Positions 1-64,000 of a stretch of DNA of 64,000 bases are shown piece after piece. Both the position numbers and the translations under genes were made by a program. The notes under the pieces are model-generated. The model had not been told where the DNA came from, searched no databases, and worked only from the letters and a program-made list of their open reading frames with translations. The DNA is from Colwellia polaris (GTDB lineage: Bacteria > Pseudomonadota > Gammaproteobacteria > Enterobacterales > Alteromonadaceae): positions 372,001-436,000 of the forward strand of contig NZ_NBOE01000001.1 of NCBI RefSeq assembly GCF_002104515.1, read 5' to 3'. The stretch's first letter is position 1. Each line of letters starts with the position of its first letter.

Positions 1-485
1 GCTAAAGCTGCAGAGCATGGACAAGTTGACGAGTAAGGAACATCAACCGTGAGCTCTATATCAAGTACACCTTTATTTAAGCGGCCGGTAATAGTAACAG
101 GGTAAGCTTTCCAACCTTGTTTACCACTAATCAAAGACTTGCGACGTAGATGATAATCAAAACTAAATTTAACTTTTGCGTTATCGCTAAGATCTTCATG
201 GCTGCTGATAAAACCGTCTAACAAAGTCACTAAACTTTGATGAGTTAAAACATCCGAAGTTGAAAGTTCGTCAATTTGTAAATACAAGCGCGACATATGA
301 ATGCCTTTAGCTTTCGGCTCTTTAAGGTTTACAAAGGCATCGATATGGGCTGAAACCATACGTTCAGATTGGCCTTTTGAGGCAACCATGATAGGCATTT
401 CTATATTACTCATGCCGACCCAATCCAAAGTCCCCTCAGTTTGTGCTGTGGTGTGATTTGCTATATCAGGCATTAATGTTGGCAT
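1..485 (-). CDS. folE2: GTP cyclohydrolase FolE2 (type IB), N-terminal part, cut by the window edge
   Basis: FolE2 converts GTP to 7,8-dihydroneopterin triphosphate, the first step of tetrahydrofolate (and queuosine) synthesis; it is the cobalamin-/zinc-flexible alternative to FolE. The reading frame opens with [10 protein letters not shown] at position 485 and runs off the left edge, so about 161 of roughly 300 codons are visible. The segment [13 protein letters not shown] near the edge carries the conserved Cys-containing metal-site region typical of FolE2. An internal Met at codon 5 is an alternative start. It is divergent from the Hpt gene across 368 bases. FolE2 is often Zur-regulated in other bacteria; I saw no convincing Zur box here. 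The family call is firm, the missing C-terminus cannot be judged. Confidence 0.9.
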
Positions 486-853
486 TTTGACTCCGCTATT
501 CGCTGTGCACTAAGTAAAGGGCTATCTATGGTAACTTCAGTACTTAGTAAAATTATAATCGGCATTAGTATCGTAAGAATTGCGATAGTTTTCACAAATA
601 TTTTGAAAAGTAGTGAAATATAATGCAGTGACCCTGAAAAAGGCGGCTATTTTGAACGAAATATCTGCTAAAAGCAATGTTTGTAATAGCTAGCTTGAGA
701 TTGTTCTAGTATATGGTAGTTGCAATTAATATCTGTTATAAATTGTTGCTAAATAGGAAAATATGATGGTAATAATGTTTTTTCAGTTAGTCGAAAAAAA
801 TCATCAAATAATAAAACGACATAGTTAAATTTTTTTGTCGTATAGGAGGCTTC
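486..853. other. Intergenic region between divergent folE2 and hpt genes
   Basis: These 368 AT-rich bases separate two divergently transcribed genes and must hold both promoters. No ORF of note, no terminator and no recognisable riboswitch was seen. A strong Shine-Dalgarno (taggagg, 843-849) precedes the Hpt start. Confidence 0.5.
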
Positions 854-1201
854 ATGGGCGCAACTAAGCACCTAGATTTAACGTTAATAGATGGTTATTT
901 AGAAGCGTTAGATATTAGTGTTATCAAGCAAATGTTAGATTTATATGTTGAACAGTCTTCATTATATATGGAGGATATTCAACATGCGGTCAATAGTGAT
1001 GATAGTAAAGCATGGCAAGAGCATTGCCATAAAATGAAAGGTTCAGCGGCGAGCGCAGGTTTAAAACTAGTACACCAGAAATTAGTTTATTTAGAGAAAA
1101 CGGGTGAAAATAGAGATTATAAGCAACAGCAGGTTAAAGCGCTTTTAGCACTTAATGGCGAAGCTATTAATGCATTCCAACAATGGTTACTTGGCAAATA
1201 A
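854..1201 (+). CDS. hptA: Free-standing histidine phosphotransfer (Hpt) protein, HptA-like
   Basis: A 115-residue, single-domain Hpt protein that should relay phosphate between receiver domains in a multistep phosphorelay. The motif HCHKMKGSAASAGL matches the family pattern H-x-x-K-G-S, which makes His59 the likely phosphoacceptor. There is no signal peptide or membrane segment. The strong ribosome-binding site taggagg ends five bases before the ATG. It is convergent with arcA, only about 90 bases away. In Shewanella the Arc system is split: a hybrid kinase ArcS and a separate HptA phosphorylate ArcA, replacing the Hpt domain of E. coli ArcB. The adjacency here suggests the same role; the HptA symbol is an inference from context, while the Hpt fold is directly supported. 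Confidence 0.8.
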   Translation: MGATKHLDLTLIDGYLEALDISVIKQMLDLYVEQSSLYMEDIQHAVNSDDSKAWQEHCHKMKGSAASAGLKLVHQKLVYLEKTGENRDYKQQQVKALLALNGEAINAFQQWLLGK

Positions 1202-1238
1202 CTCAATAAGTTTACCTTGTTGTAGTGGTTTTCCTGAG

Positions 1239-1282
1239 ACTTAAATTTAAGTTTGTACTAGCAGGGTACTTAATACCCTGCT
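1239..1282. terminator. Palindrome plus strong hairpin between convergent hpt and arcA
   Basis: A perfect 14-base palindrome (acttaaatttaagt, 1239-1252) is followed by a 9-bp stem, agcagggta/taccctgct with a 5-base loop (1260-1282). Lying between convergent stop codons it probably ends or stabilises both transcripts. Neither side has a good T-run, so intrinsic termination is uncertain. Confidence 0.5.
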
Positions 1283-1291
1283 CAAAGCCGC

Positions 1292-1993
1292 TTAATCTAT
1301 TTGTCCAATAAAACGGTAACCTTCGCCATGAATTGTGTTGATTAATTCCTGAGCGTTTTCAACTGATTCAAAGTGCTTACGAAGGCGTCGAATAGTAACA
1401 TCAACCGTTCGGTCATTTTCACGTAAATCTCTACCTGTCATTTCTTTAATTAATTGCTGTCGAGTAACAATTTTTCCCGCATTCGCTATAAGTAAACGAA
1501 GAGCTCTATATTCGCCACGAGGAATCGAGATTACCGTATTATCTGGCGTAGTAATTTTTCGTGAGTTACCGTCAAGCGACCATTGATTAAAACTTACAAT
1601 GGCGTTATTACCTTCACTTTGGCTTGATGACATTCGATTTAATATATTTCGTGCTCGAATAGTTAATTCTCGAGGGTTAAAAGGTTTAGTTAGGTAATCA
1701 TCGGCGCCTATTTCTAAGCCTAAAACTTTGTCTATATCACTATCGCGACCGGTTAGGAAAATTAAACCTAAGTTATTATTGCGGGTTAATTCACGCGCGA
1801 GTAAAAGGCCATTTTTTCCTGGCAAATTAATATCTAAAATGACTAAATTAATGATATTACTTTTTAGGGCGCGCTCCATGCTATCACCGTCTACTGCTTC
1901 TGACACTGTATAACCTTCAGCTTCAAATAGATTTCGCAGGTTAAAGCGTGTTACGTCTTCGTCTTCTACGATTAAGATATGAGGTTTTTGCAT
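1292..1993 (-). CDS. arcA: Two-component response regulator ArcA
   Basis: ArcA is the OmpR-family DNA-binding regulator of aerobic/anaerobic respiratory control. The 233-residue protein opens with [16 protein letters not shown], has acidic residues D11-D13, the phosphoacceptor D54 in [12 protein letters not shown], the switch Lys in [10 protein letters not shown] and a C-terminal winged helix with the ArcA-typical [17 protein letters not shown] and IHGEGYRF. Length and sequence fit E. coli ArcA closely across both domains. The expected partner kinase (ArcB or ArcS) is not in this window; a convergent Hpt gene lies next door and a non-hybrid histidine kinase lies on the same strand downstream, with about 330 bases between them. 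Confidence 0.96.
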
Positions 1994-2324
1994 GTTCTTT
2001 GTCCAGTTCTGTCAGAATAAACTCGTATTCTGATTGATTTTAAGGGGTTTTATATTCCAAGCTTGTACTCATCAACCACCAAAAAGCAATAAAATATCGA
2101 CTAATGTTATAGACGCTAATGGTATAGAAGCTAGTGTTAAAAAACAATCAATAGCATAACAATAAGGAGGTTTTTATCGCCAAGTATGCGTTGAGTAGGT
2201 AACATTAATATAGATTTAGCTTAGGCTTATTTTTGGCCTGGTTCTGGTTAAATTTAGTAAAGGTGCGCGCTAAATGTAATATTATTGTAAATACCAATTA
2301 CCATTCATTTAAAACTATTAAGCA
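1994..2324. other. arcA upstream region
   Basis: These 331 AT-rich bases lie between the arcA start and the end of the histidine kinase gene, both minus strand. They must include the arcA promoter. The length and sequence argue against co-transcription of the kinase with arcA in one compact operon. I see no gene or clear terminator here. Confidence 0.45.
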
Positions 2325-3938
2325 TTAATTAAACGGAAAATTTATTTCAATACTCACACCTTGATTTAATTCACTGTTCAGTAATATTGAGCCGCCAAGT
2401 GCTTGAGTAACTAAGTTATAAACCAAGTGCATGCCTAATCCACTTCCACCTTCACCACGCTTAGTTGTCGTAAATGGTTCGAACACTTTATGTTTGATAG
2501 ATTCATTTACACCGACACCATCATCTTTAAAAAGAATGTTGAGCTGATTACTTAAAGACATAACAGTGATCGAAATACGTCCCTGATCTTTGCCTTCAAA
2601 ACCATGTATAACAGAGTTCATAATCAAATTAATTAATATTTGATTAATAGGTCCAGGTTTACTCGTAATATTTAAACTGTCAGGGCAATCAATATCAATG
2701 ATATAAGGCAAGCTATGTAATTGTGGCCTCAAAGTTAGCAGTACTTCATTTAATAACTCTTTTACGTTAAACGTTCGCGTGTCTTCACTTGATTGGTCAA
2801 CCGCTACTTTTTTAAAGCTGGAAATAAGATCGGCAGCGCGATTAAGGTTGCGATAGATAATGGCAATATTCTCAGAACCGTCATTCAAAAACTTCTTAAG
2901 TTGGCTAGATTTTAATGTTTTGTTGTCAAAAGCGGTTTTAATTTCATCTAATCTATCCGCTAAGAGGGTAGAAGCAGTTACACCAAGGCCAATGGGGGTG
3001 TTTACTTCATGGGCAACGCCAGCAACCATATCGCCAAGAGAAGCCATTTTTTCACTTTCAACGAGCTGACTTTGAAACTGGTGTAGCTTTTCAAGAGTAG
3101 AAAGCAATTCTTGATTCGATTCTTTTAACGCTTGAGTACGTTTATTTATCTTGTTTTCAAGTTCTTGTGAGTGCTCTAAACTTTGTTGCTCGGCGGTATC
3201 TAGCTGCAATATTCTTTTTTCCATACGTGAAAAAAGAATATTGATATTGCGCGATAGAATATCAGCTTCGCGATAAGGCATAGCTTTACAAGCTTGTAAG
3301 AAATTTCTTTGTCGTGAAGCTTGTTGTACTGTGCTAGCTAACGAATAAAAGGGAGCGCTTAGATAACGCTCAAGCCGAAGCGCTATAAAAACGGCGATTA
3401 AAGCAACGATACACACAACAATAAAGCTAATAATGATTAACTGATCTCTGATCTGAGTCATACTTTCATTATTGCTTTGTAGGTATATATAACCAATTTT
3501 TGTGTTTTCTACTTTAATCGGTTGCATATACTCTAAGTATGTATCCGTATATTTTGGCGTTTGTAAATTGATAATACTGCTAGATTTTTCTGCAATGGCC
3601 GTGCGTTGTTGATTACGCTTATAACTATAAAAAAGCGTCGGCTTTTCATCCTGGTTACCTAATTTGTAAATATGAAGATAATTTAAATTGGGCACATGAG
3701 CAGGTAGAGTGAAGTTATCAAGTAAAGCCTGACGCTTAGCATTAATAATATAGGTAATACTTTCATTACCGAGAACATCTGCCCAATGTTTGATCTGTGA
3801 AACTGAGTTGGCTTTAAAACTATTGTTATACTTTATGCTTACTATGGTAATGCTTAAAATAGACAATAGTGAGATAGCACCTATGATAAATATCAGGCAG
3901 ATTCGACGAATAGACCAAACAGGTTGGGTTATTGGCAT
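2325..3938 (-). CDS. Membrane sensor histidine kinase with HEVNTPIG-type H-box
   Basis: A 537-residue sensor kinase that should autophosphorylate in response to an extracytoplasmic signal. Order of parts: membrane helix at about 13-37, a periplasmic domain of about 125 residues, a second helix at about 166-187, a HAMP-like linker, a coiled coil at about 245-295, the dimerisation domain with His310 in VAHEVNTPIG, and a GHKL ATPase domain with N-box NLIMNSVIHGF, DDGVGV and GGSGLGMHL. No receiver or Hpt domain is present, and no response regulator is adjacent except arcA, which is upstream and separately spaced. The HEVNTPIG variant is typical of kinases with HAMP-coiled-coil input. Ligand and partner regulator are unknown. 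Confidence 0.88.
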   Translation of the reverse strand: MPITQPVWSIRRICLIFIIGAISLLSILSITIVSIKYNNSFKANSVSQIKHWADVLGNESITYIINAKRQALLDNFTLPAHVPNLNYLHIYKLGNQDEKPTLFYSYKRNQQRTAIAEKSSSIINLQTPKYTDTYLEYMQPIKVENTKIGYIYLQSNNESMTQIRDQLIIISFIVVCIVALIAVFIALRLERYLSAPFYSLASTVQQASRQRNFLQACKAMPYREADILSRNINILFSRMEKRILQLDTAEQQSLEHSQELENKINKRTQALKESNQELLSTLEKLHQFQSQLVESEKMASLGDMVAGVAHEVNTPIGLGVTASTLLADRLDEIKTAFDNKTLKSSQLKKFLNDGSENIAIIYRNLNRAADLISSFKKVAVDQSSEDTRTFNVKELLNEVLLTLRPQLHSLPYIIDIDCPDSLNITSKPGPINQILINLIMNSVIHGFEGKDQGRISITVMSLSNQLNILFKDDGVGVNESIKHKVFEPFTTTKRGEGGSGLGMHLVYNLVTQALGGSILLNSELNQGVSIEINFPFN

Positions 3939-4021
3939 GCAGTACTTTACTCAATTATGATGGTAATAAATTGATTGTAGAAAACCTTATTGCTTTCAAC
4001 AATCATTTTGTCAGAGTTATT

Positions 4022-5083
4022 TTATTTTTTAGTGTTTAAATAGCATTGATAAACAGCAAAACCTTTTTTAATAATTAAGGTTTTTGTGTCGCCTATTGCT
4101 TTCTCCATAATGGGTAAATACTTTAGAAAACTATTTGCGACAACAGTAATACTGCCTTTGCTGGATAGGTTTTGCTTGATCTCAGATAAAAACTGCTCTG
4201 TTGCAGCATAATGTGTTTTTACCCCTTGGTGAAAAGGAGGGTTTGAAATCACAAAGTCATAGCTATTTTTAACATCAGATAAGCTATTTGAAGCAATATA
4301 TTCACCACTTAATTGGTTCAAACTTAAGGTTGTTTGTGCCGAGTGTAATGCCAAGGCACTAACATCAACTAAGGTGAGTTGTGTTGTTGGATGCACGGTA
4401 CCGATATAGGCTGCAATTACCCCTGCGCCACAACCAAAATCCAATACTTTGCCGTTGATTACTTCAGGTAAATTTTCCAGTAAAACTTCGGTACCAATAT
4501 CTAGAGAATTTTGACTAAACACACCTGGTAATGCGGCTATTTTTAAGGTTTTATCTTGTACCTGAATTGAATAGTATTTATAAAAGCTTTGCAGATCGAA
4601 ACTTGGTAGTGACGCTTTAAACTTAGCAATATACATTAAACAATGTCGGGCAGCATCGGCTTTATTGCAATAATCAAGATAATCTGTGCCTAGTTTATCA
4701 GCAGATTTAACACCGCCTTTATTTTCACCAACAATAACGATAGTGGCATCTTCAGTCATTGAATTCGCTAGCATTGCTAGGGTAAAAGCAAACTCAGCCT
4801 TACTTTTAGGGAAATGAATTATCGCCATGTCGTGTTTGTGCTTGGCGATATATTCAACACAAAAGTGCGCACTAATCTTGGCATTATTTAATTGCTGATA
4901 AGCTTTATATTGGGCATAGTTTGTGTGGTAACTATCAATACTTGCCTTGCTGTAGTGGTTAAGGTATTGGGTAATAAAACCGTGGTCTTCAATATTAACC
5001 AAAAGAGGTCTTGTTGCTGATAAACCGTCAATATTGCGCATTAATAATTGATTAATGTTACTCGTAGCCATTAAATTACCCAT
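4022..5083 (-). CDS. rsmC: 16S rRNA (guanine(1207)-N2)-methyltransferase RsmC
   Basis: RsmC methylates N2 of G1207 in 16S rRNA within the assembled 30S subunit, using S-adenosylmethionine. The 353-residue protein has the two-domain layout of the family: a degenerate N-terminal methyltransferase-like half and a catalytic C-terminal half with the SAM-binding loop LDFGCGAG (about 214-221) and the catalytic NPPFHQG (281-287), the form characteristic of RsmC. The start at MGNLMATSN could equally be the Met four codons later (5071). It is divergent from the tandem thioredoxin-fold gene across 263 bases of AT-rich DNA. Nothing unusual in length or motifs. Confidence 0.93.
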   Translation of the reverse strand: MGNLMATSNINQLLMRNIDGLSATRPLLVNIEDHGFITQYLNHYSKASIDSYHTNYAQYKAYQQLNNAKISAHFCVEYIAKHKHDMAIIHFPKSKAEFAFTLAMLANSMTEDATIVIVGENKGGVKSADKLGTDYLDYCNKADAARHCLMYIAKFKASLPSFDLQSFYKYYSIQVQDKTLKIAALPGVFSQNSLDIGTEVLLENLPEVINGKVLDFGCGAGVIAAYIGTVHPTTQLTLVDVSALALHSAQTTLSLNQLSGEYIASNSLSDVKNSYDFVISNPPFHQGVKTHYAATEQFLSEIKQNLSSKGSITVVANSFLKYLPIMEKAIGDTKTLIIKKGFAVYQCYLNTKK

Positions 5084-5346
5084 TTTGGTGAAAGTATTGT
5101 TATTGTTTGAGCTTAGCCTTTTAAAGCAAGGCCTGGCTGTGTAAACAAAATTATCTCAATGAAGCTCAGTCATTAAAGCTAAGCTAATAAAACTAAGTTA
5201 AATGAAACATATCGAAATGAATCATACTGATTTAAGTATAATTCATTTATCTCGCTAAAATTAATATGTCATAATGCGGCGCATTCTACGCGAATAAAAT
5301 TATCTCGCCATCATTAGTCCATAGGGAATTAACTATTTTTAATAAA

Positions 5347-6642
5347 ATGTTATTGCGACTAAAAATAAAATGGTTACAAAGCCTTTACCGAACAAAAATA
5401 TTGATTTTTCGTTATTTTTTAATTGGACGTTTTTTAGGTCGAAAATCAAAAGCGGAAGTTTATCTTTCATTAAATGATCCACATAGCTTTATGCTAGTGC
5501 AGATGCTATCTCGTTTAGAAACGAATTATCATCTTAAGTTTAAAGTGCTTTTTATTTGGGGAACTTTACCCGGCATTACTATTTGTCCAAAACTATATCG
5601 TCAATGGGCAATTAAAGATGCTAATTTAACCGCAGCACAATTTAACTTAATTGAAATTAAAGACGAGCCTACATCGGCTTCTTTAACCACAGGTCAACAG
5701 GCTTGGCAATTACAAGTTAATAATATCGCCAATGCAGAGCAAATCTTTATAAATACTTGGGGTAATAAGTTCGAAGAGCACTTTCAAACCTCAACCCCGA
5801 CTATTAATCATCAAGTTAAAAACCAACTTCGCTTAAAAGCAAAAGGGCATTACGCCCCAGCAAGCATTTTTTTTGCAGGCACTTGGTATGTAGGGGTTGA
5901 GCGTTTATATCACTTTGAGCGCGTGTTAAAAGAACTGCTATTAATAGATGAATTAAGTGAAGTGTTCATGACAACACAACCCCTAAGTTACGCTGTTAAA
6001 CCACCATCCTTCCCAGATAAAATAGTGGATATGCATGCGAGTAAAGCTGTAACTGAATCGGTTGCACCGATAGTGATATATTTGTCTTTGCGAAGTCCTT
6101 ACTCCTATTTAGGCTTTGTTAAAGCCATTGCGCTAGCTGAGCAATGTCAGGTTGAACTCGTTATTAAGCCTATTTTACCGCTATTAATGCGCGGAGCGCC
6201 TATGCCGGTTGTTAAGCAAAAATATATCTACCTTGATGCTTTTCGTGAAGCCAAAAAGCTAGGCATTGAGTTTACTGGGTTTACAGACCCCTTGGGGGTT
6301 GGTGTTATAAATGCTTATCGTTTATTTGCTTGGGCGCAGCAACAAGGTAAAGCTGTAGAGTATATGTTGGCTTGTTTTAAAGCGATTTATGTTAAAGGTA
6401 TCGACTTAGCAAATCATGAAAACCTTGAAGATATTTTTAAAGAATTATCGCTAAATATCGAAGATGCCTATGCTTTTCAAGCGCAGCATGACTGGCAGCA
6501 GTGGGCAGACTTAAACCAAATTGATTTAACCAATCTTAACCTATGGGGCGTGCCTAGTTTTAGTTATGGGAATGTTAGTTATTGGGGACAAGATAGAATT
6601 CCAGCCTTGGAGAAGGAAATAAATTACCTCCGAGATAATTAA
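5347..6642 (+). CDS. Tandem DsbA/HCCA-isomerase-fold protein (two thioredoxin-like domains)
   Basis: A 431-residue protein made of two related domains of the DsbA-like family that includes 2-hydroxychromene-2-carboxylate isomerase (kappa-class GST fold). The first begins near residue 37 (EVYLSLNDPHSF) and ends with GTWYVGVERLYHFERVL; the second begins near 241 (PIVIYLSLRSPYSYLGF) and ends with WGVPSFSYGN and YWGQDRIPALE. The second keeps the SPYSY glutathione-region Ser and the GVPSF cis-Pro segment; the first has SLNDPHSF instead and looks degenerate. Neither half has a CXXC disulfide motif, so dithiol oxidation is unlikely. No signal peptide is evident. The stop codon lies inside the left end of a repeat element starting at 6641. 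The substrate is unknown. Confidence 0.78.
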   Translation: MLLRLKIKWLQSLYRTKILIFRYFLIGRFLGRKSKAEVYLSLNDPHSFMLVQMLSRLETNYHLKFKVLFIWGTLPGITICPKLYRQWAIKDANLTAAQFNLIEIKDEPTSASLTTGQQAWQLQVNNIANAEQIFINTWGNKFEEHFQTSTPTINHQVKNQLRLKAKGHYAPASIFFAGTWYVGVERLYHFERVLKELLLIDELSEVFMTTQPLSYAVKPPSFPDKIVDMHASKAVTESVAPIVIYLSLRSPYSYLGFVKAIALAEQCQVELVIKPILPLLMRGAPMPVVKQKYIYLDAFREAKKLGIEFTGFTDPLGVGVINAYRLFAWAQQQGKAVEYMLACFKAIYVKGIDLANHENLEDIFKELSLNIEDAYAFQAQHDWQQWADLNQIDLTNLNLWGVPSFSYGNVSYWGQDRIPALEKEINYLRDN

Positions 6643-6816
6643 CCTGAACTTGGATAAGCAGCACTTGCTCAATGCTCCCTTTTAACCGATTTCCAAGGCA
6701 AAAATGAAGCATTGATGGTGGCTATTCGTGATGTTCACCTTGCTATAGTATTTACTTTACTAGCTAAGCTTTTGATTCACTTGTGTATCAAGCACTCATT
6801 ATCCAGAGTTCAGGTT
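6641..6816. mobile_element. MITE-like element, copy 1 (176 bp, imperfect terminal inverted repeats)
   Basis: The left end aacctgaacttggataag and the right end, read on the other strand as aacctgaactctggataa, form imperfect terminal inverted repeats of roughly 28 bases. The interior shares long stretches with copy 2 at 30761-30991, including attcgtgatgttcaccttgc. There is no transposase frame. Compared with copy 2 an internal segment of roughly 55-60 bases is missing. The left repeat supplies the TAA stop of the preceding gene. The family of the parent transposon is not known to me; target-site duplications were not clear. Confidence 0.72.
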
Positions 6817-6853
6817 AGTTAAATTTAATTGTTAATATAGACGTAGAGCTCTA

Positions 6854-6883
6854 TTGACTGTACTTATATTTAAATGTTTTAAT
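6854..6883 (+). promoter_or_regulatory. Predicted sigma70 promoter of the lysine-riboswitch operon
   Basis: TTGACT at 6854-6859 and TTTAAT at 6878-6883 are separated by 18 bases, a good match to the sigma70 consensus. Transcription would start near 6890, about 50 bases before the riboswitch core and just downstream of the MITE-like element. Confidence 0.6.
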
Positions 6884-6937
6884 ATTGCAGTCCCTTATTC
6901 CAGTGAGATTAATCATCAAAGGTTAATTATCACTAAT

Positions 6938-7062
6938 ATAGGGCCAGAAGAGGAGCGTTAGCCAGGTAATTATTGTGAAGAGATCAAACTCTAATGAGCA
7001 ATAATGAGGGGGTATAACGCCGAGGTAATTATATTTTTGATGATGTAATTATCGGTTGTTAA
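6938..7062 (+). promoter_or_regulatory. Lysine riboswitch (L-box)
   Basis: The segment reads gggccagaagaggagcg, then gccaggtaa, then tgagggggtataacgccgag followed by gtaattat and atcggttg. These blocks line up in order and spacing with the lysine aptamer of the E. coli lysC leader (ccagaagaggcgcgttgcc, tgagggggtgcatcgccgag, catcggct). It is followed at once by a terminator-like hairpin, giving the usual off-when-lysine-is-bound arrangement. The gene ends of the downstream operon support the assignment: the first gene is dapA-like. This is a recognition by sequence comparison from memory; a covariance-model search would settle it. Confidence 0.92.
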
Positions 7063-7099
7063 GGCTTAATTGTTTTTATTCATGATTAAGTTTTTTATT
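7063..7099 (+). terminator. Riboswitch-linked intrinsic terminator
   Basis: cttaat (7065-7070) pairs with attaag (7085-7090), extended by G-T wobbles, and is followed directly by six Ts and a further T-rich stretch. It sits immediately 3' of the lysine aptamer, so it is the probable expression platform. The stem is AT-rich, as expected in this low-GC genome. Confidence 0.7.
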
Positions 7100-7258
7100 T
7101 TCCGAACAAATTGAGTTCGTTGAATACTAGGTTGAATCCTTGCAACTGTCACCTAATAGGTGGAGAGCTTCTGGCCTTTGTTAAGGCCAAATTTCGTCCT
7201 TGAAATTTTGCCTCTACAAGCGCCTATAAGTTCTCCGAGCGACAAGAGTTCGAGAGAA
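7100..7258 (+). other. Leader between riboswitch terminator and dapA-like start
   Basis: About 160 bases of transcribed leader with three small hairpins: cacct/aggtg (7150-7161), tggccttt/aaggcca (about 7172-7189) and aaatttc/gaaattt just after. Their purpose is unknown; they could shape the riboswitch read-through RNA. A GTG at 7160 in frame with the gene lies among them but has no family support as a start. Confidence 0.4.
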
Positions 7259-8269
7259 ATGAATCAAAACAATTCGAAAGAAAACCCACAAACATCAGAT
7301 CAACCTTTGGTTTGGACTGCACTCATAACGCCATTATTTGATAATGACGAAATTGACTACGACAGTTTACACAAACTAGTTTTACAGCAAAACTCTGCCC
7401 AAAATGGCATTTTATTACTTGGCAGCACAGGTGAAGGGCTGGCATTAACCGCGACAGAGCATTTAAGTATTGTTGAATACGTTTGCGCTATGGCGTTACA
7501 AGTGCCGATCATGGTTGCCGTTGGGGGTTATAACCTAAAGGAGCAACTTGCTTGGATTGCCAAGTGTAATTCCTTGCCAATAGATGCTTATTTGCTTGGT
7601 AGCCCTATTTATGCAAAACCAGGTCCTGTCGGACAAAGGTTATGGTTTAACAGCCTACTTGATGCGGCTAACTTTCCTTGTATGCTTTATAACGTGCCTT
7701 CGCGTAGTGGTGTGGAAATTTCAATTTCGACACTGCAAGCATTACAAAGTCATAAAAATTGCTGGGCATTAAAAGAAGCCAGTGGTGACCTTCATAAGTT
7801 ACTCGCCTATAAAGAACATTGTCCTGAGCTAGCATTATATAGTGGCGAAGATGCCATGATGCCTTATCTTGCCGGCGCTAAGGTTAAGGGTTTAGTGTCT
7901 GTATGTGCGAACGTTTGGCCAATGGCAACTCGACAATATGTAGCGATGGCATTAGCACATCAAAATGAGGGACTTTTCCCGCTTTGGCATAAAGCAATCG
8001 CCGCACTATTTCAGGTGGCAAGCCCTATTCCTGTAAAGGTGTTAATGGCTGAACTTAAATCAATCAGCAGTGCGCAATTACGCTTACCTTTATCTCATAA
8101 AGAAATTGCTGAGAAAAGTGCCTTGCTTGAAGTACATCAAACAATTCAACAATGGCTTGAGGCCAACGCTAATCATCCTTTAGCCCATGTACACTCAATC
8201 GAAAGCATTTGCAGTGTAACCGAACTACATTATTCAACCCCCACTAACTTACGAGAAGTAAATTCATGA
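7259..8269 (+). CDS. dapA: Dihydrodipicolinate synthase-like aldolase (DapA family), lysine-riboswitch controlled
   Basis: A class I aldolase of the DHDPS/NAL family, expected to condense pyruvate with aspartate semialdehyde at the entry of the DAP/lysine pathway. From the ATG at 7259 the protein has 336 residues. Visible landmarks are GSTGEG (55-60, with Ser in place of the first Thr of GTTGE), SPIYAKP (Tyr118), LYNVPSRSG (Tyr144, Arg149) and the Schiff-base Lys172 in ALKEASGD. These support true DHDPS chemistry. A C-terminal tail of about 40 residues exceeds the usual 290-300. The gene follows a lysine riboswitch and overlaps the dapD-like gene by four bases, so the operon is translationally coupled. 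Another full lysine-pathway dapA may exist elsewhere; that cannot be seen here. Confidence 0.85.
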   Translation: MNQNNSKENPQTSDQPLVWTALITPLFDNDEIDYDSLHKLVLQQNSAQNGILLLGSTGEGLALTATEHLSIVEYVCAMALQVPIMVAVGGYNLKEQLAWIAKCNSLPIDAYLLGSPIYAKPGPVGQRLWFNSLLDAANFPCMLYNVPSRSGVEISISTLQALQSHKNCWALKEASGDLHKLLAYKEHCPELALYSGEDAMMPYLAGAKVKGLVSVCANVWPMATRQYVAMALAHQNEGLFPLWHKAIAALFQVASPIPVKVLMAELKSISSAQLRLPLSHKEIAEKSALLEVHQTIQQWLEANANHPLAHVHSIESICSVTELHYSTPTNLREVNS

Positions 8270-9015
8270 ACTGGCAACAAACATTAGCAGACTTAGAAAC
8301 AGGTAAAACTAGATCAGCACAACAAAATAACGATGGCTCTTGGCAAGTAAATACCGACGTAAAAGAAGCAATTTTAGCGGCATTTAAAGCAGGAGAAAAT
8401 ATCGAGTTTGACGGAGCATACAAAGGCTTTGTTGATAAACATAATTTACCTGCGCGTGAATTTACCGTCGCCGACCAAGTAAGAATGGTGCCGGGTGGTT
8501 CGTCAGTTCGTCGTGGTGCTTATGTTGCGCCTGGCGTAATTATTATGCCGCCAGCTTATATTAACGTTGGAGCATTTGTAGATACTGGCACCATGGTTGA
8601 TAGCCATGCATTAATCGGTTCATGTGCGCAAATAGGTAAAAATGTGCATGTTTCTGCGGCGGTACAAATTGGTGGAGTACTTGAACCTATTGGTGCTAGT
8701 CCAGTAATCATTGAAGATAATGCCTTTTTAAGTGCTGGCGTAATTATTGTTGAAGGTATCGTAGTGAAAAAAGGTGCGGTGTTAGCACCAGGCGTATCTT
8801 TATCAGCTTCAGTGCCAGTGTATGATTGTGTAAACAATCTGATGTTAGAGAAAGGTGCTGATATTCCTGAAAATGCGGTAGTTGTGCCAGGTACGCGACC
8901 TGTTAAAGGGGGTTGGGCTGAGCAACAAGGGCTTAACATGGCTTGTGCGTTAATTATTAAGTATCGTGATGAAAAAAGTAATGCAGCTTTAGAGCTTGAA
9001 TCTGTATTGCGCTAG
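8266..9015 (+). CDS. dapD: Tetrahydrodipicolinate N-succinyltransferase-like protein (DapD family)
   Basis: A left-handed beta-helix acyltransferase related to DapD, which transfers succinyl from succinyl-CoA to tetrahydrodipicolinate. It has 249 residues against about 274 in E. coli. Recognisable are VRMVPGGSSVRRGAYV, the hexapeptide-repeat core GTMVDSHALIGSCAQIG, and IGGVLEPIGASPVIIEDN, all diagnostic of DapD. The C-terminal segment is shorter and differs (VPGTRPVKGGWAEQQGLN), resembling the DapD paralogues found in specialised pathways such as tabtoxin TabB. The start overlaps the dapA-like stop by four bases. The acyl donor (succinyl or acetyl) and exact acceptor are not decided by sequence inspection. 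Confidence 0.85.
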   Translation: MNWQQTLADLETGKTRSAQQNNDGSWQVNTDVKEAILAAFKAGENIEFDGAYKGFVDKHNLPAREFTVADQVRMVPGGSSVRRGAYVAPGVIIMPPAYINVGAFVDTGTMVDSHALIGSCAQIGKNVHVSAAVQIGGVLEPIGASPVIIEDNAFLSAGVIIVEGIVVKKGAVLAPGVSLSASVPVYDCVNNLMLEKGADIPENAVVVPGTRPVKGGWAEQQGLNMACALIIKYRDEKSNAALELESVLR

Positions 9016-9024
9016 GAACTAAAA

Positions 9025-10287
9025 ATGTCTGCAATGTTAAACACAGCAACTCGGCCAAATTGGCTGAGAAAGTCTGTCATTAAATCACTTATCGCGTATC
9101 AGCAAACTCAGCAAAGCGGTGCTGAGCTCATTGAAGATGAAGTTGGTTTTTTTCTCTACGATTTAGATTATCTAGCGCAGCACTTGTCAGGGTTGATGCA
9201 ACAAGATGTGATTAAACTTTGGTTTGCGGTAAAAGCTAATCCACTGTCTCGTGTAATTTCGACCTTAGCACAACAAGGTTTTAATTTTGACGTTGCAAGT
9301 CAAGGCGAGCTTAGTCAAGTATTGGCACAAAAGGTTTCGGCTGACAGAATACTTAATACGGGACCGGCAAAGTCAAAGCAACAAATGAAAGCATTCTTAA
9401 CGCAAGGGGTTAATACTTTTGTTGTTGAAAGCTTGAACCAATTGCAATGGCTGAACGAAGCGGCCAGCGAACTATCTTGCCAACCCCAAGTGTTACTTAG
9501 AGTTCAATTACAGTGGGCTGAAGGTGAGAAAAATCCATTAGGTGGTAATGAAGTCACCGCCTTTGGTTTATCTTGTCAAGAGTGGCAAACCATCAAAGTG
9601 ACCGACTTTCCGGCATTAAATATCAATGGCTTGCATATTTTCCAATGGGGAAATATGTTGAGTAACGAGCGCATGTTCGAACTGTGGTCGCAAATGGTTA
9701 CTCCTTTATTATCGCTGGCAGAGCAATTAGAAATGACGCTTGAAGTGCTAGATTTAGGTGGTGGCTTAGGCGTAGATTATTTGCAAACTGGGCAAAACTT
9801 AAGTTGGGAGCAAATAGTTGCTGATTTAGCAAAAATAAAAAAACGTGCTGGTGTAAGCGAACTTTGGTTAGAGTTAGGGCGTTTTGCGGTTGCAGAAATG
9901 GGTTATTACGTTACTTCAGTGGTTGATCGAAAACAAAATTTCGAGCAACAGCAATTAGTACTTGCTGGTGGTATTAACCATTTAATTCGCCCTGCTATTA
10001 CTGAACAACCGTTTCCTGTGGCTATGGTTCGAGAATCAACAGCAAGCCCTAGTGCTTTTGATTTACACGGGCCGCTTTGTACCAGTTTAGATAAACTAGG
10101 AACTTTGGCAATAGCTAATGATGTGGGCATTGATGACCAATTAATTTTTGGTTTAGCCGGCGCTTATGGGTTTACTGAAAGTATGCCATTTTTCCTTTGT
10201 CATCCAATAGCGGCTGAATATGTTATTGAACAAGGTAAAATTGAGCAAATACGTGTAGCTCAACCGGCTACTTGGTATTTACGTTAG
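9025..10287 (+). CDS. Fold-III PLP decarboxylase, diaminopimelate decarboxylase-like (LysA family)
   Basis: A 420-residue alanine-racemase-fold decarboxylase. PLP-binding Lys70 lies in FAVKAN; the glycine-rich phosphate loop is LDLGGGLGVDY; the second-subunit catalytic block is GPLCTSLDKLG (Cys and Asp present) and GAYGFTESM, as in LysA. It differs from canonical LysA in GLHIFQWGN, where LysA has a HxHIGSQ motif, and in ELGRFAV, where LysA has EPGR. These changes lie near the substrate and cofactor pocket, so it may act on DAP or on a related amino acid. It starts nine bases after the dapD-like stop and overlaps no other gene. Decarboxylation as the reaction is well supported, the substrate is inferred from the operon. 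Confidence 0.78.
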   Translation: MSAMLNTATRPNWLRKSVIKSLIAYQQTQQSGAELIEDEVGFFLYDLDYLAQHLSGLMQQDVIKLWFAVKANPLSRVISTLAQQGFNFDVASQGELSQVLAQKVSADRILNTGPAKSKQQMKAFLTQGVNTFVVESLNQLQWLNEAASELSCQPQVLLRVQLQWAEGEKNPLGGNEVTAFGLSCQEWQTIKVTDFPALNINGLHIFQWGNMLSNERMFELWSQMVTPLLSLAEQLEMTLEVLDLGGGLGVDYLQTGQNLSWEQIVADLAKIKKRAGVSELWLELGRFAVAEMGYYVTSVVDRKQNFEQQQLVLAGGINHLIRPAITEQPFPVAMVRESTASPSAFDLHGPLCTSLDKLGTLAIANDVGIDDQLIFGLAGAYGFTESMPFFLCHPIAAEYVIEQGKIEQIRVAQPATWYLR

Positions 10288-10316
10288 TATGGTCAACACC
10301 TAACTTAAGGTTAACT

Positions 10317-11465
10317 ATGAATTTAATTAGCAAAGAGGTCATGCATGTCGGTGAAATGGCCAGTGGGGCAGCACTTACGGTACCCGTTTATCGCATTAAA
10401 GGTAGCGACCAAGGGCCTAACGTGTATATTCAAGCCAATATGCATGGTGCAGAAGTACAAGGTAATGCGGTTATTTTTCAGCTGTTAGAGTTGTTAAAAA
10501 ACATTGAATTAAAAGGCAGTATTACACTTGTGCCTTATGCAAATCCTGTCGGGTGCAATCATAAAAATGGAGAGTATACGCTAGGACGGTTTGACCCCAT
10601 TACCGGGGTAAACTGGAATCGTATGTACCATTTTGACGAAAGTATTATTGAGCCGTTTGCTCAAGCGCATTTAACTCAGTCAAATGTCGAAATAGCGCAA
10701 GCTTTTCAAGCGTTAATGGTTGAACAAGTATCACAAAAACTCAATCACACGGTATACGGAATTACGACAGGTCAACGTATTGCATATCAACTGCAGTTGT
10801 TAGCGCATCAAGCCGATCTTGTCTTAGATCTACATACCGGGCCAATATCAAGTAAGCACTTGTATTGCCCTGATTACGCCAGAGCAAGTGCTGAGTATTT
10901 TGATATTCCCCATGTGCTATTTATACCAAATGGCTTTGATGGCGCACTGGATGAAGCCACCTTTTGTCCTTGGTGGTATTTACAGTCAAAACTTGCTGAG
11001 TTAGGTCGAGATTTTCCGATCACGAAAACGGATTCTAATCAGGGAGTAAACGCGATTATTAAAGAGAGCTTTACGGTAGAGCTTGGTTCACAAGAGCAAA
11101 TTGATTTAGATGTTGCCCATGAAGATGCGTTAGGTATTTTAAGTTATTTACAATACCAAGGTGTCATTAATACTGAGCAATATCAGCCCAAAGCCATGAC
11201 AAGATATAGTTGTTTATTAGAGGACTACAAAGCGCTGTATTCGCCAATGGGCGGTATGGTGGATTATCTCGCTGAATTTGGAAAGCCTTTACCTGCGGGT
11301 GAACCTTTAGCGCGGATTCTTCGCATGGACAATTACGGTGACGGCGACCCTTTGCACTATATCAACTTAGATCACAGTGTTATTCCTATTTTGCACTTTG
11401 CCTCGGCGAGTGTAAATCAAGGTACAGAGCTTTATAAAGTATTTAGTAAGTACAGTATTTTATAA
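10317..11465 (+). CDS. Zinc-dependent deacylase of the succinylglutamate desuccinylase/aspartoacylase (AstE/AspA, M14-like) family
   Basis: A 382-residue metallo-amidohydrolase-like protein that should remove an acyl group from an N-acylated amino acid. The zinc ligands are visible as MHGAEVQGN (His and Glu of the HxxE motif) and DLHTGP (second His), with the catalytic Glu region FTVELGS further on. The ATG at 10317 follows the lysA-like stop by about 30 bases; an upstream in-frame start at 10272 would overlap that gene and lacks family support. As the last gene of a lysine-regulated operon with an N-succinyltransferase, it is a candidate N-succinyl-DAP desuccinylase unrelated to DapE. That role is inference. 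A strong terminator follows. Confidence 0.8.
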   Translation: MNLISKEVMHVGEMASGAALTVPVYRIKGSDQGPNVYIQANMHGAEVQGNAVIFQLLELLKNIELKGSITLVPYANPVGCNHKNGEYTLGRFDPITGVNWNRMYHFDESIIEPFAQAHLTQSNVEIAQAFQALMVEQVSQKLNHTVYGITTGQRIAYQLQLLAHQADLVLDLHTGPISSKHLYCPDYARASAEYFDIPHVLFIPNGFDGALDEATFCPWWYLQSKLAELGRDFPITKTDSNQGVNAIIKESFTVELGSQEQIDLDVAHEDALGILSYLQYQGVINTEQYQPKAMTRYSCLLEDYKALYSPMGGMVDYLAEFGKPLPAGEPLARILRMDNYGDGDPLHYINLDHSVIPILHFASASVNQGTELYKVFSKYSIL

Positions 11466-11484
11466 TGACCAAGATTTAAAAACA

Positions 11485-11522
11485 AAAACGCCTTGATATT
11501 TGATGATATCAAGGCGTTTTTT
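11485..11522. terminator. Bidirectional intrinsic terminator between the lysine operon and darP
   Basis: A 15-bp perfect stem (aaaacgccttgatat / atatcaaggcgtttt) with a 6-base loop, A-run on the left and T-run on the right. It serves the plus-strand operon and convergent darP. Confidence 0.92.
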
Positions 11523-11547
11523 ACATTGTTTTGGCATTTATATTGTT

Positions 11548-12066
11548 TTAAAAAACTACGTGTTCTTTCAAATAAGCAAATAAATCACGGTAATGCTTAC
11601 CCACTTTTTCTGCTTTGTGCTCTTTTTTCGCCTGGCGCACTAGCTGCCTAAGCTTTTGTCTTTCCATGCTAGTAAATTCAGCGAGTAATGCTTCAATAGG
11701 TTCGTTGCCTTGTGCGATAAGCTCATCACGCATGTTTTCAAGTTTTTCAAACTTAACAGACTCTTGCTGATGTTTATTTGCCATAACATCCATTGCTTGT
11801 TTTATTGGCTCAAGATCTGTTTCAGCTAATATTTTGGCAATGTGGCGAACATGGCGACGTAAAGCCTCATGCTTATTGGTAATTTTGTCCGCTAATAACA
11901 TTGCGGCTTTCAAATCATCAGATAAAGGTAACTTGCTGCGTTGATGTTTCGACATTTTGACGAGGACAAGACCAAAATCTTGCAGTCGATGCATTTCGCG
12001 TTTTATTTCCGACTTACTTAGTAATTCTTCTTCTAATTCATCGATATCGTTAGCAGAGTGGGGCAT
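11548..12066 (-). CDS. darP: Ribosome-associated protein DarP (YjgA, DUF615)
   Basis: DarP binds late 50S assembly intermediates and helps mature the peptidyl-transferase centre. The 172-residue, highly charged, mostly helical protein has the family signatures DELEEELLSKSEIKREMHRLQ at its start, HEALRRHVRHIAKIL in the middle and FAYLKEH at the end. Length agrees with E. coli YjgA. It is divergent from pmbA, with 87 bases between, the same pairing as in E. coli and many other gammaproteobacteria. No anomaly was seen. Confidence 0.93.
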   Translation of the reverse strand: MPHSANDIDELEEELLSKSEIKREMHRLQDFGLVLVKMSKHQRSKLPLSDDLKAAMLLADKITNKHEALRRHVRHIAKILAETDLEPIKQAMDVMANKHQQESVKFEKLENMRDELIAQGNEPIEALLAEFTSMERQKLRQLVRQAKKEHKAEKVGKHYRDLFAYLKEHVVF

Positions 12067-12153
12067 AATGTTAAGTATTAAAGTGATAATTACCTATAGT
12101 ATACAACAAAGCAGGAGCAGCAAAAACATTCCTGTAGTTTGTATCGATAAAAT

Positions 12154-13527
12154 ATGAGAAATAATTTACCTATGAGCGATTCTGATAGTATCCAAATGCA
12201 AATAGAACACGTTAAAAAGCGTGTAAATGACGCCATGTCTATGGCTAAATCACTGGGAGCCGATGGTGCTGAAGTAGCAATGAGTCGTCAACAAGGCTTG
12301 AGTGTGAGTACACGCCTAGGTGAAGTTGAAAATGTTGAATTCACTAATGATGGTGGTTTAGGGATTACTGTTTATAAAGGTGGTCGTAAAGGTAGTGCTT
12401 CAACAGCGGATTTATCTGAGAAAGCCTTAAAGCAAGCGATTGAAGCGGCGGTTAATATCGCAAAATATACTTCAGTTGACGAATGCTCAGGCATGGCTGA
12501 TAAAGAACTCTTAGCCATGAATCCGCCAGATTTGGATTTATATCACCCGCAAGAGTTAACCACAGAGCAAGCGATTAGCTTAGCGAAAGAATGTGAAGAT
12601 ACCGCTTTAGCTTATGACAAACGCATTACTAATTCAGATGGTGCAACCTTAGCAAGTTTTGAAGGTTTTAAAGTTTACGGTAATAGCCATGGGCAAATCG
12701 TTGGCTATCCAAGTACCCGTCACAGCTTAAGTTGTGTGATGATCGCCAATGAAGGTGATGACATGCAGCGCGATTATGCTTATACCGTTAGTCGCGAATT
12801 TAATGCCATGGAAAGTGCCGCTAAAATAGGCCAGCAAGCTTCTATCGAAGCATTATCAAGATTAGGTGCGCGTAAATTAGCAACCACTAAAGTACCTGTT
12901 ATGTTTCGTGCTGATATTGCTAATACACTTTTTGGGCATTTTATCGCTGCGATTAGTGGCGGCAACTTATATCGTAAATCGTCATTTTTAATGGATTCAA
13001 TAGGCAAACAAGTTTTCCCTGAATTTTTAAGTATTAGCGAACGTCCTCATTTGAAAAAAGCCTTAGCTAGTGGCGCATTTGATGCTGAAGGTGTTGCGAC
13101 TATTGATCGTGAAATTATTACCGATGGTCGTTTAGCTACTTACCTTTTAACCAGTTATTCAGCACGTAAAATGGGCCTTCAAACAACGGGTCATGCCGGC
13201 GGAATTCATAACTGGCAGCTTGGTATGCAAGGTGATGGCAAAGGCGGTGATTTTGATGCTATGTTAAAAACTTTAGGCACGGGCTTATTAGTCACTGAAC
13301 TGATGGGCCAAGGTGTTAATGTAGTTACGGGCGATTATTCAAGAGGTGCGGCAGGTTTTTGGGTTGAAAATGGTGAAATCGCTTATCCAGTTGATGAAAT
13401 TACCATCGCCGGTAAACTACAGGATATGTTTTCAGGTATTGTCGCAATAGGTAACGATACCGATATGCGTGGCAGCATTCGTACCGGTTCAATTATTATT
13501 AATGAAATGCAAATAGCAGGAAGTTAA
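12154..13527 (+). CDS. pmbA: Metalloprotease subunit PmbA (TldE)
   Basis: PmbA forms a heterodimeric cytoplasmic protease with TldD, known for processing microcin B17 and degrading the CcdA antitoxin. The TldE subunit lacks the zinc-binding HExxxH of TldD, and none is seen here. Family markers include GAEVAMSRQQGLSVSTRLGE, NVEFTNDGGLGITVY, YGNSHGQIVGYPSTRHS, TGHAGGIHNW and a C-terminal NEMQIAG. The protein has 457 residues from the ATG at 12154 or 451 from 12172; neither start has a clear ribosome-binding site. It is divergent from darP and convergent with mgtE. tldD is not in the window. Confidence 0.93.
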   Translation: MRNNLPMSDSDSIQMQIEHVKKRVNDAMSMAKSLGADGAEVAMSRQQGLSVSTRLGEVENVEFTNDGGLGITVYKGGRKGSASTADLSEKALKQAIEAAVNIAKYTSVDECSGMADKELLAMNPPDLDLYHPQELTTEQAISLAKECEDTALAYDKRITNSDGATLASFEGFKVYGNSHGQIVGYPSTRHSLSCVMIANEGDDMQRDYAYTVSREFNAMESAAKIGQQASIEALSRLGARKLATTKVPVMFRADIANTLFGHFIAAISGGNLYRKSSFLMDSIGKQVFPEFLSISERPHLKKALASGAFDAEGVATIDREIITDGRLATYLLTSYSARKMGLQTTGHAGGIHNWQLGMQGDGKGGDFDAMLKTLGTGLLVTELMGQGVNVVTGDYSRGAAGFWVENGEIAYPVDEITIAGKLQDMFSGIVAIGNDTDMRGSIRTGSIIINEMQIAGS

Positions 13528-13547
13528 CAAACAAGTTTGAAGTTATT

Positions 13548-13577
13548 AGCTGACAGCTTAAAACTGACAGCTTTTTT
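13548..13577. terminator. Intrinsic terminator after pmbA
   Basis: agctgacag pairs with ctgacagct (8 of 9 pairs, one A-A mismatch) around a short loop, followed by six Ts, between convergent pmbA and mgtE. Confidence 0.65.
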
Positions 13578-13578
13578 G

Positions 13579-14937
13579 TTACCCTAACATTAACGTTGCT
13601 GTGCCTAAAAAGGCGAATATACCTACTACATCGGTTACGGTTGTTAAAATCACACTGCCGGCTAATGCAGGGTCAATGTTCATTTTTTTCAGCATAAGAG
13701 GCACGGTAACACCAGCAATACCGGCAGCGGTCATGTTCATTAGCATGGCAAAAGCGATAATGGCACCTAGCATAAGATCTTGCTGCCAAATGGCCACCAC
13801 TGAAGCAATTAAAACTGCCCAAATTAAACCATTAAAAAAGCCGATGGCTAACTCTTTATATAATAGTATTCGTGAATTACTTTCACCAACATGGCCAAGC
13901 GCCATACCGCGAATAACTAGCGTCAACGTTTGATTACCAGCAACACCCCCCATACTAGGGACAAGCGAGTTTAGCACTGCTAAAATGGCTAGTTGATTTA
14001 ATATACCTTCAAACATACTAGAGACAGCAACGGCCATTAACGCTGTGATTAGGTTTACACCCAACCAAATAGAACGACGTTGGGTACTTTTTATTACCGG
14101 TGCAAAGGTATCGGCTTCGTCATCTAAACCCGCCATACTCATCATGGAATGCTCGGCTTCTTCACGAATAATATCAACGACATCATCGACTGTAATACGG
14201 CCAAGCAGGCGACCTTCGTGATCAATTACTGGTGCAGAGAACCAGTCGTAACGTTCGAATAACTGCGCGACATCTTTTTCGTTTAGATCTGCGGTAATCG
14301 CTTGAATATCTTTATCAATTAGGTGCGAAATAATAGTTTCGGCTTTGGCGGTTACTATGGATGATAAAGAAACTGCCCCGATGAAATGATCTTCGCGGTC
14401 AACAACATAGAAAGAGTCGGTTGCTTCTGGCAACTTGCCGCGTAAACGTAAATAGCGTAACACCACATCTACCGTAACATCGGGCCGAATAGAAATGGTA
14501 TCGGTATTCATGATACCGCCGGCGGTGTCTTCTTCGAATGAGAGCGCTGTTTCTACACGGCTGCGATCTTGCCAGTCCATGGCATTTAGCACTTCTTGAT
14601 AAACACTGTCAGGTAATGTTCTGAACACTTCTGCTAAATCATCAACGTCCATACCTTCTGCGACGGCAGCAAGCTTTTCAGGGTTAATGTTTTTAAGAAT
14701 ACTTTTTCGAACTTCTTCGTTTAGTTCTTCGAGTACGTCACCATGATGATCAGCATCAATTAATTGCCAAAGTGCCATTCGGCTTTTGCTAGGAGACGAC
14801 TCTAAAAGTAGGGCAAGATCGTATGCTGGCATGTCTTGCAGTAATTTTCGGACATAGACAAACATACCGCTATCGAGGGCAGTATTTACCTGTTGTAGGC
14901 GTTGATGACTGTATTCTTGTTCGGAAACTTCCGGCAT
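13579..14937 (-). CDS. mgtE: Magnesium transporter MgtE
   Basis: MgtE is a dimeric Mg2+ channel gated by cytoplasmic magnesium. The 452-residue protein shows the family order: an N-terminal helical MgtE_N domain (about 20-130, with the LLESSPSKSRMALWQLID type repeats), a tandem CBS pair (about 135-260) starting at EEDTAGGIMNTDTISI and including GRITVDDVVDIIREEAEHSMM, then a membrane domain of five helices (about 290-452) with NSLVPSMGGVAGNQTL and the pore-region segment GIAGVTVPLML. Convergent with pmbA. About 390 bases precede the start before the next gene. No magnesium-sensing RNA leader was recognised. Confidence 0.95.
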   Translation of the reverse strand: MPEVSEQEYSHQRLQQVNTALDSGMFVYVRKLLQDMPAYDLALLLESSPSKSRMALWQLIDADHHGDVLEELNEEVRKSILKNINPEKLAAVAEGMDVDDLAEVFRTLPDSVYQEVLNAMDWQDRSRVETALSFEEDTAGGIMNTDTISIRPDVTVDVVLRYLRLRGKLPEATDSFYVVDREDHFIGAVSLSSIVTAKAETIISHLIDKDIQAITADLNEKDVAQLFERYDWFSAPVIDHEGRLLGRITVDDVVDIIREEAEHSMMSMAGLDDEADTFAPVIKSTQRRSIWLGVNLITALMAVAVSSMFEGILNQLAILAVLNSLVPSMGGVAGNQTLTLVIRGMALGHVGESNSRILLYKELAIGFFNGLIWAVLIASVVAIWQQDLMLGAIIAFAMLMNMTAAGIAGVTVPLMLKKMNIDPALAGSVILTTVTDVVGIFAFLGTATLMLG

Positions 14938-15329
14938 ATTTTTACCTTTTGCCGCTACAAAAATGAAAACTATTAAAGATAAATTTGTTATCGGGTGCTA
15001 TTTACGGCTGTGCTAATTAAAGCTTACGTTGACCCAAACAGCCTTTATTGTAAAAGCCTATTATTAACGTTCTATTAAATGATGCCTATTGGGTAAAAAT
15101 TCGATTAAATCAAAATGTAAAGTATTTCGATTTTTCAGGCAGCGCCTATTATGAATATGCTTGAGGTAATTCGATTGTGCTAAATTACCAACTTTAACGA
15201 TAAGTTAGCTAATTCATTATTTTATAGGTTATCGAATGTTAATATTTAACGGGTTGAGTTTACCGTAATTTTTGATATTTCGCAGCTTTTTTATTGACTT
15301 AACAAAGTATTGAATTAATCGAAGTACTG
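14938..15329. other. mgtE upstream region
   Basis: 392 AT-rich bases between the mgtE start and the ptsO stop, both on the minus strand. They should contain the mgtE promoter and the end of the long rpoN operon transcript, but I could not pick out a clear intrinsic terminator, promoter or ORF. Confidence 0.45.
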
Positions 15330-15608
15330 TTATTCAGCTTCATCAAATTTATTACTAAACAGTTGGCAAATTTCATCGAGAGCAGATTCTGCATCTTCAC
15401 CGGTGGCCACTACTTTAACGGTTTTTCCTTGCGCGCCGGCAAGCAACATCAACCCCATAATACTATTTGCATCTGCATGATTTTCATCTAATTCAATAGT
15501 GACTTTAGCGGTGAATTTTTGGCTCATCTGTGCCAGTTTAGTTGCCGCTCTAGCATGCAGGCCAAGCTTGTTAATGATCAGTACATTGCGACTGGCTTGT
15601 ATATTCAT
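15330..15608 (-). CDS. ptsO: Nitrogen-PTS phosphocarrier NPr
   Basis: NPr is the HPr-like phosphocarrier of the nitrogen PTS, passing phosphate from PtsP to PtsN. The 92-residue protein has the active His18 in KLGLHARAATKL and the Ser49 region DANSIMGLMLLAGAQG of the HPr family. It is the last gene of the lptCAB-rpoN-hpf-ptsN-rapZ-ptsO series, starting only five bases after rapZ ends, the normal order in gammaproteobacteria. The context separates it from sugar-PTS HPr. Confidence 0.95.
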   Translation of the reverse strand: MNIQASRNVLIINKLGLHARAATKLAQMSQKFTAKVTIELDENHADANSIMGLMLLAGAQGKTVKVVATGEDAESALDEICQLFSNKFDEAE

Positions 15609-15613
15609 CAGCG

Positions 15614-16468
15614 TTAGCTACTGGCAACAGGTAAGTCACGATGACGAGACTGTACGTCTTTACGTTCTTTACGCAGATTATTTGCAAGCAGTTCAGTAAT
15701 ATATACGGAACGATGCATACCGCCGGTACAACCAATAGCAATGGTAATATAACTACGGTTATTTCTTTCTAAGTGCGGCAACCAAGTCATCATAAAGCTA
15801 TTAATTTGCCAAACAAACTTAGTGACTATGGGTTGGCTAGCGAGGAAGTCTTGTACTGGTTTGTCTAAGCCGGTGTAGCCTTTGAGTTCTTTATCCCAAA
15901 ATGGGTTTGGTAAAAACCGTGCATCAAAGACATAATCTGCATCTTGTGGTACACCATGCTTAAAGCCAAAAGATTCGAAAACCACCACCATAGAACCCGA
16001 TTTTTTACCTAGAACCCGCTCTCTCACTAAGTCAGCTAGCTGGTGTGGCGTTAATTGGCTGGTATTGATATATAAATGTGCACGACTTGCAATAGGTTCA
16101 AGCAGCTTTTTCTCTAACGCCATTGCTTGATCTAGGGCTATATTTTGTCTAATAAGTGGATGCAAACGACGAGTTTCACTGAAACGTCGAATAAGGTCGC
16201 TATCATCAGCATCGAGATAAAGAAGGCTTAATTCAACGGCGTTTGGCAAATACTCAATAATTTCTGGAACATCGTTTGGATCAGCGGGTAGGTTTCGAAC
16301 ATCTAAGCTTACGGCAACAGTTTCATAATCATTAATAACGGTATGAATTAAAGCCGGCAATAAATTGACCGGTATGTTATCAACACAATAGTAGCCCAAA
16401 TCTTCTAATACACGCAGCGCAACACTTTTACCTGAGCCTGAACGGCCACTGACAATAATTAACTTCAT
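15614..16468 (-). CDS. rapZ: RNase adapter protein RapZ
   Basis: RapZ is a nucleotide-binding adapter that, in E. coli, delivers the small RNA GlmZ to RNase E and so controls glucosamine-6-phosphate synthesis. The 284-residue protein has a Walker A motif GRSGSGKS (8-15), the family segment GYYCVDNIPVNLLP, and a C-terminal domain with GCTGGMHRSVY and the ending RHRDLP. It sits between ptsN (six bases upstream) and ptsO (five bases downstream), so translation is probably coupled. Confidence 0.96.
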   Translation of the reverse strand: MKLIIVSGRSGSGKSVALRVLEDLGYYCVDNIPVNLLPALIHTVINDYETVAVSLDVRNLPADPNDVPEIIEYLPNAVELSLLYLDADDSDLIRRFSETRRLHPLIRQNIALDQAMALEKKLLEPIASRAHLYINTSQLTPHQLADLVRERVLGKKSGSMVVVFESFGFKHGVPQDADYVFDARFLPNPFWDKELKGYTGLDKPVQDFLASQPIVTKFVWQINSFMMTWLPHLERNNRSYITIAIGCTGGMHRSVYITELLANNLRKERKDVQSRHRDLPVASS

Positions 16469-16474
16469 TGAGGT

Positions 16475-16927
16475 TTAACTCGCCTGTTGAATTAACTGAA
16501 ACAGTTCTTGATTATTTTGACATTTACGCACTTTTTTACAAAATTGCTTTTCACGAAATATTTTAGCAATGCTTTGCAGAGTACATAGGTGATTCTGACA
16601 TTCGTTTTCTGGCACGAATAGCGCGATAAAAATATCTACAGGACGATTATCTATAGCGTCAAAGTCAATGGGTTCTTCAGTTGTAATAACAACCGCAATC
16701 GGTTGGCAGGTATTATCTATGCGTCCATGTGGAATTGCTATGCCATTTCCTATACCGGTTGTGCCCATTCTCTCGCGCTTTACAAGGCTCTCTAAAAGCT
16801 GAAATGTATTATGTTCAGGCAATTTTTCGGCAGCTAGACTACTTAAGTATTCTAGAATACGTTTTTTACTGGAACCCGGAGCCGCACAAATAGTGCAGTC
16901 CGGAGTTAAGATGTCTTGCAACTTCAT
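16475..16927 (-). CDS. ptsN: Nitrogen-PTS EIIA component PtsN
   Basis: PtsN is the terminal phosphoacceptor of the nitrogen PTS and regulates potassium uptake and other functions by protein contact. The 150-residue protein has the active-site His67 in GNGIAIPHGRID and the EIIA-type VDIFIALFVPENECQNHL segment. The gene lies between hpf and rapZ in the canonical rpoN operon order. Confidence 0.95.
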   Translation of the reverse strand: MKLQDILTPDCTICAAPGSSKKRILEYLSSLAAEKLPEHNTFQLLESLVKRERMGTTGIGNGIAIPHGRIDNTCQPIAVVITTEEPIDFDAIDNRPVDIFIALFVPENECQNHLCTLQSIAKIFREKQFCKKVRKCQNNQELFQLIQQAS

Positions 16928-16956
16928 AAACTTATAAAACCTAAAGCGACATGGCG

Positions 16957-17244
16957 CTAATGTTTGTTGATTTTGCCTTTGTATTTCAATATTTGGCGAT
17001 CTAATTTATCAATTAATGCATCAATTGAAACATACATATCATTATGCTCCGCTTTCGCATGTACTTCTGAGCCACTTAAATGCACCGTTGACTCAGCAAT
17101 TTGATTTAACTTTTCTACGGTTAAAACCACATGAACATTATTAATATGTTCAAAATGGCGTTCGAGTTTTTCGAACTTTTCATTAACATAATCACGTAAT
17201 GAGTCGGTAACATCGACATGGTGTCCACTAAGATTAATTTGCAT
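16957..17244 (-). CDS. hpf: Ribosome hibernation promoting factor HPF (short form)
   Basis: HPF binds the 30S decoding region and promotes inactive 100S ribosome dimers in stationary phase. From the ATG at 17244 the protein is 95 residues (MQINLSGHHVDVTDSL...), which is the short gamma-proteobacterial form without the C-terminal dimerisation domain. A longer in-frame reading beginning at 17340 would run into rpoN and has no family match, so the inner start is chosen. It lies 34 bases after rpoN and before ptsN. Confidence 0.95.
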   Translation of the reverse strand: MQINLSGHHVDVTDSLRDYVNEKFEKLERHFEHINNVHVVLTVEKLNQIAESTVHLSGSEVHAKAEHNDMYVSIDALIDKLDRQILKYKGKINKH

Positions 17245-17278
17245 ATGCTTAATTCCTCTTTTTGGTGAATACAACCGC

Positions 17279-18784
17279 CTACAGTAAGCTTTTACGTTGA
17301 TTTGATGGCGGTATGGAAAGTGACTCTCGATACTTGGCAATAGTACGCCTTGCCACCTTTATACCTTGCTCTGCTAATACATCAGCAATTTTACTATCAC
17401 TTAATGGCTTTGCAGGTATTTCTGCGGCGACAAGTTTTTTAATCAATTCACGAATAGCAGTTGATGAACATTCACCACCATTCTCAGTACTTACATGGCT
17501 TGAGAAAAAGTATTTAAGCTCGAAAATCCCTCTGGGGGTATGCATATACTTCTGCGTAGTAACACGAGAAATAGTTGATTCATGCATATCTACCGCTTCG
17601 GCAATATCATTAAGAACCATAGGGCGCATAGCTTCAGGGCCATGTTCAAAGAAGCCTTGCTGACGCTGCACAATACAATTAGACACTTTTAATAAGGTGT
17701 CGTTTCTGCTCTCTAGGCTTTTGATAAACCATTTAGCTTCTTGTAAATTTGAACGAATAAATTGGCTATCTGCAGATGACTTCATCGAGCGAGACATAGC
17801 AGCGTATTGCTGATTAACTGATAGCTTAGGTGCCGTGTCTGGGTTCAGCTCAACTGTCCAGCGGCCATTTTTCTTTTCAACAGATACGTCAGGAATAACA
17901 TACTGTTCTTCACTTTTAATAACGCTATCGCCCGGACGAGGATCTAAAGATTGGATCAAACGGATAACTTCGCGTAATTGATCTTCTTTAATGCGTAATT
18001 TACGCATGAGCTGGCGATAATCGCGATTACCAAGTAAGTCGATATATTCGGTAACGGCTAGTTTGCTTTCAGCGAGCCACGGCGTATCTTTTGAAAACTG
18101 GTTAAGTTGAATAAGCAAACATTCAGGAATTGAGCGGGCAGCTACACCAACGGGATCAAAAACATTGATTCGTTTCAGTACTGCTTCGATTTCGTCGAGC
18201 TCTACATCATCAATACCGACACTTTCTAGTATTTCTTCTGCGCTAACGGTTAAGTATCCCGCTTCGTCTATTGCCTCAATAATAGCAACAGCAATGGCTC
18301 TATCGGTATCGCTAAAAGGAGTGAGCTCCATCTGCCAAATTAGGTGGTCTTGTAATGAATCTTTAGTTTCACCCTGATAGGTATAGTCTTCTGACGCAAC
18401 GCCCACACCGCCACTACTCGCACTTGCGCTGAAATTATCATCCCAGGTTGTATCACCATTTAATTCTTCAGGAATGTCAGTTTTTGCTAAACCTTCTGAA
18501 GAGCTTATTTCATCAATTGTTGGTGCAGAATCTTCACTGCCATCTGATGATATTTCAGCACTCTCATTAACACCTGCAGAGTAACCTTCTTCGAGGTGAT
18601 CAGGGGTACTTTCTGAATTGTTATCTGGTGATTCGTCAACTTCAAGTAGTGGATTACTTTCAAGGGCTTCTTGAATTTCTTGTTGTAAATCCAAAGTTGA
18701 TAATTGCAACAGCTTGATAGCCTGCTGCAATTGCGGGGTCATCGTTAATTGTTGTCCGATACGGAGTTGCAGAGTAGGACGCAT
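17279..18784 (-). CDS. rpoN: RNA polymerase sigma-54 factor RpoN
   Basis: Sigma-54 directs RNA polymerase to -24/-12 promoters of nitrogen, flagellar and other genes, needing enhancer-binding ATPases. The 501-residue protein has the Gln/Leu-rich region I ([20 protein letters not shown]), a long acidic region II at about 50-125, the core-binding domain, the helix-turn-helix region ([17 protein letters not shown]) and the RpoN box [12 protein letters not shown] near the C-terminus. It lies between lptB and hpf as in other gammaproteobacteria. Confidence 0.97.
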
Positions 18785-18843
18785 TTACGTTTTCTTTTCC
18801 CTGTTCAAGTACATGTAGTATTACCGCGTGATTATGTTACTCA

Positions 18844-19575
18844 CTATAACGTGAATTGTTCACCTAGGTATACATCTCTTACGTGTTGATTTGCAAGTAT
18901 TTCATTAGAATTTCCCTCTGCGATAAGCTCACCATGACTAACAATATAAGCATGCTCACAAACATCAAGGGTTTCTCTAACGTTATGATCGGTAATCAAG
19001 ATGCCGATGCCGCGTTCTTTTAAGTGTAGGATAATTTTTTTTATATCACCTACCGAAATAGGGTCAACACCCGCAAAAGGTTCATCAAGCAGAATAAACT
19101 TTGGATCTGCAGCTAACGCTCTTGCTATTTCAACTCGTCTGCGTTCACCGCCAGATAAGCTCATACCTAAGTTGTCTTTGATGTGACTGATGTTAAATTC
19201 TTCGAGTAAATGTTCAAGCTTTTCTTCTCGCTCAACATCATTTAATGCTTTACGCGTTTGTAAAATAGCCATAATGTTGTCATAAACCGTAAGTTTACGA
19301 AAAATTGAAGCTTCTTGAGGTAAATAGCCAATACCCTTGCGAGCACGTTCATGCATAGGTAGCAAAGTCAGATCTTCATCATTCAATACTATGGAACCGC
19401 TGTCGTTATTAACTAATCCAACAATCATATAAAATGAAGTAGTTTTACCTGCGCCATTGGGTCCTAATAAACCAACAATTTGCCCAGCAGAAACTTTCAT
19501 ACTGACATTTTTAACGACTTTTCTGCCTTTATAAGCTTTTGCAAGCCCGGTGGCTGATAAGGTTGAAATAGACAT
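18844..19575 (-). CDS. lptB: LPS export ABC transporter ATP-binding protein LptB
   Basis: LptB powers extraction of lipopolysaccharide from the inner membrane by LptFG and its movement along the LptCAD bridge. The 243-residue ATPase has Walker A GPNGAGKT (38-45), the signature [15 protein letters not shown], Walker [14 protein letters not shown] and the H-loop ITDHNVRE. Its start follows the lptA stop without a gap, and rpoN lies 59 bases downstream. Confidence 0.97.
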
Positions 19576-20121
19576 TTACTCTTGCTTTTCCTTAGTTTTT
19601 TTCGGCAATTCAGTTTTATTTTTAGGCTGTAGCACAGTTTCAACTTTGTCATTTTCTAAGCTTTCGGCATTCACATACTCAGTCTCAAAGTTATAAGTAA
19701 TTTTACTACCACTCACTTCACTGCCTTCTTGGCGCAGCAAAGCATTACCCGAAATTACAACGGTATTTTTGTGTGGCTCATATCTAATTTCACTTGCTTG
19801 CAAATTGATTGGGCTACCGTCTTCTAATGTTTGTTCAAAAGTCGCTGGAGAACCCTTAGCAATATAAACTTTATTATCGCTTTCGTTTTGAGTGATCACC
19901 TGAACGAGTTCGGCATTAATGGTAAGTGAGCCCTGGGAAATTATAACGTTATCAATATAACTGAATATTTTATTTTTTAGATCCGCAGCTTGTCGCGACG
20001 AAGAAATTTTAATTTCTTGGTCTACGTTGAATTTTTCTGCATTTACTACCGGCATTAATATTGCGCATGCAGTTATGCCAATAAGGCTATTTTTTAATTT
20101 TTTTATAAATGGTTTGTACAT
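19576..20121 (-). CDS. lptA: LPS transport periplasmic protein LptA
   Basis: LptA forms the periplasmic beta-jellyroll bridge that carries lipopolysaccharide from LptC to LptD. The 181-residue protein has an N-terminal signal peptide (KNSLIGITACAILMPVVNA) and OstA-type repeats with DNKVYIAKGSPATFEQ and ASEIRYEPHKNTVVISGNALLRQ. The start at 20121 overlaps the end of lptC by 35 bases; no later Met leaves an intact signal peptide, so the overlap is probably real and indicates translational coupling. Confidence 0.95.
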   Translation of the reverse strand: MYKPFIKKLKNSLIGITACAILMPVVNAEKFNVDQEIKISSSRQAADLKNKIFSYIDNVIISQGSLTINAELVQVITQNESDNKVYIAKGSPATFEQTLEDGSPINLQASEIRYEPHKNTVVISGNALLRQEGSEVSGSKITYNFETEYVNAESLENDKVETVLQPKNKTELPKKTKEKQE

Positions 20122-20653
20122 GTTCAGTCAATGTCATCTGTGTTGTGTTTAAGTCTACAATTAATCCTGAGCCATACATAGTAAATCCTTTACCTAATAT
20201 TAAGATAGTTTGCTCTGAGCTGATAATATTCGTTTTAAGATCCATTTCTAAATTTTTTCCGTGTACTTCCTGTATTAAACTTTCTTCATCAGTCGCGATT
20301 AAACGTACGCGATTTTTTAATTTTACACGATTGTTGTTATACAGTGTGCCTTCATTAGCAGATATCTGCCATGTTGGTTTGTTATTTTTTGGGTATAAGG
20401 TATAACGAGGATATTCAAAATGGGTTACTTCTAGCTGCGCATAATGTTCCATACGTTGGGCTTCAACATTATAAGATAATGCGCCAGTTGACTTGTAAAT
20501 GTCGCTGTTGAGGTTTTCAGCAATAAATTCTGGGTTATTAGCAACTTCTAGAATACTACTGGTTTCTTTCTTAGCCCCAAACCATTCAAGTATGGCGTAG
20601 GTTGTTAACGCCAAGAGAAAAAGTGAAATTGTCGCAATGGTTATGCGATTCAT
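20087..20653 (-). CDS. lptC: LPS export protein LptC
   Basis: LptC is a bitopic inner-membrane protein that hands lipopolysaccharide from LptBFG to LptA. The 188-residue protein has one N-terminal membrane helix (about 5-24) and then a periplasmic OstA-like domain with YTLYPKNNKPTWQISANEGTLY and LTEHVQTIYKK at the end. It overlaps kdsC by four bases and lptA by 35. Confidence 0.93.
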   Translation of the reverse strand: MNRITIATISLFLLALTTYAILEWFGAKKETSSILEVANNPEFIAENLNSDIYKSTGALSYNVEAQRMEHYAQLEVTHFEYPRYTLYPKNNKPTWQISANEGTLYNNNRVKLKNRVRLIATDEESLIQEVHGKNLEMDLKTNIISSEQTILILGKGFTMYGSGLIVDLNTTQMTLTEHVQTIYKKIKK

Positions 20654-21195
20654 ATACTTGCACCTGTTGCATTGGCTAATGTACCTTGACTTTGCATGAT
20701 AAGATCACAGGTTTCACGCACAGCACCAAAGCCACCTCGGGTATAAGTGATGTAATCACAAAGATTTATTATAGCTGGGTGGGCATCGCTAACTGCTATG
20801 CTAAATCCCACATAATTAAGGCAGTCAAAATCCGGCATGTCGTCGCCAATGTAAGCCACTTGTTCGGGCATTAACTTTAATGAGGCGAGCATTTTTTTCA
20901 ATGCTGGTAGTTTGTTTTCTTCACCTTGTACTATGTGTTTAACGTTTAAGGCGCTCATACGAGTTTGTACAATGTTGGATTGTCTGCCTGTGATCACTGC
21001 AACATCAACACCACTCGCTCCTAGGGCTTTTATGCCGTAGCCATCTTTGGTATGAAAAGCTTTTAGCTCTTCGCCATTATTACCTAAATAAATGCGGCCA
21101 TCAGAAAAAACACCGTCAATATCACAAACAAAGAGTTTTATTTTTTCTGCTTTTTGCCAGGTACTTGATGCAACTTTACCGTATAAGCTATTCAA
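20650..21195 (-). CDS. kdsC: 3-deoxy-D-manno-octulosonate 8-phosphate phosphatase KdsC
   Basis: KdsC dephosphorylates KDO-8-phosphate, giving free KDO for the LPS inner core. The 181-residue HAD-family enzyme lacks a cap domain, as expected, and has the nucleophile motif CDIDGVFSDG (Asp25, Asp27), the second motif VITGRQS and the Mg-binding YIGDDMPDFDCL. It lies between kdsD (two bases upstream) and lptC (four-base overlap), so KDO synthesis and LPS export are co-expressed. Confidence 0.96.
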   Translation of the reverse strand: MNSLYGKVASSTWQKAEKIKLFVCDIDGVFSDGRIYLGNNGEELKAFHTKDGYGIKALGASGVDVAVITGRQSNIVQTRMSALNVKHIVQGEENKLPALKKMLASLKLMPEQVAYIGDDMPDFDCLNYVGFSIAVSDAHPAIINLCDYITYTRGGFGAVRETCDLIMQSQGTLANATGASI

Positions 21196-21197
21196 AA

Positions 21198-22163
21198 TTA
21201 CAACACTCCAGATTTTAATAAGTCATGCATATTCATTGCGCCAATAGGGTGATTATTTTCATCGACGATAATTAAACCATTGATTTTTTTATCTTCCATT
21301 ATTTTTAATGCTTCAGCAGCAAGCATATCTTGTTTGGCAACCAATGGCTGCTTAGTCATGACACTGGTAATACTATCTTGATGAATGTTAATTTCAGCGT
21401 CTAGAATACGGCGCAAGTCGCCATCAGTAAATAAACCCACTAACTTATTCTGAGCATTAACCACTGCTGTCATTCCTAAACCTTTCAATGACATTTCAAC
21501 TAAAGCATCTTTTATTTTAGCACTTTCTACTACTGTTGGCAGACGTTCATCTTTGTGCATTATGTCAGCTAAGCGTAATAATAACCTTTTACCCAGACTA
21601 CCACCGGGATGGGATAAGGCAAAATCGTCAGCGGTAAAGCCGCGTGCATTAAGTAAGGCCACAGCTAAAGCATCGCCCATAACTAAGGTAGCAGTAGTGC
21701 TTGATGTTGGTGCTAATCCCAACGGGCAAGCTTCTTGAGATACTTTTACGCAAACATGTGTATCGGCGAGTTTAGCCAGCGTAGAGTCAGGTTTACCTGT
21801 CATGGCAATTATTTTCGCACCTATGCGTTTAAGCACAGGAATAATAGCTAAAACTTCACCTGTTTCACCAGAGTTAGAAATGGTTAAGATAACATCGTCT
21901 ATGGTTACCATGCCAAGGTCGCCATGGCTTGCTTCCCCAGGATGAACAAAAAATGACGGTGTGCCTGTACTCGCTAAAGTAGCCGCAATTTTACCGCCAA
22001 TATGCCCAGATTTTCCCATGCCAATAACGATTACTCGACCTCGACAGTTAAACATTAGCTCACAGGCTTTTGCAAAATCGTCGTTGATATATTGTGTAAG
22101 CTCAGCAATAGCTTGTTGCTCAATGTTAATGACATTGAGTGCTAATTGTTTAAAGTTTTTCAT
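21198..22163 (-). CDS. kdsD: Arabinose-5-phosphate isomerase KdsD
   Basis: KdsD converts ribulose-5-phosphate to arabinose-5-phosphate, the first committed step to KDO. The 321-residue protein has an N-terminal SIS domain (GMGKSGHIGGKIAATLASTGTP, shown in part as GMGKSGHIGGKIA, and TISNSGETGEV) and two C-terminal CBS domains (from about 205). Length and order match the housekeeping enzyme. It follows yrbG by 17 bases and precedes kdsC by two. Confidence 0.96.
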   Translation of the reverse strand: MKNFKQLALNVINIEQQAIAELTQYINDDFAKACELMFNCRGRVIVIGMGKSGHIGGKIAATLASTGTPSFFVHPGEASHGDLGMVTIDDVILTISNSGETGEVLAIIPVLKRIGAKIIAMTGKPDSTLAKLADTHVCVKVSQEACPLGLAPTSSTTATLVMGDALAVALLNARGFTADDFALSHPGGSLGKRLLLRLADIMHKDERLPTVVESAKIKDALVEMSLKGLGMTAVVNAQNKLVGLFTDGDLRRILDAEINIHQDSITSVMTKQPLVAKQDMLAAEALKIMEDKKINGLIIVDENNHPIGAMNMHDLLKSGVL

Positions 22164-22180
22164 TACATAAAACCAATTTC

Positions 22181-23161
22181 TTAGGCGTTAATTTGGCTAA
22201 AAAGCAGCACTTGATAACCAATGAATACGGCTAATAATAATAACCCTTTCGCGCGCGTGATGCGAAACTTTCCGCCGCGGCTGAAACAAAGAATAAACAA
22301 TAAGAATGTTGTTGCAAGCATAAAAGGGGCGTCGCGACTTGCTGCAGCGTTATCAATATCACCCGGAGCAATTAAGCCCGCCAGCGATAATACCGCTAAT
22401 ATATTAAATATATTTGAACCAATAATATTACCAAGTGCTAAGTCGTCTTCTTTTTTGATGATACTCATAATACTGGCAGCTAGCTCAGGCAAACTTGTAC
22501 CGATAGCAATTACGGTTAAGCCAATAACCAAATCACTAATACCAAATGCTTTAGCAATAAAAATAGAAGAATCTACAAGAAAGCTTGCACTTAGAGGCAG
22601 TAAAATCATGCCAACAATAAGCCATATCACTGAGAGTTTAGTGCTCACACCATCAGGAACTTCTTGCTCGGCTTCGAGAACCATTTTATCGTCAATTGGA
22701 TTTTCTTTTGCGCGTTTTAACGTTACAAATAGTAAGGTGGCAATGTAAACAACAAAACCAACAATCAAAATAAGACCTTCATTAAAGCTAAAATTACTAT
22801 TAGCTAACATGTAGGTTGCGATGGCTGTAATAACAAGAATTAGCGGAATTTCGCGTTTAATTGTAGATGACGACACTGTTAAAGGATTAAATAGTGCGGT
22901 TAAACCTAAGACTAAGGCAATATTGGTAATATTAGAGCCAATAGCGTTACCAATAGCGGTATCAGGGTTCCCTTGCAATGAAGCGGTAGCTGCAATCATC
23001 ATTTCAGGCGCAGAAGAACCCATAGCAACGATGGTTAAACCAATAATCATTGGAGAAATACCAAGGTTACGCGCTAATGCTGAAGCACCAAATACAAATT
23101 TGTCTGCACTCCACACTAAAATAATTAGTGAAAGTAATAAGATCAAAATTTGAATTAACAT
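22181..23161 (-). CDS. yrbG: Calcium/sodium antiporter family protein YrbG
   Basis: A 326-residue inner-membrane protein of the K+-dependent Na+/Ca2+ exchanger-related family, with about ten membrane helices in two inverted halves. Each half carries an alpha-repeat: GSSAPEMMIA with GNAIGSNITNIALVLG, and GTSLPELAASI with GNIIGSNIFNILAVL. It is the first gene of the minus-strand LPS-export operon, back to back with mlaF, exactly as in E. coli. The physiological ion is not established for the family. Confidence 0.93.
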   Translation of the reverse strand: MLIQILILLLSLIILVWSADKFVFGASALARNLGISPMIIGLTIVAMGSSAPEMMIAATASLQGNPDTAIGNAIGSNITNIALVLGLTALFNPLTVSSSTIKREIPLILVITAIATYMLANSNFSFNEGLILIVGFVVYIATLLFVTLKRAKENPIDDKMVLEAEQEVPDGVSTKLSVIWLIVGMILLPLSASFLVDSSIFIAKAFGISDLVIGLTVIAIGTSLPELAASIMSIIKKEDDLALGNIIGSNIFNILAVLSLAGLIAPGDIDNAAASRDAPFMLATTFLLFILCFSRGGKFRITRAKGLLLLAVFIGYQVLLFSQINA

Positions 23162-23752
23162 TCAAAACTCCTGTTGGGATAAATAAAATAGTTGTTCATT
23201 TCGCTGCTATGGTTAAGCTCTTTATTTGTGCACTGGCATTGCCTAATTAGCTAATATACCTATAAACAGTTAAAAAATTTCCGAATTATATGTGGGTATT
23301 TTTGTATAAGCGCGAACAACTAATATTGTTCTTGAGTGCTTACCTACATTTAACTTACTTACATAATAATTTATTTGTTATTAAAAATGGGATTATAAAC
23401 CAATGATGTTGACCGATAACAGCGAATTAATACACCTTTAATGACATTATATTGTGCAGCGGGCAGTATAAACTTTTTCTGATATTATTGGCACACAGAT
23501 TCAACATAATATTTGTGAAATATTTAGCTAGAACTTAAATTTACCTCGCAGTTAGCATTGCACTCATCTTTGTTTCTATAGCGCTGTGTATTTGCAGCAT
23601 TTACATAGAGCGGGTTACACATGATTACATTTGCATACTTTTACTTACTCTTTTCCTACTAAATATTTATTAATTTGTAATGACTGGCGTGTTGCGCTGC
23701 GTTAGAATTCTAGAATATAAGCATTAATTAACCCGGTGATATCTCAAACAAT
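23162..23752. other. Divergent control region between yrbG-lpt and mla operons
   Basis: 591 AT-rich bases between two divergent operons. They must contain promoters for both. No ORF, repeat or RNA motif was recognised; the sequence is noticeably longer than needed for two simple promoters. Confidence 0.45.
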
Positions 23753-24562
23753 ATGTCTGAAACTTTAGTTGATATTAAAAACATGACTTTTAAGCGGAAC
23801 GAACGTGTTATTTATGATGGCATCAGTTTGTCTATTCCTAAAGGTAAAGTGACAGCAATAATGGGGCCTAGCGGTATTGGCAAAACAACCTTGTTGCGAC
23901 TTATTGGCGGACAAATAAAACCAGAATCCGGACAAATTTTATTTGACGGTCACGATATTCCTAAACTCTCACGCAATGCTTTATACGAAGTACGTAAACG
24001 CATGAGTATGCTTTTTCAAAGTGGCGCCTTATTTTCAGATATGAGCGTGTATGACAATATCGCTTTTCCTATTCGAGAGCATACTGAATTAGCTGAAGAT
24101 GTGATTGAGAAAATGGTGCTAATGAAATTAGAGGCTGTTGGCTTACGTGGCGCAAGAGATTTACGCCCGAGTGAACTCTCTGGTGGTATGGCTCGTCGTG
24201 CAGCACTTGCACGTTCGATTGCCCTGGATCCTGAGCTGATTCTTTATGATGAGCCTTTTGCCGGGCAAGATCCTATTTCGATGGGCGTTATAGTGCGCTT
24301 GATTCGTGAATTAGGCCAAGCTTTAGGGCTAACGTCGGTTGTGGTCTCACATGACGTACCTGAAGTAATGAGTATTGCCGACTATATCTATATTATCGCG
24401 GAACAAAAAATTATTGGTCAAGGTACGCCAGAAGAAATTTACGCTCAAACCTCACCATTAGTTCAGCAGTTTGTTAAAGGTGAAGCTGACGGCCCTGTAC
24501 CATTTCATTATCCTGCTGCTTCCTACCGAGAAGAATTAATTGGCCAAGGAGTTGAAAAGTGA
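23753..24562 (+). CDS. mlaF: Phospholipid transport ATP-binding protein MlaF
   Basis: MlaF is the ATPase of the MlaFEDB complex that moves phospholipids between inner membrane and periplasmic carrier MlaC, maintaining outer-membrane lipid asymmetry. The 269-residue protein has Walker A GPSGIGKT (38-45), the signature [14 protein letters not shown], Walker [15 protein letters not shown] and the H-loop VVSHDVPEV. It starts the mlaFEDCB-ibaG-murA operon, divergent from yrbG, and overlaps mlaE by four bases. Confidence 0.96.
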
Positions 24563-25335
24563 ACCAACTACAACTTTTTGGTCGTACGATCATCGAGCAA
24601 ATATCAGGTTTAGGTCGAGCGTTGTTAATGCTAGCGTCTGCATTGATGCACGTGCCTAATCCGCGCAAAGGTTTTCCCTTATTAATGAAACAACTATATT
24701 CAGTAGGTGTTTTATCTTTAGTTATTGTTGTCGTGTCAGGCTTATTTATTGGGATGGTTTTGGCATTACAGGGCTATACTATTTTAGTGGGATATGGCGC
24801 TGAAGCTAGTTTAGGGCCAATGGTTGCTTTGTCATTATTACGTGAGCTTGGTCCTGTAGTGGCTGCCTTATTATTTGCTGGCCGGGCAGGATCTGCATTA
24901 ACGGCTGAAATTGGTTTAATGAAAGCGACCGAGCAGCTCTCTAGTCTTGAAATGATGGCGGTTGATCCTCTTCGTCGAGTTATTGCTCCTAGGTTTTGGG
25001 CTGGTTTTATAAGTTTACCTTTATTAGCGGCTATATTCTCAGCCATTGGTATTCTAGGTGCACACCTTGTAGGTGTTGACTGGTTAGGTGTTGATAGCGG
25101 CACATTTTGGTCGGTAATGCAGTCGCAAGTGTCATTTGAAAAAGACATTTTAAATGGCATTATTAAAAGTTTGGTATTTGCTTTTGTTGTGACTTGGATC
25201 GCTGTTTATAAAGGGTATTCTTGTGAGCCAACCTCTGAAGGTATCAGCAGAGCAACAACTTCAACTGTGGTACAATCATCACTATTAGTTTTAGGCTTAG
25301 ATTTTGTATTAACCGCGTTAATGTTTGCAAATTAG
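24559..25335 (+). CDS. mlaE: Phospholipid ABC transporter permease MlaE
   Basis: MlaE is the membrane core of the MlaFEDB lipid transporter. The 258-residue protein has about five to six hydrophobic segments and the family motifs [34 protein letters not shown] (in part [17 protein letters not shown]) and the cytoplasmic EXXE-type loop [14 protein letters not shown]. The start is a GTG inside the last codons of mlaF (GTGA overlap), which indicates translational coupling. Confidence 0.95.
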
Positions 25336-25386
25336 AATAAGCAACGTGGTTATTTAGTTAAATAATATTTTAATTTGGTGGAAGAC

Positions 25387-25857
25387 ATGGCGTCGAAAAA
25401 AATAGAGTTATTGGTCGGGTTATTTGCAGCTATTGGAATTGCTGCATTATTGATGCTAGCGTTAAAAGTAGCCGATAGTGGTATATCAGGCAGCGGTAGC
25501 ACTTATCAACTGTATGCTAAATTTGATAATATTGGTGGTTTGAAAGTACGTTCACCAATAAAGGTAGGTGGTGTTGTTGTTGGTCGAGTTAGTAATATTT
25601 CGCTCGATAGAGACGATTACACACCGGTTGTTACCTTAGATATATTTTCTGAATATAATAATTTTTCAGAAGCAACATCAGTGTCTATCTTAACCGCAGG
25701 TTTACTCGGTGAGCAATATGTTGGCTTATTGCCTGGTTTCATCGATGTATCTGTTGAGACTCTACAGCCCGGCGATTATATTGAAGATACTAAGCCAGCG
25801 TTAATACTTGAAGAGTTAATCGGGCAGTTTTTATTCGGTCAGGGCAGCGGTGATTAA
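25387..25857 (+). CDS. mlaD: Phospholipid transport MCE-domain protein MlaD
   Basis: MlaD forms the periplasmic MCE-domain hexamer on MlaE through which lipids pass to MlaC. From the ATG at 25387, preceded by ggtgga, the protein has 156 residues: a membrane helix (about 6-25), then the MCE domain with YAKFDNIGGLKVRSPIKVGG and VVVGRV, TAGLLGEQYVGL and the pore-lining end LEELIGQFLFG. Upstream in-frame TTG/GTG codons (25375, 25378) are possible but fit the ribosome-binding site less well. It is shorter than the 183-residue E. coli protein because the disordered tail is missing. Confidence 0.94.
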   Translation: MASKKIELLVGLFAAIGIAALLMLALKVADSGISGSGSTYQLYAKFDNIGGLKVRSPIKVGGVVVGRVSNISLDRDDYTPVVTLDIFSEYNNFSEATSVSILTAGLLGEQYVGLLPGFIDVSVETLQPGDYIEDTKPALILEELIGQFLFGQGSGD

Positions 25858-26498
25858 TGATGAAAAATTTGATCAAAACTTTGATTCTAGGTGTTACCTT
25901 ATTAGCTAGTGCAACAGGTACAAGTGCAGAGCAAGTTAATAAGAAAGACCCTTATCAAATGATCCAAAAAGTTGCAGATATTACTTTTAAGCGCTTTGCG
26001 AATGAACAAGCGGCAATAAAAGTAGAGCCTAATTTATTAAAAAACATTGTTCGTGAAGAGCTAATGCCTTATATAAATTATCAATATGCAGCGTATAAAG
26101 TTATTGGCAGTAACTTTAAAAAAACAAATAAAGCAGAACGAGCTCAGTTTGTTCCTGCATTTCGAGAATATCTTATTACTTCTTATGCACAGGTTTTTAC
26201 TCTATACAATAACCAAAAAGTTGAGTTTGCCCCTGCAGAAGATTTTTCTGAAGAACGTGTAGTTTCTGTAAAAACCAGTGTTATAGAACCTGGTCGTGAA
26301 CCTATTGATATTTCTTTTCGGGTTCGCAAGCATAAAAAAACAGGCGAATGGAAAGCTTACGATATGGTGGCTGAAGGTATTAGTTTGCTTGATAGTAAAC
26401 AGGCAGAGCTCAGCAGTTTGATTCGTCAAAAAGGCTTGCCGCATGTAACTGAAATGCTTAAAGAAAAAAGTAAAAGAAACATTGAGTTCAAACAATAA
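25857..26498 (+). CDS. mlaC: Periplasmic phospholipid-binding protein MlaC
   Basis: MlaC shuttles phospholipids between MlaD at the inner membrane and MlaA-OmpC at the outer membrane. The 213-residue protein has a signal peptide of about 24 residues (ILGVTLLASATGTSA) and the Tol/MlaC fold with MPYINYQYAAYKVIG, FVPAFREYLITSYAQ and WKAYDMVAEGISLL. Its ATG shares the final A of the mlaD stop codon. It is followed by mlaB after 62 bases. Confidence 0.94.
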   Translation: MMKNLIKTLILGVTLLASATGTSAEQVNKKDPYQMIQKVADITFKRFANEQAAIKVEPNLLKNIVREELMPYINYQYAAYKVIGSNFKKTNKAERAQFVPAFREYLITSYAQVFTLYNNQKVEFAPAEDFSEERVVSVKTSVIEPGREPIDISFRVRKHKKTGEWKAYDMVAEGISLLDSKQAELSSLIRQKGLPHVTEMLKEKSKRNIEFKQ

Positions 26499-26560
26499 TT
26501 TGAATGAGTTATTTTGTAGCATAAATAAAATAACGTATTAAAGGCTGTTAATAGATTAAA

Positions 26561-26857
26561 ATGATAAATGTTCAACAAACGGATCAAAAAGCAATTTTTA
26601 GTGGTGCCTTAACGCGTGCTACAATAACCCGTACATTTGATAAAAAGTACCGTCCATTGGTCAATGGAAAATCTATAACTCTTGATTTGGCAAAAGTAAA
26701 TCAAATTGATACTGCTGGCTTAGCATGGATCTTATTATTAATAGAATTAGCCGCAGCTAAAGCTTGTGAAATTACTTTGATTAATTTGCCTGATGACTTG
26801 ATAAAGTTAGCCAAATTAAGCGCAGTTGATACGTTATTACCGATAGAAAAAAATTAA
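26561..26857 (+). CDS. mlaB: STAS-domain protein MlaB
   Basis: MlaB is the small cytoplasmic STAS-domain subunit that binds MlaF and is needed for stability and activity of the complex. The 98-residue protein has the STAS core ITLDLAKVNQIDTAGLAWILLLIELA. Position after mlaC is canonical. The sequence quoted is shortened to ITLDLAKVNQIDTAG for the key loop, which holds the conserved D-T-A-G. Confidence 0.9.
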   Translation: MINVQQTDQKAIFSGALTRATITRTFDKKYRPLVNGKSITLDLAKVNQIDTAGLAWILLLIELAAAKACEITLINLPDDLIKLAKLSAVDTLLPIEKN

Positions 26858-26881
26858 TCTAGACGCTATTTGGAGCAAAAA

Positions 26882-27139
26882 GTGGAAGTAAAAGATATAG
26901 AAAAACTCATTACCGATGCGGTTGAGTTAGACGAAATTCATGTAGCATTTGATGGTTCACAGTGCAAAATTATTGCCGTTGCTGACTTTTTGGGTGACTT
27001 AAGTCGTGTGAAAAAACAGCAAACAATTTATGCACCTTTAACACAAGTTATTAATGACGGTCTAATACACGCGGTTTCTATTAAAACGTTCACAACGTCG
27101 GTTTGGCAACGTGAAAAAATGTTTAACTTACCTCTTTAA
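26882..27139 (+). CDS. ibaG: BolA-family protein IbaG
   Basis: IbaG is a BolA-like partner of monothiol glutaredoxins, linked to iron-sulfur trafficking and acid response. From the GTG at 26882 the protein has 85 residues and carries the family block HAVSIKTFTTSVWQRE with FLGDLSRVKKQQTIYAPL. The GTG is favoured because ggag lies six bases before it; a TTG at 26870 in the same frame would contain that ribosome-binding site. It is located between mlaB and murA as in E. coli. Confidence 0.93.
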   Translation: MEVKDIEKLITDAVELDEIHVAFDGSQCKIIAVADFLGDLSRVKKQQTIYAPLTQVINDGLIHAVSIKTFTTSVWQREKMFNLPL

Positions 27140-27148
27140 TACACCTAA

Positions 27149-28429
<1,281 letters not shown>

Positions 28430-28457
28430 TTTGTAGGAACCTTAAAAATATACATGA

Positions 28458-28486
28458 AAAAATCCCAGCTCATTGTTGGGATTTTT
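28458..28486. terminator. Bidirectional terminator between murA and degS
   Basis: aaaaatccca pairs with tgggattttt around a 9-base loop, with a T-run on each exit strand, between convergent murA and degS. Confidence 0.88.
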
Positions 28487-28543
28487 GTTTATAGAGTCTT
28501 TATTGTGAGTAATTAGAAATATAATGGCTTTGGCAATGAGATA

Positions 28544-29605
28544 TTATTGTTTCGGCACTTCTGCAATGGTGACGGGTAACGTCAACAATTGATTATCACG
28601 AGATACCATAAAAGTTAAAATACTGCCAGGAGCCGCTTCAGCTACGACATCTAAGCCCTGTTTTGCATTTTGTAAGCGCACATCATCAATTTGATAAACC
28701 ACGTCTCCAGATTGCAATCCAGCTAACTGTGCAGGGCTTCGAGGCGTGATTGCGCCGATAATAAAACCTTTAAGGTTGGTGACTGAATCGTTCGCATCTA
28801 CTCCAAGCCAACCACGAACTACACGGCCATGCTCTATAATTTTCAACATAATTGTACGAGCTAGTTGGTATGGAACAGCAAAAAATATTCCTTGGATATT
28901 GAGGTTAGGGTTAGCCTGGGTAAATTTTCTTGAATTAATACCCACTAACTCACCATTAGAGTTAATAAGCGCACCACCTGAGTTACCTTCGTTAATTGCA
29001 GCATCCATTTGAAGGAATTGTAAATAACTTGAGCTGAGCCCGCTTTGTCCGGTCGCACTAACAATACCTTGAGTAACCGTTTGACCAAGGTTTAAAGGGT
29101 TACCTATTGCTAGGACAACGTCACCCACTTGTGATGTGAGCGTACTAATTTGGGGGATTACCGGTAAGTTGCTGTCTTGTACTTTTAAAACGGCGAGATC
29201 AGTTAACGTATCATAACCAATAAGTTCAGCATGAAGCTCTTGACCACGCTGTAATACAACTACAATTAGATCAGCACTTTGAACAACATGGTAATTAGTT
29301 AAAATGTACCCTTGTTCATGCATAATAACGCCACTACCTAAGCGAGTAACTTTACGCGGTTGTCGGCCGTAAGTAGGGTTAACTTGAATATCTTCAGTGT
29401 ATATATTAACAACAGCAGGGCCAGCTAAACGAACAGCTTTGGCATAAGATAAAGGTTGTTGGCTAGTTTCTGTGGAAGAAAATACTTTCCAAGGCACAAT
29501 GTTTTGTTCACGTAGTTCAGGCACTAATAACAGTAAAACTACAGCAAACATTACACCATAACTGGCTGAGCGAAATATAAACTTAAGGGCATTGATTATT
29601 TTCAA
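28544..29605 (-). CDS. degS: Site-1 envelope-stress protease DegS
   Basis: DegS is the inner-membrane-anchored trimeric serine protease that cuts anti-sigma factor RseA when its PDZ domain binds misfolded porin C-termini, starting the sigma-E response. The 353-residue protein has one N-terminal membrane helix (about 14-30), the catalytic triad His106 (TNYHVV), Asp136 (LTDLAVL) and Ser209 (NEGNSGGAL), and one PDZ domain (about 255-350). One PDZ and a membrane anchor distinguish it from degQ. It is separated from degQ by about 1.5 kb, unlike the adjacent pair in E. coli. Confidence 0.95.
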   Translation of the reverse strand: MKIINALKFIFRSASYGVMFAVVLLLLVPELREQNIVPWKVFSSTETSQQPLSYAKAVRLAGPAVVNIYTEDIQVNPTYGRQPRKVTRLGSGVIMHEQGYILTNYHVVQSADLIVVVLQRGQELHAELIGYDTLTDLAVLKVQDSNLPVIPQISTLTSQVGDVVLAIGNPLNLGQTVTQGIVSATGQSGLSSSYLQFLQMDAAINEGNSGGALINSNGELVGINSRKFTQANPNLNIQGIFFAVPYQLARTIMLKIIEHGRVVRGWLGVDANDSVTNLKGFIIGAITPRSPAQLAGLQSGDVVYQIDDVRLQNAKQGLDVVAEAAPGSILTFMVSRDNQLLTLPVTIAEVPKQ

Positions 29606-29875
29606 CGGAATTATTTTTATTGGCCTATTTTTTGTAGATTAACATAAACCCTTTGTTGTTATAAAGTTTTCTGTCAAGAATGTAGAAACAGATATTTTAT
29701 CTTACTTGGAAAATAAAACCGGGCAGCGGAAGTTTAAATAAATTAGGATCTATAGAGCATAGCTTAACAACGGAGTATCTAAGAAAGCCAAATAAGTTGG
29801 TTAACTGTCGCTTAAGTATTTAAATATAATTAAGCGACGAATTTGTAAGTAAAGTATTTAATTACAATATGTTAT

Positions 29876-30556
29876 CTACTTAAGTTGATGGAATTTATTA
29901 AACTTAATAATAGCGGCTAACTCATGGCCATACTCAGCACCTTTTTCAGAGTAGCGATCTAACTTTTTAACCAATGCGAAAGGATCATCGGTTTTCATTT
30001 TCAAAATTCTAAATTCTTTATAGGCATCATTTCTAGCAATTGTTCGATAGTAATCACTAACCGACTCTTTCACTGAGGAATATTCTTTGACCCAAATGGT
30101 TTTATCCCCTCGTTTTTTTAAAGCGGCTATTCGAGGTTCGTCTTCATCAAAAGACCAAACACCAAATATGTTATATGCCTCTCTAAAAAAACGTGATGTA
30201 GCCCAAGAGCTTTCCATTGCTGCTTGAGCAATAGCAATGCTTTTGGGATGCGGTTTAAGTTTTCTTAATAATTCGGTATCGCTTTTTGCTTTATATTCCA
30301 CTTTTAACTTGGCTATTTTATCAGTGTTGTTACCTGACTTAAGCGATGTTGCTACATTGTTATACTGCGACATAAGATCATCATAGACCTCGTCAACAGC
30401 AGGTATTATAAGTGCTTTAAAGCGTGCCTTTTTTTCTTGTACTGTCATTTGAGGCAGTGAGGTATCTTTTGCCGTATAAAAATACACACCTGCTGAGATG
30501 AGTAAAATTGATATAAGTATGCATAAAAGTTTGAATTGGAAAGCGGTTAATTTCAT
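29876..30556 (-). CDS. Bax-like glucosaminidase-domain protein, membrane-anchored
   Basis: A 226-residue protein with an N-terminal membrane helix (about 6-26, FKLLCILISILLISAGVYFY) and a periplasmic glucosaminidase (mannosyl-glycoprotein endo-beta-N-acetylglucosaminidase-type) domain of the Bax family, predicted to cut peptidoglycan glycan strands. The conserved Glu lies in AIAQAAMESSWATSRF, followed by YNIFGVWSF and an ending YSEKGAEYGHELAAIIK typical of the domain. The ATG at 30556, with aggtg just upstream, is preferred over a longer reading from 30607. It lies between degS and degQ. Enzymatic activity is inferred from the family. Confidence 0.82.
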   Translation of the reverse strand: MKLTAFQFKLLCILISILLISAGVYFYTAKDTSLPQMTVQEKKARFKALIIPAVDEVYDDLMSQYNNVATSLKSGNNTDKIAKLKVEYKAKSDTELLRKLKPHPKSIAIAQAAMESSWATSRFFREAYNIFGVWSFDEDEPRIAALKKRGDKTIWVKEYSSVKESVSDYYRTIARNDAYKEFRILKMKTDDPFALVKKLDRYSEKGAEYGHELAAIIKFNKFHQLK

Positions 30557-30689
30557 ATAGCACCTGCTATTAGGCGATAAATTATAAGATTTCTGATGAT
30601 AGCACATACTTGTATTGAGCTATGCATTAAGCGTTTATTCACGTTAATTAAGTTGCAGCTTGAAAGTGAATTGGAATAAATAATGGTCT

Positions 30690-30739
30690 AATTAAGGTAT
30701 TTTAATTAAGGTATTTTAATTAAGGTATTTTAATTAAGG
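30690..30739. repeat. 14-bp tandem repeat, 3.6 copies
   Basis: The unit aattaaggtatttt occurs three times without change (30690, 30704, 30718) and then as a partial copy aattaagga. It ends about 20 bases before the MITE-like element. No function is evident; copy number may vary between strains. Confidence 0.9.
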
Positions 30740-30760
30740 AGGGCTTTACCCTAGCTAGTA

Positions 30761-30991
30761 AACCTGAACTCAAGATAAGCAGCACTTGCTCAATGCTCTC
30801 ATTTAACCCATTATCTGCGTTAAAACGTCGATAAATAGCGCGCTATGCATCAACGTTTTTCCTTGAAAATGGCATAAAATGAAGCATTGATGGTGCCTAT
30901 TCGTGATGTTCACCTTGCTATAGCATTTACTTTACCACCAAAGCTTTTAATTCACTGCAGTATCAAGCACGCATTATCCAGAGTTCAGCTT
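30761..30991. mobile_element. MITE-like element, copy 2 (231 bp, imperfect terminal inverted repeats)
   Basis: Left end aacctgaactcaagataag and right end, reverse-complemented, aagctgaactctggataa form imperfect terminal inverted repeats. The interior matches copy 1 (6641-6816) over long stretches such as gaagcattgatggtg and attcgtgatgttcaccttgc, and includes an extra segment of roughly 55-60 bases (around 30815-30880) absent there. No transposase frame is present. It is the longer, more complete copy. Confidence 0.75.
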
Positions 30992-31075
30992 AATAAGGTT
31001 TATAGCCCTGTACTGTGAAGTAGAATTTTTTCAGGCTTGTTAGTGTTTTTACTAAGATTTAACCCTTTATATAAA

Positions 31076-31099
31076 GAAGCCTGCAAAATAGCAGGCTTC
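31076..31099 (-). terminator. Hairpin downstream of degQ
   Basis: gaagcctgc and gcaggcttc form a perfect 9-bp stem with a 6-base loop, 48 bases past the degQ stop on the minus strand, followed there by a short T-rich stretch (tttatat). Confidence 0.7.
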
Positions 31100-31146
31100 A
31101 TCTAAAAACTAGTGACAATTAACACTCATCATTTTAGCTCATTGTA

Positions 31147-32508
31147 TTAACGTATCATTAAAAATAAAGATGAGTTATTACGTTGAATATTTAAAGCAAA
31201 AACACCTTTGTGGTCATTTAAATAACTACGTAGCTCACCAATATTGTTGATACGTTGGCGGTTAATACCGTTAATAATGTCACCTTTGCGCAAGCCTATA
31301 GCAGCAGCAGGGCTATTGTCTGCAATCTCAGCAACCACAATGCCATTACCCTGATCATTGTTTTCTAGTTCTGCGCCATCTAACATACGATGTAAGCTGA
31401 CTGCTTCAATTTTAGCCATTTCAGATTTTTTCAAGGTTACATTATAGGTTTTCTCTTTACCATCTTTTCTAATCACGGTAATTTTTATTGTTTTTCCTGC
31501 CCCTATCGAACCAATTTTTCCTCTAAGTTCGTTAAAGGTTTTAATCATTTTACCGTTGATTTTAGTAATAACATCACCGGCACGAATACCAGCATCATCA
31601 GCAGCTGAATCTTTTGTTACTTGTTCAACAAACGCACCTTGATTGACTTCAAGCTCCATTGCTTTTGCAATTTCACTATTAACGCTTCGACCTGCAACAC
31701 CTAAAACACCACGTCGAACTTCACCAAACTCAATTATTTGATTAACTAGGTTTTGTACCATATTGCTGGGAATAGCAAAGCCAATACCTACATTGCCACC
31801 ATTAGGTCCTAGAATGGCCGTATTAATACCGATAAGCTCGCCGCGTAAATTGATTAAGGCTCCACCAGAGTTTCCGCTGTTAATTGCTGCATCGGTTTGA
31901 ATGAAGTCTTCGTAATTCTCTATATTTAGACCACTGCGACCTAATGCACTAACAATACCTGAAGTTACCGTTTGTCCTAGGCCAAATGGGCTACCGATAG
32001 CAACCGCGAAATCACCTACTCGTATACGATCAGAGTCAGCTACTTTAACGGCAATTAAGTCATCAGCATCTATTTGAAGTAAAGCAATGTCACTCGCTTC
32101 ATCGCCACCTATTTTCTTAGCTTCAAGTTGACGGCCATCTTTCAGTGTTATTTGAATCTCGTCAGCATCGTTTATTACATGACTATTAGTAACAATATAG
32201 CCTTTATCAGCATCAAGAATAACACCTGAGCCTAAGCCTCGAAATTGTCGCTCTTTTTGCTGACCTTGGTTTTGTCGCGGGTTGCCGAAGAAAAATTTGA
32301 AGGCATCAGGCACGCGTTGCTCTACTTCATGAGTACCACGAACAGATATCAGCACAACGCCAGGTGTTACCTGTTCCAACATAGGAGCGAGGCTTGGCAT
32401 TGTTTGACCATTTAAAGATTGTGGCATTGCAGCTTGAACGGGTAAGCTTGCCATGGCGATAGTAGTGGAAAGTAAAACAGTATTAATTAAAACTGATAAA
32501 TTTTTCAT
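31147..32508 (-). CDS. degQ: Periplasmic serine protease/chaperone DegQ (HtrA family)
   Basis: A periplasmic HtrA protease that degrades or refolds damaged envelope proteins. The 453-residue protein has a signal peptide ending near AAMP (residue 27), the triad His110 (VTNSHVI), Asp140 (ASDIALL) and Ser214 (NSGNSGGAL), and two PDZ domains (about 260-350 and 365-453). The LA loop is short, with a Q/R-rich stretch (FGNPRQNQGQQKERQF), and overall length agrees with DegQ rather than the longer DegP. Neighbouring zapG and zapE match the E. coli degQ locus. Confidence 0.92.
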   Translation of the reverse strand: MKNLSVLINTVLLSTTIAMASLPVQAAMPQSLNGQTMPSLAPMLEQVTPGVVLISVRGTHEVEQRVPDAFKFFFGNPRQNQGQQKERQFRGLGSGVILDADKGYIVTNSHVINDADEIQITLKDGRQLEAKKIGGDEASDIALLQIDADDLIAVKVADSDRIRVGDFAVAIGSPFGLGQTVTSGIVSALGRSGLNIENYEDFIQTDAAINSGNSGGALINLRGELIGINTAILGPNGGNVGIGFAIPSNMVQNLVNQIIEFGEVRRGVLGVAGRSVNSEIAKAMELEVNQGAFVEQVTKDSAADDAGIRAGDVITKINGKMIKTFNELRGKIGSIGAGKTIKITVIRKDGKEKTYNVTLKKSEMAKIEAVSLHRMLDGAELENNDQGNGIVVAEIADNSPAAAIGLRKGDIINGINRQRINNIGELRSYLNDHKGVFALNIQRNNSSLFLMIR

Positions 32509-32623
32509 ATAACAGAAAACTCCTAATTAAATAATATATAAGTAACAGGATTAAGGCTTACAGCGTTAACACTAATCCTGTTACTTTCACCCAATAGAAG
32601 ACATAAAATAAAAAAAATGGTTC

Positions 32624-33076
32624 CTAGCTATTTGTAACACTTTGTTTCTTGTCATCGAATAAACCGCTTGGTGCACCAGAATAATCTAGTGGGGCTTCAG
32701 AGGCAGTTTCGTCATTTTTACGCGAATTTTTGTCATGGCGTAAATTAACCGTTTGCGCTAATTGCTCTTGTGTTTCTTTAGAGAAAAAAGGCATGTTTTC
32801 AATGTTTTCAGGGGTAGCTTGTTGCAACAACTGCGTACTTTGTGCCATTTGAGCCATAGCGACTTGGCAAGTGCTATTCATTTGCTCAAGTAAACTTGTT
32901 GAATTTTCAAGATGCTCTGCAACATCTAATTTATATTGTGCTAATTCTGATTCACTTTGACTGGCTTTTGCAGCAAGTTTTTGTGTTTCCTGTGCTGATG
33001 AAAAAAGCGTTCTGTTAACAAAAAAACCGACAAGTGCGCCAACGATAAATAGTCCAAGACCTAAAAGAACATTCAT
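32624..33076 (-). CDS. zapG: Cell-division-associated membrane protein ZapG (YhcB, DUF1043)
   Basis: ZapG/YhcB is a bitopic inner-membrane protein linked to division, elongation and envelope synthesis. The 150-residue protein has an N-terminal membrane helix (about 3-21, LLGLGLFIVGALVGFFV) followed by a coiled coil (about 28-85) and a disordered, charged tail with FSKETQEQLAQTVNLRHDKN. It is divergent from zapE and upstream of degQ, the usual gammaproteobacterial arrangement. Confidence 0.92.
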   Translation of the reverse strand: MNVLLGLGLFIVGALVGFFVNRTLFSSAQETQKLAAKASQSESELAQYKLDVAEHLENSTSLLEQMNSTCQVAMAQMAQSTQLLQQATPENIENMPFFSKETQEQLAQTVNLRHDKNSRKNDETASEAPLDYSGAPSGLFDDKKQSVTNS

Positions 33077-33254
33077 ATTTTTATACCTTCATTGTATTCA
33101 TGGAAAAAATTAGAGAAAATAACCTTTAATCCAATGTAATATAACGTGCTTCACGCTACTTTCCTAATGAATATATTTACTAACAAATATTTTTCAAGAG
33201 TAGTTTGTCCAAAGATTATAAAAATAAAGTTAGACCTTATTAGATGGCAGTTAA

Positions 33255-34370
33255 ATGATTAAATTATCTCCTATTGCAAAATATACTCAAGATTTGACGC
33301 GCGATGACTTTCATTTTGACGCGGCTCAAGAAAATGCAGTTAAAAACTTGCAACGCCTTTATGACGATTTAATCAGTCAGCCTTTACCGGTTACGGGCTT
33401 TAAAAAAGTTTTGAATAGTTGGAAGCGTGTAGTAGCAAAGCCGGAAATTAAAATTGTAAAAGGTATTTATTTTTGGGGTGGGGTTGGTCGTGGAAAAACT
33501 TATCTCGTTGATACATTTTATGATTGCCTACCTTTTAATAATAAAATGAGGGTACATTTTCATCGTTTTATGCACCGAGTTCATGAAGAGTTAAAAACAT
33601 TACATGGGCAGTCGGATCCATTAAAAGTTATTGCTAAACGTTTTGCTGATGAAACATGCATTATATGTTTTGATGAGTTTTTTGTATCAGACATTACCGA
33701 CGCGATGATATTAGGAACGTTATTTGAAGAATTGTTTGCTCATAACGTTACGTTAGTTGCCACGTCGAATATTATCCCTGATGAATTGTATCGTAATGGT
33801 TTGCAGCGCGAACGTTTCCTGCCTGCAATAAAGTTGATAAATGAATGTTGTGATGTGATTAACGTTGATAGCGGCGTTGACTACCGACTTCGTACGTTAG
33901 AGCAAGCTGAATTATTTCATTTCCCATTAGATAAAAAAGCGGATGAAAACTTAAACCATTACTTCCAGCAACTAGCTACAGAGACTGGTCAAATGGGTAA
34001 AGTTATTACCATTAATAACCGGTCTTTGGCTACGGTACAAGAGTCAGACGGAGTTGTTCATTTTGAATTTTCGACTTTGTGTGAGTCAGCACGTAGTCAA
34101 GGTGATTATATGGAACTAAGTCGCTTATACCACACGGTATTATTAGCTAATGTAACACAAATGGGTGTAGACAATGATGACAGTACACGCCGGTTTATTG
34201 CTTTAGTTGATGAGTTTTATGAGCGCCATGTTAAATTAATTATATCGGCAGAAGTTGCGTTAGAGGAATTGTATGTAGATGGTCGTTTAACTTTTGAGTT
34301 CAAACGATGTTTAAGCCGTTTACAAGAAATGCAATCATACAGCTATTTAGCAAGTGAGCACTTACCTTAA
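33255..34370 (+). CDS. zapE: Cell division ATPase ZapE (AFG1-like)
   Basis: ZapE is an AAA-type ATPase that interacts with FtsZ and is needed for division under stress. The 371-residue protein has Walker A GGVGRGKT (75-82), the AFG1 signature HFHRFMHRVHEEL, Walker B IICFDEFFV and the sensor region TLVATSNIIPDELY. Length matches YhcM. It is divergent from zapG across 178 bases. A possible weak ribosome-binding site precedes the ATG. Confidence 0.95.
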   Translation: MIKLSPIAKYTQDLTRDDFHFDAAQENAVKNLQRLYDDLISQPLPVTGFKKVLNSWKRVVAKPEIKIVKGIYFWGGVGRGKTYLVDTFYDCLPFNNKMRVHFHRFMHRVHEELKTLHGQSDPLKVIAKRFADETCIICFDEFFVSDITDAMILGTLFEELFAHNVTLVATSNIIPDELYRNGLQRERFLPAIKLINECCDVINVDSGVDYRLRTLEQAELFHFPLDKKADENLNHYFQQLATETGQMGKVITINNRSLATVQESDGVVHFEFSTLCESARSQGDYMELSRLYHTVLLANVTQMGVDNDDSTRRFIALVDEFYERHVKLIISAEVALEELYVDGRLTFEFKRCLSRLQEMQSYSYLASEHLP

Positions 34371-34463
34371 TAGTTTAATTTTCAAGAATAATACTCATTA
34401 GCTTTCACTCGTTAATTCAGTAACATATAAAAATCAATCTAGAATGAAATGGAATTCAAAAAA

Positions 34464-35435
34464 ATGATTAAGAATAAATTGATTCAACTTGGCACCGCAT
34501 TAGTTGCTAGTGTTGCGATAAGCGTCTCGGCGCAGGTTAATGATAACCCGTTTAGACACTCACTTGAGATCACACAAAAGTATTTGCCAAAAGCACTTAA
34601 ATCTATGTGGCAGAGCGAACATTTAGTTTGGCGGGCACAGTTGTTTAACTCTGCCTGTAATGAACAAGCGTTAGGCGTGTCCAGTGTCATTAACGCTAGC
34701 TTTGGATTATTCAATCAATATATTATTGATCAAGCAATAATGAACAAAGAACTCGCAAACGATGATGAACAGCTAATATTACAAGATAGTAATAAATTAT
34801 ATTATCTACTCTTTAGTCAAATTTATACTTCGGCATATAAAAAGCGTTTACAAATAATTAAACAATATTACCCAGATATCAGTGAGGAACTATGTCTACA
34901 CGCACTGACATTAGCTGAAAAATATCCTACTGATGATCAACCAATATTACCTTGGCAATCAACGGAAAAGGCAGAAAAAAATACTTGGCGAGCCGATTTA
35001 TTTTCAATGCGTGTAGTTTACAAGCATTTTATTAAGGCTTTTTATGACCGACAAAAATCATTTGCTGAAATTATTGATGCTGAGTTATACGCCATAATTA
35101 CAGAAGATAAAAAAGCAACATTAGCACTATCTGACATTAGTTATAGTCACCAATACTCCGCTTTATTAATGAATAATATCAATAAAGCTTATCAAAAAAG
35201 AACGGGTAAAAACTTAACGGATAAAAATTATCAGCCAATATATGCTCAAACGGCAAGTATGGTCGCCACTCAAGCTTATAGACTTGGAACGTTTTCTGCC
35301 CTCATGCAAATTAAAGAGCTTTACCCTGAAATATTCCCCAAAATTGAGGCTCATATGACCGATTATATTAAATTACAGCTAAGTGCATTAGCGCAAGATA
35401 AAAACCGGTTAAACGCAGCATTCAATAATCATTAA
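34464..35435 (+). CDS. Unrecognised exported helical protein
   Basis: A 323-residue protein I do not recognise. From the Met at 34464 it has a standard signal peptide (IQLGTALVASVAISVSAQ) with probable cleavage after SAQ or nearby; an upstream Met at 34449 would add five residues. The rest is mainly helical, rich in Leu, Tyr, Lys and Gln, with no membrane helix. Two Cys occur in the mature part (about 45 and 150), which could pair in the periplasm. Two stretches, near LYYLLFSQIYTSAYKKR and YQPIYAQTASMVATQAY, look loosely alike, hinting at an internal duplication. It lies between zapE and rplM on the same strand; function unknown. Confidence 0.75.
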   Translation: MIKNKLIQLGTALVASVAISVSAQVNDNPFRHSLEITQKYLPKALKSMWQSEHLVWRAQLFNSACNEQALGVSSVINASFGLFNQYIIDQAIMNKELANDDEQLILQDSNKLYYLLFSQIYTSAYKKRLQIIKQYYPDISEELCLHALTLAEKYPTDDQPILPWQSTEKAEKNTWRADLFSMRVVYKHFIKAFYDRQKSFAEIIDAELYAIITEDKKATLALSDISYSHQYSALLMNNINKAYQKRTGKNLTDKNYQPIYAQTASMVATQAYRLGTFSALMQIKELYPEIFPKIEAHMTDYIKLQLSALAQDKNRLNAAFNNH

Positions 35436-35508
35436 CTAATTATTCATATTTTTACAAATAAGAGTGAAAAGATTAAAAAATAGGCGTGATCTTTTCAACG
35501 TTGTTCTG

Positions 35509-35514
35509 TATAAT
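35509..35514 (+). promoter_or_regulatory. rplM-rpsI promoter -10 element
   Basis: A consensus TATAAT preceded by TG (tgtataat) and followed by cctgcctccc, a C-rich discriminator typical of stringently controlled ribosomal promoters. The -35 region is poor. Confidence 0.65.
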
Positions 35515-35665
35515 CCTGCCTCCCTACGTTACAAAGCTTGTTCTTTTTCCAGAGGACTGGCAACGGACTCGATGCTCGAAGGGGCAATAGCGTAGTCTTT
35601 TAACGGATAACTTGAGGTTTTCTTAAGTTATTATTTAAGTAACATTTATATAATTGGGTTTTTTA
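35515..35665 (+). promoter_or_regulatory. rplM leader RNA, candidate L13 control region
   Basis: About 145 bases of leader with a hairpin of roughly 9 bp (ataacttga / taagttat, 35607-35631) close to the rplM start. In E. coli L13 represses its own rplM-rpsI mRNA through the 5' leader; the long structured leader here is compatible with that, but I cannot confirm homology. Confidence 0.4.
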
Positions 35666-36094
35666 ATGAAAACTTTTGTAGCTAAACCAGAAAGCGTACA
35701 ACGCGAATGGTTCTTAGTGGACGCCGAAGATAAAACTTTAGGTCGTATCGCTACTGAAATTGCAAGCCGTTTACGTGGTAAGCATAAAGCAGAATATACT
35801 CCTCATGTAGATACTGGCGATTACATCGTTGTTATCAATGCTGAGAAAGTAAAAGTAACAGGTAACAAAGCGAAAGGTAAAATTTACTACTCGCATACAG
35901 AATTTGTTGGTGGTCTTAAGCAAATTAGTTTTGAAAAGCTAATCGAAAAAGCTCCAGAGCGCGTTATTGAATTCGCAGTTAAGGGTATGTTACCTAAAGG
36001 TCCTTTAGGTCGTGAAATGTTCCGTAAGCTTAAAGTTTACGCGGGTACTGAACATAAACATACAGCACAACAACCACAACTTTTGGAGCTTTAA
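35666..36094 (+). CDS. rplM: 50S ribosomal protein L13
   Basis: L13 is an early-assembly protein of the large subunit. From the ATG at 35666 it has 142 residues, the E. coli length, with [35 protein letters not shown] and [22 protein letters not shown] twelve bases upstream in frame is not supported by the family. It is followed by rpsI after three bases. Confidence 0.97.
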
Positions 36095-36097
36095 GCA

Positions 36098-36490
36098 ATG
36101 GCTGATAATCAATATTACGGTACTGGTCGTCGCAAGAGCTCAACGGCTCGTGTGTTCATGAAAGCTGGTAACGGTGCAATCACAATTAACAAGCGTGACA
36201 TTTCTGTATACTTTGGTCGTGAAACGGCTCGTATGGTTGTTCGTCAACCATTAGAATTAGTTGAAATGTTAGAAAAGTTTGACTTTAACATCACTGTAAC
36301 TGGTGGTGGTATTTCTGGTCAAGCTGGCGCAATTCGTCACGGCATTACTCGTGCATTAATGGAGTTCGATGAAACTTTACGTAGCGGTTTACGTAATGCT
36401 GGTTTCGTTACTCGTGATGCTCGTAAAGTTGAACGTAAGAAAGTTGGTTTACACAAGGCTCGTAAAAAGCCACAATTTTCAAAACGTTAA
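36098..36490 (+). CDS. rpsI: 30S ribosomal protein S9
   Basis: S9 sits in the 30S head; its C-terminal tail reaches the P-site tRNA. The 130-residue protein has [15 protein letters not shown], the [15 protein letters not shown] loop and the canonical C-terminus [11 protein letters not shown]. It is cotranscribed with rplM three bases upstream and followed by a strong terminator. Confidence 0.98.
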
Positions 36491-36510
36491 TATTTACGTT
36501 ATGTATTTCA

Positions 36511-36535
36511 AAAACCGGCTTTTGCCGGTTTTTTT
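36511..36535 (+). terminator. Terminator of rplM-rpsI
   Basis: aaaaccggc and gccggtttt form a 9-bp stem with a tttt loop, followed by a run of Ts. Confidence 0.93.
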
Positions 36536-37058
36536 ATGTTCAAATTTTAATAAATAGCTAACTTTATACCACCTGTATTTTTAACTATTATGTTTTATGC
36601 CAGTCATTAACGAGCGAACATACTTATTGCTCACTTCTGAATAATTAACCATGTAAATTGCCTTGCTGTGCTGTATCAAAAAATATTGCTATAGATCAAT
36701 TCCGCGGTCTGAGCTTAAATCCACCTTTTAGATTAAAATCTAAACCCCAATCTTAATCAGATTGAAATGATTCTTTACACCAAAGAATATGCAATTATTC
36801 ATACATCATAGTTTAAGAGAGGGCTAGCTGTTTATAGGCTGAGGGGGGGGAAGTTGTATAGCGTTGAAGTTAGATTTAGTTTTTACAACAAATTTTTGAT
36901 TGTTAAATCTATAAAGCCATCTTTTGTCTCGTTCAATTAATTACAAATTTATTATAAGCCTCAATTAGCTTATAAAGTTAGGCCTACCTGAATGGGATAT
37001 TATTTATGCCCAATTAGTGAGGTATAACTTGCTAATTGGGCAGGGAAGGACTAATTTT
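36536..37058. other. Gene-free stretch between rpsI and the chemotaxis receptor
   Basis: About 520 bases without an ORF. It contains two small hairpins in a row (tttagatt/aatctaaa, about 36728-36745, and caatct/agattg, about 36750-36766) and a run of eight Gs (36843-36850), unusual in this AT-rich context. No gene function is assigned. Confidence 0.5.
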
Positions 37059-39062
37059 TTAGACTTTAAATTGATTAACTACTTTTGATAGTGAGTTAGA
37101 TTTTTCTGATAGATTAACTAAACTTGTTTGCATTGTGGCAGATACATCCACAGTCTCATCAGTTAGTCCTCTAACGTTTTCAATGTTTTTAGATACTTCT
37201 TCAGCGACATTAGCTTGCTGTTCAACGGCTTGGGCTATTTCAAAAGTTTGGCTTTGGAATTGACCAATAACTTCAGCAATATCAGCTAATACTTGCTGTA
37301 CTTGATGAGTAAGCTGAACGCTACTCTCTGCCTCTAAACAGCTAGACTCCATAACACTAACAGCATTAACCGCTGTTGCCTGAAGTTCATCAATAATGCG
37401 TTCAATGTTGGTGGTAGAGTCTTGTGTTCTGGAAGCTAATGTTCTAACTTCATCAGCAACAACAGCAAAACCTCGTCCTTGTTCTCCTGCTCTTGCCGCT
37501 TCTATTGCCGCATTGAGGGCTAATAAATTAGTTTGTTCAGCAATACTGCGGATAACGGTAACAAAGTCGCCAATCGTTTGGGTACCCGACTTAAGTTGTT
37601 GTACTACTTGTGAAGCATTATCGACGTTGTTAGATAGCTTTTGCATACCAACAGTTGCTTGATTAACAACATCGGAGCCTAATGCTACTTTTTCCTCGGC
37701 ACCAATAACTAAATTTTTTGAATAATTAGTATTTTCGGCAATATTAATACTCGTTTGAGCTAATTCGGTAGCAGCAGTCGCAACCAGGTCAATTTCACGT
37801 TTTTGTCCCTCGACAATACCAATGGTATCTTTACCTATTTTTTCGGCAGATTCACTTGATGAAGTTACATCATTCGTAATAGTAATGGTTTGTCTAACTA
37901 ACTGCTGAATAGAATCAACAAAGATATTAAATTCATCAACTAATTGTCCTATCTCGTCTTGTTTTAAAGGAGGAATTCTTTGTGTTAAATCACCATCACC
38001 TTCTGCAATATCTTTCATGGCATTTTTAAGCCGAGTTATGCGTTTAACAAAAGGTAAAACAGTTAACCATACTACGATGGCAATCATCATAATTATGGCT
38101 ACAACAATACCGAAAGATGACCAAAACGCATCTTCTACAGGTTGAGTTATTAATTGCTCAGGGACTAAAAACCCAAGCTTCCAATTCATGGCTGGGTATT
38201 CGCTTTTTACTTGATTAAAAATAACTTCATAATCGACTCCGCGCCATGTTACTTGTGCTAAACCGTTGGCATTATTAGCCAATGTAGATTGTAACGTTGC
38301 AAAGCCTGCGCTATTGGTAAAGTGACTATCAATTACTGACATGGAATCACCAGCTTTAAACTCATCATTAAAGCCTGGGAAAAACACTAATTTGCCTGTA
38401 TCTGTGATGAGAAAAGCTTCACCTTGGTTTTTATATTTAATAGGGGCGAGTAGGTTTTGACCTATGGTGGTAATTAAGATGTCCATACCACCAATACCTA
38501 AAAGTTTGCCATTAGGTAAATAGTAGGGAGAAGTTATTGTTGCTGAAACTGAGCCATCGTTGTTGTCTACTGCCGGGTCAGTAACATGCATTTTTGCTTT
38601 TGTTAGTCCGTCTTGCCACCAAGGTCGGCGATTTGTAAAGTACTCAGCATCGTCGTAACGACCATTAAGATCGAAATATTCATGGGTATTTTCACTACCA
38701 AAGAAAACACTTTTTATTGCGCTGTCTTGTTCTGAAAAGTACTTAAAGTAACGTGTAACATCTTGGTACTGTTTATTATCATCAATATTGGAAAGTCGTG
38801 TGTCGTATGTTGTAAACCAATCGATAACGAGCGGATTAGCAAATATGCTATGGTTGATTTGTCCTTTAGCAATAAAGAATTCTTTCACTTTTGTAGACTG
38901 TAGACTTACAATATTTTCAATATCAGAAATGAGTTGTTTTCTTGTATTATCGCTTACGTTTGATAACAAAAAAAATGAAGTAACGACAAGTAATACAGTA
39001 ACTGCGCCTGATATAGTAATCACTAATTGACGCATAATTGAGCGACTAAGAAAGTTGAACAT
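37059..39062 (-). CDS. Methyl-accepting chemotaxis protein with periplasmic Cache-type sensor
   Basis: A 667-residue chemoreceptor that should bind a small molecule in the periplasm and control CheA. Order: membrane helix (about 10-32), a large dCache-like sensor domain (about 35-310, with [20 protein letters not shown] and [16 protein letters not shown]), second helix (about 315-340), HAMP with [21 protein letters not shown], and the signalling domain with the tip [19 protein letters not shown]. Methylation-helix Gln/Glu pairs flank the tip. There is no C-terminal NWETF tether. Ligand unknown. No che genes are adjacent; it is a single-gene unit. Confidence 0.93.
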
Positions 39063-39240
39063 ACTAAGTAATACCTAATGAGTTTATTTTTATTATTAAG
39101 GGTGTAAATCGTTCAGTACTTTACTGATTCTTATACGTTATCGGTAAGATTTCAGAAAACATAAGCACTTAAAGAAAACAATATCATGTGTTTTACTTTA
39201 TGGCTATATGTTGCAAAGTGCTGTTGAGTAAATTTGAAAT

Positions 39241-39267
39241 AAAAAAAAGGATGCCGAAGCATCCTTT
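39241..39267 (-). terminator. Terminator of the EF-G2 gene
   Basis: On the minus strand aaaggatgc pairs with gcatccttt around a ttcg tetraloop, followed by eight Ts, 21 bases past the stop codon. Confidence 0.93.
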
Positions 39268-39287
39268 AATAGATTGGTTATAAATAA

Positions 39288-41387
39288 CTATTTCTTTTTA
39301 GCTGCCGCTTCACGCTCTTTAACTTCAGCAATTACTGCTTCAGATACGTTATTCGGACAAGGTGAGTAGTGAGAGAATTCCATAGAGAATTGACCACGAC
39401 CTGATGTCATTGTACGTAAAGATCCGATGTAACCAAACATTTCTGAAAGTGGTACGTCAGCTTTAATACGAACACCAGAAACACCAGCGTCTTGACCACC
39501 AATCATGCCGCGACGACGGTTTAAGTCACCAATAACGTCACCAACGTGATCATCAGGCGTAAACACATCAACTTTCATGATAGGTTCAATTAACTGAGCA
39601 CCAGCTTTTGGAATTGACTGACGGAAAGCACCACGAGCAGCAAGCTCAAATGCTACAGCAGATGAATCGACAGCATGGAAGCCACCATCGTATAATTCAA
39701 CTTCAACGTCAAGTACAGGGAAGCCAGCAAGAACACCAGTATCCATCATGCCTTTGAAACCTTTCTCAATAGCTGGGAAAAATTCTTTTGGTACATTACC
39801 ACCAACAACTTTAGATGAGAATGTAAAGCCTGAGTTTGGCTCACCTGGACGGATGATGTAATCAATTTTACCAAATTGACCAGAACCACCAGATTGTTTC
39901 TTATGCGTGTATGAATCATCAATTTCTTGAGTGATTGTTTCACGGTAAGCAACTTGAGGTTTACCAACAACTAGATCAACACCGTAAGTACGTTTTAAAA
40001 TATCTACTTTGATATCTAAGTGAAGTTCACCCATACCAGATAAAATCGTTTCACCTGAATCTAAGTCAGTTTCAACTTGGAATGTTGGATCTTCTGCAAC
40101 CATTTTACCGATAGCAATACCCATTTTTTCCGTTGAACCTTTATCTTTAGGTGTTACAGAGATAGAGATTACTGGCTTAGGGAATACCATCGCTTCAAGA
40201 ATGATTGGGTGTTTTGGATCACATAATGTATGACCTGTTTGAACGTTACTCTTCATACCTACAATCGCGATGATATCACCAGCTTGAGCAGACGTTAGTT
40301 CGTTACGGTCATCGGCTTGCATTTCACACATACGACCAACACGTTCAGTTTTACCTGTTGCAGCATTAAGTATGGTGTCACCTTTCTTCAATGTACCTGA
40401 GTAGATACGTACGAAAGTTAAGGTACCAAAACGGTCATCAGTGATTTTGAATGCTAACGCTTTGAATGTTTCATCTGCAGAAACGATCGCATGCTCACCA
40501 GTTGGGTTACCTTCTTCATCAGTAAGAGGTTGAGGATCAACATCTGTAGGAGATGGTAAGTAATCAACAACGGCATCAAGCAATAACTGCATACCTTTGT
40601 TTTTGAATGCAGAACCACAGTATGTAGGGAAGAACATGATTTCACGAGTACCTTTACGGATACACGCTTTAATTTGTTCTTCAGTCGGTGTAAGTTCACC
40701 TTCTAAGTATTCCATTAATAAATCTTCATCTGCTTCTAATGCAGTTTCGATTAATTGCTCACGATACATAGCTGCATCATCAACCATATCAGCTGGAATA
40801 TCTTCAATAGTGTAGTTTTCAGGAAGACCTGTGTCATCCCAGATGTATGCTTTTTGAGTTAAAACGTCTACAACACCAACGAAGTCATCTTCTTCACCAA
40901 TTGGTAAAGTCATAATAAGTGGGTGAGCACCTAATACGTTTTTAACTTGATCTGTTACACGGTAAAAGTTAGCACCTAAACGGTCTAATTTGTTTACGAA
41001 GATTAAACGAGATACTTTCGAGTCGTTCGCATAACGCCAGTTAGTTTCTGATTGTGGTTCAACACCGCCAGAACCACAGAACACGCCAACACCGCCATCA
41101 AGTACTTTTAATGAGCGATAAACTTCAACCGTGAAATCAACGTGACCAGGAGTATCGATAACGTTGAAACGGTGATCTTTCCAAAAACAACTAACTGCAG
41201 CAGACTGTATAGTAATACCGCGCTCAGCTTCTTGTTCCATGAAGTCAGTGGTTGACTCACCGTCATGAACTTCACCTGTTTTATGGATCATACCGGTTAA
41301 TTTAAGGATACGTTCAGTTGTTGTGGTTTTACCCGCATCAACGTGAGCGAAGATACCAATGTTTCTGTATTTAGATAAATCTGCCAT
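39288..41387 (-). CDS. fusA2: Elongation factor G, second type (EF-G2/FusB-like)
   Basis: A translational GTPase of 699 residues. G1 AHVDAGKT (14-21), the switch I region [21 protein letters not shown]3 DTPGHVDF and G4 NKLD are intact, and all five EF-G domains are present. The opening [13 protein letters not shown] and the ending AAAKKK match the extra EF-G seen in Vibrio, Shewanella and Pseudomonas rather than the str-operon FusA. In Pseudomonas aeruginosa the two EF-Gs divide translocation and ribosome recycling; which job this one does is not visible. It is divergent from the S10 operon, with no rpsL, rpsG or tuf next to it, unlike the str operon. Confidence 0.9.
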
Positions 41388-41955
41388 TACGTTACTCTAT
41401 TTATGAAAATGAATTGTTGAAAATTTGCGCGCGAGTATAACATTACTTAACTAAAATCGACATAAAAAATTTTTGAAGTTTAATAATTTTCACTAAGACC
41501 ATATAAAAACACCAGTTTTATACCTATTTATAGCTACTTTTTAAAAACAAAAGTTAAGGTTAAATAGTTCTGCTTATATATAGGTAAAAATAGAGGTAAA
41601 AACATACGTAAAAGTATAGGGAAAACTTAAAGCTAAAATATAACGGTGAATTGTAATTAACCAAGTGTAGTTAAGAGACCGTTAATGCAGTCTTTATGAC
41701 ATAAACTACGTTGACAGTAAAAGCTGAGGCCTTTAATAAAAAGCAATGAAAAATATATTGTGCATGCTTAGCACATATATTTACCAATAAAAGGAGTGAT
41801 TAATTTATTGGCTCCAGTAGTTAAATATAAAATAGCCCCTTACACCATAGCTTATCCCAATGATGAACACTGTATTGAGAAATTGGGTAAAGATAGCTTT
41901 ATATCCTATGAATAAATAATATTAAATAACGCTACTAAAAACTGTTAAATAAAAG
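41388..41955. other. Gene-poor stretch upstream of the S10 promoter
   Basis: About 570 AT-rich bases between divergent fusA2 and the S10 operon promoter. A short open frame at 41796-41915 (39 codons, GTG start with aagga just before) is the only coding hint and is not convincing. No str-operon genes are present. Confidence 0.45.
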
Positions 41956-41983
41956 TTGAAATTATCATCAAGCCCTGTATAAT
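41956..41983 (+). promoter_or_regulatory. S10 operon promoter
   Basis: TTGAAA (41956-41961) and consensus TATAAT (41978-41983) with a 16-base spacer. The discriminator tcgcctccac is GC-rich, as expected for a ppGpp-repressed ribosomal promoter. Confidence 0.85.
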
Positions 41984-41989
41984 TCGCCT

Positions 41990-42490
<501 letters not shown>

Positions 42491-42503
42491 TAGGAGTTTT
42501 AAC

Positions 42504-43142
42504 ATGACTATAGGTCTAGTTGGACGTAAAGTGGGTATGACTCGCATCTTCTCTGAAGATGGCGTATCTACTCCTGTAACCGTCCTAGAAGTTGAAGCGA
42601 ACCGTGTTGCTCAGGTTAAAACTGTTGACAACGATGGTTATTCAGCGCTTCAAGTTACTACGGGAAGCAAAAAAGCTAACCGTGTTAACAAGCCAACAGC
42701 CGGTCACTTTGCAAAAGCTGGTATCGAAGCAGGTCGCGGCCTGTGGGAATTCCGCTTAAATGCAAATGAAGGCGAAGATTTGGTAACTGGCAGTGAAATC
42801 ACTGTTGAGTTATTCAATGACACGAAATTAGTAGATGTTACTGGCACCTCTAAAGGTAAAGGTTTCCAAGGTGGTATTAAGCGTTGGAATTTCTCAATGC
42901 AAGATGCTACGCATGGTAACTCACTATCTCACCGTTCAAACGGTTCGATAGGTATGTGTCAAACACCAGGTCGTGTTTTCAAAGGCAAAAAAATGTCTGG
43001 TCACATGGGTGCTGCGAAAGTAACTACGCAAAACCTTGAATTGGTTCGTGTTGATGCTGAACGTAACTTGCTCCTTATTAAAGGTGCGGTTCCGGGTGCA
43101 ATCAACGGTAGCGTAATCATCAAACCAGCTGTTAAAGCCTAG
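42504..43142 (+). CDS. rplC: 50S ribosomal protein L3
   Basis: L3 nucleates early 50S assembly; its loop reaches the peptidyl-transferase centre. From the ATG at 42504, after taggag, it has 212 residues with [16 protein letters not shown], the [13 protein letters not shown] loop and [20 protein letters not shown], which contains the Gln methylated by PrmB in E. coli. An in-frame extension starting at 42453 overlaps rpsJ and is not used. Confidence 0.97.
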
Positions 43143-43157
43143 TCCAGGAGATTTGTG

Positions 43158-43763
43158 ATGGAATTAGCATTAAAAGACGCTTCAGGCGCTCTTGAAGTTT
43201 CTGAAACAACTTTTGGACTTGAGTTTAATGAAGCTCTTGTACACCAAGTAGTAGTTGCATATGCAGCTGGTGCTCGTGCTGGTACTCGTGCTCAAAAGAC
43301 TCGTTCAGAAGTTAGTGGCGGTGGCGCAAAACCATGGCGTCAAAAAGGTACTGGCCGTGCACGTGCTGGTACTAGTCGTGGTCCAATCTGGCGTACAGGT
43401 GGCGTAACATTCGCTGCTAAGCCACAGGATCACAGCCAAAAAGTTAACCGTAAAATGTACCGTGGTGCGATTAAAAGCATCCTTTCTGAGTTAGTTCGTC
43501 AAGAACGCTTAGTCGTGGTAGAAAATTTTGCAGTTGAAACACCAAAAACTAAAGAATTAGTAGCTAAACTAAACGGTTTGGAGTTAAAAGACGTATTAAT
43601 CGTTACTCCAGAAGTTGATGAGAACTTGTTCTTATCTGCACGTAACTTATATAAAGTTGACGTACGCGATGTAGACGGTATTGACCCAGTTAGTTTAGTT
43701 GGTTTCGAAAAAGTTTTGATGACTGCATCTGCAGTTAAGCAACTTGAGGAGATGTTAGGATGA
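43158..43763 (+). CDS. rplD: 50S ribosomal protein L4
   Basis: L4 lines the exit tunnel and, in gammaproteobacteria, represses its own S10 operon. The 201-residue protein (start 43158, [12 protein letters not shown]) has the tunnel loop [19 protein letters not shown] and [14 protein letters not shown]. Its likely RNA target, the leader hairpins before rpsJ, is recognisable upstream. A GTG three bases earlier is an alternative start. It overlaps rplW by four bases. Confidence 0.97.
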
Positions 43764-44062
43764 TAAACGAAGAACGTTTACTGAAAGTGCTTTTAGCACC
43801 AAACATTTCTGAGAAAAGCACGATGGCCGCTGAAGCAAACAACACGGTTGTTTTCAAAGTTGTTACTACTGCTACTAAAGCTGAAATCAAAGCTGCTGTT
43901 GAGAAACTTTTCGAAGTTTCAGTTGATGGTGTTCGCACATTAAATGTTAAAGGTAAGACAAAACGTACTGGTGCTCGTACTGGTCGCAGAAGCGATTGGA
44001 AAAAAGCATACGTTACACTTGCTGAAGGCAGCGACATCGACTTCGTCGGCGCGGAATCATAG
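43760..44062 (+). CDS. rplW: 50S ribosomal protein L23
   Basis: L23 lies at the tunnel exit and is the docking site for trigger factor and SRP. The 100-residue protein starts with [20 protein letters not shown], where the NISEKST segment holds the conserved Glu that contacts trigger factor, and contains the extended loop [22 protein letters not shown]. Start overlaps the rplD stop by four bases. Confidence 0.97.
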
Positions 44063-44074
44063 GAGTTTACGAAA

Positions 44075-44899
44075 ATGGCTATAGTTAAATGTAAACCTAC
44101 TTCTCCGGGTCGTCGCCACGTTGTTAAAGTGGTTAACACGGAGTTGCATAAAGGTAAGCCTTACGCACCATTATTAGACACTAAGTCTAAATCTGGTGGT
44201 CGTAACAATAATGGTCGTATTACTGTTCGTCACATTGGTGGTGGGCATAAGCAACATTACCGTATTGTCGACTTTAAGCGTAATAAAGATGGTATCCCTG
44301 CAAAAGTAGAACGTTTGGAATATGATCCAAACCGTAGTGCAAACATTGCACTAGTACTTTACGCAGATGGCGAGCGTCGTTACATCCTAGCCCCTAAAGG
44401 CTTAAAAGCTGGTGATGCAATCCAGTCTGGTGTAGATGCTCCTATTAAAGCGGGTAACACTTTACCACTACGCAACACACCATTAGGTAGTGTTGTACAC
44501 GCAATCGAACTTAAACCAGGTAAAGGTGCACAAATTGCACGTGCTGCTGGTACTTATGCTCAGTTAGTAGCGAAAGACGGTGCTTATGTCACTTTACGTC
44601 TTCGTTCTGGCGAAATGCGTAAAATTGAGTCAGATTGTCGTGCTACTTTAGGTGAAATCGGCAACGCTGAACACATGCTTCGCTCTTTGGGTAAAGCTGG
44701 TGCTTCACGCTGGCGCGGTGTTCGCCCAACTGTTCGTGGTGTTGCCATGAACCCAGTTGATCACCCACACGGTGGTGGTGAAGGTAAAACATCAGGCGGT
44801 CGTCATCCGGTATCACCTTGGGGTGTACCAACTAAGGGTTACAAGACTCGTTCTAACAAGCGTACCGATAAATTTATCGTACGTCGTCGTACTAAATAA
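44075..44899 (+). CDS. rplB: 50S ribosomal protein L2
   Basis: L2 is a large rRNA-binding protein near the peptidyl-transferase centre and subunit bridge B7b. The 274-residue protein has the OB and SH3-like domains ([20 protein letters not shown]) and the functional block [15 protein letters not shown] with the conserved His implicated in peptidyl transfer. It has the same length as E. coli L2 within one residue. Confidence 0.98.
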
Positions 44900-44927
44900 T
44901 AGTACTTATAATTAAAGAGGAATCACC

Positions 44928-45203
44928 ATGCCACGTTCTCTCAAGAAAGGTCCATTTATAGACCTACACTTGTTGACGAAGGTAGAGACAGCGGTGGAAA
45001 GCGGGAATAAAAAGCCAATTAAAACTTGGTCCCGTCGTTCAATGATCATCCCTACGATGATCGGATTGACCATTGCCGTCCATAATGGCCGTCAACACGT
45101 ACCTGTATTTGTAACTGATGAAATGATCGGACACAAATTAGGTGAATTTGCACCAACTCGTACTTACCGTGGCCATGTCGCGGATAAGAAAGCGAAGAGA
45201 TAG
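44928..45203 (+). CDS. rpsS: 30S ribosomal protein S19
   Basis: S19 is in the 30S head near the A-site and bridge B1a. The 91-residue protein has [37 protein letters not shown] and [15 protein letters not shown], as in E. coli. Ribosome-binding site aaagagg. The sequence is fully ordinary. Confidence 0.98.
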
Positions 45204-45213
45204 GGGAAATAAG

Positions 45214-45546
45214 ATGGAAGCTATTGCTACACATAAATTTGCCCGTGGTTCAGCGCAAAAAGCACGTTTAGTTGTGGATCAAATCCGCGGCTTGCACGTT
45301 GAAAAAGCACTTGAAATCTTAACATTTAGCAACAAATCTGCTGCTGTTTTGGTTAAAAAAGTACTTGATTCAGCAATTGCTAACGCAGAACACAATGAAG
45401 GTGCAGACATTGATGAGCTTATCGTTAAAACTATTATGGTTGACGATGGCCCAACAATGAAACGTATTAAGCCTCGTGCGAAAGGTCGCGCGGATAGAAT
45501 CCTTAAGCGTACAAGTCACATCACTGTGATTGTATCTGATAACTAG
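45214..45546 (+). CDS. rplV: 50S ribosomal protein L22
   Basis: L22's beta-hairpin forms the tunnel constriction with L4 and is the site of macrolide-resistance changes. From the ATG at 45214, after agggga, it has 110 residues, the E. coli length: [20 protein letters not shown], then the loop [21 protein letters not shown] (key residues [11 protein letters not shown]). A longer reading from 45142 overlaps rpsS and is rejected. Confidence 0.97.
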
Positions 45547-45557
45547 GAGATATTAGA

Positions 45558-46256
45558 ATGGGTCAAAAAGTCCATCCAAATGGTATTCGCTTAGGTATCA
45601 CGAAACCTTTCGCGTCTACTTGGTTTGCAAGTAACAAAGATTTCGCAGGTAATTTACACGGTGACCATTTGGTTCGTGAATATTTAACTGAAAAGCTTAA
45701 GCGTGCTTCATTATCAAAAATTGTAATTGAACGTCCTGCTAAATCTATCCGCGTTACAATTCACACGGCTCGTCCGGGTGTTGTAATCGGTAAGAAAGGC
45801 GAAGATGTTGAGAAATTACGATTAGCAGTTTCTAAAATTGCTGGTGTTCCTGCTCAAATCAACATAGCTGAAGTACGTAAGCCAGAAATGGATTCGCAGC
45901 TAGTTGCAGACAGTATTGCTAGTCAATTAGAACGTCGCGTAATGTTCCGTCGTGCGATGAAACGTGCTGTACAAAATGCTATGCGTTTAGGCGCTAAAGG
46001 TATTAAAGTACAAGTAAGTGGTCGTTTAGGTGGTGCAGATATTGCACGTGCTGAGTGGTATCGTGAAGGTCGTGTTCCATTACACACTTTACGTGCTGAC
46101 ATTGATTACTCAATTGCCCGCGCTGATACCACTTATGGTGTTATCGGTATCAAAGTTTGGATCTTTAAAGGTGAAGTAATTGGCAACATGCCATTACAAG
46201 CTGAGCAACCAGCAGCTAAGCCTAAAAGAAAACCTAACCGTAAGACCAGTAAGTAG
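45558..46256 (+). CDS. rpsC: 30S ribosomal protein S3
   Basis: S3 forms part of the mRNA entry tunnel and helicase. The 232-residue protein begins [18 protein letters not shown], has the KH motif [17 protein letters not shown] and the helicase-associated [17 protein letters not shown], ending in a Lys/Arg-rich tail. Length matches E. coli S3. Confidence 0.98.
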
Positions 46257-46267
46257 AGGAATAAGTA

Positions 46268-46681
46268 ATGTTACAACCAAAACGTACTAAATTCCGTAAG
46301 CAATTTAAACTGCGTAACCGTGGTCTTGCACACACTGGTAGCTCAGTTAGCTTCGGTACTTTCGGGTTAAAATCAATGGAACGTGGTCGTATGACTGCGC
46401 GTCAAATTGAAGCGGCTCGTCGAGCAATGACTCGTCACGTGAAGCGTCAAGGTAAAATCTGGATCCGTGTATTCCCTGATAAGCCAATTACTAAAAAACC
46501 TCTTGAGGTTCGTATGGGTAAGGGTAAAGGTTCAGTAGAATATTGGGTATGCCAAATTCTACCTGGTCGTGTTCTTTATGAAATGGAAGGTGTGTCGGAA
46601 GAGTTAGCGCGTGAAGCATTTGCTTTAGCCGCAGCTAAACTTCCTTTCAAAACAACTTTCGTAACTAGAACGGTGATGTAA
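46268..46681 (+). CDS. rplP: 50S ribosomal protein L16
   Basis: L16 organises the A-site tRNA region of the 50S. The 137-residue protein has [19 protein letters not shown], the [19 protein letters not shown] segment and [13 protein letters not shown], which includes the Arg hydroxylated by YcfD in E. coli. Its last base is shared with the rpmC start (atgtaatg), so the two are coupled. Confidence 0.97.
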
Positions 46682-46872
46682 TGAAAGCAAGCGAATTGAA
46701 AGAAAAAAGCATTGAAGAGCTAAACGCTGAATTGCTTGAATTGCTACGCGAACAGTTTAACTATCGCATGCAAGCAAGCACTGGCCAATTAGCACAAACT
46801 CATTTGCTAAGAACTGTACGCCGTAATATCGCGCGTGTTAAGACTATCATAACTGAAAAGGCAGCTAAGTAA
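46681..46872 (+). CDS. rpmC: 50S ribosomal protein L29
   Basis: L29 is a small helical-hairpin protein beside L23 at the tunnel exit. The 63-residue protein has [20 protein letters not shown] and [19 protein letters not shown], as in E. coli. Both ends overlap neighbours by one base, marking tight coupling with rplP and rpsQ. Confidence 0.97.
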
Positions 46873-47123
46873 TGAGCGAAGCAAAAATTCGTACAATACA
46901 AGGTCGTGTCGTCAGTGACAAAATGGAAAAGTCTATCACTGTCCTGATCGAACGTCGTGTTAAGCACCCTATATACGGTAAGTTCATGACCCGTTCAACT
47001 AAGTTGAAAGCGCATGATGAAACTAACCAATGTGTAGTAGGTGATTTAGTATCTATTCGTGAATGTGCTCCAATTTCTAAGTCTAAATCTTGGACATTGG
47101 TAAGCGTTTTAGAAAAAGCTTAA
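46872..47123 (+). CDS. rpsQ: 30S ribosomal protein S17
   Basis: S17 is an OB-fold primary binding protein of the 30S body. The 83-residue protein has [38 protein letters not shown] and the ending [11 protein letters not shown]. It is the last gene of the S10 operon; a strong terminator follows. Confidence 0.97.
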
Positions 47124-47154
47124 TCGCTTTATCTAATTCACAATAAGAACTTTC

Positions 47155-47186
47155 AAAAAGGCTCTGCTTCGGCAGGGCCTTTTTTA
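47155..47186 (+). terminator. Terminator of the S10 operon
   Basis: aaaggctctgc and gcagggccttt pair (one G-T) around a ttcg tetraloop, followed by Ts. It separates the S10 and spc transcription units. Confidence 0.92.
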
Positions 47187-47484
47187 TTGGTCAAAATGTA
47201 AAGTTATATAAAGAACTCAAATAACCAGTATTCTTATTTAGTTTTTTAAATAAATAGCAATTGATGAGATTAAATTAAGCTCACAACGTCAGTGTTTATC
47301 TTGTGTACATCAAGGTTGATAATAAAAGTGGTTATTTTTTAGCTAAATAAAGTATCACTTTTTAATAACCGGTGTTATAATCTCGCGCCCGCTCGTTGTG
47401 AGTGGGATTTAGAAGGCAGTGACGGGTCAAATTTCTGGCCTTGAATTTAATCTTTTATAAGATAATTTAGCGGAGACATATTAA
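47187..47484 (+). promoter_or_regulatory. spc operon promoter region
   Basis: About 300 bases between the S10 terminator and rplN. An extended -10, tgtTATAAT (47373-47381), is followed by ctcgcgcccgc, a GC-rich discriminator; the -35 is weak. The remaining leader of about 95 bases shows no motif I recognise. Confidence 0.7.
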
Positions 47485-47853
47485 ATGATCCAAATGCAAT
47501 CACAATTGAACGTAGCTGATAACAGCGGCGCTCGACGTGTACAATGTATAAAGGTTCTTGGTGGTTCGCACCGTCGCTACGCACGCATTGGTGACATCAT
47601 TAAAATTGCAGTGAAGGAATCAAATCCTCGCGGCAAGGTTAAAAAAGGTGATGTTCTTACTGCAGTAGTGGTGCGCACTAAGAAAGGTGTTCGTCGTTCA
47701 GATGGTTCTACCATCCGTTTTGACGAAAATGCGGCTGTAATGTTAAATGCTAACTTACAACCAATTGGTACTCGTATTTTCGGTCCTGTGACTCGTGAAC
47801 TTCGTAATGAAAAGTTCATGAAAATTGTTTCACTTGCACCAGAAGTACTATAA
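47485..47853 (+). CDS. rplN: 50S ribosomal protein L14
   Basis: L14 lies at the subunit interface and is the docking site of RsfS. The 122-residue protein begins [19 protein letters not shown], with [19 protein letters not shown] and the ending IVSLAPEVL. It is the first gene of the spc operon, with ggagac (SD) nine bases before the ATG. Confidence 0.98.
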
Positions 47854-47865
47854 GGAGTCACGATA

Positions 47866-48180
47866 ATGGCATCTAAGATTCGTCGTGATGATGAAGTAAT
47901 CGTACTTGCAGGCAAAGACAAGGGCAAAACTGGTAAAGTGACCAAAGTTCTTGTTGAAGAAAGCAAAGTATTTGTTGAAGGTATCAACTTAATCAAGAAG
48001 CACACTAAGCCTGTACCTCAGTTACAGCAGCCTGGTGGAATTGTTGAAAAAGAAGCACCTTTAAATGTATCCAACGTTGCGATTGTTAACCCAGCTACTG
48101 GCAAAGCAGATCGTGTTGGTTTTAGAGATGAAGACGGCAAAAAAGTTCGTTTCTTCAAATCTAATAACGAATTAATTTAA
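47866..48180 (+). CDS. rplX: 50S ribosomal protein L24
   Basis: L24 initiates 50S assembly. The 104-residue protein has the KOW motif [20 protein letters not shown] and the block [15 protein letters not shown], then [18 protein letters not shown]. Standard position between rplN and rplE. Confidence 0.97.
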
Positions 48181-48192
48181 TTGGAGTAAACG

Positions 48193-48738
48193 ATGGCGAA
48201 ACTGCATGATTTTTACAAAGATACAATTGTAAGCGAACTTCAAAAGAAGTTTGAATACAAAAGTGTCATGCAAGTCCCTCGGATTGAAAAGATCACCCTA
48301 AACATGGGTGTTGGTGAAGCAATTGCTGATAAAAAAGTATTAGAGCACGCCACAAATGATCTTACTGCAATCTCAGGTCAAAAACCTGTCACGACAGTAG
48401 CACGCAAATCAGTTGCGGGCTTTAAAATTCGTGAAGGCTACCCTATTGGCACAAAAGTAACTCTACGTGGCGAACGTATGTGGGAATTCTTAGAGCGTTT
48501 AATCTCTATTTCTATTCCTCGTATCCGTGATTTCCGTGGCTTAAATCCAAAGTCATTCGATGGTCGTGGTAACTACAGCATGGGCGTACGTGAGCAAATC
48601 ATTTTCCCTGAAATCGAATACGATAAAATCGATAAGATTCGCGGAATGGATATCACTATCACTACAAGTGCGAAGAATAACGAAGAAGGTCATGCTTTAT
48701 TGACTGCCTTCAACTTCCCATTTAAGAAGAAGGTGTAG
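48193..48738 (+). CDS. rplE: 50S ribosomal protein L5
   Basis: L5 binds 5S rRNA and contacts P-site tRNA. The 181-residue protein has [39 protein letters not shown] and the ending FNFPFKKKV. In E. coli the S8 repressor binds the rplE start region of the mRNA; I did not verify that structure here. Confidence 0.97.
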
Positions 48739-48742
48739 AGTT

Positions 48743-49048
48743 ATGGCTAAATCGTCAATGAAAGCTCGTGAAGCAAAAAGAACCAAGTTAGTTGCTCAAT
48801 ATGCTGAAAAGCGTAGTGCACTAAAAGCTATCATCTCTGGTGTTAATTCTTCTGAAGAAGAACGCTGGGATGCAGTACTGAAACTTCAAGCATTACCTCG
48901 TGATTCGAGCAGTAGTCGTCAACGTAACCGTTGTAACATTACTGGCCGTCCACATGGTTACTTACGTAAATTCGGCTTAAGCCGTATTAAATTACGTGAA
49001 ACTATGATGCGCGGTGAAGTTCCAGGTCTTAAGAAAGCTAGTTGGTAA
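48743..49048 (+). CDS. rpsN: 30S ribosomal protein S14 (zinc-free long form)
   Basis: S14 is a 30S head protein. The 101-residue protein is the zinc-independent C-minus form: no CXXC pairs are present, and the family block [20 protein letters not shown] is seen with the ending [10 protein letters not shown]. It lies between rplE and rpsH. Confidence 0.97.
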
Positions 49049-49067
49049 TTCACGGGAGTAAATGGTT

Positions 49068-49457
49068 ATGATGACTGATCCTATCGCGGACATGTTTACA
49101 CGCATCCGCAACGGTCAATCTGCAGCAAAGTCTGCAGTTACAATGCCATCTTCTAAGGTAAAAGTTGCACTTGCCAACTTGCTTAAAGAAGAAGGTTACA
49201 TTTCAGATTTTTCAGTTTCAGGTGATGTAAAACCTGAACTAACTGTTGAATTGAAATATTTTGAAGGTAAAGAAGTAATTGAAGTGATCAAACGTGTTTC
49301 ACGTCCAGGTCTTCGCGTATACAAAGGTGCTCAAGAGCTTCCTAAAGTATTAGCAGGTATGGGTATCGCTATTATTTCTACTTCTAAAGGTCTAATGACT
49401 GATCGCGCCGCTCGCAATGCGGGTCTTGGCGGTGAAGTTCTTGGTTTCGTAGAGTAA
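49068..49457 (+). CDS. rpsH: 30S ribosomal protein S8
   Basis: S8 binds 16S helix 21 and represses the spc operon in E. coli. From the ATG at 49068 the protein has 129 residues ([19 protein letters not shown]), ending GEVLGFVE; ATGs at 49062 and 49071 are in the same frame, and the middle one has the best distance (nine bases) to gggag. [18 protein letters not shown] is the usual C-terminal RNA-binding block. Confidence 0.96.
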
Positions 49458-49468
49458 AGGAGCAGAAT

Positions 49469-50002
49469 ATGTCTCGTGTCGCAAAAGCACATGTCGCAAT
49501 CCCTGCAGGCGTTACTATTACGTTATCAGGTCAAGACATTAAAATTAAAGGTCCAATGGGTGAATTATCTCACACGATCCATAGCGATGTTGTTGTTTCT
49601 CAAGAAGAAGACAACCTTATCACTAATATCGTTGCTGATGTTAAAGGCGCTTGGGCTCAAGCCGGTACTGTACGCTCTTTAATCAATAATATGGTTGAAG
49701 GTGTAAGTAAAGGTTTTGAAAAGAAATTATTGTTAAACGGTGTTGGTTACCGTGCTAAAGCTGCAGGTAAGTCTTTAAACTTATCTTTAGGCTTTTCACA
49801 TCCGGTTGACCACGCAATTCCTGAAGGAATTACTGTTGAAACTCCTAGCCAAACTGAAATCATACTGAAAGGTGCTGATAAACAGTTGGTCGGTCAAACT
49901 GCAGCGAACATTCGTGCATACCGTAAACCTGAGCCTTATAAAGGTAAAGGTATTCGTTATAGCGATGAGAATGTACGTCGTAAAGAAGCTAAGAAGAAGT
50001 AG
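49469..50002 (+). CDS. rplF: 50S ribosomal protein L6
   Basis: L6 sits by the sarcin-ricin loop and factor-binding site. The 177-residue protein has two similar domains and the C-terminal signature [20 protein letters not shown]. Ordinary length and position between rpsH and rplR. Confidence 0.97.
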
Positions 50003-50011
50003 GGTAATACT

Positions 50012-50365
50012 ATGGATAAGAAAACATCTCGTTTGCGCCGCGCTAAACGCGCTCGTGCAAAAATCAGCGAGTTGGGTGCGAATCGTTTAGTTGTATTCCG
50101 TACTCCTCGTCATATTTACGCGCAATTGATTGCACCAACAGGTTCTGAAGTAATCGCGTCAGCGTCTACTTTAGACAAAGAAGTTAGTGCTCAGTTAGAA
50201 AAAACAGGTAACGTTGAAGCAGCTACGGCTGTAGGTAAAGCAATTGCAGAACGTGCAGTAGCTAAAGGCATCACTAGTGTTGCTTTTGACCGTTCAGGTT
50301 TCCGTTACCATGGTCGCGTGAAAGCGTTAGCAGATGCAGCTCGCGAAGCTGGTCTTCAGTTTTAG
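50012..50365 (+). CDS. rplR: 50S ribosomal protein L18
   Basis: L18 binds 5S rRNA with L5. The 117-residue protein has [33 protein letters not shown], the central [20 protein letters not shown] and the ending REAGLQF. It matches E. coli L18 in length. Confidence 0.97.
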
Positions 50366-50374
50366 GGGTTGATA

Positions 50375-50884
50375 ATGGCTAATCATAATCAAGAAAACTC
50401 ACAACAAAGTGATATGGCTGAAAAGCTAATCGCAGTTAACCGTGTATCAAAAGTGGTTAAAGGTGGTCGTATTTTCAGTTTCACAGCACTAACCGTAGTT
50501 GGTGATGGCGCTGGTCGCGTTGGTTTTGGTTACGGTAAAGCACGTGAAGTGCCTGCTGCAATCCAAAAAGCAATGGAAAAAGCACGTCGTAACTTAGTAA
50601 CCGTAGATTTGAAGGGTACTACTCTTCAGCATGTCGTTATCGGCAAGCACTCTGGTTCAAAAGTTTACATGCAACCAGCTTCTGAAGGTACAGGTATTAT
50701 CGCCGGTGGCGCGATGCGTGCAGTACTTGAAGTTGCAGGCGTTCAGAACGTATTGTCTAAGGCATACGGTTCTACTAACCCAATAAACGTAGTTCGCGCT
50801 ACTGTTGCTGCTCTTGCGAATATGCATTCGCCTGAAGCTGTTGCAGCAAAGCGTGGTAAAAGCGTTTCAGATATTCTGGGGTAA
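50375..50884 (+). CDS. rpsE: 30S ribosomal protein S5
   Basis: S5 acts in decoding fidelity and mRNA entry. The ATG at 50375 is chosen; the in-frame TTG at 50369 lies within the ribosome-binding site region (aggggttg). The 169-residue protein has [39 protein letters not shown] and [19 protein letters not shown]. The first ~15 residues are Gln/Asn/Ser-rich, as is common for the variable N-terminus. Confidence 0.97.
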
Positions 50885-50890
50885 TTGAGC

Positions 50891-51070
50891 ATGGCTAAAA
50901 CAGTTAGAATAACTCAGTTAAAAAGTTCTATCGGTCGTTTACCGAAGCATAGAGCTACATTAAAGGGTCTTGGTTTACGTCGTATTCGTCAAACAGTAGA
51001 GTTAGAAGATACTCCATCTGTACGCGGTATGATTAATCAAGTATCTTATATGATTAAGGTGGAGGATTAA
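50891..51070 (+). CDS. rpmD: 50S ribosomal protein L30
   Basis: L30 is a small large-subunit protein. From the ATG at 50891 it has 59 residues ([20 protein letters not shown]), ending [13 protein letters not shown] six bases upstream in frame is less likely. It lies between rpsE and rplO. Confidence 0.96.
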
Positions 51071-51072
51071 TA

Positions 51073-51507
51073 ATGCATTTAAATACTTTATCTCCTGCAC
51101 CAGGTGCTAAGAAAGCCAAGAAACGCTGTGGTCGTGGTATTGGTTCTGGCATAGGTAAAACAGGTGGTCGTGGTCACAAAGGTCAGAAATCTCGTTCTGG
51201 CGGTAGTGTTCGTCCTGGCTTCGAAGGTGGTCAAATGCCATTGAAACAACGTTTACCTAAGTTTGGTTTCACGTCACGTAAATCTTTAGTTCGCGCTGAA
51301 GTACGTTTACATGAACTAAACAACATCACAGGTGATGTTGTCGATATCTTTGCCCTGAAAGATGCTAACTTAATCACACGTAATATTGTGTCAGTGAAAA
51401 TCATGCTTTCTGGTGAAATCACTCGTCCAATTACTGTACGTGGTTTAGGTGTTACTAAAGGCGCTCGCGCAGCTATTGAAGCTGCAGGCGGAAAAATCGA
51501 GGAATAG
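51073..51507 (+). CDS. rplO: 50S ribosomal protein L15
   Basis: L15 is a late-assembly large-subunit protein. The 144-residue protein has the glycine-rich N-terminus [40 protein letters not shown] and the ending [13 protein letters not shown]. It lies two bases after rpmD and eight before secY. Confidence 0.97.
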
Positions 51508-51515
51508 TACAGGTT

Positions 51516-52841
51516 ATGGCTACACCAGGAATTGATAATAAAGCAAAAGGCGGATTGTCTGAGCTTAAACAAAGATTGTGGTTTGTATTCGGTGCACTTA
51601 TTGTGCTTCGTTTGGGAACATTTGTGCCAATCCCTGGTATTGACGCCGCTGTATTAGCTCAGTTGTTTGAACAACAAAAGGGCACCATTGTAGAAATGTT
51701 TAACATGTTCTCTGGTGGTGCACTTGAGCGAGCCTCTGTATTGGCACTTGGTATTATGCCGTACATCTCAGCTTCAATCATTATGCAATTGCTTACGGTT
51801 ATGCACCCGGCAATGGCAGAGTTGAAAAAAGAAGGTGAAGCTGGACGACGTAAGATCAGCCAATACACCCGCTACGGCACTTTAGTTCTAGCGACTGTAC
51901 AATCAATTGCAATAGCAAGAAGTTTACCGGGAATGATGCCAGGTCTAGTAATGGACGCAGGTTTCGGATTCTACTTTGCTGCGGTAGTAAGTTTGGTTAC
52001 TGGTACCATGTTTTTAATGTGGTTAGGTGAGCAAATTACTGAGCGTGGTATTGGTAACGGTATTTCAATCTTGATCTTTGCAGGTATAGTAGCTGGTATG
52101 CCGTCAGCTGTTGGTCAAACAGCAGAAGCGGCGCGTCAAGGTGAATTGCACTTATTAGTATTATTGCTAATTGGCGTAATTATATTTGCTACAACTTTCT
52201 TTGTTGTATTTGTGGAACGTGGTCAACGACGTATTGTTGTTAACTATGCTAAGCGTCAGCAAGGCCGTAAGGTTTTCGCTGCTCAAAGCACACATTTACC
52301 GTTAAAAGTTAATATGGCAGGTGTTATTCCACCAATCTTTGCATCAAGTATTATCTTGTTTCCAGGCACGCTTGCGAGCTGGTTTGGTCAAGGTGAAGGT
52401 ATGGTTGCTGATTTCCTACAAGAAGTATCAATTGCTATTTCTCCAGGACAGCCGCTATATGTAATGTTACTTGCAGCAGCGATAATATTTTTCTGTTTCT
52501 TTTACACGGCTCTTGTATTCAACCCGCGTGAAACAGCAGATAACCTGAAAAAATCCGGTGCGTTTATTCCTGGGATTCGTCCTGGTGAGCAAACGTCAAA
52601 ATATATAGATAAAGTGATGACTCGTTTAACCTTAGCTGGTGCGATGTATATTACCTTTATCTGTTTGGTACCTCAGTTTATTATTATGGCATGGGACGTT
52701 AATTTTTACTTTGGCGGAACATCACTATTAATTATAGTAGTTGTAATAATGGACTTTATGGCACAAGTACAGACTCATTTGATGTCTCATCAATATGATA
52801 ATGTACTTAAAAAAGCAAACCTTAAAGGCTACGGTCGTTAG
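51516..52841 (+). CDS. secY: Preprotein translocase channel subunit SecY
   Basis: SecY is the protein-conducting channel of the SecYEG translocon. The 441-residue protein has ten membrane helices, with the start [20 protein letters not shown], the cytosolic loop [36 protein letters not shown] and the ribosome-/SecA-binding loop [20 protein letters not shown]. Length agrees with E. coli (443). It sits between rplO and rpmJ as usual. Confidence 0.98.
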
Positions 52842-52871
52842 ACTGGGCCCTTAGGTAACGGAGTATATAAA

Positions 52872-52985
52872 ATGAAAGTACGTGCATCCGTAAAAAAGAT
52901 TTGTCGTAATTGTAAAGTTGTTAAGCGCGCTGGTGTAATTCGTGTAATTTGCGAAGAGCCAAAGCACAAGCAACGTCAAGGCTAA
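52872..52985 (+). CDS. rpmJ: 50S ribosomal protein L36 (zinc-binding form)
   Basis: A 37-residue protein, [20 protein letters not shown] followed by a [17 protein letters not shown] tail. Cys11, Cys14, Cys27 and His32 make the zinc ribbon, so this is the C-plus form. It lies between secY and the alpha operon, 30 bases after secY, with ggag just upstream. Too short for standard ORF length cut-offs but certain by its sequence. Confidence 0.97.
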
Positions 52986-53019
52986 ATCTTTAAGCAGTAG
53001 CATTATGCAGATAAGTCTG

Positions 53020-53025
53020 TATAAT
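53020..53025 (+). promoter_or_regulatory. alpha operon promoter -10
   Basis: Consensus TATAAT preceded by ctg and followed by gccgcttcg (GC-rich discriminator), between rpmJ and rpsM. The -35 is weak. It matches the style of the rplM, S10 and spc promoters here. Confidence 0.6.
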
Positions 53026-53040
53026 GCCGCTTCGATTTGC

Positions 53041-53121
53041 AAAGAAATGCGGCTGGTTGAGTATCCTAACGGGCTTTTCAACTGGTAAATTTTAAATTAA
53101 AAATAGGAGATGTGTTTAGTG
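53041..53121 (+). promoter_or_regulatory. alpha operon leader, S4-binding pseudoknot
   Basis: The run ttgagtatcct, aacgggcttttca just upstream of the rpsM start matches the E. coli alpha-operon ribosome-binding-site pseudoknot (ttgagtatcctgaaaacggg, cttttcag). Ribosomal protein S4, encoded three genes downstream as rpsD, binds this element in E. coli and traps the ribosome to repress the operon. The rpsM start codon is GTG here as in E. coli, which is part of that control. Confidence 0.85.
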
Positions 53122-53475
53122 GCCCGTATCGCTGGCATTAACATCCCTGATCGTAAGCATGCAGTAATCGCCATTACTGCGATCTTCGGTATCGGAGCAA
53201 CACGTGCGAAAGCAATTTGTGTTGCAACTGGTATTGCAGAGTCAACTAAGATCAGTGAATTGGACGAAGCTCAAATTGATTTGCTTCGTGCAGAAGTGGA
53301 TAAATACACCGTAGAAGGTGATTTACGCCGTGAAGTTTCAATGAACATTAAACGTCTTATGGATTTAGGTTGTTTCCGTGGCATTCGCCACCGTCGCAGT
53401 CTTCCTCTACGTGGTCAACGCACTAAAACTAATGCGCGCACCCGTAAAGGTCCTCGTAAGCCAATTAAGAAGTAA
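53119..53475 (+). CDS. rpsM: 30S ribosomal protein S13
   Basis: S13 contacts the P-site tRNA and bridges B1a/B1b. The 118-residue protein starts at GTG 53119 ([15 protein letters not shown]), nine bases after aggaga; an in-frame ATG at 53110 abuts that sequence and is rejected. It ends [14 protein letters not shown]. First gene of the alpha operon, controlled by the S4 leader. Confidence 0.97.
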
Positions 53476-53488
53476 GAGGAACTAGACA

Positions 53489-53878
53489 ATGGCTAAAACA
53501 CCTGTACGTACGCGTAAACGCGTAAAAAAACAAGTTGCTGACGGCATGGCTCATATCCATGCATCTTTCAACAACACAATCGTAACTCTTACAGATCGTC
53601 AAGGTAACGCCTTATCATGGGCGACTGCTGGTGGTTCAGGTTTCCGTGGTTCACGTAAATCTACTCCATTTGCTGCGCAAGTAGCTGCAGATCGTGCTGG
53701 TAAAGCTGCACAAGAGTTTGGCTTGAAGAATATTGAAGTGTTCGTTAAAGGTCCGGGTCCAGGTCGTGAATCTGCTATCCGTGCTTTAAATGCTGCTGGT
53801 TTTAAAATCACCAACATTACTGACGTTACACCTATTCCTCATAATGGTTGTCGTCCTCCTAAGAAACGTCGCGTTTAA
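53489..53878 (+). CDS. rpsK: 30S ribosomal protein S11
   Basis: S11 lies in the 30S platform near the E-site. The 129-residue protein has [39 protein letters not shown] and the C-terminus [16 protein letters not shown]. Canonical order between rpsM and rpsD. Confidence 0.98.
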
Positions 53879-53911
53879 TCGTACTTTTTTTAGGATAGTT
53901 GGAGAAAGAAA

Positions 53912-54532
53912 ATGGCTAGATATTTAGGTCCTAAGTTAAAGCTTAGTCGCCGCGAAGGTACAGATTTGTTCCTTAAAAGCGGTGTTAGAGCAATTGACAC
54001 TAAATGTAAAATCGAAACAATACCAGGTCAACATGGCGCCCGTCGCGGTCGTTTGTCTGACTACGGTATTCAACTTCGTGAAAAACAAAAAGTTCGTCGT
54101 ATATATGGCGTACTAGAAAAACAATTCCGCAACTACTATAAAGAAGCGGCTCGTCTAAAAGGCAATACAGGTGAAAACTTGTTGCAACTTTTAGAGAAAC
54201 GTCTTGATAACGTAGTATACCGTATGGGCTATGCAAGCACTCGTGCTGAAGCTCGTCAACTAGTTAGCCACAAAGCTATCGTAGTTAACGGTGTTGTTGT
54301 TAATATTCCATCTTTCACTGTTAAAGCCGAAGATGTAGTTTCTGTACGTGAGAAGTCTAAAACTCAAGCGCGTATTATCGCTGCTTTAGAATTAGCTGAG
54401 CAACGTGAGAAGCCAGTTTGGGTTGAAGTAGATAACAAGAAACTTGAAGGCGTATTTAAACGCGTTCCTGATCGTTCTGACTTGTCTGCCGAAATTAATG
54501 AACAGTTGATTGTTGAACTTTACTCTAAGTAA
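53912..54532 (+). CDS. rpsD: 30S ribosomal protein S4
   Basis: S4 is a primary 16S binder, part of the decoding-fidelity interface, and the autorepressor of the alpha operon. The 206-residue protein has [19 protein letters not shown] and the S4 RNA-binding domain [20 protein letters not shown], then [17 protein letters not shown]. Its target leader is recognised before rpsM. It is the zinc-free form without N-terminal Cys cluster. Confidence 0.98.
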
Positions 54533-54556
54533 AGTTGCACTTTAAGAGAGGACATA

Positions 54557-55546
54557 ATGCAGGGTTCTGTAACCGAATTCCTTAGACCACGATTGGTTGA
54601 TATCGAAACTGTTAGTGCTACTCGTGCTAAAGTAACTTTAGAGCCATTAGAGCGTGGTTTTGGTCACACTTTAGGTAATGCGTTACGCCGCATTCTTTTA
54701 TCTTCAATGCCGGGTTGTGCTGTAACTGAAGTTGAAATTGACGGTGTACTTCATGAGTACAGCAGTAAAGAAGGTGTGCAAGAAGACATCATCGAAATAC
54801 TGTTAAACCTTAAGGGACTAGCGATAAGTTTAGAAGGCAAAAATGAAGCTGTTCTTACCTTAACTAAGTCCGGTGAAGGCCCTGTAACGGCTGCCGATAT
54901 CCAACATGATGGTGATGTAGAAATTGCAAATCCAGCTCATGTAATTTGTCATTTGACAGGTGATGGCTCTATCAGTATGCGTATAAAGGTTGAAATGGGA
55001 CGTGGTTATGTTCCTGCTTCTGCCAGACGTGATGCCGAGGAAGAAGATCGTGCAATAGGACGTTTGTTAGTTGATGCTTCATTCAGTCCCGTTGTAAGAA
55101 TTGCCTATGATGTTGATTCTGCACGTGTTGAACAGCGTACAGATTTGGACAAACTGGTTTTAGACATGGAAACTAACGGTACGTTAGATCCTGAAGAAGC
55201 AATTCGTCGTGCTTCAACAATTTTAGCTGAACAGTTAGATGCGTTTGTAGAACTTCGAGATGTAACTGAAGTTGAACCAAAAGAGGAAAAACCACTGTTT
55301 GATCCTATTTTGCTTCGTCCTGTTGATGACCTTGAACTTACTGTTCGTTCAGCAAACTGCCTAAAAGCAGAAGCAATTCAATATATTGGCGATTTAGTAC
55401 AGCGTGCTGAAGTTGAGCTTCTTAAAACACCTAATTTAGGTAAGAAGTCTTTAACTGAAATCAAAGACGTTTTGGCGTCTCGTGGTTTGTCTCTAGGTAT
55501 GCGCCTAGAAAACTGGCCACCTGAAAGCATAGCTGATAACGACTAA
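54557..55546 (+). CDS. rpoA: RNA polymerase alpha subunit
   Basis: Alpha dimerises to nucleate RNA polymerase assembly; its C-terminal domain contacts UP elements and activators. The 329-residue protein has the N-terminal dimer domain ([20 protein letters not shown]), a linker near 235-245, and the alpha-CTD with [19 protein letters not shown] and [21 protein letters not shown]. coli length. Confidence 0.98.
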
Positions 55547-55588
55547 GTCGATCATCGTTTTTTTAATAGTTGAGAGAAGGATTAACTT

Positions 55589-55996
55589 ATGCGCCATCGT
55601 AAAAGCGGTCGCCAGTTAAACCGTAATAGCAGTCATCGTAAAGCGATGTTCCGCAATATGGCAAGCTCTTTAGTAAAGCACGGTTTGATCAAAACTACTG
55701 TTGCTAAAGCTAAAGAACTACGTATGGTTGTCGAGCCACTGATCACATTGGCTAAAACCGACAGCGTTGCAAATCGCCGTTTAGCATTTGCTCGTACACA
55801 AGATAAAGAAGTAGTAGGTATTTTATTTAACGAACTTGGTGCTCGTTACCAAGAACGCCCAGGTGGATACACTCGCATTTTAAAATGCGGTTTCCGTACT
55901 GGTGATAAAGCGCCTATGGCTTACGTTGAGTTAGTTGACCGCCCAGCAGCTGAAGAAGCCGCTGAAGTAGTTGAAGAAGTTAGCGCAGAAGCATAA
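55589..55996 (+). CDS. rplQ: 50S ribosomal protein L17
   Basis: L17 is at the tunnel-exit side of the 50S. The 135-residue protein begins [20 protein letters not shown], has [20 protein letters not shown] and an acidic C-terminal tail ([15 protein letters not shown]). Last gene of the alpha operon before a strong terminator. Confidence 0.97.
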
Positions 55997-56031
55997 TTTA
56001 GTATTCGTACTAAGTTTTTTCTGAAAGAATT

Positions 56032-56059
56032 AAAAGCGGAGCTTAGGCTCCGCTTTTTT
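56032..56059 (+). terminator. Terminator of the alpha operon
   Basis: aaaagcggagc and gctccgctttt form an 11-bp stem with a ttag loop, followed by Ts. Confidence 0.94.
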
Positions 56060-56163
56060 GTTACTGTAATAAAATTGTTAAAACTATAACATCAGGTTAA
56101 AGCTTGACCCTTCTATAAATACCTCGTATAACAATTGTCCATATATTTTAAGGTTGAACTACT

Positions 56164-57063
56164 ATGTCGTCACGTAATCCTATTATTGCAGTTACCGGTT
56201 CATCTGGAGCTGGTACTTCTACGACAACTGAATCGTTTGAACATATTTTCAGATCTTTAGGCATTACATCTGCGACAGTCGAAGGAGATAGCTTCCATCG
56301 ATATTCACGCCAAGAAATGGACATGGAAAAACGCAAGGCCAAAGAACAACAACTTAAAATTAGTTATTTTGGTGATGCAGCGAATGATTTTGATGCCCTA
56401 GAAAAGTTATTTAAAGACTACTCTGAAACCGGTAAAGGTAAAATGAGACGTTATTTACATACTTTTGACGAAGCTGTGCCATATAACCAAATGCCTGGTA
56501 CATTTACACCTTGGGAAGAGTTGGGTGAAGGTACTGACTTATTATTTTATGAAGGACTGCACGGAGGCGTTGTTACAGAGAAAAACGATGTAGCAAAGCA
56601 TGTAGATTTACTTATTGGTATGGTACCGATTGTAAATCTAGAGTGGATCCAAAAAATAATTCGAGATACAAATAAACGTGGTCATAGTCGAGAAGCGGTA
56701 ACTCAAAGTATTGTTAGGAGTATGGAAGATTATATTTCTTTCATAACCCCACAGTTTTCAAGAACACATATTAACTTTCAACGAGTTCCAACGGTTGATA
56801 CTTCGAATCCATTTAGCGCTAAAGCAATTCCTACCTTAGACGAAAGTTTTGTTGTTATTCGTTGTCGAGATGCCAGTCAGCTCGACTTTCCTTATTATTT
56901 GAGTATGATCGATGGCTCATTTATGTCTCGTATGAATACTTTGGTTGTTCCGGGCGGTAAAATGGGCTTAGCAATGGAATTATTACTTACGCCATTAATC
57001 AAAGACTTAATGTTGAAGAAAACTGAAGCTAACAAACAACTAGATTGGATGAGTGATTTATAA
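56164..57063 (+). CDS. prkB: Phosphoribulokinase-like protein PrkB
   Basis: A P-loop kinase related to phosphoribulokinase and uridine kinase, widespread in gammaproteobacteria that lack the Calvin cycle; its substrate is not established. The 299-residue protein has the P-loop GSSGAGTSTT (12-21), EGDSFHRYSRQEMD, FYEGLHGG and RDTNKRGHSREAV. RuBisCO is not present nearby, so a Calvin-cycle role is unlikely. The neighbour on the other strand is yhfA, the same pair as in E. coli. Confidence 0.9.
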   Translation: MSSRNPIIAVTGSSGAGTSTTTESFEHIFRSLGITSATVEGDSFHRYSRQEMDMEKRKAKEQQLKISYFGDAANDFDALEKLFKDYSETGKGKMRRYLHTFDEAVPYNQMPGTFTPWEELGEGTDLLFYEGLHGGVVTEKNDVAKHVDLLIGMVPIVNLEWIQKIIRDTNKRGHSREAVTQSIVRSMEDYISFITPQFSRTHINFQRVPTVDTSNPFSAKAIPTLDESFVVIRCRDASQLDFPYYLSMIDGSFMSRMNTLVVPGGKMGLAMELLLTPLIKDLMLKKTEANKQLDWMSDL

Positions 57064-57071
57064 GCCTTAGC

Positions 57072-57102
57072 TGTTAGCAAAAACTTTTAATGCTTGCTAA
57101 CA
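57072..57102. terminator. Weak hairpin between prkB and yhfA
   Basis: tgttagcaa and ttgctaaca pair over 9 bp around a 13-base loop between the convergent stops. No T-run follows on either strand, so termination is doubtful. Confidence 0.4.
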
Positions 57103-57116
57103 ACCAAAATATAAAC

Positions 57117-57524
57117 TTATGTTACATTGTTTATTTGATATTCGTGGGTAATATTAACTGATTTATTAAGCATTAATGCAACTGAGCAGTATTTATCTGC
57201 AGACAAATTTACAGCACGTTCTACATGTTTTTCATTTACATCACTTCCTTCAATAAGGAATGTTAAATGAATATCTGAAAATAACTTAGGAACGCTATCA
57301 ACACGTGTGGCAGATATTTCAACACTGCAGCCAGTAATCTTCTGACGTGCTTTTTCTAAAATGCTAACAACATCAACTGATGAACAGCCACCCAAGGAGA
57401 TCAAAACACTCTCTAAAGGACTTGGGGCTATAGCGCCAGCGTTTGCATCTAATACTATTGTATGACCACTTTCAGAAGTACCGATGAATAATTCATCACC
57501 TATCCATTTTACCGTAGCTTTCAT
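57117..57524 (-). CDS. yhfA: OsmC-family protein YhfA
   Basis: A 135-residue protein of the OsmC/Ohr fold, members of which reduce organic hydroperoxides through two Cys. Both are present: Cys47 in SLGGCSSVDVVSIL and Cys113 in SADKYCSVALML. The first 10 residues (MKATVKWIGD) and the ending VNITHEYQ match E. coli YhfA. No Ohr-specific context is present; its substrate is unknown. In E. coli crp follows on the other side; crp is not found here. Confidence 0.92.
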   Translation of the reverse strand: MKATVKWIGDELFIGTSESGHTIVLDANAGAIAPSPLESVLISLGGCSSVDVVSILEKARQKITGCSVEISATRVDSVPKLFSDIHLTFLIEGSDVNEKHVERAVNLSADKYCSVALMLNKSVNITHEYQINNVT

Positions 57525-58217
57525 TAAGATTAACCTAAAGTTGAGATTTAACTGAATTCTAACTATTTAACACATTTTATACTAGTGAACTCATTCTTTA
57601 TAATAATGATCAAACTAATTTAATGAACATGTTGGTATAATTTTTAGATACAATTTTACCGTAATCTAAAACCCAAATGGCTCCTTTTTTCTATTGTATA
57701 CGCAGTGTATGAAAAATGTCTTCTGTTAATTGTGACAACTTAATCATCGCTATTTTACAGAAAATTAATCCATCTAATAATCTAATATGCAGCTTTCAAC
57801 TGTCTGCTCTATTAATTTAATAGGTAGGTGGTTGCTTTCAATTGATATTAAAATATTTGTACAGCCATTTGTGCATTAATATTATGAAATTATTTGAATA
57901 TTTTATAAGGTTGTTAGAAAATTAATAACGAGTTACTCGCTTTAAAGTTTTTACCAAGATATATTGATAATTGATAGATAAGAAAACCTACTAATGCGAA
58001 TAGTTTTTATTTAGCGCGGGTGACCATTAAGAATTAACTTTTACTGCCATAAACCTGCATGGAAACGGTTAATTACCTTGTAAAAAACAAGGGTTTTCTT
58101 TATTATCAGAACAATTTTTTTTTCGTTGATTTAGTCGAACAACAATCTTCACAGTAACTAAGTAGTTTACTTCGTCTTGTGTTGTTGTATTAGCTAGATA
58201 ATTATTGGAGAGTTTGA
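57525..58217. other. Long AT-rich upstream region of petABC
   Basis: 693 bases between yhfA and petA with no ORF, repeat or RNA motif I could recognise. It must hold promoters for both divergent units. A near-CRP-like half-site (ttgtgacaacttaatca) occurs about 57728-57744 but does not complete a palindrome. Confidence 0.45.
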
Positions 58218-58808
58218 ATGAGCAATGCGCCTGTTAACAACGGCCGTCGACGCTTTCTAACTGCTGCTACTTCGGTAGTTGGTGGTGTTGGTGTTGTCGG
58301 TGTGGCTGTGCCTTTCATTGGGTCTTGGAACCCTAGCGCGCGTGCGAAAGCCGCAGGTGCGCCGGTTGAGGTCAATGTTAGTAAGATAGAGCCAGGTCAA
58401 TTAATACGTGCTGAATGGCGCGGTAAACCTGTCTATGTAGTTCGTAGAACAGAAGAAATTCTATCGAGTCTTAGTGCACATGATGGTCAATTAAAAGATC
58501 CTCAGTCAGAAGTGCCTCAACAGCCTGTTTATGCTACCAATGCATTCCGTTCAATTAAGCCGGAATTTCTAGTAGCCTTAGGTGTTTGTACTCACTTAGG
58601 TTGTGCTCCGACATATCGCAAAGGCGACTTCGAACAAGAAGTTGCAGGCGTTAAAGACGGTTTCTTCTGCCCTTGTCATGGTTCAAAATTTGATATGGCA
58701 GGTCGTGTATTCCAAAGTGTTCCAGCACCAACTAACTTAATGGTTCCTGAACACTCATTTCCTAACGATAGTACTTTGCTAATCGGCGTATCTGAAGGAG
58801 AAGCATAA
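58218..58808 (+). CDS. petA: Ubiquinol-cytochrome c reductase Rieske iron-sulfur subunit
   Basis: The Rieske subunit of the cytochrome bc1 complex passes electrons from ubiquinol to cytochrome c1. The 196-residue protein has a Tat-type N-terminus (RRRFL, 10-14) merging into a membrane helix (about 17-34), and the 2Fe-2S ligands Cys124/His126 (CTHLGC) and Cys151/His154 (CPCHGS), with Cys129 and Cys153 for the disulfide. Its last base overlaps the petB start. Confidence 0.97.
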   Translation: MSNAPVNNGRRRFLTAATSVVGGVGVVGVAVPFIGSWNPSARAKAAGAPVEVNVSKIEPGQLIRAEWRGKPVYVVRRTEEILSSLSAHDGQLKDPQSEVPQQPVYATNAFRSIKPEFLVALGVCTHLGCAPTYRKGDFEQEVAGVKDGFFCPCHGSKFDMAGRVFQSVPAPTNLMVPEHSFPNDSTLLIGVSEGEA

Positions 58809-60073
58809 TGTTTGCTAATTTAATGGCTTGGATCGAACAGCGTCTGCCTCTAATGGATGCAATGAACAAACATGCCGCTCAATATCCTGCACCAAAGAAT
58901 TTTAACTTTTGGTATGTATTTGGTATTTTAGCGAGTGTTGTTTTAGTTAACCAATTACTAACAGGTGTTTGGTTGACAATGAACTATGAACCTTCAGGTG
59001 ACGGTGCATTCGCGTCAGTTGAATATATTATGCGTGATGTAGATTACGGTTGGTTGTTGCGTTATATGCACTCAACAGGTGCTTCTGCGTTTTTCGTTGT
59101 TGTATACATGCATATGTTCCGTGGCATGATGTACGGTTCGTATCAAAAACCGCGTGAATTACTGTGGTTGTTCGGTATGTTAATATTTTTAGTATTAATG
59201 GCTGAAGCCTTTATGGGTTACTTATTACCTTGGGGTAATATGTCATACTGGGGCGCACAGGTAATTATTTCTATCTTTGGCGCGATACCTGTAATTGGTG
59301 ACGATCTAACGTTATGGATCCGTGGTGATTATGTTATCTCAGGTGCAACGTTAAACCGCTTCTTTGCTTTGCATGTTATTGCACTACCATTAGTATTAGT
59401 TGTGTTAGTGTTCCTTCATATTTTAGCTTTACATGAAGTTGGTTCAAACAACCCTGATGGCACAAACATTAAAAAACCAAAAGGCAGTGTACCTCCTGAA
59501 GAGCAAAGTAAATTTACTTTCCATGAACAATATACGAAAAAATACGATATTGTCGACGCTATCCCTTTCCATCCTTATTACACAGTGAAAGATTTAGTTG
59601 CAGTTGTTATTTTCCTCATTGTTTTTTGTTGGGTCATGTTTTTTGCACCAGAAGGTGGTGGCTACTTCATTGAGGCGCCAAACTTTGAACCTGCAAATGG
59701 CTTGAAAACACCTGAGCATATCGCTCCAGTTTGGTACTTCGGTCCGTTTTATACTATTTTACGTGTTATTCCTGATAAGTTATTAGGAGCTATAGGTATG
59801 TTCGGCGCGATTATCGCTTTATTTATGTTACCTTGGTTTGACCGTGGTACAGTTAAGTCTTTACGTTACCGTTGTACTGCTCACACTGTAAACCTTATTC
59901 AATTTGCTATCTGTTTTATCGTTTTAGGCGTTTTAGGTACATTACCTGCAAACCCGTTAAACAACTTGATTGGTGCAATTGCTAGTTTCGGTTACTTTGG
60001 ATTTTTCGTTGCTATTTGGATCTACAGTAAAAATGAAAAAACTAAGCCAGTTCCAGAGAGGGTGACAGGATAA
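58808..60073 (+). CDS. petB: Cytochrome b subunit of the bc1 complex
   Basis: Cytochrome b holds two b hemes and both quinone sites. The 421-residue protein has about eight membrane helices, heme-ligand His pairs in the LLRYMHSTGASAFFVVVYMH region and in NRFFALHVIALPLVLVVLVFLH, the Qo-site PEWW-equivalent region PVWYFGPF and GYLLPWGNMSYWGA. Not a split b6-type protein. Its stop overlaps petC by one base. Confidence 0.96.
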   Translation: MFANLMAWIEQRLPLMDAMNKHAAQYPAPKNFNFWYVFGILASVVLVNQLLTGVWLTMNYEPSGDGAFASVEYIMRDVDYGWLLRYMHSTGASAFFVVVYMHMFRGMMYGSYQKPRELLWLFGMLIFLVLMAEAFMGYLLPWGNMSYWGAQVIISIFGAIPVIGDDLTLWIRGDYVISGATLNRFFALHVIALPLVLVVLVFLHILALHEVGSNNPDGTNIKKPKGSVPPEEQSKFTFHEQYTKKYDIVDAIPFHPYYTVKDLVAVVIFLIVFCWVMFFAPEGGGYFIEAPNFEPANGLKTPEHIAPVWYFGPFYTILRVIPDKLLGAIGMFGAIIALFMLPWFDRGTVKSLRYRCTAHTVNLIQFAICFIVLGVLGTLPANPLNNLIGAIASFGYFGFFVAIWIYSKNEKTKPVPERVTG

Positions 60074-60771
60074 TGAAAAAATTTATTTTAGCAGTTTTAG
60101 CTGTGCTACCTATGCTAGCGATAGCCGCTGGACCTAGTATGGATTTAGATAAAGCTAATAATGATTTACGTGATAAAGAATCTTTAAAACGTGGCTTTGA
60201 AGCTTACATTAACAATTGTTTAGCATGTCACGAATTAAAATATCAACGTTATAATCGTACGTTTGCTGATCTAGGTATTTCTGATGCTGATGGCATGGCT
60301 AATTATATGTATACCGGTGAAAAAGTCGGCGACCATATTACTAATACTATGCCTGGTAAAGAGGCGGCTAAATGGTTTGGTAGCACACCACCTGACTTAA
60401 CGCTTGAAGCACGCTTTAGAAGTCCTGATTGGATTTACACTTATCTACGTTCTTTCTATGTTGATGAGAGTCGTCCATTTGGTGTGAACAACAAGGTATT
60501 TAAAGATGTGGGTATGCCACATGTATTACAAAACCTTCAAGGTGTTCAAACTATAGATGAACACGGTAACCTTTCTGAGGCAACCGGCGGCTCAATGACA
60601 GCAGAAGAATATGATCAATTTGCTCGTGACTTGACCAACTTCTTAGAATACACCGGTGAGCCAAATAAACTTGAACGCGAAAGCATGGGTTATTGGGTTA
60701 TTGGTTTCTTATTTATCTTGTTATTCTTTGCTTACTTATTGAAGAAAGAATACTGGAGAGATGTACACTAA
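60073..60771 (+). CDS. petC: Cytochrome c1 subunit of the bc1 complex
   Basis: Cytochrome c1 accepts electrons from the Rieske protein. The 232-residue protein has a signal peptide (FILAVLAVLPMLAIAAG), the heme motif CLACH (49-53), the Met ligand in the VGMPHVL region and a C-terminal membrane anchor (about 208-225) followed by KKEYWRDVH. Terminal gene of petABC, followed by a hairpin terminator. Confidence 0.96.
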   Translation: MKKFILAVLAVLPMLAIAAGPSMDLDKANNDLRDKESLKRGFEAYINNCLACHELKYQRYNRTFADLGISDADGMANYMYTGEKVGDHITNTMPGKEAAKWFGSTPPDLTLEARFRSPDWIYTYLRSFYVDESRPFGVNNKVFKDVGMPHVLQNLQGVQTIDEHGNLSEATGGSMTAEEYDQFARDLTNFLEYTGEPNKLERESMGYWVIGFLFILLFFAYLLKKEYWRDVH

Positions 60772-60812
60772 TTATTAATATTTTTAATATAGTGTAAAGG
60801 TTAGATATTATT

Positions 60813-60843
60813 GGGGGCTTTGGCCCCCTTTGTTAGTTTTTTT
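60813..60843 (+). terminator. Terminator of petABC
   Basis: ggggg and ccccc pair with an added C-G, loop tttg, followed by a T-rich run (tttgttagttttttt), between petC and sspA. Confidence 0.8.
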
Positions 60844-60866
60844 AATTAAAGATTTTTGGAGGCATT

Positions 60867-61508
60867 ATGGCCATAGCTGCAAACAAACGCTCTGTTATGA
60901 CTTTATATTCGCATGCAGATGATATGTACAGTCATCAAACCCGCATTGTGTTGGCAGAGAAGGGTGTCGGTGTTGACATCCATTTGGTTGACTTAGCCGA
61001 TTTACCTGAGGATTTACTTGATTTAAACCCTTACGGAACTGTGCCGACGTTAATTGACCGCGAATTAGCACTTTACGAAGCATCAATTATTATTGAATAC
61101 TTAGATGAGCGTTTTCCTCATCCACCATTAATGCCGGTATATCCAGTATCACGTGGTCGTAGTCGTTTAATGATGCATCGCATTGAGCAAGATTGGTATA
61201 GCCTTGCTAAAACAATCTACAATGGTCCTGCCGATGCAGCGGCTAAAGCTCGTCAAGAACTTAAAGAAAGCTTATTAAGTGTTGCACCTATTTTAAACGA
61301 AGCTCCTTACTTTATGAGTGAAGAGTTTAGCTTAGTAGATTGTTACTTGGCACCGTTATTATGGCGTTTACCAGTAATGGGTATTGAGCTTGAAGGTGAA
61401 GGTTCTAAAGAACTAAAATCTTATATGTTGAAAGTATTTGAACGTGAGTCATTTCAAGCATCTTTAACTGAGTCTGAGCGTGAATTACGCTTTGGCGCAC
61501 CGGTTTAA
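60867..61508 (+). CDS. sspA: Stringent starvation protein A
   Basis: SspA is a GST-fold, RNA-polymerase-associated regulator that represses H-NS levels and supports acid tolerance. The 213-residue protein has the thioredoxin-like domain (SVMTLYSHADDMYSHQTRIV), LNPYGTVPTLIDRELALYEA and an all-helical C-terminal domain. It has no catalytic GST Ser/Tyr signature, as known for SspA. It pairs with sspB just downstream. Confidence 0.95.
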   Translation: MAIAANKRSVMTLYSHADDMYSHQTRIVLAEKGVGVDIHLVDLADLPEDLLDLNPYGTVPTLIDRELALYEASIIIEYLDERFPHPPLMPVYPVSRGRSRLMMHRIEQDWYSLAKTIYNGPADAAAKARQELKESLLSVAPILNEAPYFMSEEFSLVDCYLAPLLWRLPVMGIELEGEGSKELKSYMLKVFERESFQASLTESERELRFGAPV

Positions 61509-61518
61509 GTACGAAAGC

Positions 61519-62010
61519 ATGACAAACACGATGACATCAACTAAGCCTTATATTGTTAGGGCTTTTTATGACTGGATCTCAGATAATGGCTTAACACCTT
61601 ACATCGTAGTAGACGTTAATGTTTATGGCGTTATGGTGCCAATGTCTTATGTTAATGACGGTCAAATTGTGTTGAATGTATCTCTTTCTGCAGTTGGTAG
61701 TATTTCTATGGTTGGAGATACTATAGAACTTAGTGCTCGCTTTGGTGGCAAACTAGAACATATGAGCGTGCCTTATGGCGCGATAGCTGCCATTTATGCC
61801 AAAGAAAATGGTGCCGGTACTTCGCTAGAAATTGAGCACCCTGTTGAAGACGATATAGTTGAAGCACCTGCAAAGCCAGAAGCAAAAATATCTTCGGTGA
61901 AAGCGGTAGACAGCAAAGTCGATGCCAAAACATCAGGTACAGATAGTACGGGTCAAAACTCTAAAGCGAAAAAGCCAAGCTTGTCAGTTGTAAAAAACAA
62001 GCAAGATTAG
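61519..62010 (+). CDS. sspB: ClpXP adaptor SspB
   Basis: SspB delivers ssrA-tagged proteins to ClpXP. From the ATG at 61519 the protein has 163 residues: the substrate-binding domain (KPYIVRAFYDWISDNGLTPY, VNDGQIVLNVS, FGGKLEHMSVPYGAIAAIYA), a flexible acidic linker, and a C-terminal ClpX-binding tail SLSVVKNKQD, matching the ALRVVK motif of E. coli. A further ATG at 61531 is possible; an upstream reading overlaps sspA. Confidence 0.94.
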   Translation: MTNTMTSTKPYIVRAFYDWISDNGLTPYIVVDVNVYGVMVPMSYVNDGQIVLNVSLSAVGSISMVGDTIELSARFGGKLEHMSVPYGAIAAIYAKENGAGTSLEIEHPVEDDIVEAPAKPEAKISSVKAVDSKVDAKTSGTDSTGQNSKAKKPSLSVVKNKQD

Positions 62011-62106
62011 TTCGGTTGCGATTTGATACTTTAAGTGTCTAATTTAACGAGCTATTAAATCGAGAAAGCCAGATTAACTAGTACAGTTATTCAAGCATTA
62101 GAAGTT

Positions 62107-62137
62107 AAAAAAGGTAAGCATAATGCTTACCTTTTTT
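62107..62137. terminator. Bidirectional terminator between sspB and hemL
   Basis: aaggtaagca and tgcttacctt form a 10-bp stem, with an A-run before and T-run after, between convergent sspB and hemL. Confidence 0.92.
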
Positions 62138-62183
62138 GTTTTCTAGCAACTACAAAATTTGTAATTAAGCTATTTAATTCAAG

Positions 62184-63467
62184 CTATAGCTTAGCGAAAC
62201 AACGATCAGCGGCTGCCAAAGTAAATTCAATTTCAGCCTCACCGTGGGCTGTTGAAACAAAACCTGCTTCAAATGAAGATGGTGCTAAATACACGCCTTC
62301 CTCTAACATCAAATGAAAGAATCGATTAAACTTCTCACCGTCACAAGCCGTGGCTTGCGCAAAACATGTGATGTCTGTTTCAGTGGTAAAAAAGAAGCCA
62401 AACATTGCACCGACATAGTTAATGGCTAAAGATACCCCGTTTCTTTCTGCGGCAGCCTTCAAGCCCATTGCTAGCTTTTCGGTTGTATCACTAAGTAATT
62501 GATGCTTATTACCCTTACAGAGTTCGTTTAGCGATGCTAAACCTGCAGCCATAGCGATAGGGTTACCTGATAGTGTACCTGCTTGATATACAGGCCCAAC
62601 AGGCGCAATATAGTCCATGATTTCTTTTTTGCCACCAAATGCGCCAACAGGCATGCCACCACCGATAACTTTTCCAAGTGTAGTTAAATCTGGCACTATA
62701 TTGTAATGGGCTTGGGCACCACCTAAAGCAACACGAAAGCCAGTCATCACTTCATCGAAAATTAAAACGCTGCTGTATTGATCACAAATAGTACGTAAGC
62801 CTTCTAAAAAACCAGCAACTGGTGGTATACAGTTCATATTACCTGCGACAGGCTCGACAATAATACAGGCAATTTCATCACCAAATTTTTGAAAAATCTC
62901 TTTAACTTCTTCAATGTTGTTATAGCTAACTGTTAATGTGTGTTTTGCTACATCTTCAGGTATGCCTGGGGAGCTAGGTACACCCATCGTTAGCATGCCC
63001 GAGCCCGCTTTAACTAATAGAGAGTCAGCATGACCATGATAGCAGCCTTCAAATTTTAATATTTTATCACGGCCGGTAAAGCCACGTGCTAACCGAATGG
63101 CACTCATGGTGGCTTCAGTACCAGAACTTACCATACGTAATTTCTCCATTGAAGGAACAATTTCACGTACTTTTTCAGCCATCGTTATTTCTAACTCGGT
63201 AGGTGCGCCGAAGCTCAGACCACTTTGTGCTGTTTCAATGACAGCTTCTAAAATAGTAGGATGGTTATGGCCTAATATCATTGGGCCCCAAGAACCTACA
63301 TAATCGACATACTTCTTATCTTCAGCATCGAAAATATATGCACCTTGGGCCTTTTTAATAAATAACGGAATACCACCAACGCTATTAAATGCTCGAACGG
63401 GAGAGTTTACGCCACCAGGAATTACGCCTTGGGCTTCAGTAAATAATTGCTGAGAATTTTTTGTCAT
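62184..63467 (-). CDS. hemL: Glutamate-1-semialdehyde 2,1-aminomutase
   Basis: HemL converts glutamate-1-semialdehyde to 5-aminolevulinate, the precursor of heme, in the C5 pathway. The 427-residue fold-I PLP enzyme has the Schiff-base Lys266 in [18 protein letters not shown], the PLP-contacting [16 protein letters not shown] and FDEVMTGFR. Its context with petABC is heme-related. It starts 43 bases before pyrB's end on the same strand. Confidence 0.96.
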
Positions 63468-63510
63468 AATGTTCTACTCATTGTTAATGTAACCTACAGC
63501 GAGGCTAAAA

Positions 63511-64000
63511 TTAGTATTTATTTGTGTGCCAGGTAACCGGCTTTTCATAATGGCTAAGTCTGTTTTCAACACCTAAGCTCAAGGCAAATAAAGCCATACG
63601 TACTAATACCCCATTTTGCGCTTGGCGAAATATAGCTAAATTATCAAGATCATTTAAATCGATATCGAGTTCGTTTGCTTCAGCACGAGAGTCGCGTGGT
63701 AACGGGTGCATTATAACCGTGTGTTGATGGCAGTATTGTTGATAAATTTGTCGGTTTAAACTGAAATGACCGCGGTACAAATCAGCTTCATCTTTACTAG
63801 CAAACCGTTCTTGCTGAATGCGAGTTTGATAGATAACATCACACGCTAAGTTACCTTCAATTTTATCCGTCATCACAACTTCATGGCCAGCATTAATGAG
63901 TGCATCTACAACACTATCTGGCATTTGTAATGCTTTGGGTGCAATCATGGTGACTTTAATATTATTGTATAAGCTGATTAATTTAGATAATGAATGTACA
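63511..64000 (-). CDS. pyrB: Aspartate carbamoyltransferase catalytic chain, C-terminal part, cut by the window edge
   Basis: PyrB makes N-carbamoyl-aspartate in pyrimidine synthesis. The frame is open to position 64000; the visible 162 codons begin VHSLSKLISLYNNIK and contain VIYQTRIQQERF, HPLPRD and AIFRQAQNGVLVRMALFAL, all diagnostic of the Asp-binding domain of ATCase. The Met at 63948 is internal. Roughly half the protein lies outside the window. No pyrI was seen on this side; in this orientation it would be downstream, where hemL lies instead. Confidence 0.88.
   Translation of the reverse strand, partial: VHSLSKLISLYNNIKVTMIAPKALQMPDSVVDALINAGHEVVMTDKIEGNLACDVIYQTRIQQERFASKDEADLYRGHFSLNRQIYQQYCHQHTVIMHPLPRDSRAEANELDIDLNDLDNLAIFRQAQNGVLVRMALFALSLGVENRLSHYEKPVTWHTNKY

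Follow-up and report, generated by a model that had tools for sequence, protein, structure and literature searches.

The window, a 64,000-nt stretch of Colwellia polaris to whose positions all coordinates below refer, carried an operon headed by a lysine riboswitch, for which gene clustering, paralogy, co-occurrence in other genomes and residue changes were observed in addition to the riboswitch match. Judged from sequence, there is close to an even chance that the operon encodes a DAP branch dedicated to lysine, in which the LysA copy (LysA') would act on N-acyl-DAP and an M14 hydrolase would then free lysine. That this would amount to an unrecognized lysine route without DapE, DapF and meso-DAP, governed by a lysine riboswitch and entered through a feedback-insensitive DapA, is put somewhat under an even chance.

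The four closely packed genes given in the preliminary description were all on the + strand, with a 4-base overlap between dapA' and dapD', and their order was that of the proposed reactions, which was counted in favor of the lysine-only branch. Housekeeping dapD, lysA, dapE and dapF and a second dapA were found elsewhere in the genome. These further copies rule out the operon as the sole ordinary lysine pathway and agree with its earlier description as a partial duplicate of the pathway headed by a lysine riboswitch.

Table 1. Features of the riboswitch operon (window positions)
Feature	Position	Strand	Basis
Lysine riboswitch aptamer	6940..7178	+	RF00168, 88 bits, E 1e-21, model positions 1-182
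Expression platform (inferred)	7162..7262	+	folds, z -2.5 to -5.2
dapA', dihydrodipicolinate-synthase copy, altered lysine feedback site	7259..8269 (ATG start)	+	TIGR00674
dapD', tetrahydrodipicolinate acyltransferase, divergent, N-terminally shortened, E189 substituted	8266..9015	+	NF008808
lysA', PLP decarboxylase, predicted N-acyl-diaminopimelate decarboxylase	9025..10287	+	TIGR01048 below cut-off
M14, AstE/AspA-type zinc deacylase, predicted to free lysine (or LL-DAP) from N-acyl form	10317..11465	+	PF24827
Intrinsic terminator at operon end	11484..11521	+	17-pair stem, T-rich tail

The leader element is, by its full-length match to the covariance model RF00168 (gathering score 30), the lysine riboswitch first proposed, and is predicted to bind lysine and lower expression. 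The terminator also ascribed to the leader was not recovered, none being listed between 6940 and 7259 and the intrinsic terminator lying after the operon, so terminator control of this leader was unsupported. Nor was the suggested promoter recovered on the + strand at 6640-6940, although the plain consensus matching used there says little for or against one. Folding placed a hairpin at ~7231-7258 in which the bases directly upstream of the dapA' start codon are paired; a longer and stronger hairpin, which borrows the 3' end of the aptamer, competes with it. Of 75 distinct homologous leaders, 63 were mostly paired in the stretch ahead of the ATG, compared with a mean of 43 (36-53) in 20 shuffles, and a terminator-like element occurred in 6 of the 75. 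Control of the operon looks translational, and probably confines expression to times of low free lysine.

DapA' scored 241.9 bits against TIGR00674, above the equivalog cut-off of 206.15. All 58 copies in the alignment (58/58 rows passed the length filter) had K161, Y133, Y107, R138 and T45, with serine in place of T44; we take these six to be Schiff-base and proton-relay positions of DapA. Y106 and N80 were missing in 58/58, and the lysine-site residues E84 and H56 were retained in 28 and 10 copies, respectively, the window DapA' having both. DapA' looks insensitive to lysine on this pattern; the loss of Y106 and N80 with the catalytic positions kept was counted for the lysine-only branch, and the partial retention of E84 and H56 against it.

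DapD' exceeded the cut-off of NF008808 (296.8 bits, cut-off 204) and fell below that of the succinyltransferase equivalog TIGR00965 (192.3 bits, cut-off 375.4). D141 and E189 are presumably the conserved active-site carboxylates of DapD; the former was retained in all 69 DapD' copies left of 73 rows after the length filter, and the latter was V or I in every one. Housekeeping DapD had E189 in 11 of 12 rows, the twelfth (L027) being read out of frame. The loss of E189 suggests that the substrate of DapD' may differ too, and was counted against the lysine-only branch. The E189 region of DapD' resembled that of the acetyltransferase DapH (3r8y). The DapD_Ac score was rejected as proof of an acetyl donor, since housekeeping DapD scored 92.2 and DapD' 83.1. 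The acyl group put on by DapD' would be succinyl or acetyl; acetyl-CoA is not accepted by P. aeruginosa DapD according to PMC3281039.

LysA' scored 189.7 bits against TIGR01048, under the equivalog cut-off of 297.9, and was 28.5% identical to the LysA of the same genome. Threonine stood at the position of Glu315 of TmDAPDC (Thermotoga LysA), turning C-E into C-T, in all 72 copies (71 distinct; 72/72 rows passed the length filter), both distal-carboxylate arginines were retained in each, and the glutamate after the conserved cysteine was present in 15/15 housekeeping LysA copies. In the numbering of the window LysA', the residues predicted to line the distal pocket are Thr353, Arg286 and Arg322. 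According to PMC8277567, TmDAPDC E315T loses most DAP activity, accepts 2-aminopimelate, in which the distal carboxylate is present and the distal amine absent, and is still D-specific. By these residues, with the glutamate that grips the distal amine replaced and the carboxylate arginines kept, LysA' is no ordinary DAP decarboxylase, which was counted for the lysine-only branch; the D-specificity of E315T was counted against it, because N-acyl-LL-DAP offers an L center.

By profile, LysA' had its nearest solved relatives in SbnH (6knh, 179 bits) and BtrK (2j66, 145 bits); according to PMC7857480, the substrate decarboxylated is an N-citryl-L-amino acid for SbnH and an L-glutamyl carrier protein for BtrK. 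With these two, the members of the SbnH/BtrK/FigC subfamily in the alignment, LysA' shared the F-L-x-H ending and the Cys-Thr motif of that subfamily. Among the aligned rows of Cys-Thr type, only LysA' had an arginine at the TmDAPDC R285 column, the arginine of SbnH lying one column earlier. This closeness was counted for the lysine-only branch. A tree whose branches were long grouped LysA' with the SbnH/BtrK type at 98/96, and support was 54/25 once the tree had been reduced by SbnH and four paralogues; the uncertain placement itself was counted against it.

The M14 protein belonged to the AstE/AspA family by score (PF24827, 94.4 bits against 25), and H43, E46, H173, R91, N101, R102 and E255 were present in 99/99 copies, all of which passed the length filter. 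We take H43, E46, H173 and E255 to be the zinc and catalytic residues of an AstE/AspA deacylase, and M14 is predicted to hydrolyze an N-acyl amino acid. Its nearest solved chains, 3lwu and 3fmc, were of the same family over full length (569 and 548 bits) and were labeled in the structure listing by the AstE/AspA family name only.

Relatives of the operon occurred in genomes of Colwellia, Thalassotalea and Pseudoalteromonas. Of 247 genomes searched in the order, 16 had DapD' at E ≤ 1e-60, and it was this identical set that had LysA' at E ≤ 1e-100. All but one of the 16 also had M14 at E ≤ 1e-80, the contig of the sixteenth breaking off inside lysA'; this joint occurrence was counted for the lysine-only branch. 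M14 was the most widespread partner within the operon set, and 27 of the 42 genomes with M14 had neither DapD' nor LysA'. A class-wide search of 369 genomes gave M14 at E ≤ 1e-40 in 7, three of them from the window's own family.

Neighborhoods were taken from an M14-anchored search, co-occurrence being tested solely by the 247-genome searches. The 80 named loci were the best 80 of 364, which biases their counts toward close relatives, and among the 87 loci used for the riboswitch at least two genomes appeared in duplicate (L093=L173, L095=L144). Loci were labeled by five profiles (dapA', dapD', lysA', M14 and lysC), with three seed rows underlying the dapA' labels (395-596 bits). A sequence profile of six riboswitches placed a riboswitch upstream of 78 of 87 M14 loci, which was counted for the lysine-only branch. 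The other nine, for all of which Rfam concurred, were seven lone M14 genes and two dapD'-lysA'-M14 operons; absence from 2 of 71 dapD'-lysA' loci and from the dapB-like operon of G417 was counted against it. Partners elsewhere included lysC (L094, L220, L096, L224) and a dapB-like gene (L219), counted in favor. DapF was retained in 16/16 operon genomes and LysA above cut-off in 15/16, the exception (G482) being a draft of ~450 contigs whose dapF match was itself partial; DapE was above cut-off in 16/16 genomes searched, six of which carry DapD'. The operon as a replacement for LysA, DapF or DapE was rejected on these retained copies, and gene loss gives the lysine-only branch no support.

We infer all reactions below, including which of the two final ones comes first, as well as the acyl group and the direction of control. 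At low free lysine, when alone the operon would be made, DapA' would form the first dedicated intermediate under little lysine feedback, and housekeeping DapB would presumably take the next step. DapD' would acylate tetrahydrodipicolinate with a succinyl or acetyl group and a housekeeping aminotransferase, again presumed, would yield N-acyl-LL-DAP. LysA' would then decarboxylate the free-amine end of this still-acylated compound to N-alpha-acyl-L-lysine, from which the M14 zinc deacylase would release L-lysine. DapE, DapF and meso-DAP would be bypassed, so that lysine supply could be adjusted with cell-wall meso-DAP untouched.

The main objection to this scheme comes from the independence of M14 from DapD' and LysA', as deacylation may come first. 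M14 would then be a second N-acyl-LL-DAP deacylase, a non-homologous DapE analogue, and LysA' would form lysine from LL-DAP or another isomer of DAP; decarboxylation would follow deacylation as usual, and DapF would also be skipped if the substrate is LL-DAP. Where M14 occurs without LysA' it must have a substrate, and N-acyl-LL-DAP would fit: M14 stood behind lysC or dapA' without LysA' in L095, L096 and L224 (riboswitch-lysC-M14 in the last two), genomes expected to make N-succinyl-LL-DAP, as DapE was found in all 16 searched, including those of L095 and L096. M14 also weakly resembled the N-acetyl-diaminobutanoate deacetylase DoeB (33.7 bits, cut-off 402.7). However, the threonine of LysA' abolishes recognition of a free distal amine and is hard to square with free LL-DAP, and it is DapD' and LysA' that are coupled, M14 being uncoupled from both. 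Deacylation before decarboxylation is considered unlikely.

It is improbable that the genes are plain isozymes, a low-lysine boost to the ordinary succinylase pathway in which LysA' would decarboxylate meso-DAP and M14 would serve as a spare DapE. The labeled partners are lysine-pathway genes, the set is partial and reliant on housekeeping enzymes that are still present, and DapA' passes its equivalog cut-off, but LysA' has a low score and identity and lacks the DAP-specific glutamate, every DapD' has lost E189, and the strict DapD'-LysA' coupling would be unexpected of spare parts.

Tabtoxin-type clusters combine DapD/LysA-like genes with further toxin-forming genes, and the operon had been likened to such a branch toward a lysine-like amino acid. 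Pfam searches of genes flanking the operon (DSBA-like, DarP, PmbA/TldD, MgtE, methyltransferase, histidine kinase, HPr, RapZ) returned housekeeping types and no recognized amino-acid exporter, ligase or tailoring enzyme; 24 of the 84 loci had a same-strand gene within 150 bases downstream of M14, these genes varied in sequence, and none was constant. A lysine-like or N-acylated product recycled by M14 (for example, N-alpha-acyl-lysine as a compatible solute) is the least probable reading: N-alpha-acetyl-lysine is a known solute with a proposed cluster largely of DAP-pathway genes, through a route that runs via lysine (PMC4685198), but a riboswitch of the lysine class points to lysine as the product, operons elsewhere add lysC or a dapB-like gene, and the most widespread member is a deacylase.

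The succinylase DAP pathway runs DapA-DapB-DapD-DapC-DapE-DapF-LysA; its early steps are homologous to those of the operon, and DapD' is predicted to use the identical acceptor, whereas the operon has a deacylase of an unrelated family, a decarboxylase with a changed distal pocket and, in the model, no need of an epimerase. A 2017 listing (PMC5584792) gives Pseudoalteromonas haloplanktis a riboswitch operon dapA-dapD-lysA-hypothetical1-hypothetical2, in the gene order of the window operon, and Colwellia psychrerythraea a riboswitch-dapD; the text consulted there handles the genes as ordinary lysine genes and does not name the fourth gene, the extra copies or the changed active sites. Loci bearing M14 were found here in other Pseudoalteromonas and in a C. 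psychrerythraea strain (L134). A literature search, with subscription journals mostly outside its reach, found no proposal of an N-acyl-DAP decarboxylase branch or of a function for the operon, and no biochemistry on its proteins.

In most Gram-negative bacteria lysine and cell-wall meso-DAP arise from one common pathway, whose full repression by lysine is therefore hardly an option. If the proposed route is correct, a switchable branch ending in lysine alone would solve this problem and uncouple lysine for protein from meso-DAP for the cell wall; a central pathway would gain a new variant, and a zinc hydrolase family whose solved structures lack an assigned role would gain a function.

The lysine riboswitch recognized in the preliminary description was confirmed by a search with its RNA family model. 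It heads dapA′, dapD′ and lysA′ (primes denote the operon copies), followed by M14, a gene for an AstE/AspA-type putative zinc deacylase. A stricter DapD model was missed by dapD′ in the family scan (192.3 vs. 375.4). The operon as such is already on record, since a 2017 lysine-riboswitch survey lists dapA-dapD-lysA-hypothetical1-hypothetical2 for Pseudoalteromonas haloplanktis and, for Colwellia psychrerythraea, riboswitch-dapD (PMC5584792). Searches of the open-licence literature turned up no mention of the fourth gene as a deacylase, of additional copies or of altered active sites, nor any statement of the branch hypothesis.

Features of the operon and two further features in the window, with model scores and cut-offs
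Feature	Position	Strand	Assignment
431-aa protein, upstream of leader	5347-6642		DSBA-like domain in C-terminal part only
Lysine riboswitch	6940-7178	+	RF00168, 88 bits vs. gathering score 30
dapA′	7259-8269, ATG start	+	dapA equivalog cut-off exceeded, 241.9 vs. 206.15
dapD′	8266-9015	+	one DapD model met, 296.8 vs. 204
lysA′	9025-10287	+	below lysA cut-off, 189.7 vs. 297.9
M14	10317-11465	+	AstE_AspA_cat, 94.4 vs. 25
Intrinsic terminator, operon end	11484-11521	+	terminator scan
Alpha-operon ribosome-binding-site RNA	53042-53151		RF00140, 83.7 bits; ordinary ribosomal-protein leader

A partial duplicate of the lysine pathway was one of two readings offered earlier for the operon, and the same genome indeed encodes elsewhere a classical DapD (372.8 bits), LysA (553.2 bits), DapE (565 bits), another DapA (221.1 bits) and DapF (319.2 bits), as well as a lysC-type gene headed by a second lysine riboswitch. 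Operon and other copies were 45.5% (DapD), 28.5% (LysA) and 27.5% (DapA) identical, compared with 67–80% when the genome's own housekeeping DapD and LysA were set against five DapD and three LysA from relatives, which marks the operon copies, as judged by identity, as old and not recent duplicates.

In the leader, the probable ribosome-binding site is base-paired within a hairpin 5′ of the dapA′ ATG (-11.8 kcal/mol), and a fold including the aptamer 3′ end gave a stronger hairpin that consumes the partner strand of the ATG-proximal one. This competition suggests translational control, in which lysine binding would close the aptamer and hide the ribosome site. The terminator previously placed with the aptamer was not found, as the terminator scan listed none in the window leader and only one for the operon, at its end. 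Among 75 distinct homologous leaders, the pre-ATG region was mostly paired in 63 and a terminator-like element occurred in 6; the excess of pairing is moderate, because shuffled leaders with the site fixed in position gave a mean of 43/75 (range 36–53).

M14 was present in all 17 genomes of the genus examined, including its own, and in 24 of the 40 searched in all. We read 87 M14-anchored loci, the best 80 of 364 named relatives (hosts including Colwellia, Cognaticolwellia, Thalassotalea, Litorilituus and Pseudoalteromonas) plus seven further loci. The riboswitch preceded dapA′-dapD′-lysA′-M14 in 47 (and in one more where dapD′ is split in two), dapD′-lysA′-M14 in 20, dapA′-M14 in eight, and lysC-M14 and lysC-dapA′-dapD′-lysA′-M14 in one each; dapD′-lysA′-M14 lacked a riboswitch match in two. 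None of the 87 held an operon with labelled dapD′ and no lysA′, or the converse. The remaining seven (L097, L098, L099, L142, L146, L152, L163) each carried M14 alone, with neither a lysine riboswitch nor any labelled lysine gene in the vicinity; here a predicted deacylase of this family stands apart from lysine regulation. In L224, a further riboswitch-lysC-M14 locus, a neighbouring 865-aa gene is preceded by a c-di-GMP-I riboswitch (L224:3450-3537, 76.3 bits).

To remove the bias of the M14 anchor, each profile was run separately against the same 247 genomes of the order. LysA′ occurred in 16 and DapD′ in the identical 16 (chance 1.8e-25), and M14 in 42, covering 15 of these 16 (chance of at least 15, 3.7e-12); both probabilities ignore relatedness and so overstate the significance. 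In the sixteenth genome (G551), the contig stops inside lysA′, after riboswitch-lysC-dapA′-dapD′. A distant member (G417) had a dapB-like gene directly 5′ of dapD′-lysA′-M14, scoring 106.7 bits vs. the dapB cut-off of 122, with both Pfam DapB domains above their cut-offs, and no riboswitch at Rfam's threshold. Genes for DarP, a PmbA/TldD-type protein and MgtE adjoin the operon both in the window (11548-14937) and, differently arranged, in G417 (locus L219), which belongs to another family, so that the chromosomal site looks old.

The PLP lysine K54, H193, C337 and Y365 were kept in all 72 LysA′ copies (71 distinct), as were R270 and R306, while the residue after the conserved Cys was Thr in 72/72 compared with Glu in 15/15 housekeeping LysA. 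By motif-based mapping, this residue and the two arginines correspond to Glu315, Arg249 and Arg285 of the Thermotoga diaminopimelate (DAP) decarboxylase, in which the arginines are described as binding the distal carboxylate and Glu315 the distal amine; its E315T variant lost most DAP activity, turned over 2-aminopimelate, which has no distal amine, and kept its D-specificity (PMC8277567). With the Arg pair kept and the amine-binding Glu replaced by Thr, as in that variant, LysA′ looks shaped for a substrate with a free distal carboxylate and a blocked or absent distal amine, namely N-acyl-DAP. The closest solved relatives are SbnH, whose reported substrate is an N-citryl-L-amino acid, and BtrK, reported to use an L-glutamyl carrier protein (PMC7857480). 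They share the Cys-Thr motif with LysA′, but neither has an arginine aligned with R306, that of SbnH falling in the preceding column. LysA′ formed its own clade (100/100), separate from housekeeping LysA (100/99); a possible grouping with SbnH/BtrK-type proteins had support of 98/96 in one tree, where branches were long, but of no more than 54/25 in a reduced tree. In another genome (G036, locus L062), the only LysA above the family cut-off sits in an 866-aa open frame also matching aspartokinase, apparently a fusion.

In DapA′, K161, Y133, Y107, R138 and T45 were kept in 58/58 copies, with T44 replaced by Ser. Of the positions that we take to form the DapA lysine site, Y106 and N80 were missing in 58/58 copies, while E84 was retained in 28/58 and H56 in 10/58, the window copy having both. 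Lysine inhibition is reportedly lost on substitution of His56 and Glu84 (PMC10464499). The residue pattern suggests reduced lysine feedback in DapA′. DapD′ kept D141 and had V or I at the E189 position in 69/69 copies; since the acetyl-transferring DapH (PDB 3r8y) likewise has V there, the acyl group added may be acetyl. In M14, the residues presumed to bind zinc or to act in catalysis were conserved in 99/99 sequences, lone genes included; its closest solved relatives carry only a family name in the structure listing.

The riboswitch match, paralogy, gene cluster, co-occurrence and residue changes are direct observations; the reading that we tentatively prefer, at close to even chances, is a side branch of the textbook lysine pathway. 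DapA′ and, presumably, housekeeping DapB would supply DapD′, a presumed aminotransferase would yield N-acyl-LL-DAP, LysA′ would decarboxylate it and M14 would release lysine, a reaction order that the gene order matches. The weak point is that M14 occurs without LysA′ in 27 of the 42 M14 genomes, sometimes behind riboswitch-lysC (L096, L224), where its substrate could be N-acyl-LL-DAP itself. This leaves deacylation first, with LysA′ acting on LL-DAP, as a rival though distinctly less probable reading. That these are plain isozymes, LysA′ using meso-DAP after all, is less likely still. Unless LysA′ does use meso-DAP, the epimerase would be bypassed both in the proposed branch and if deacylation came first.
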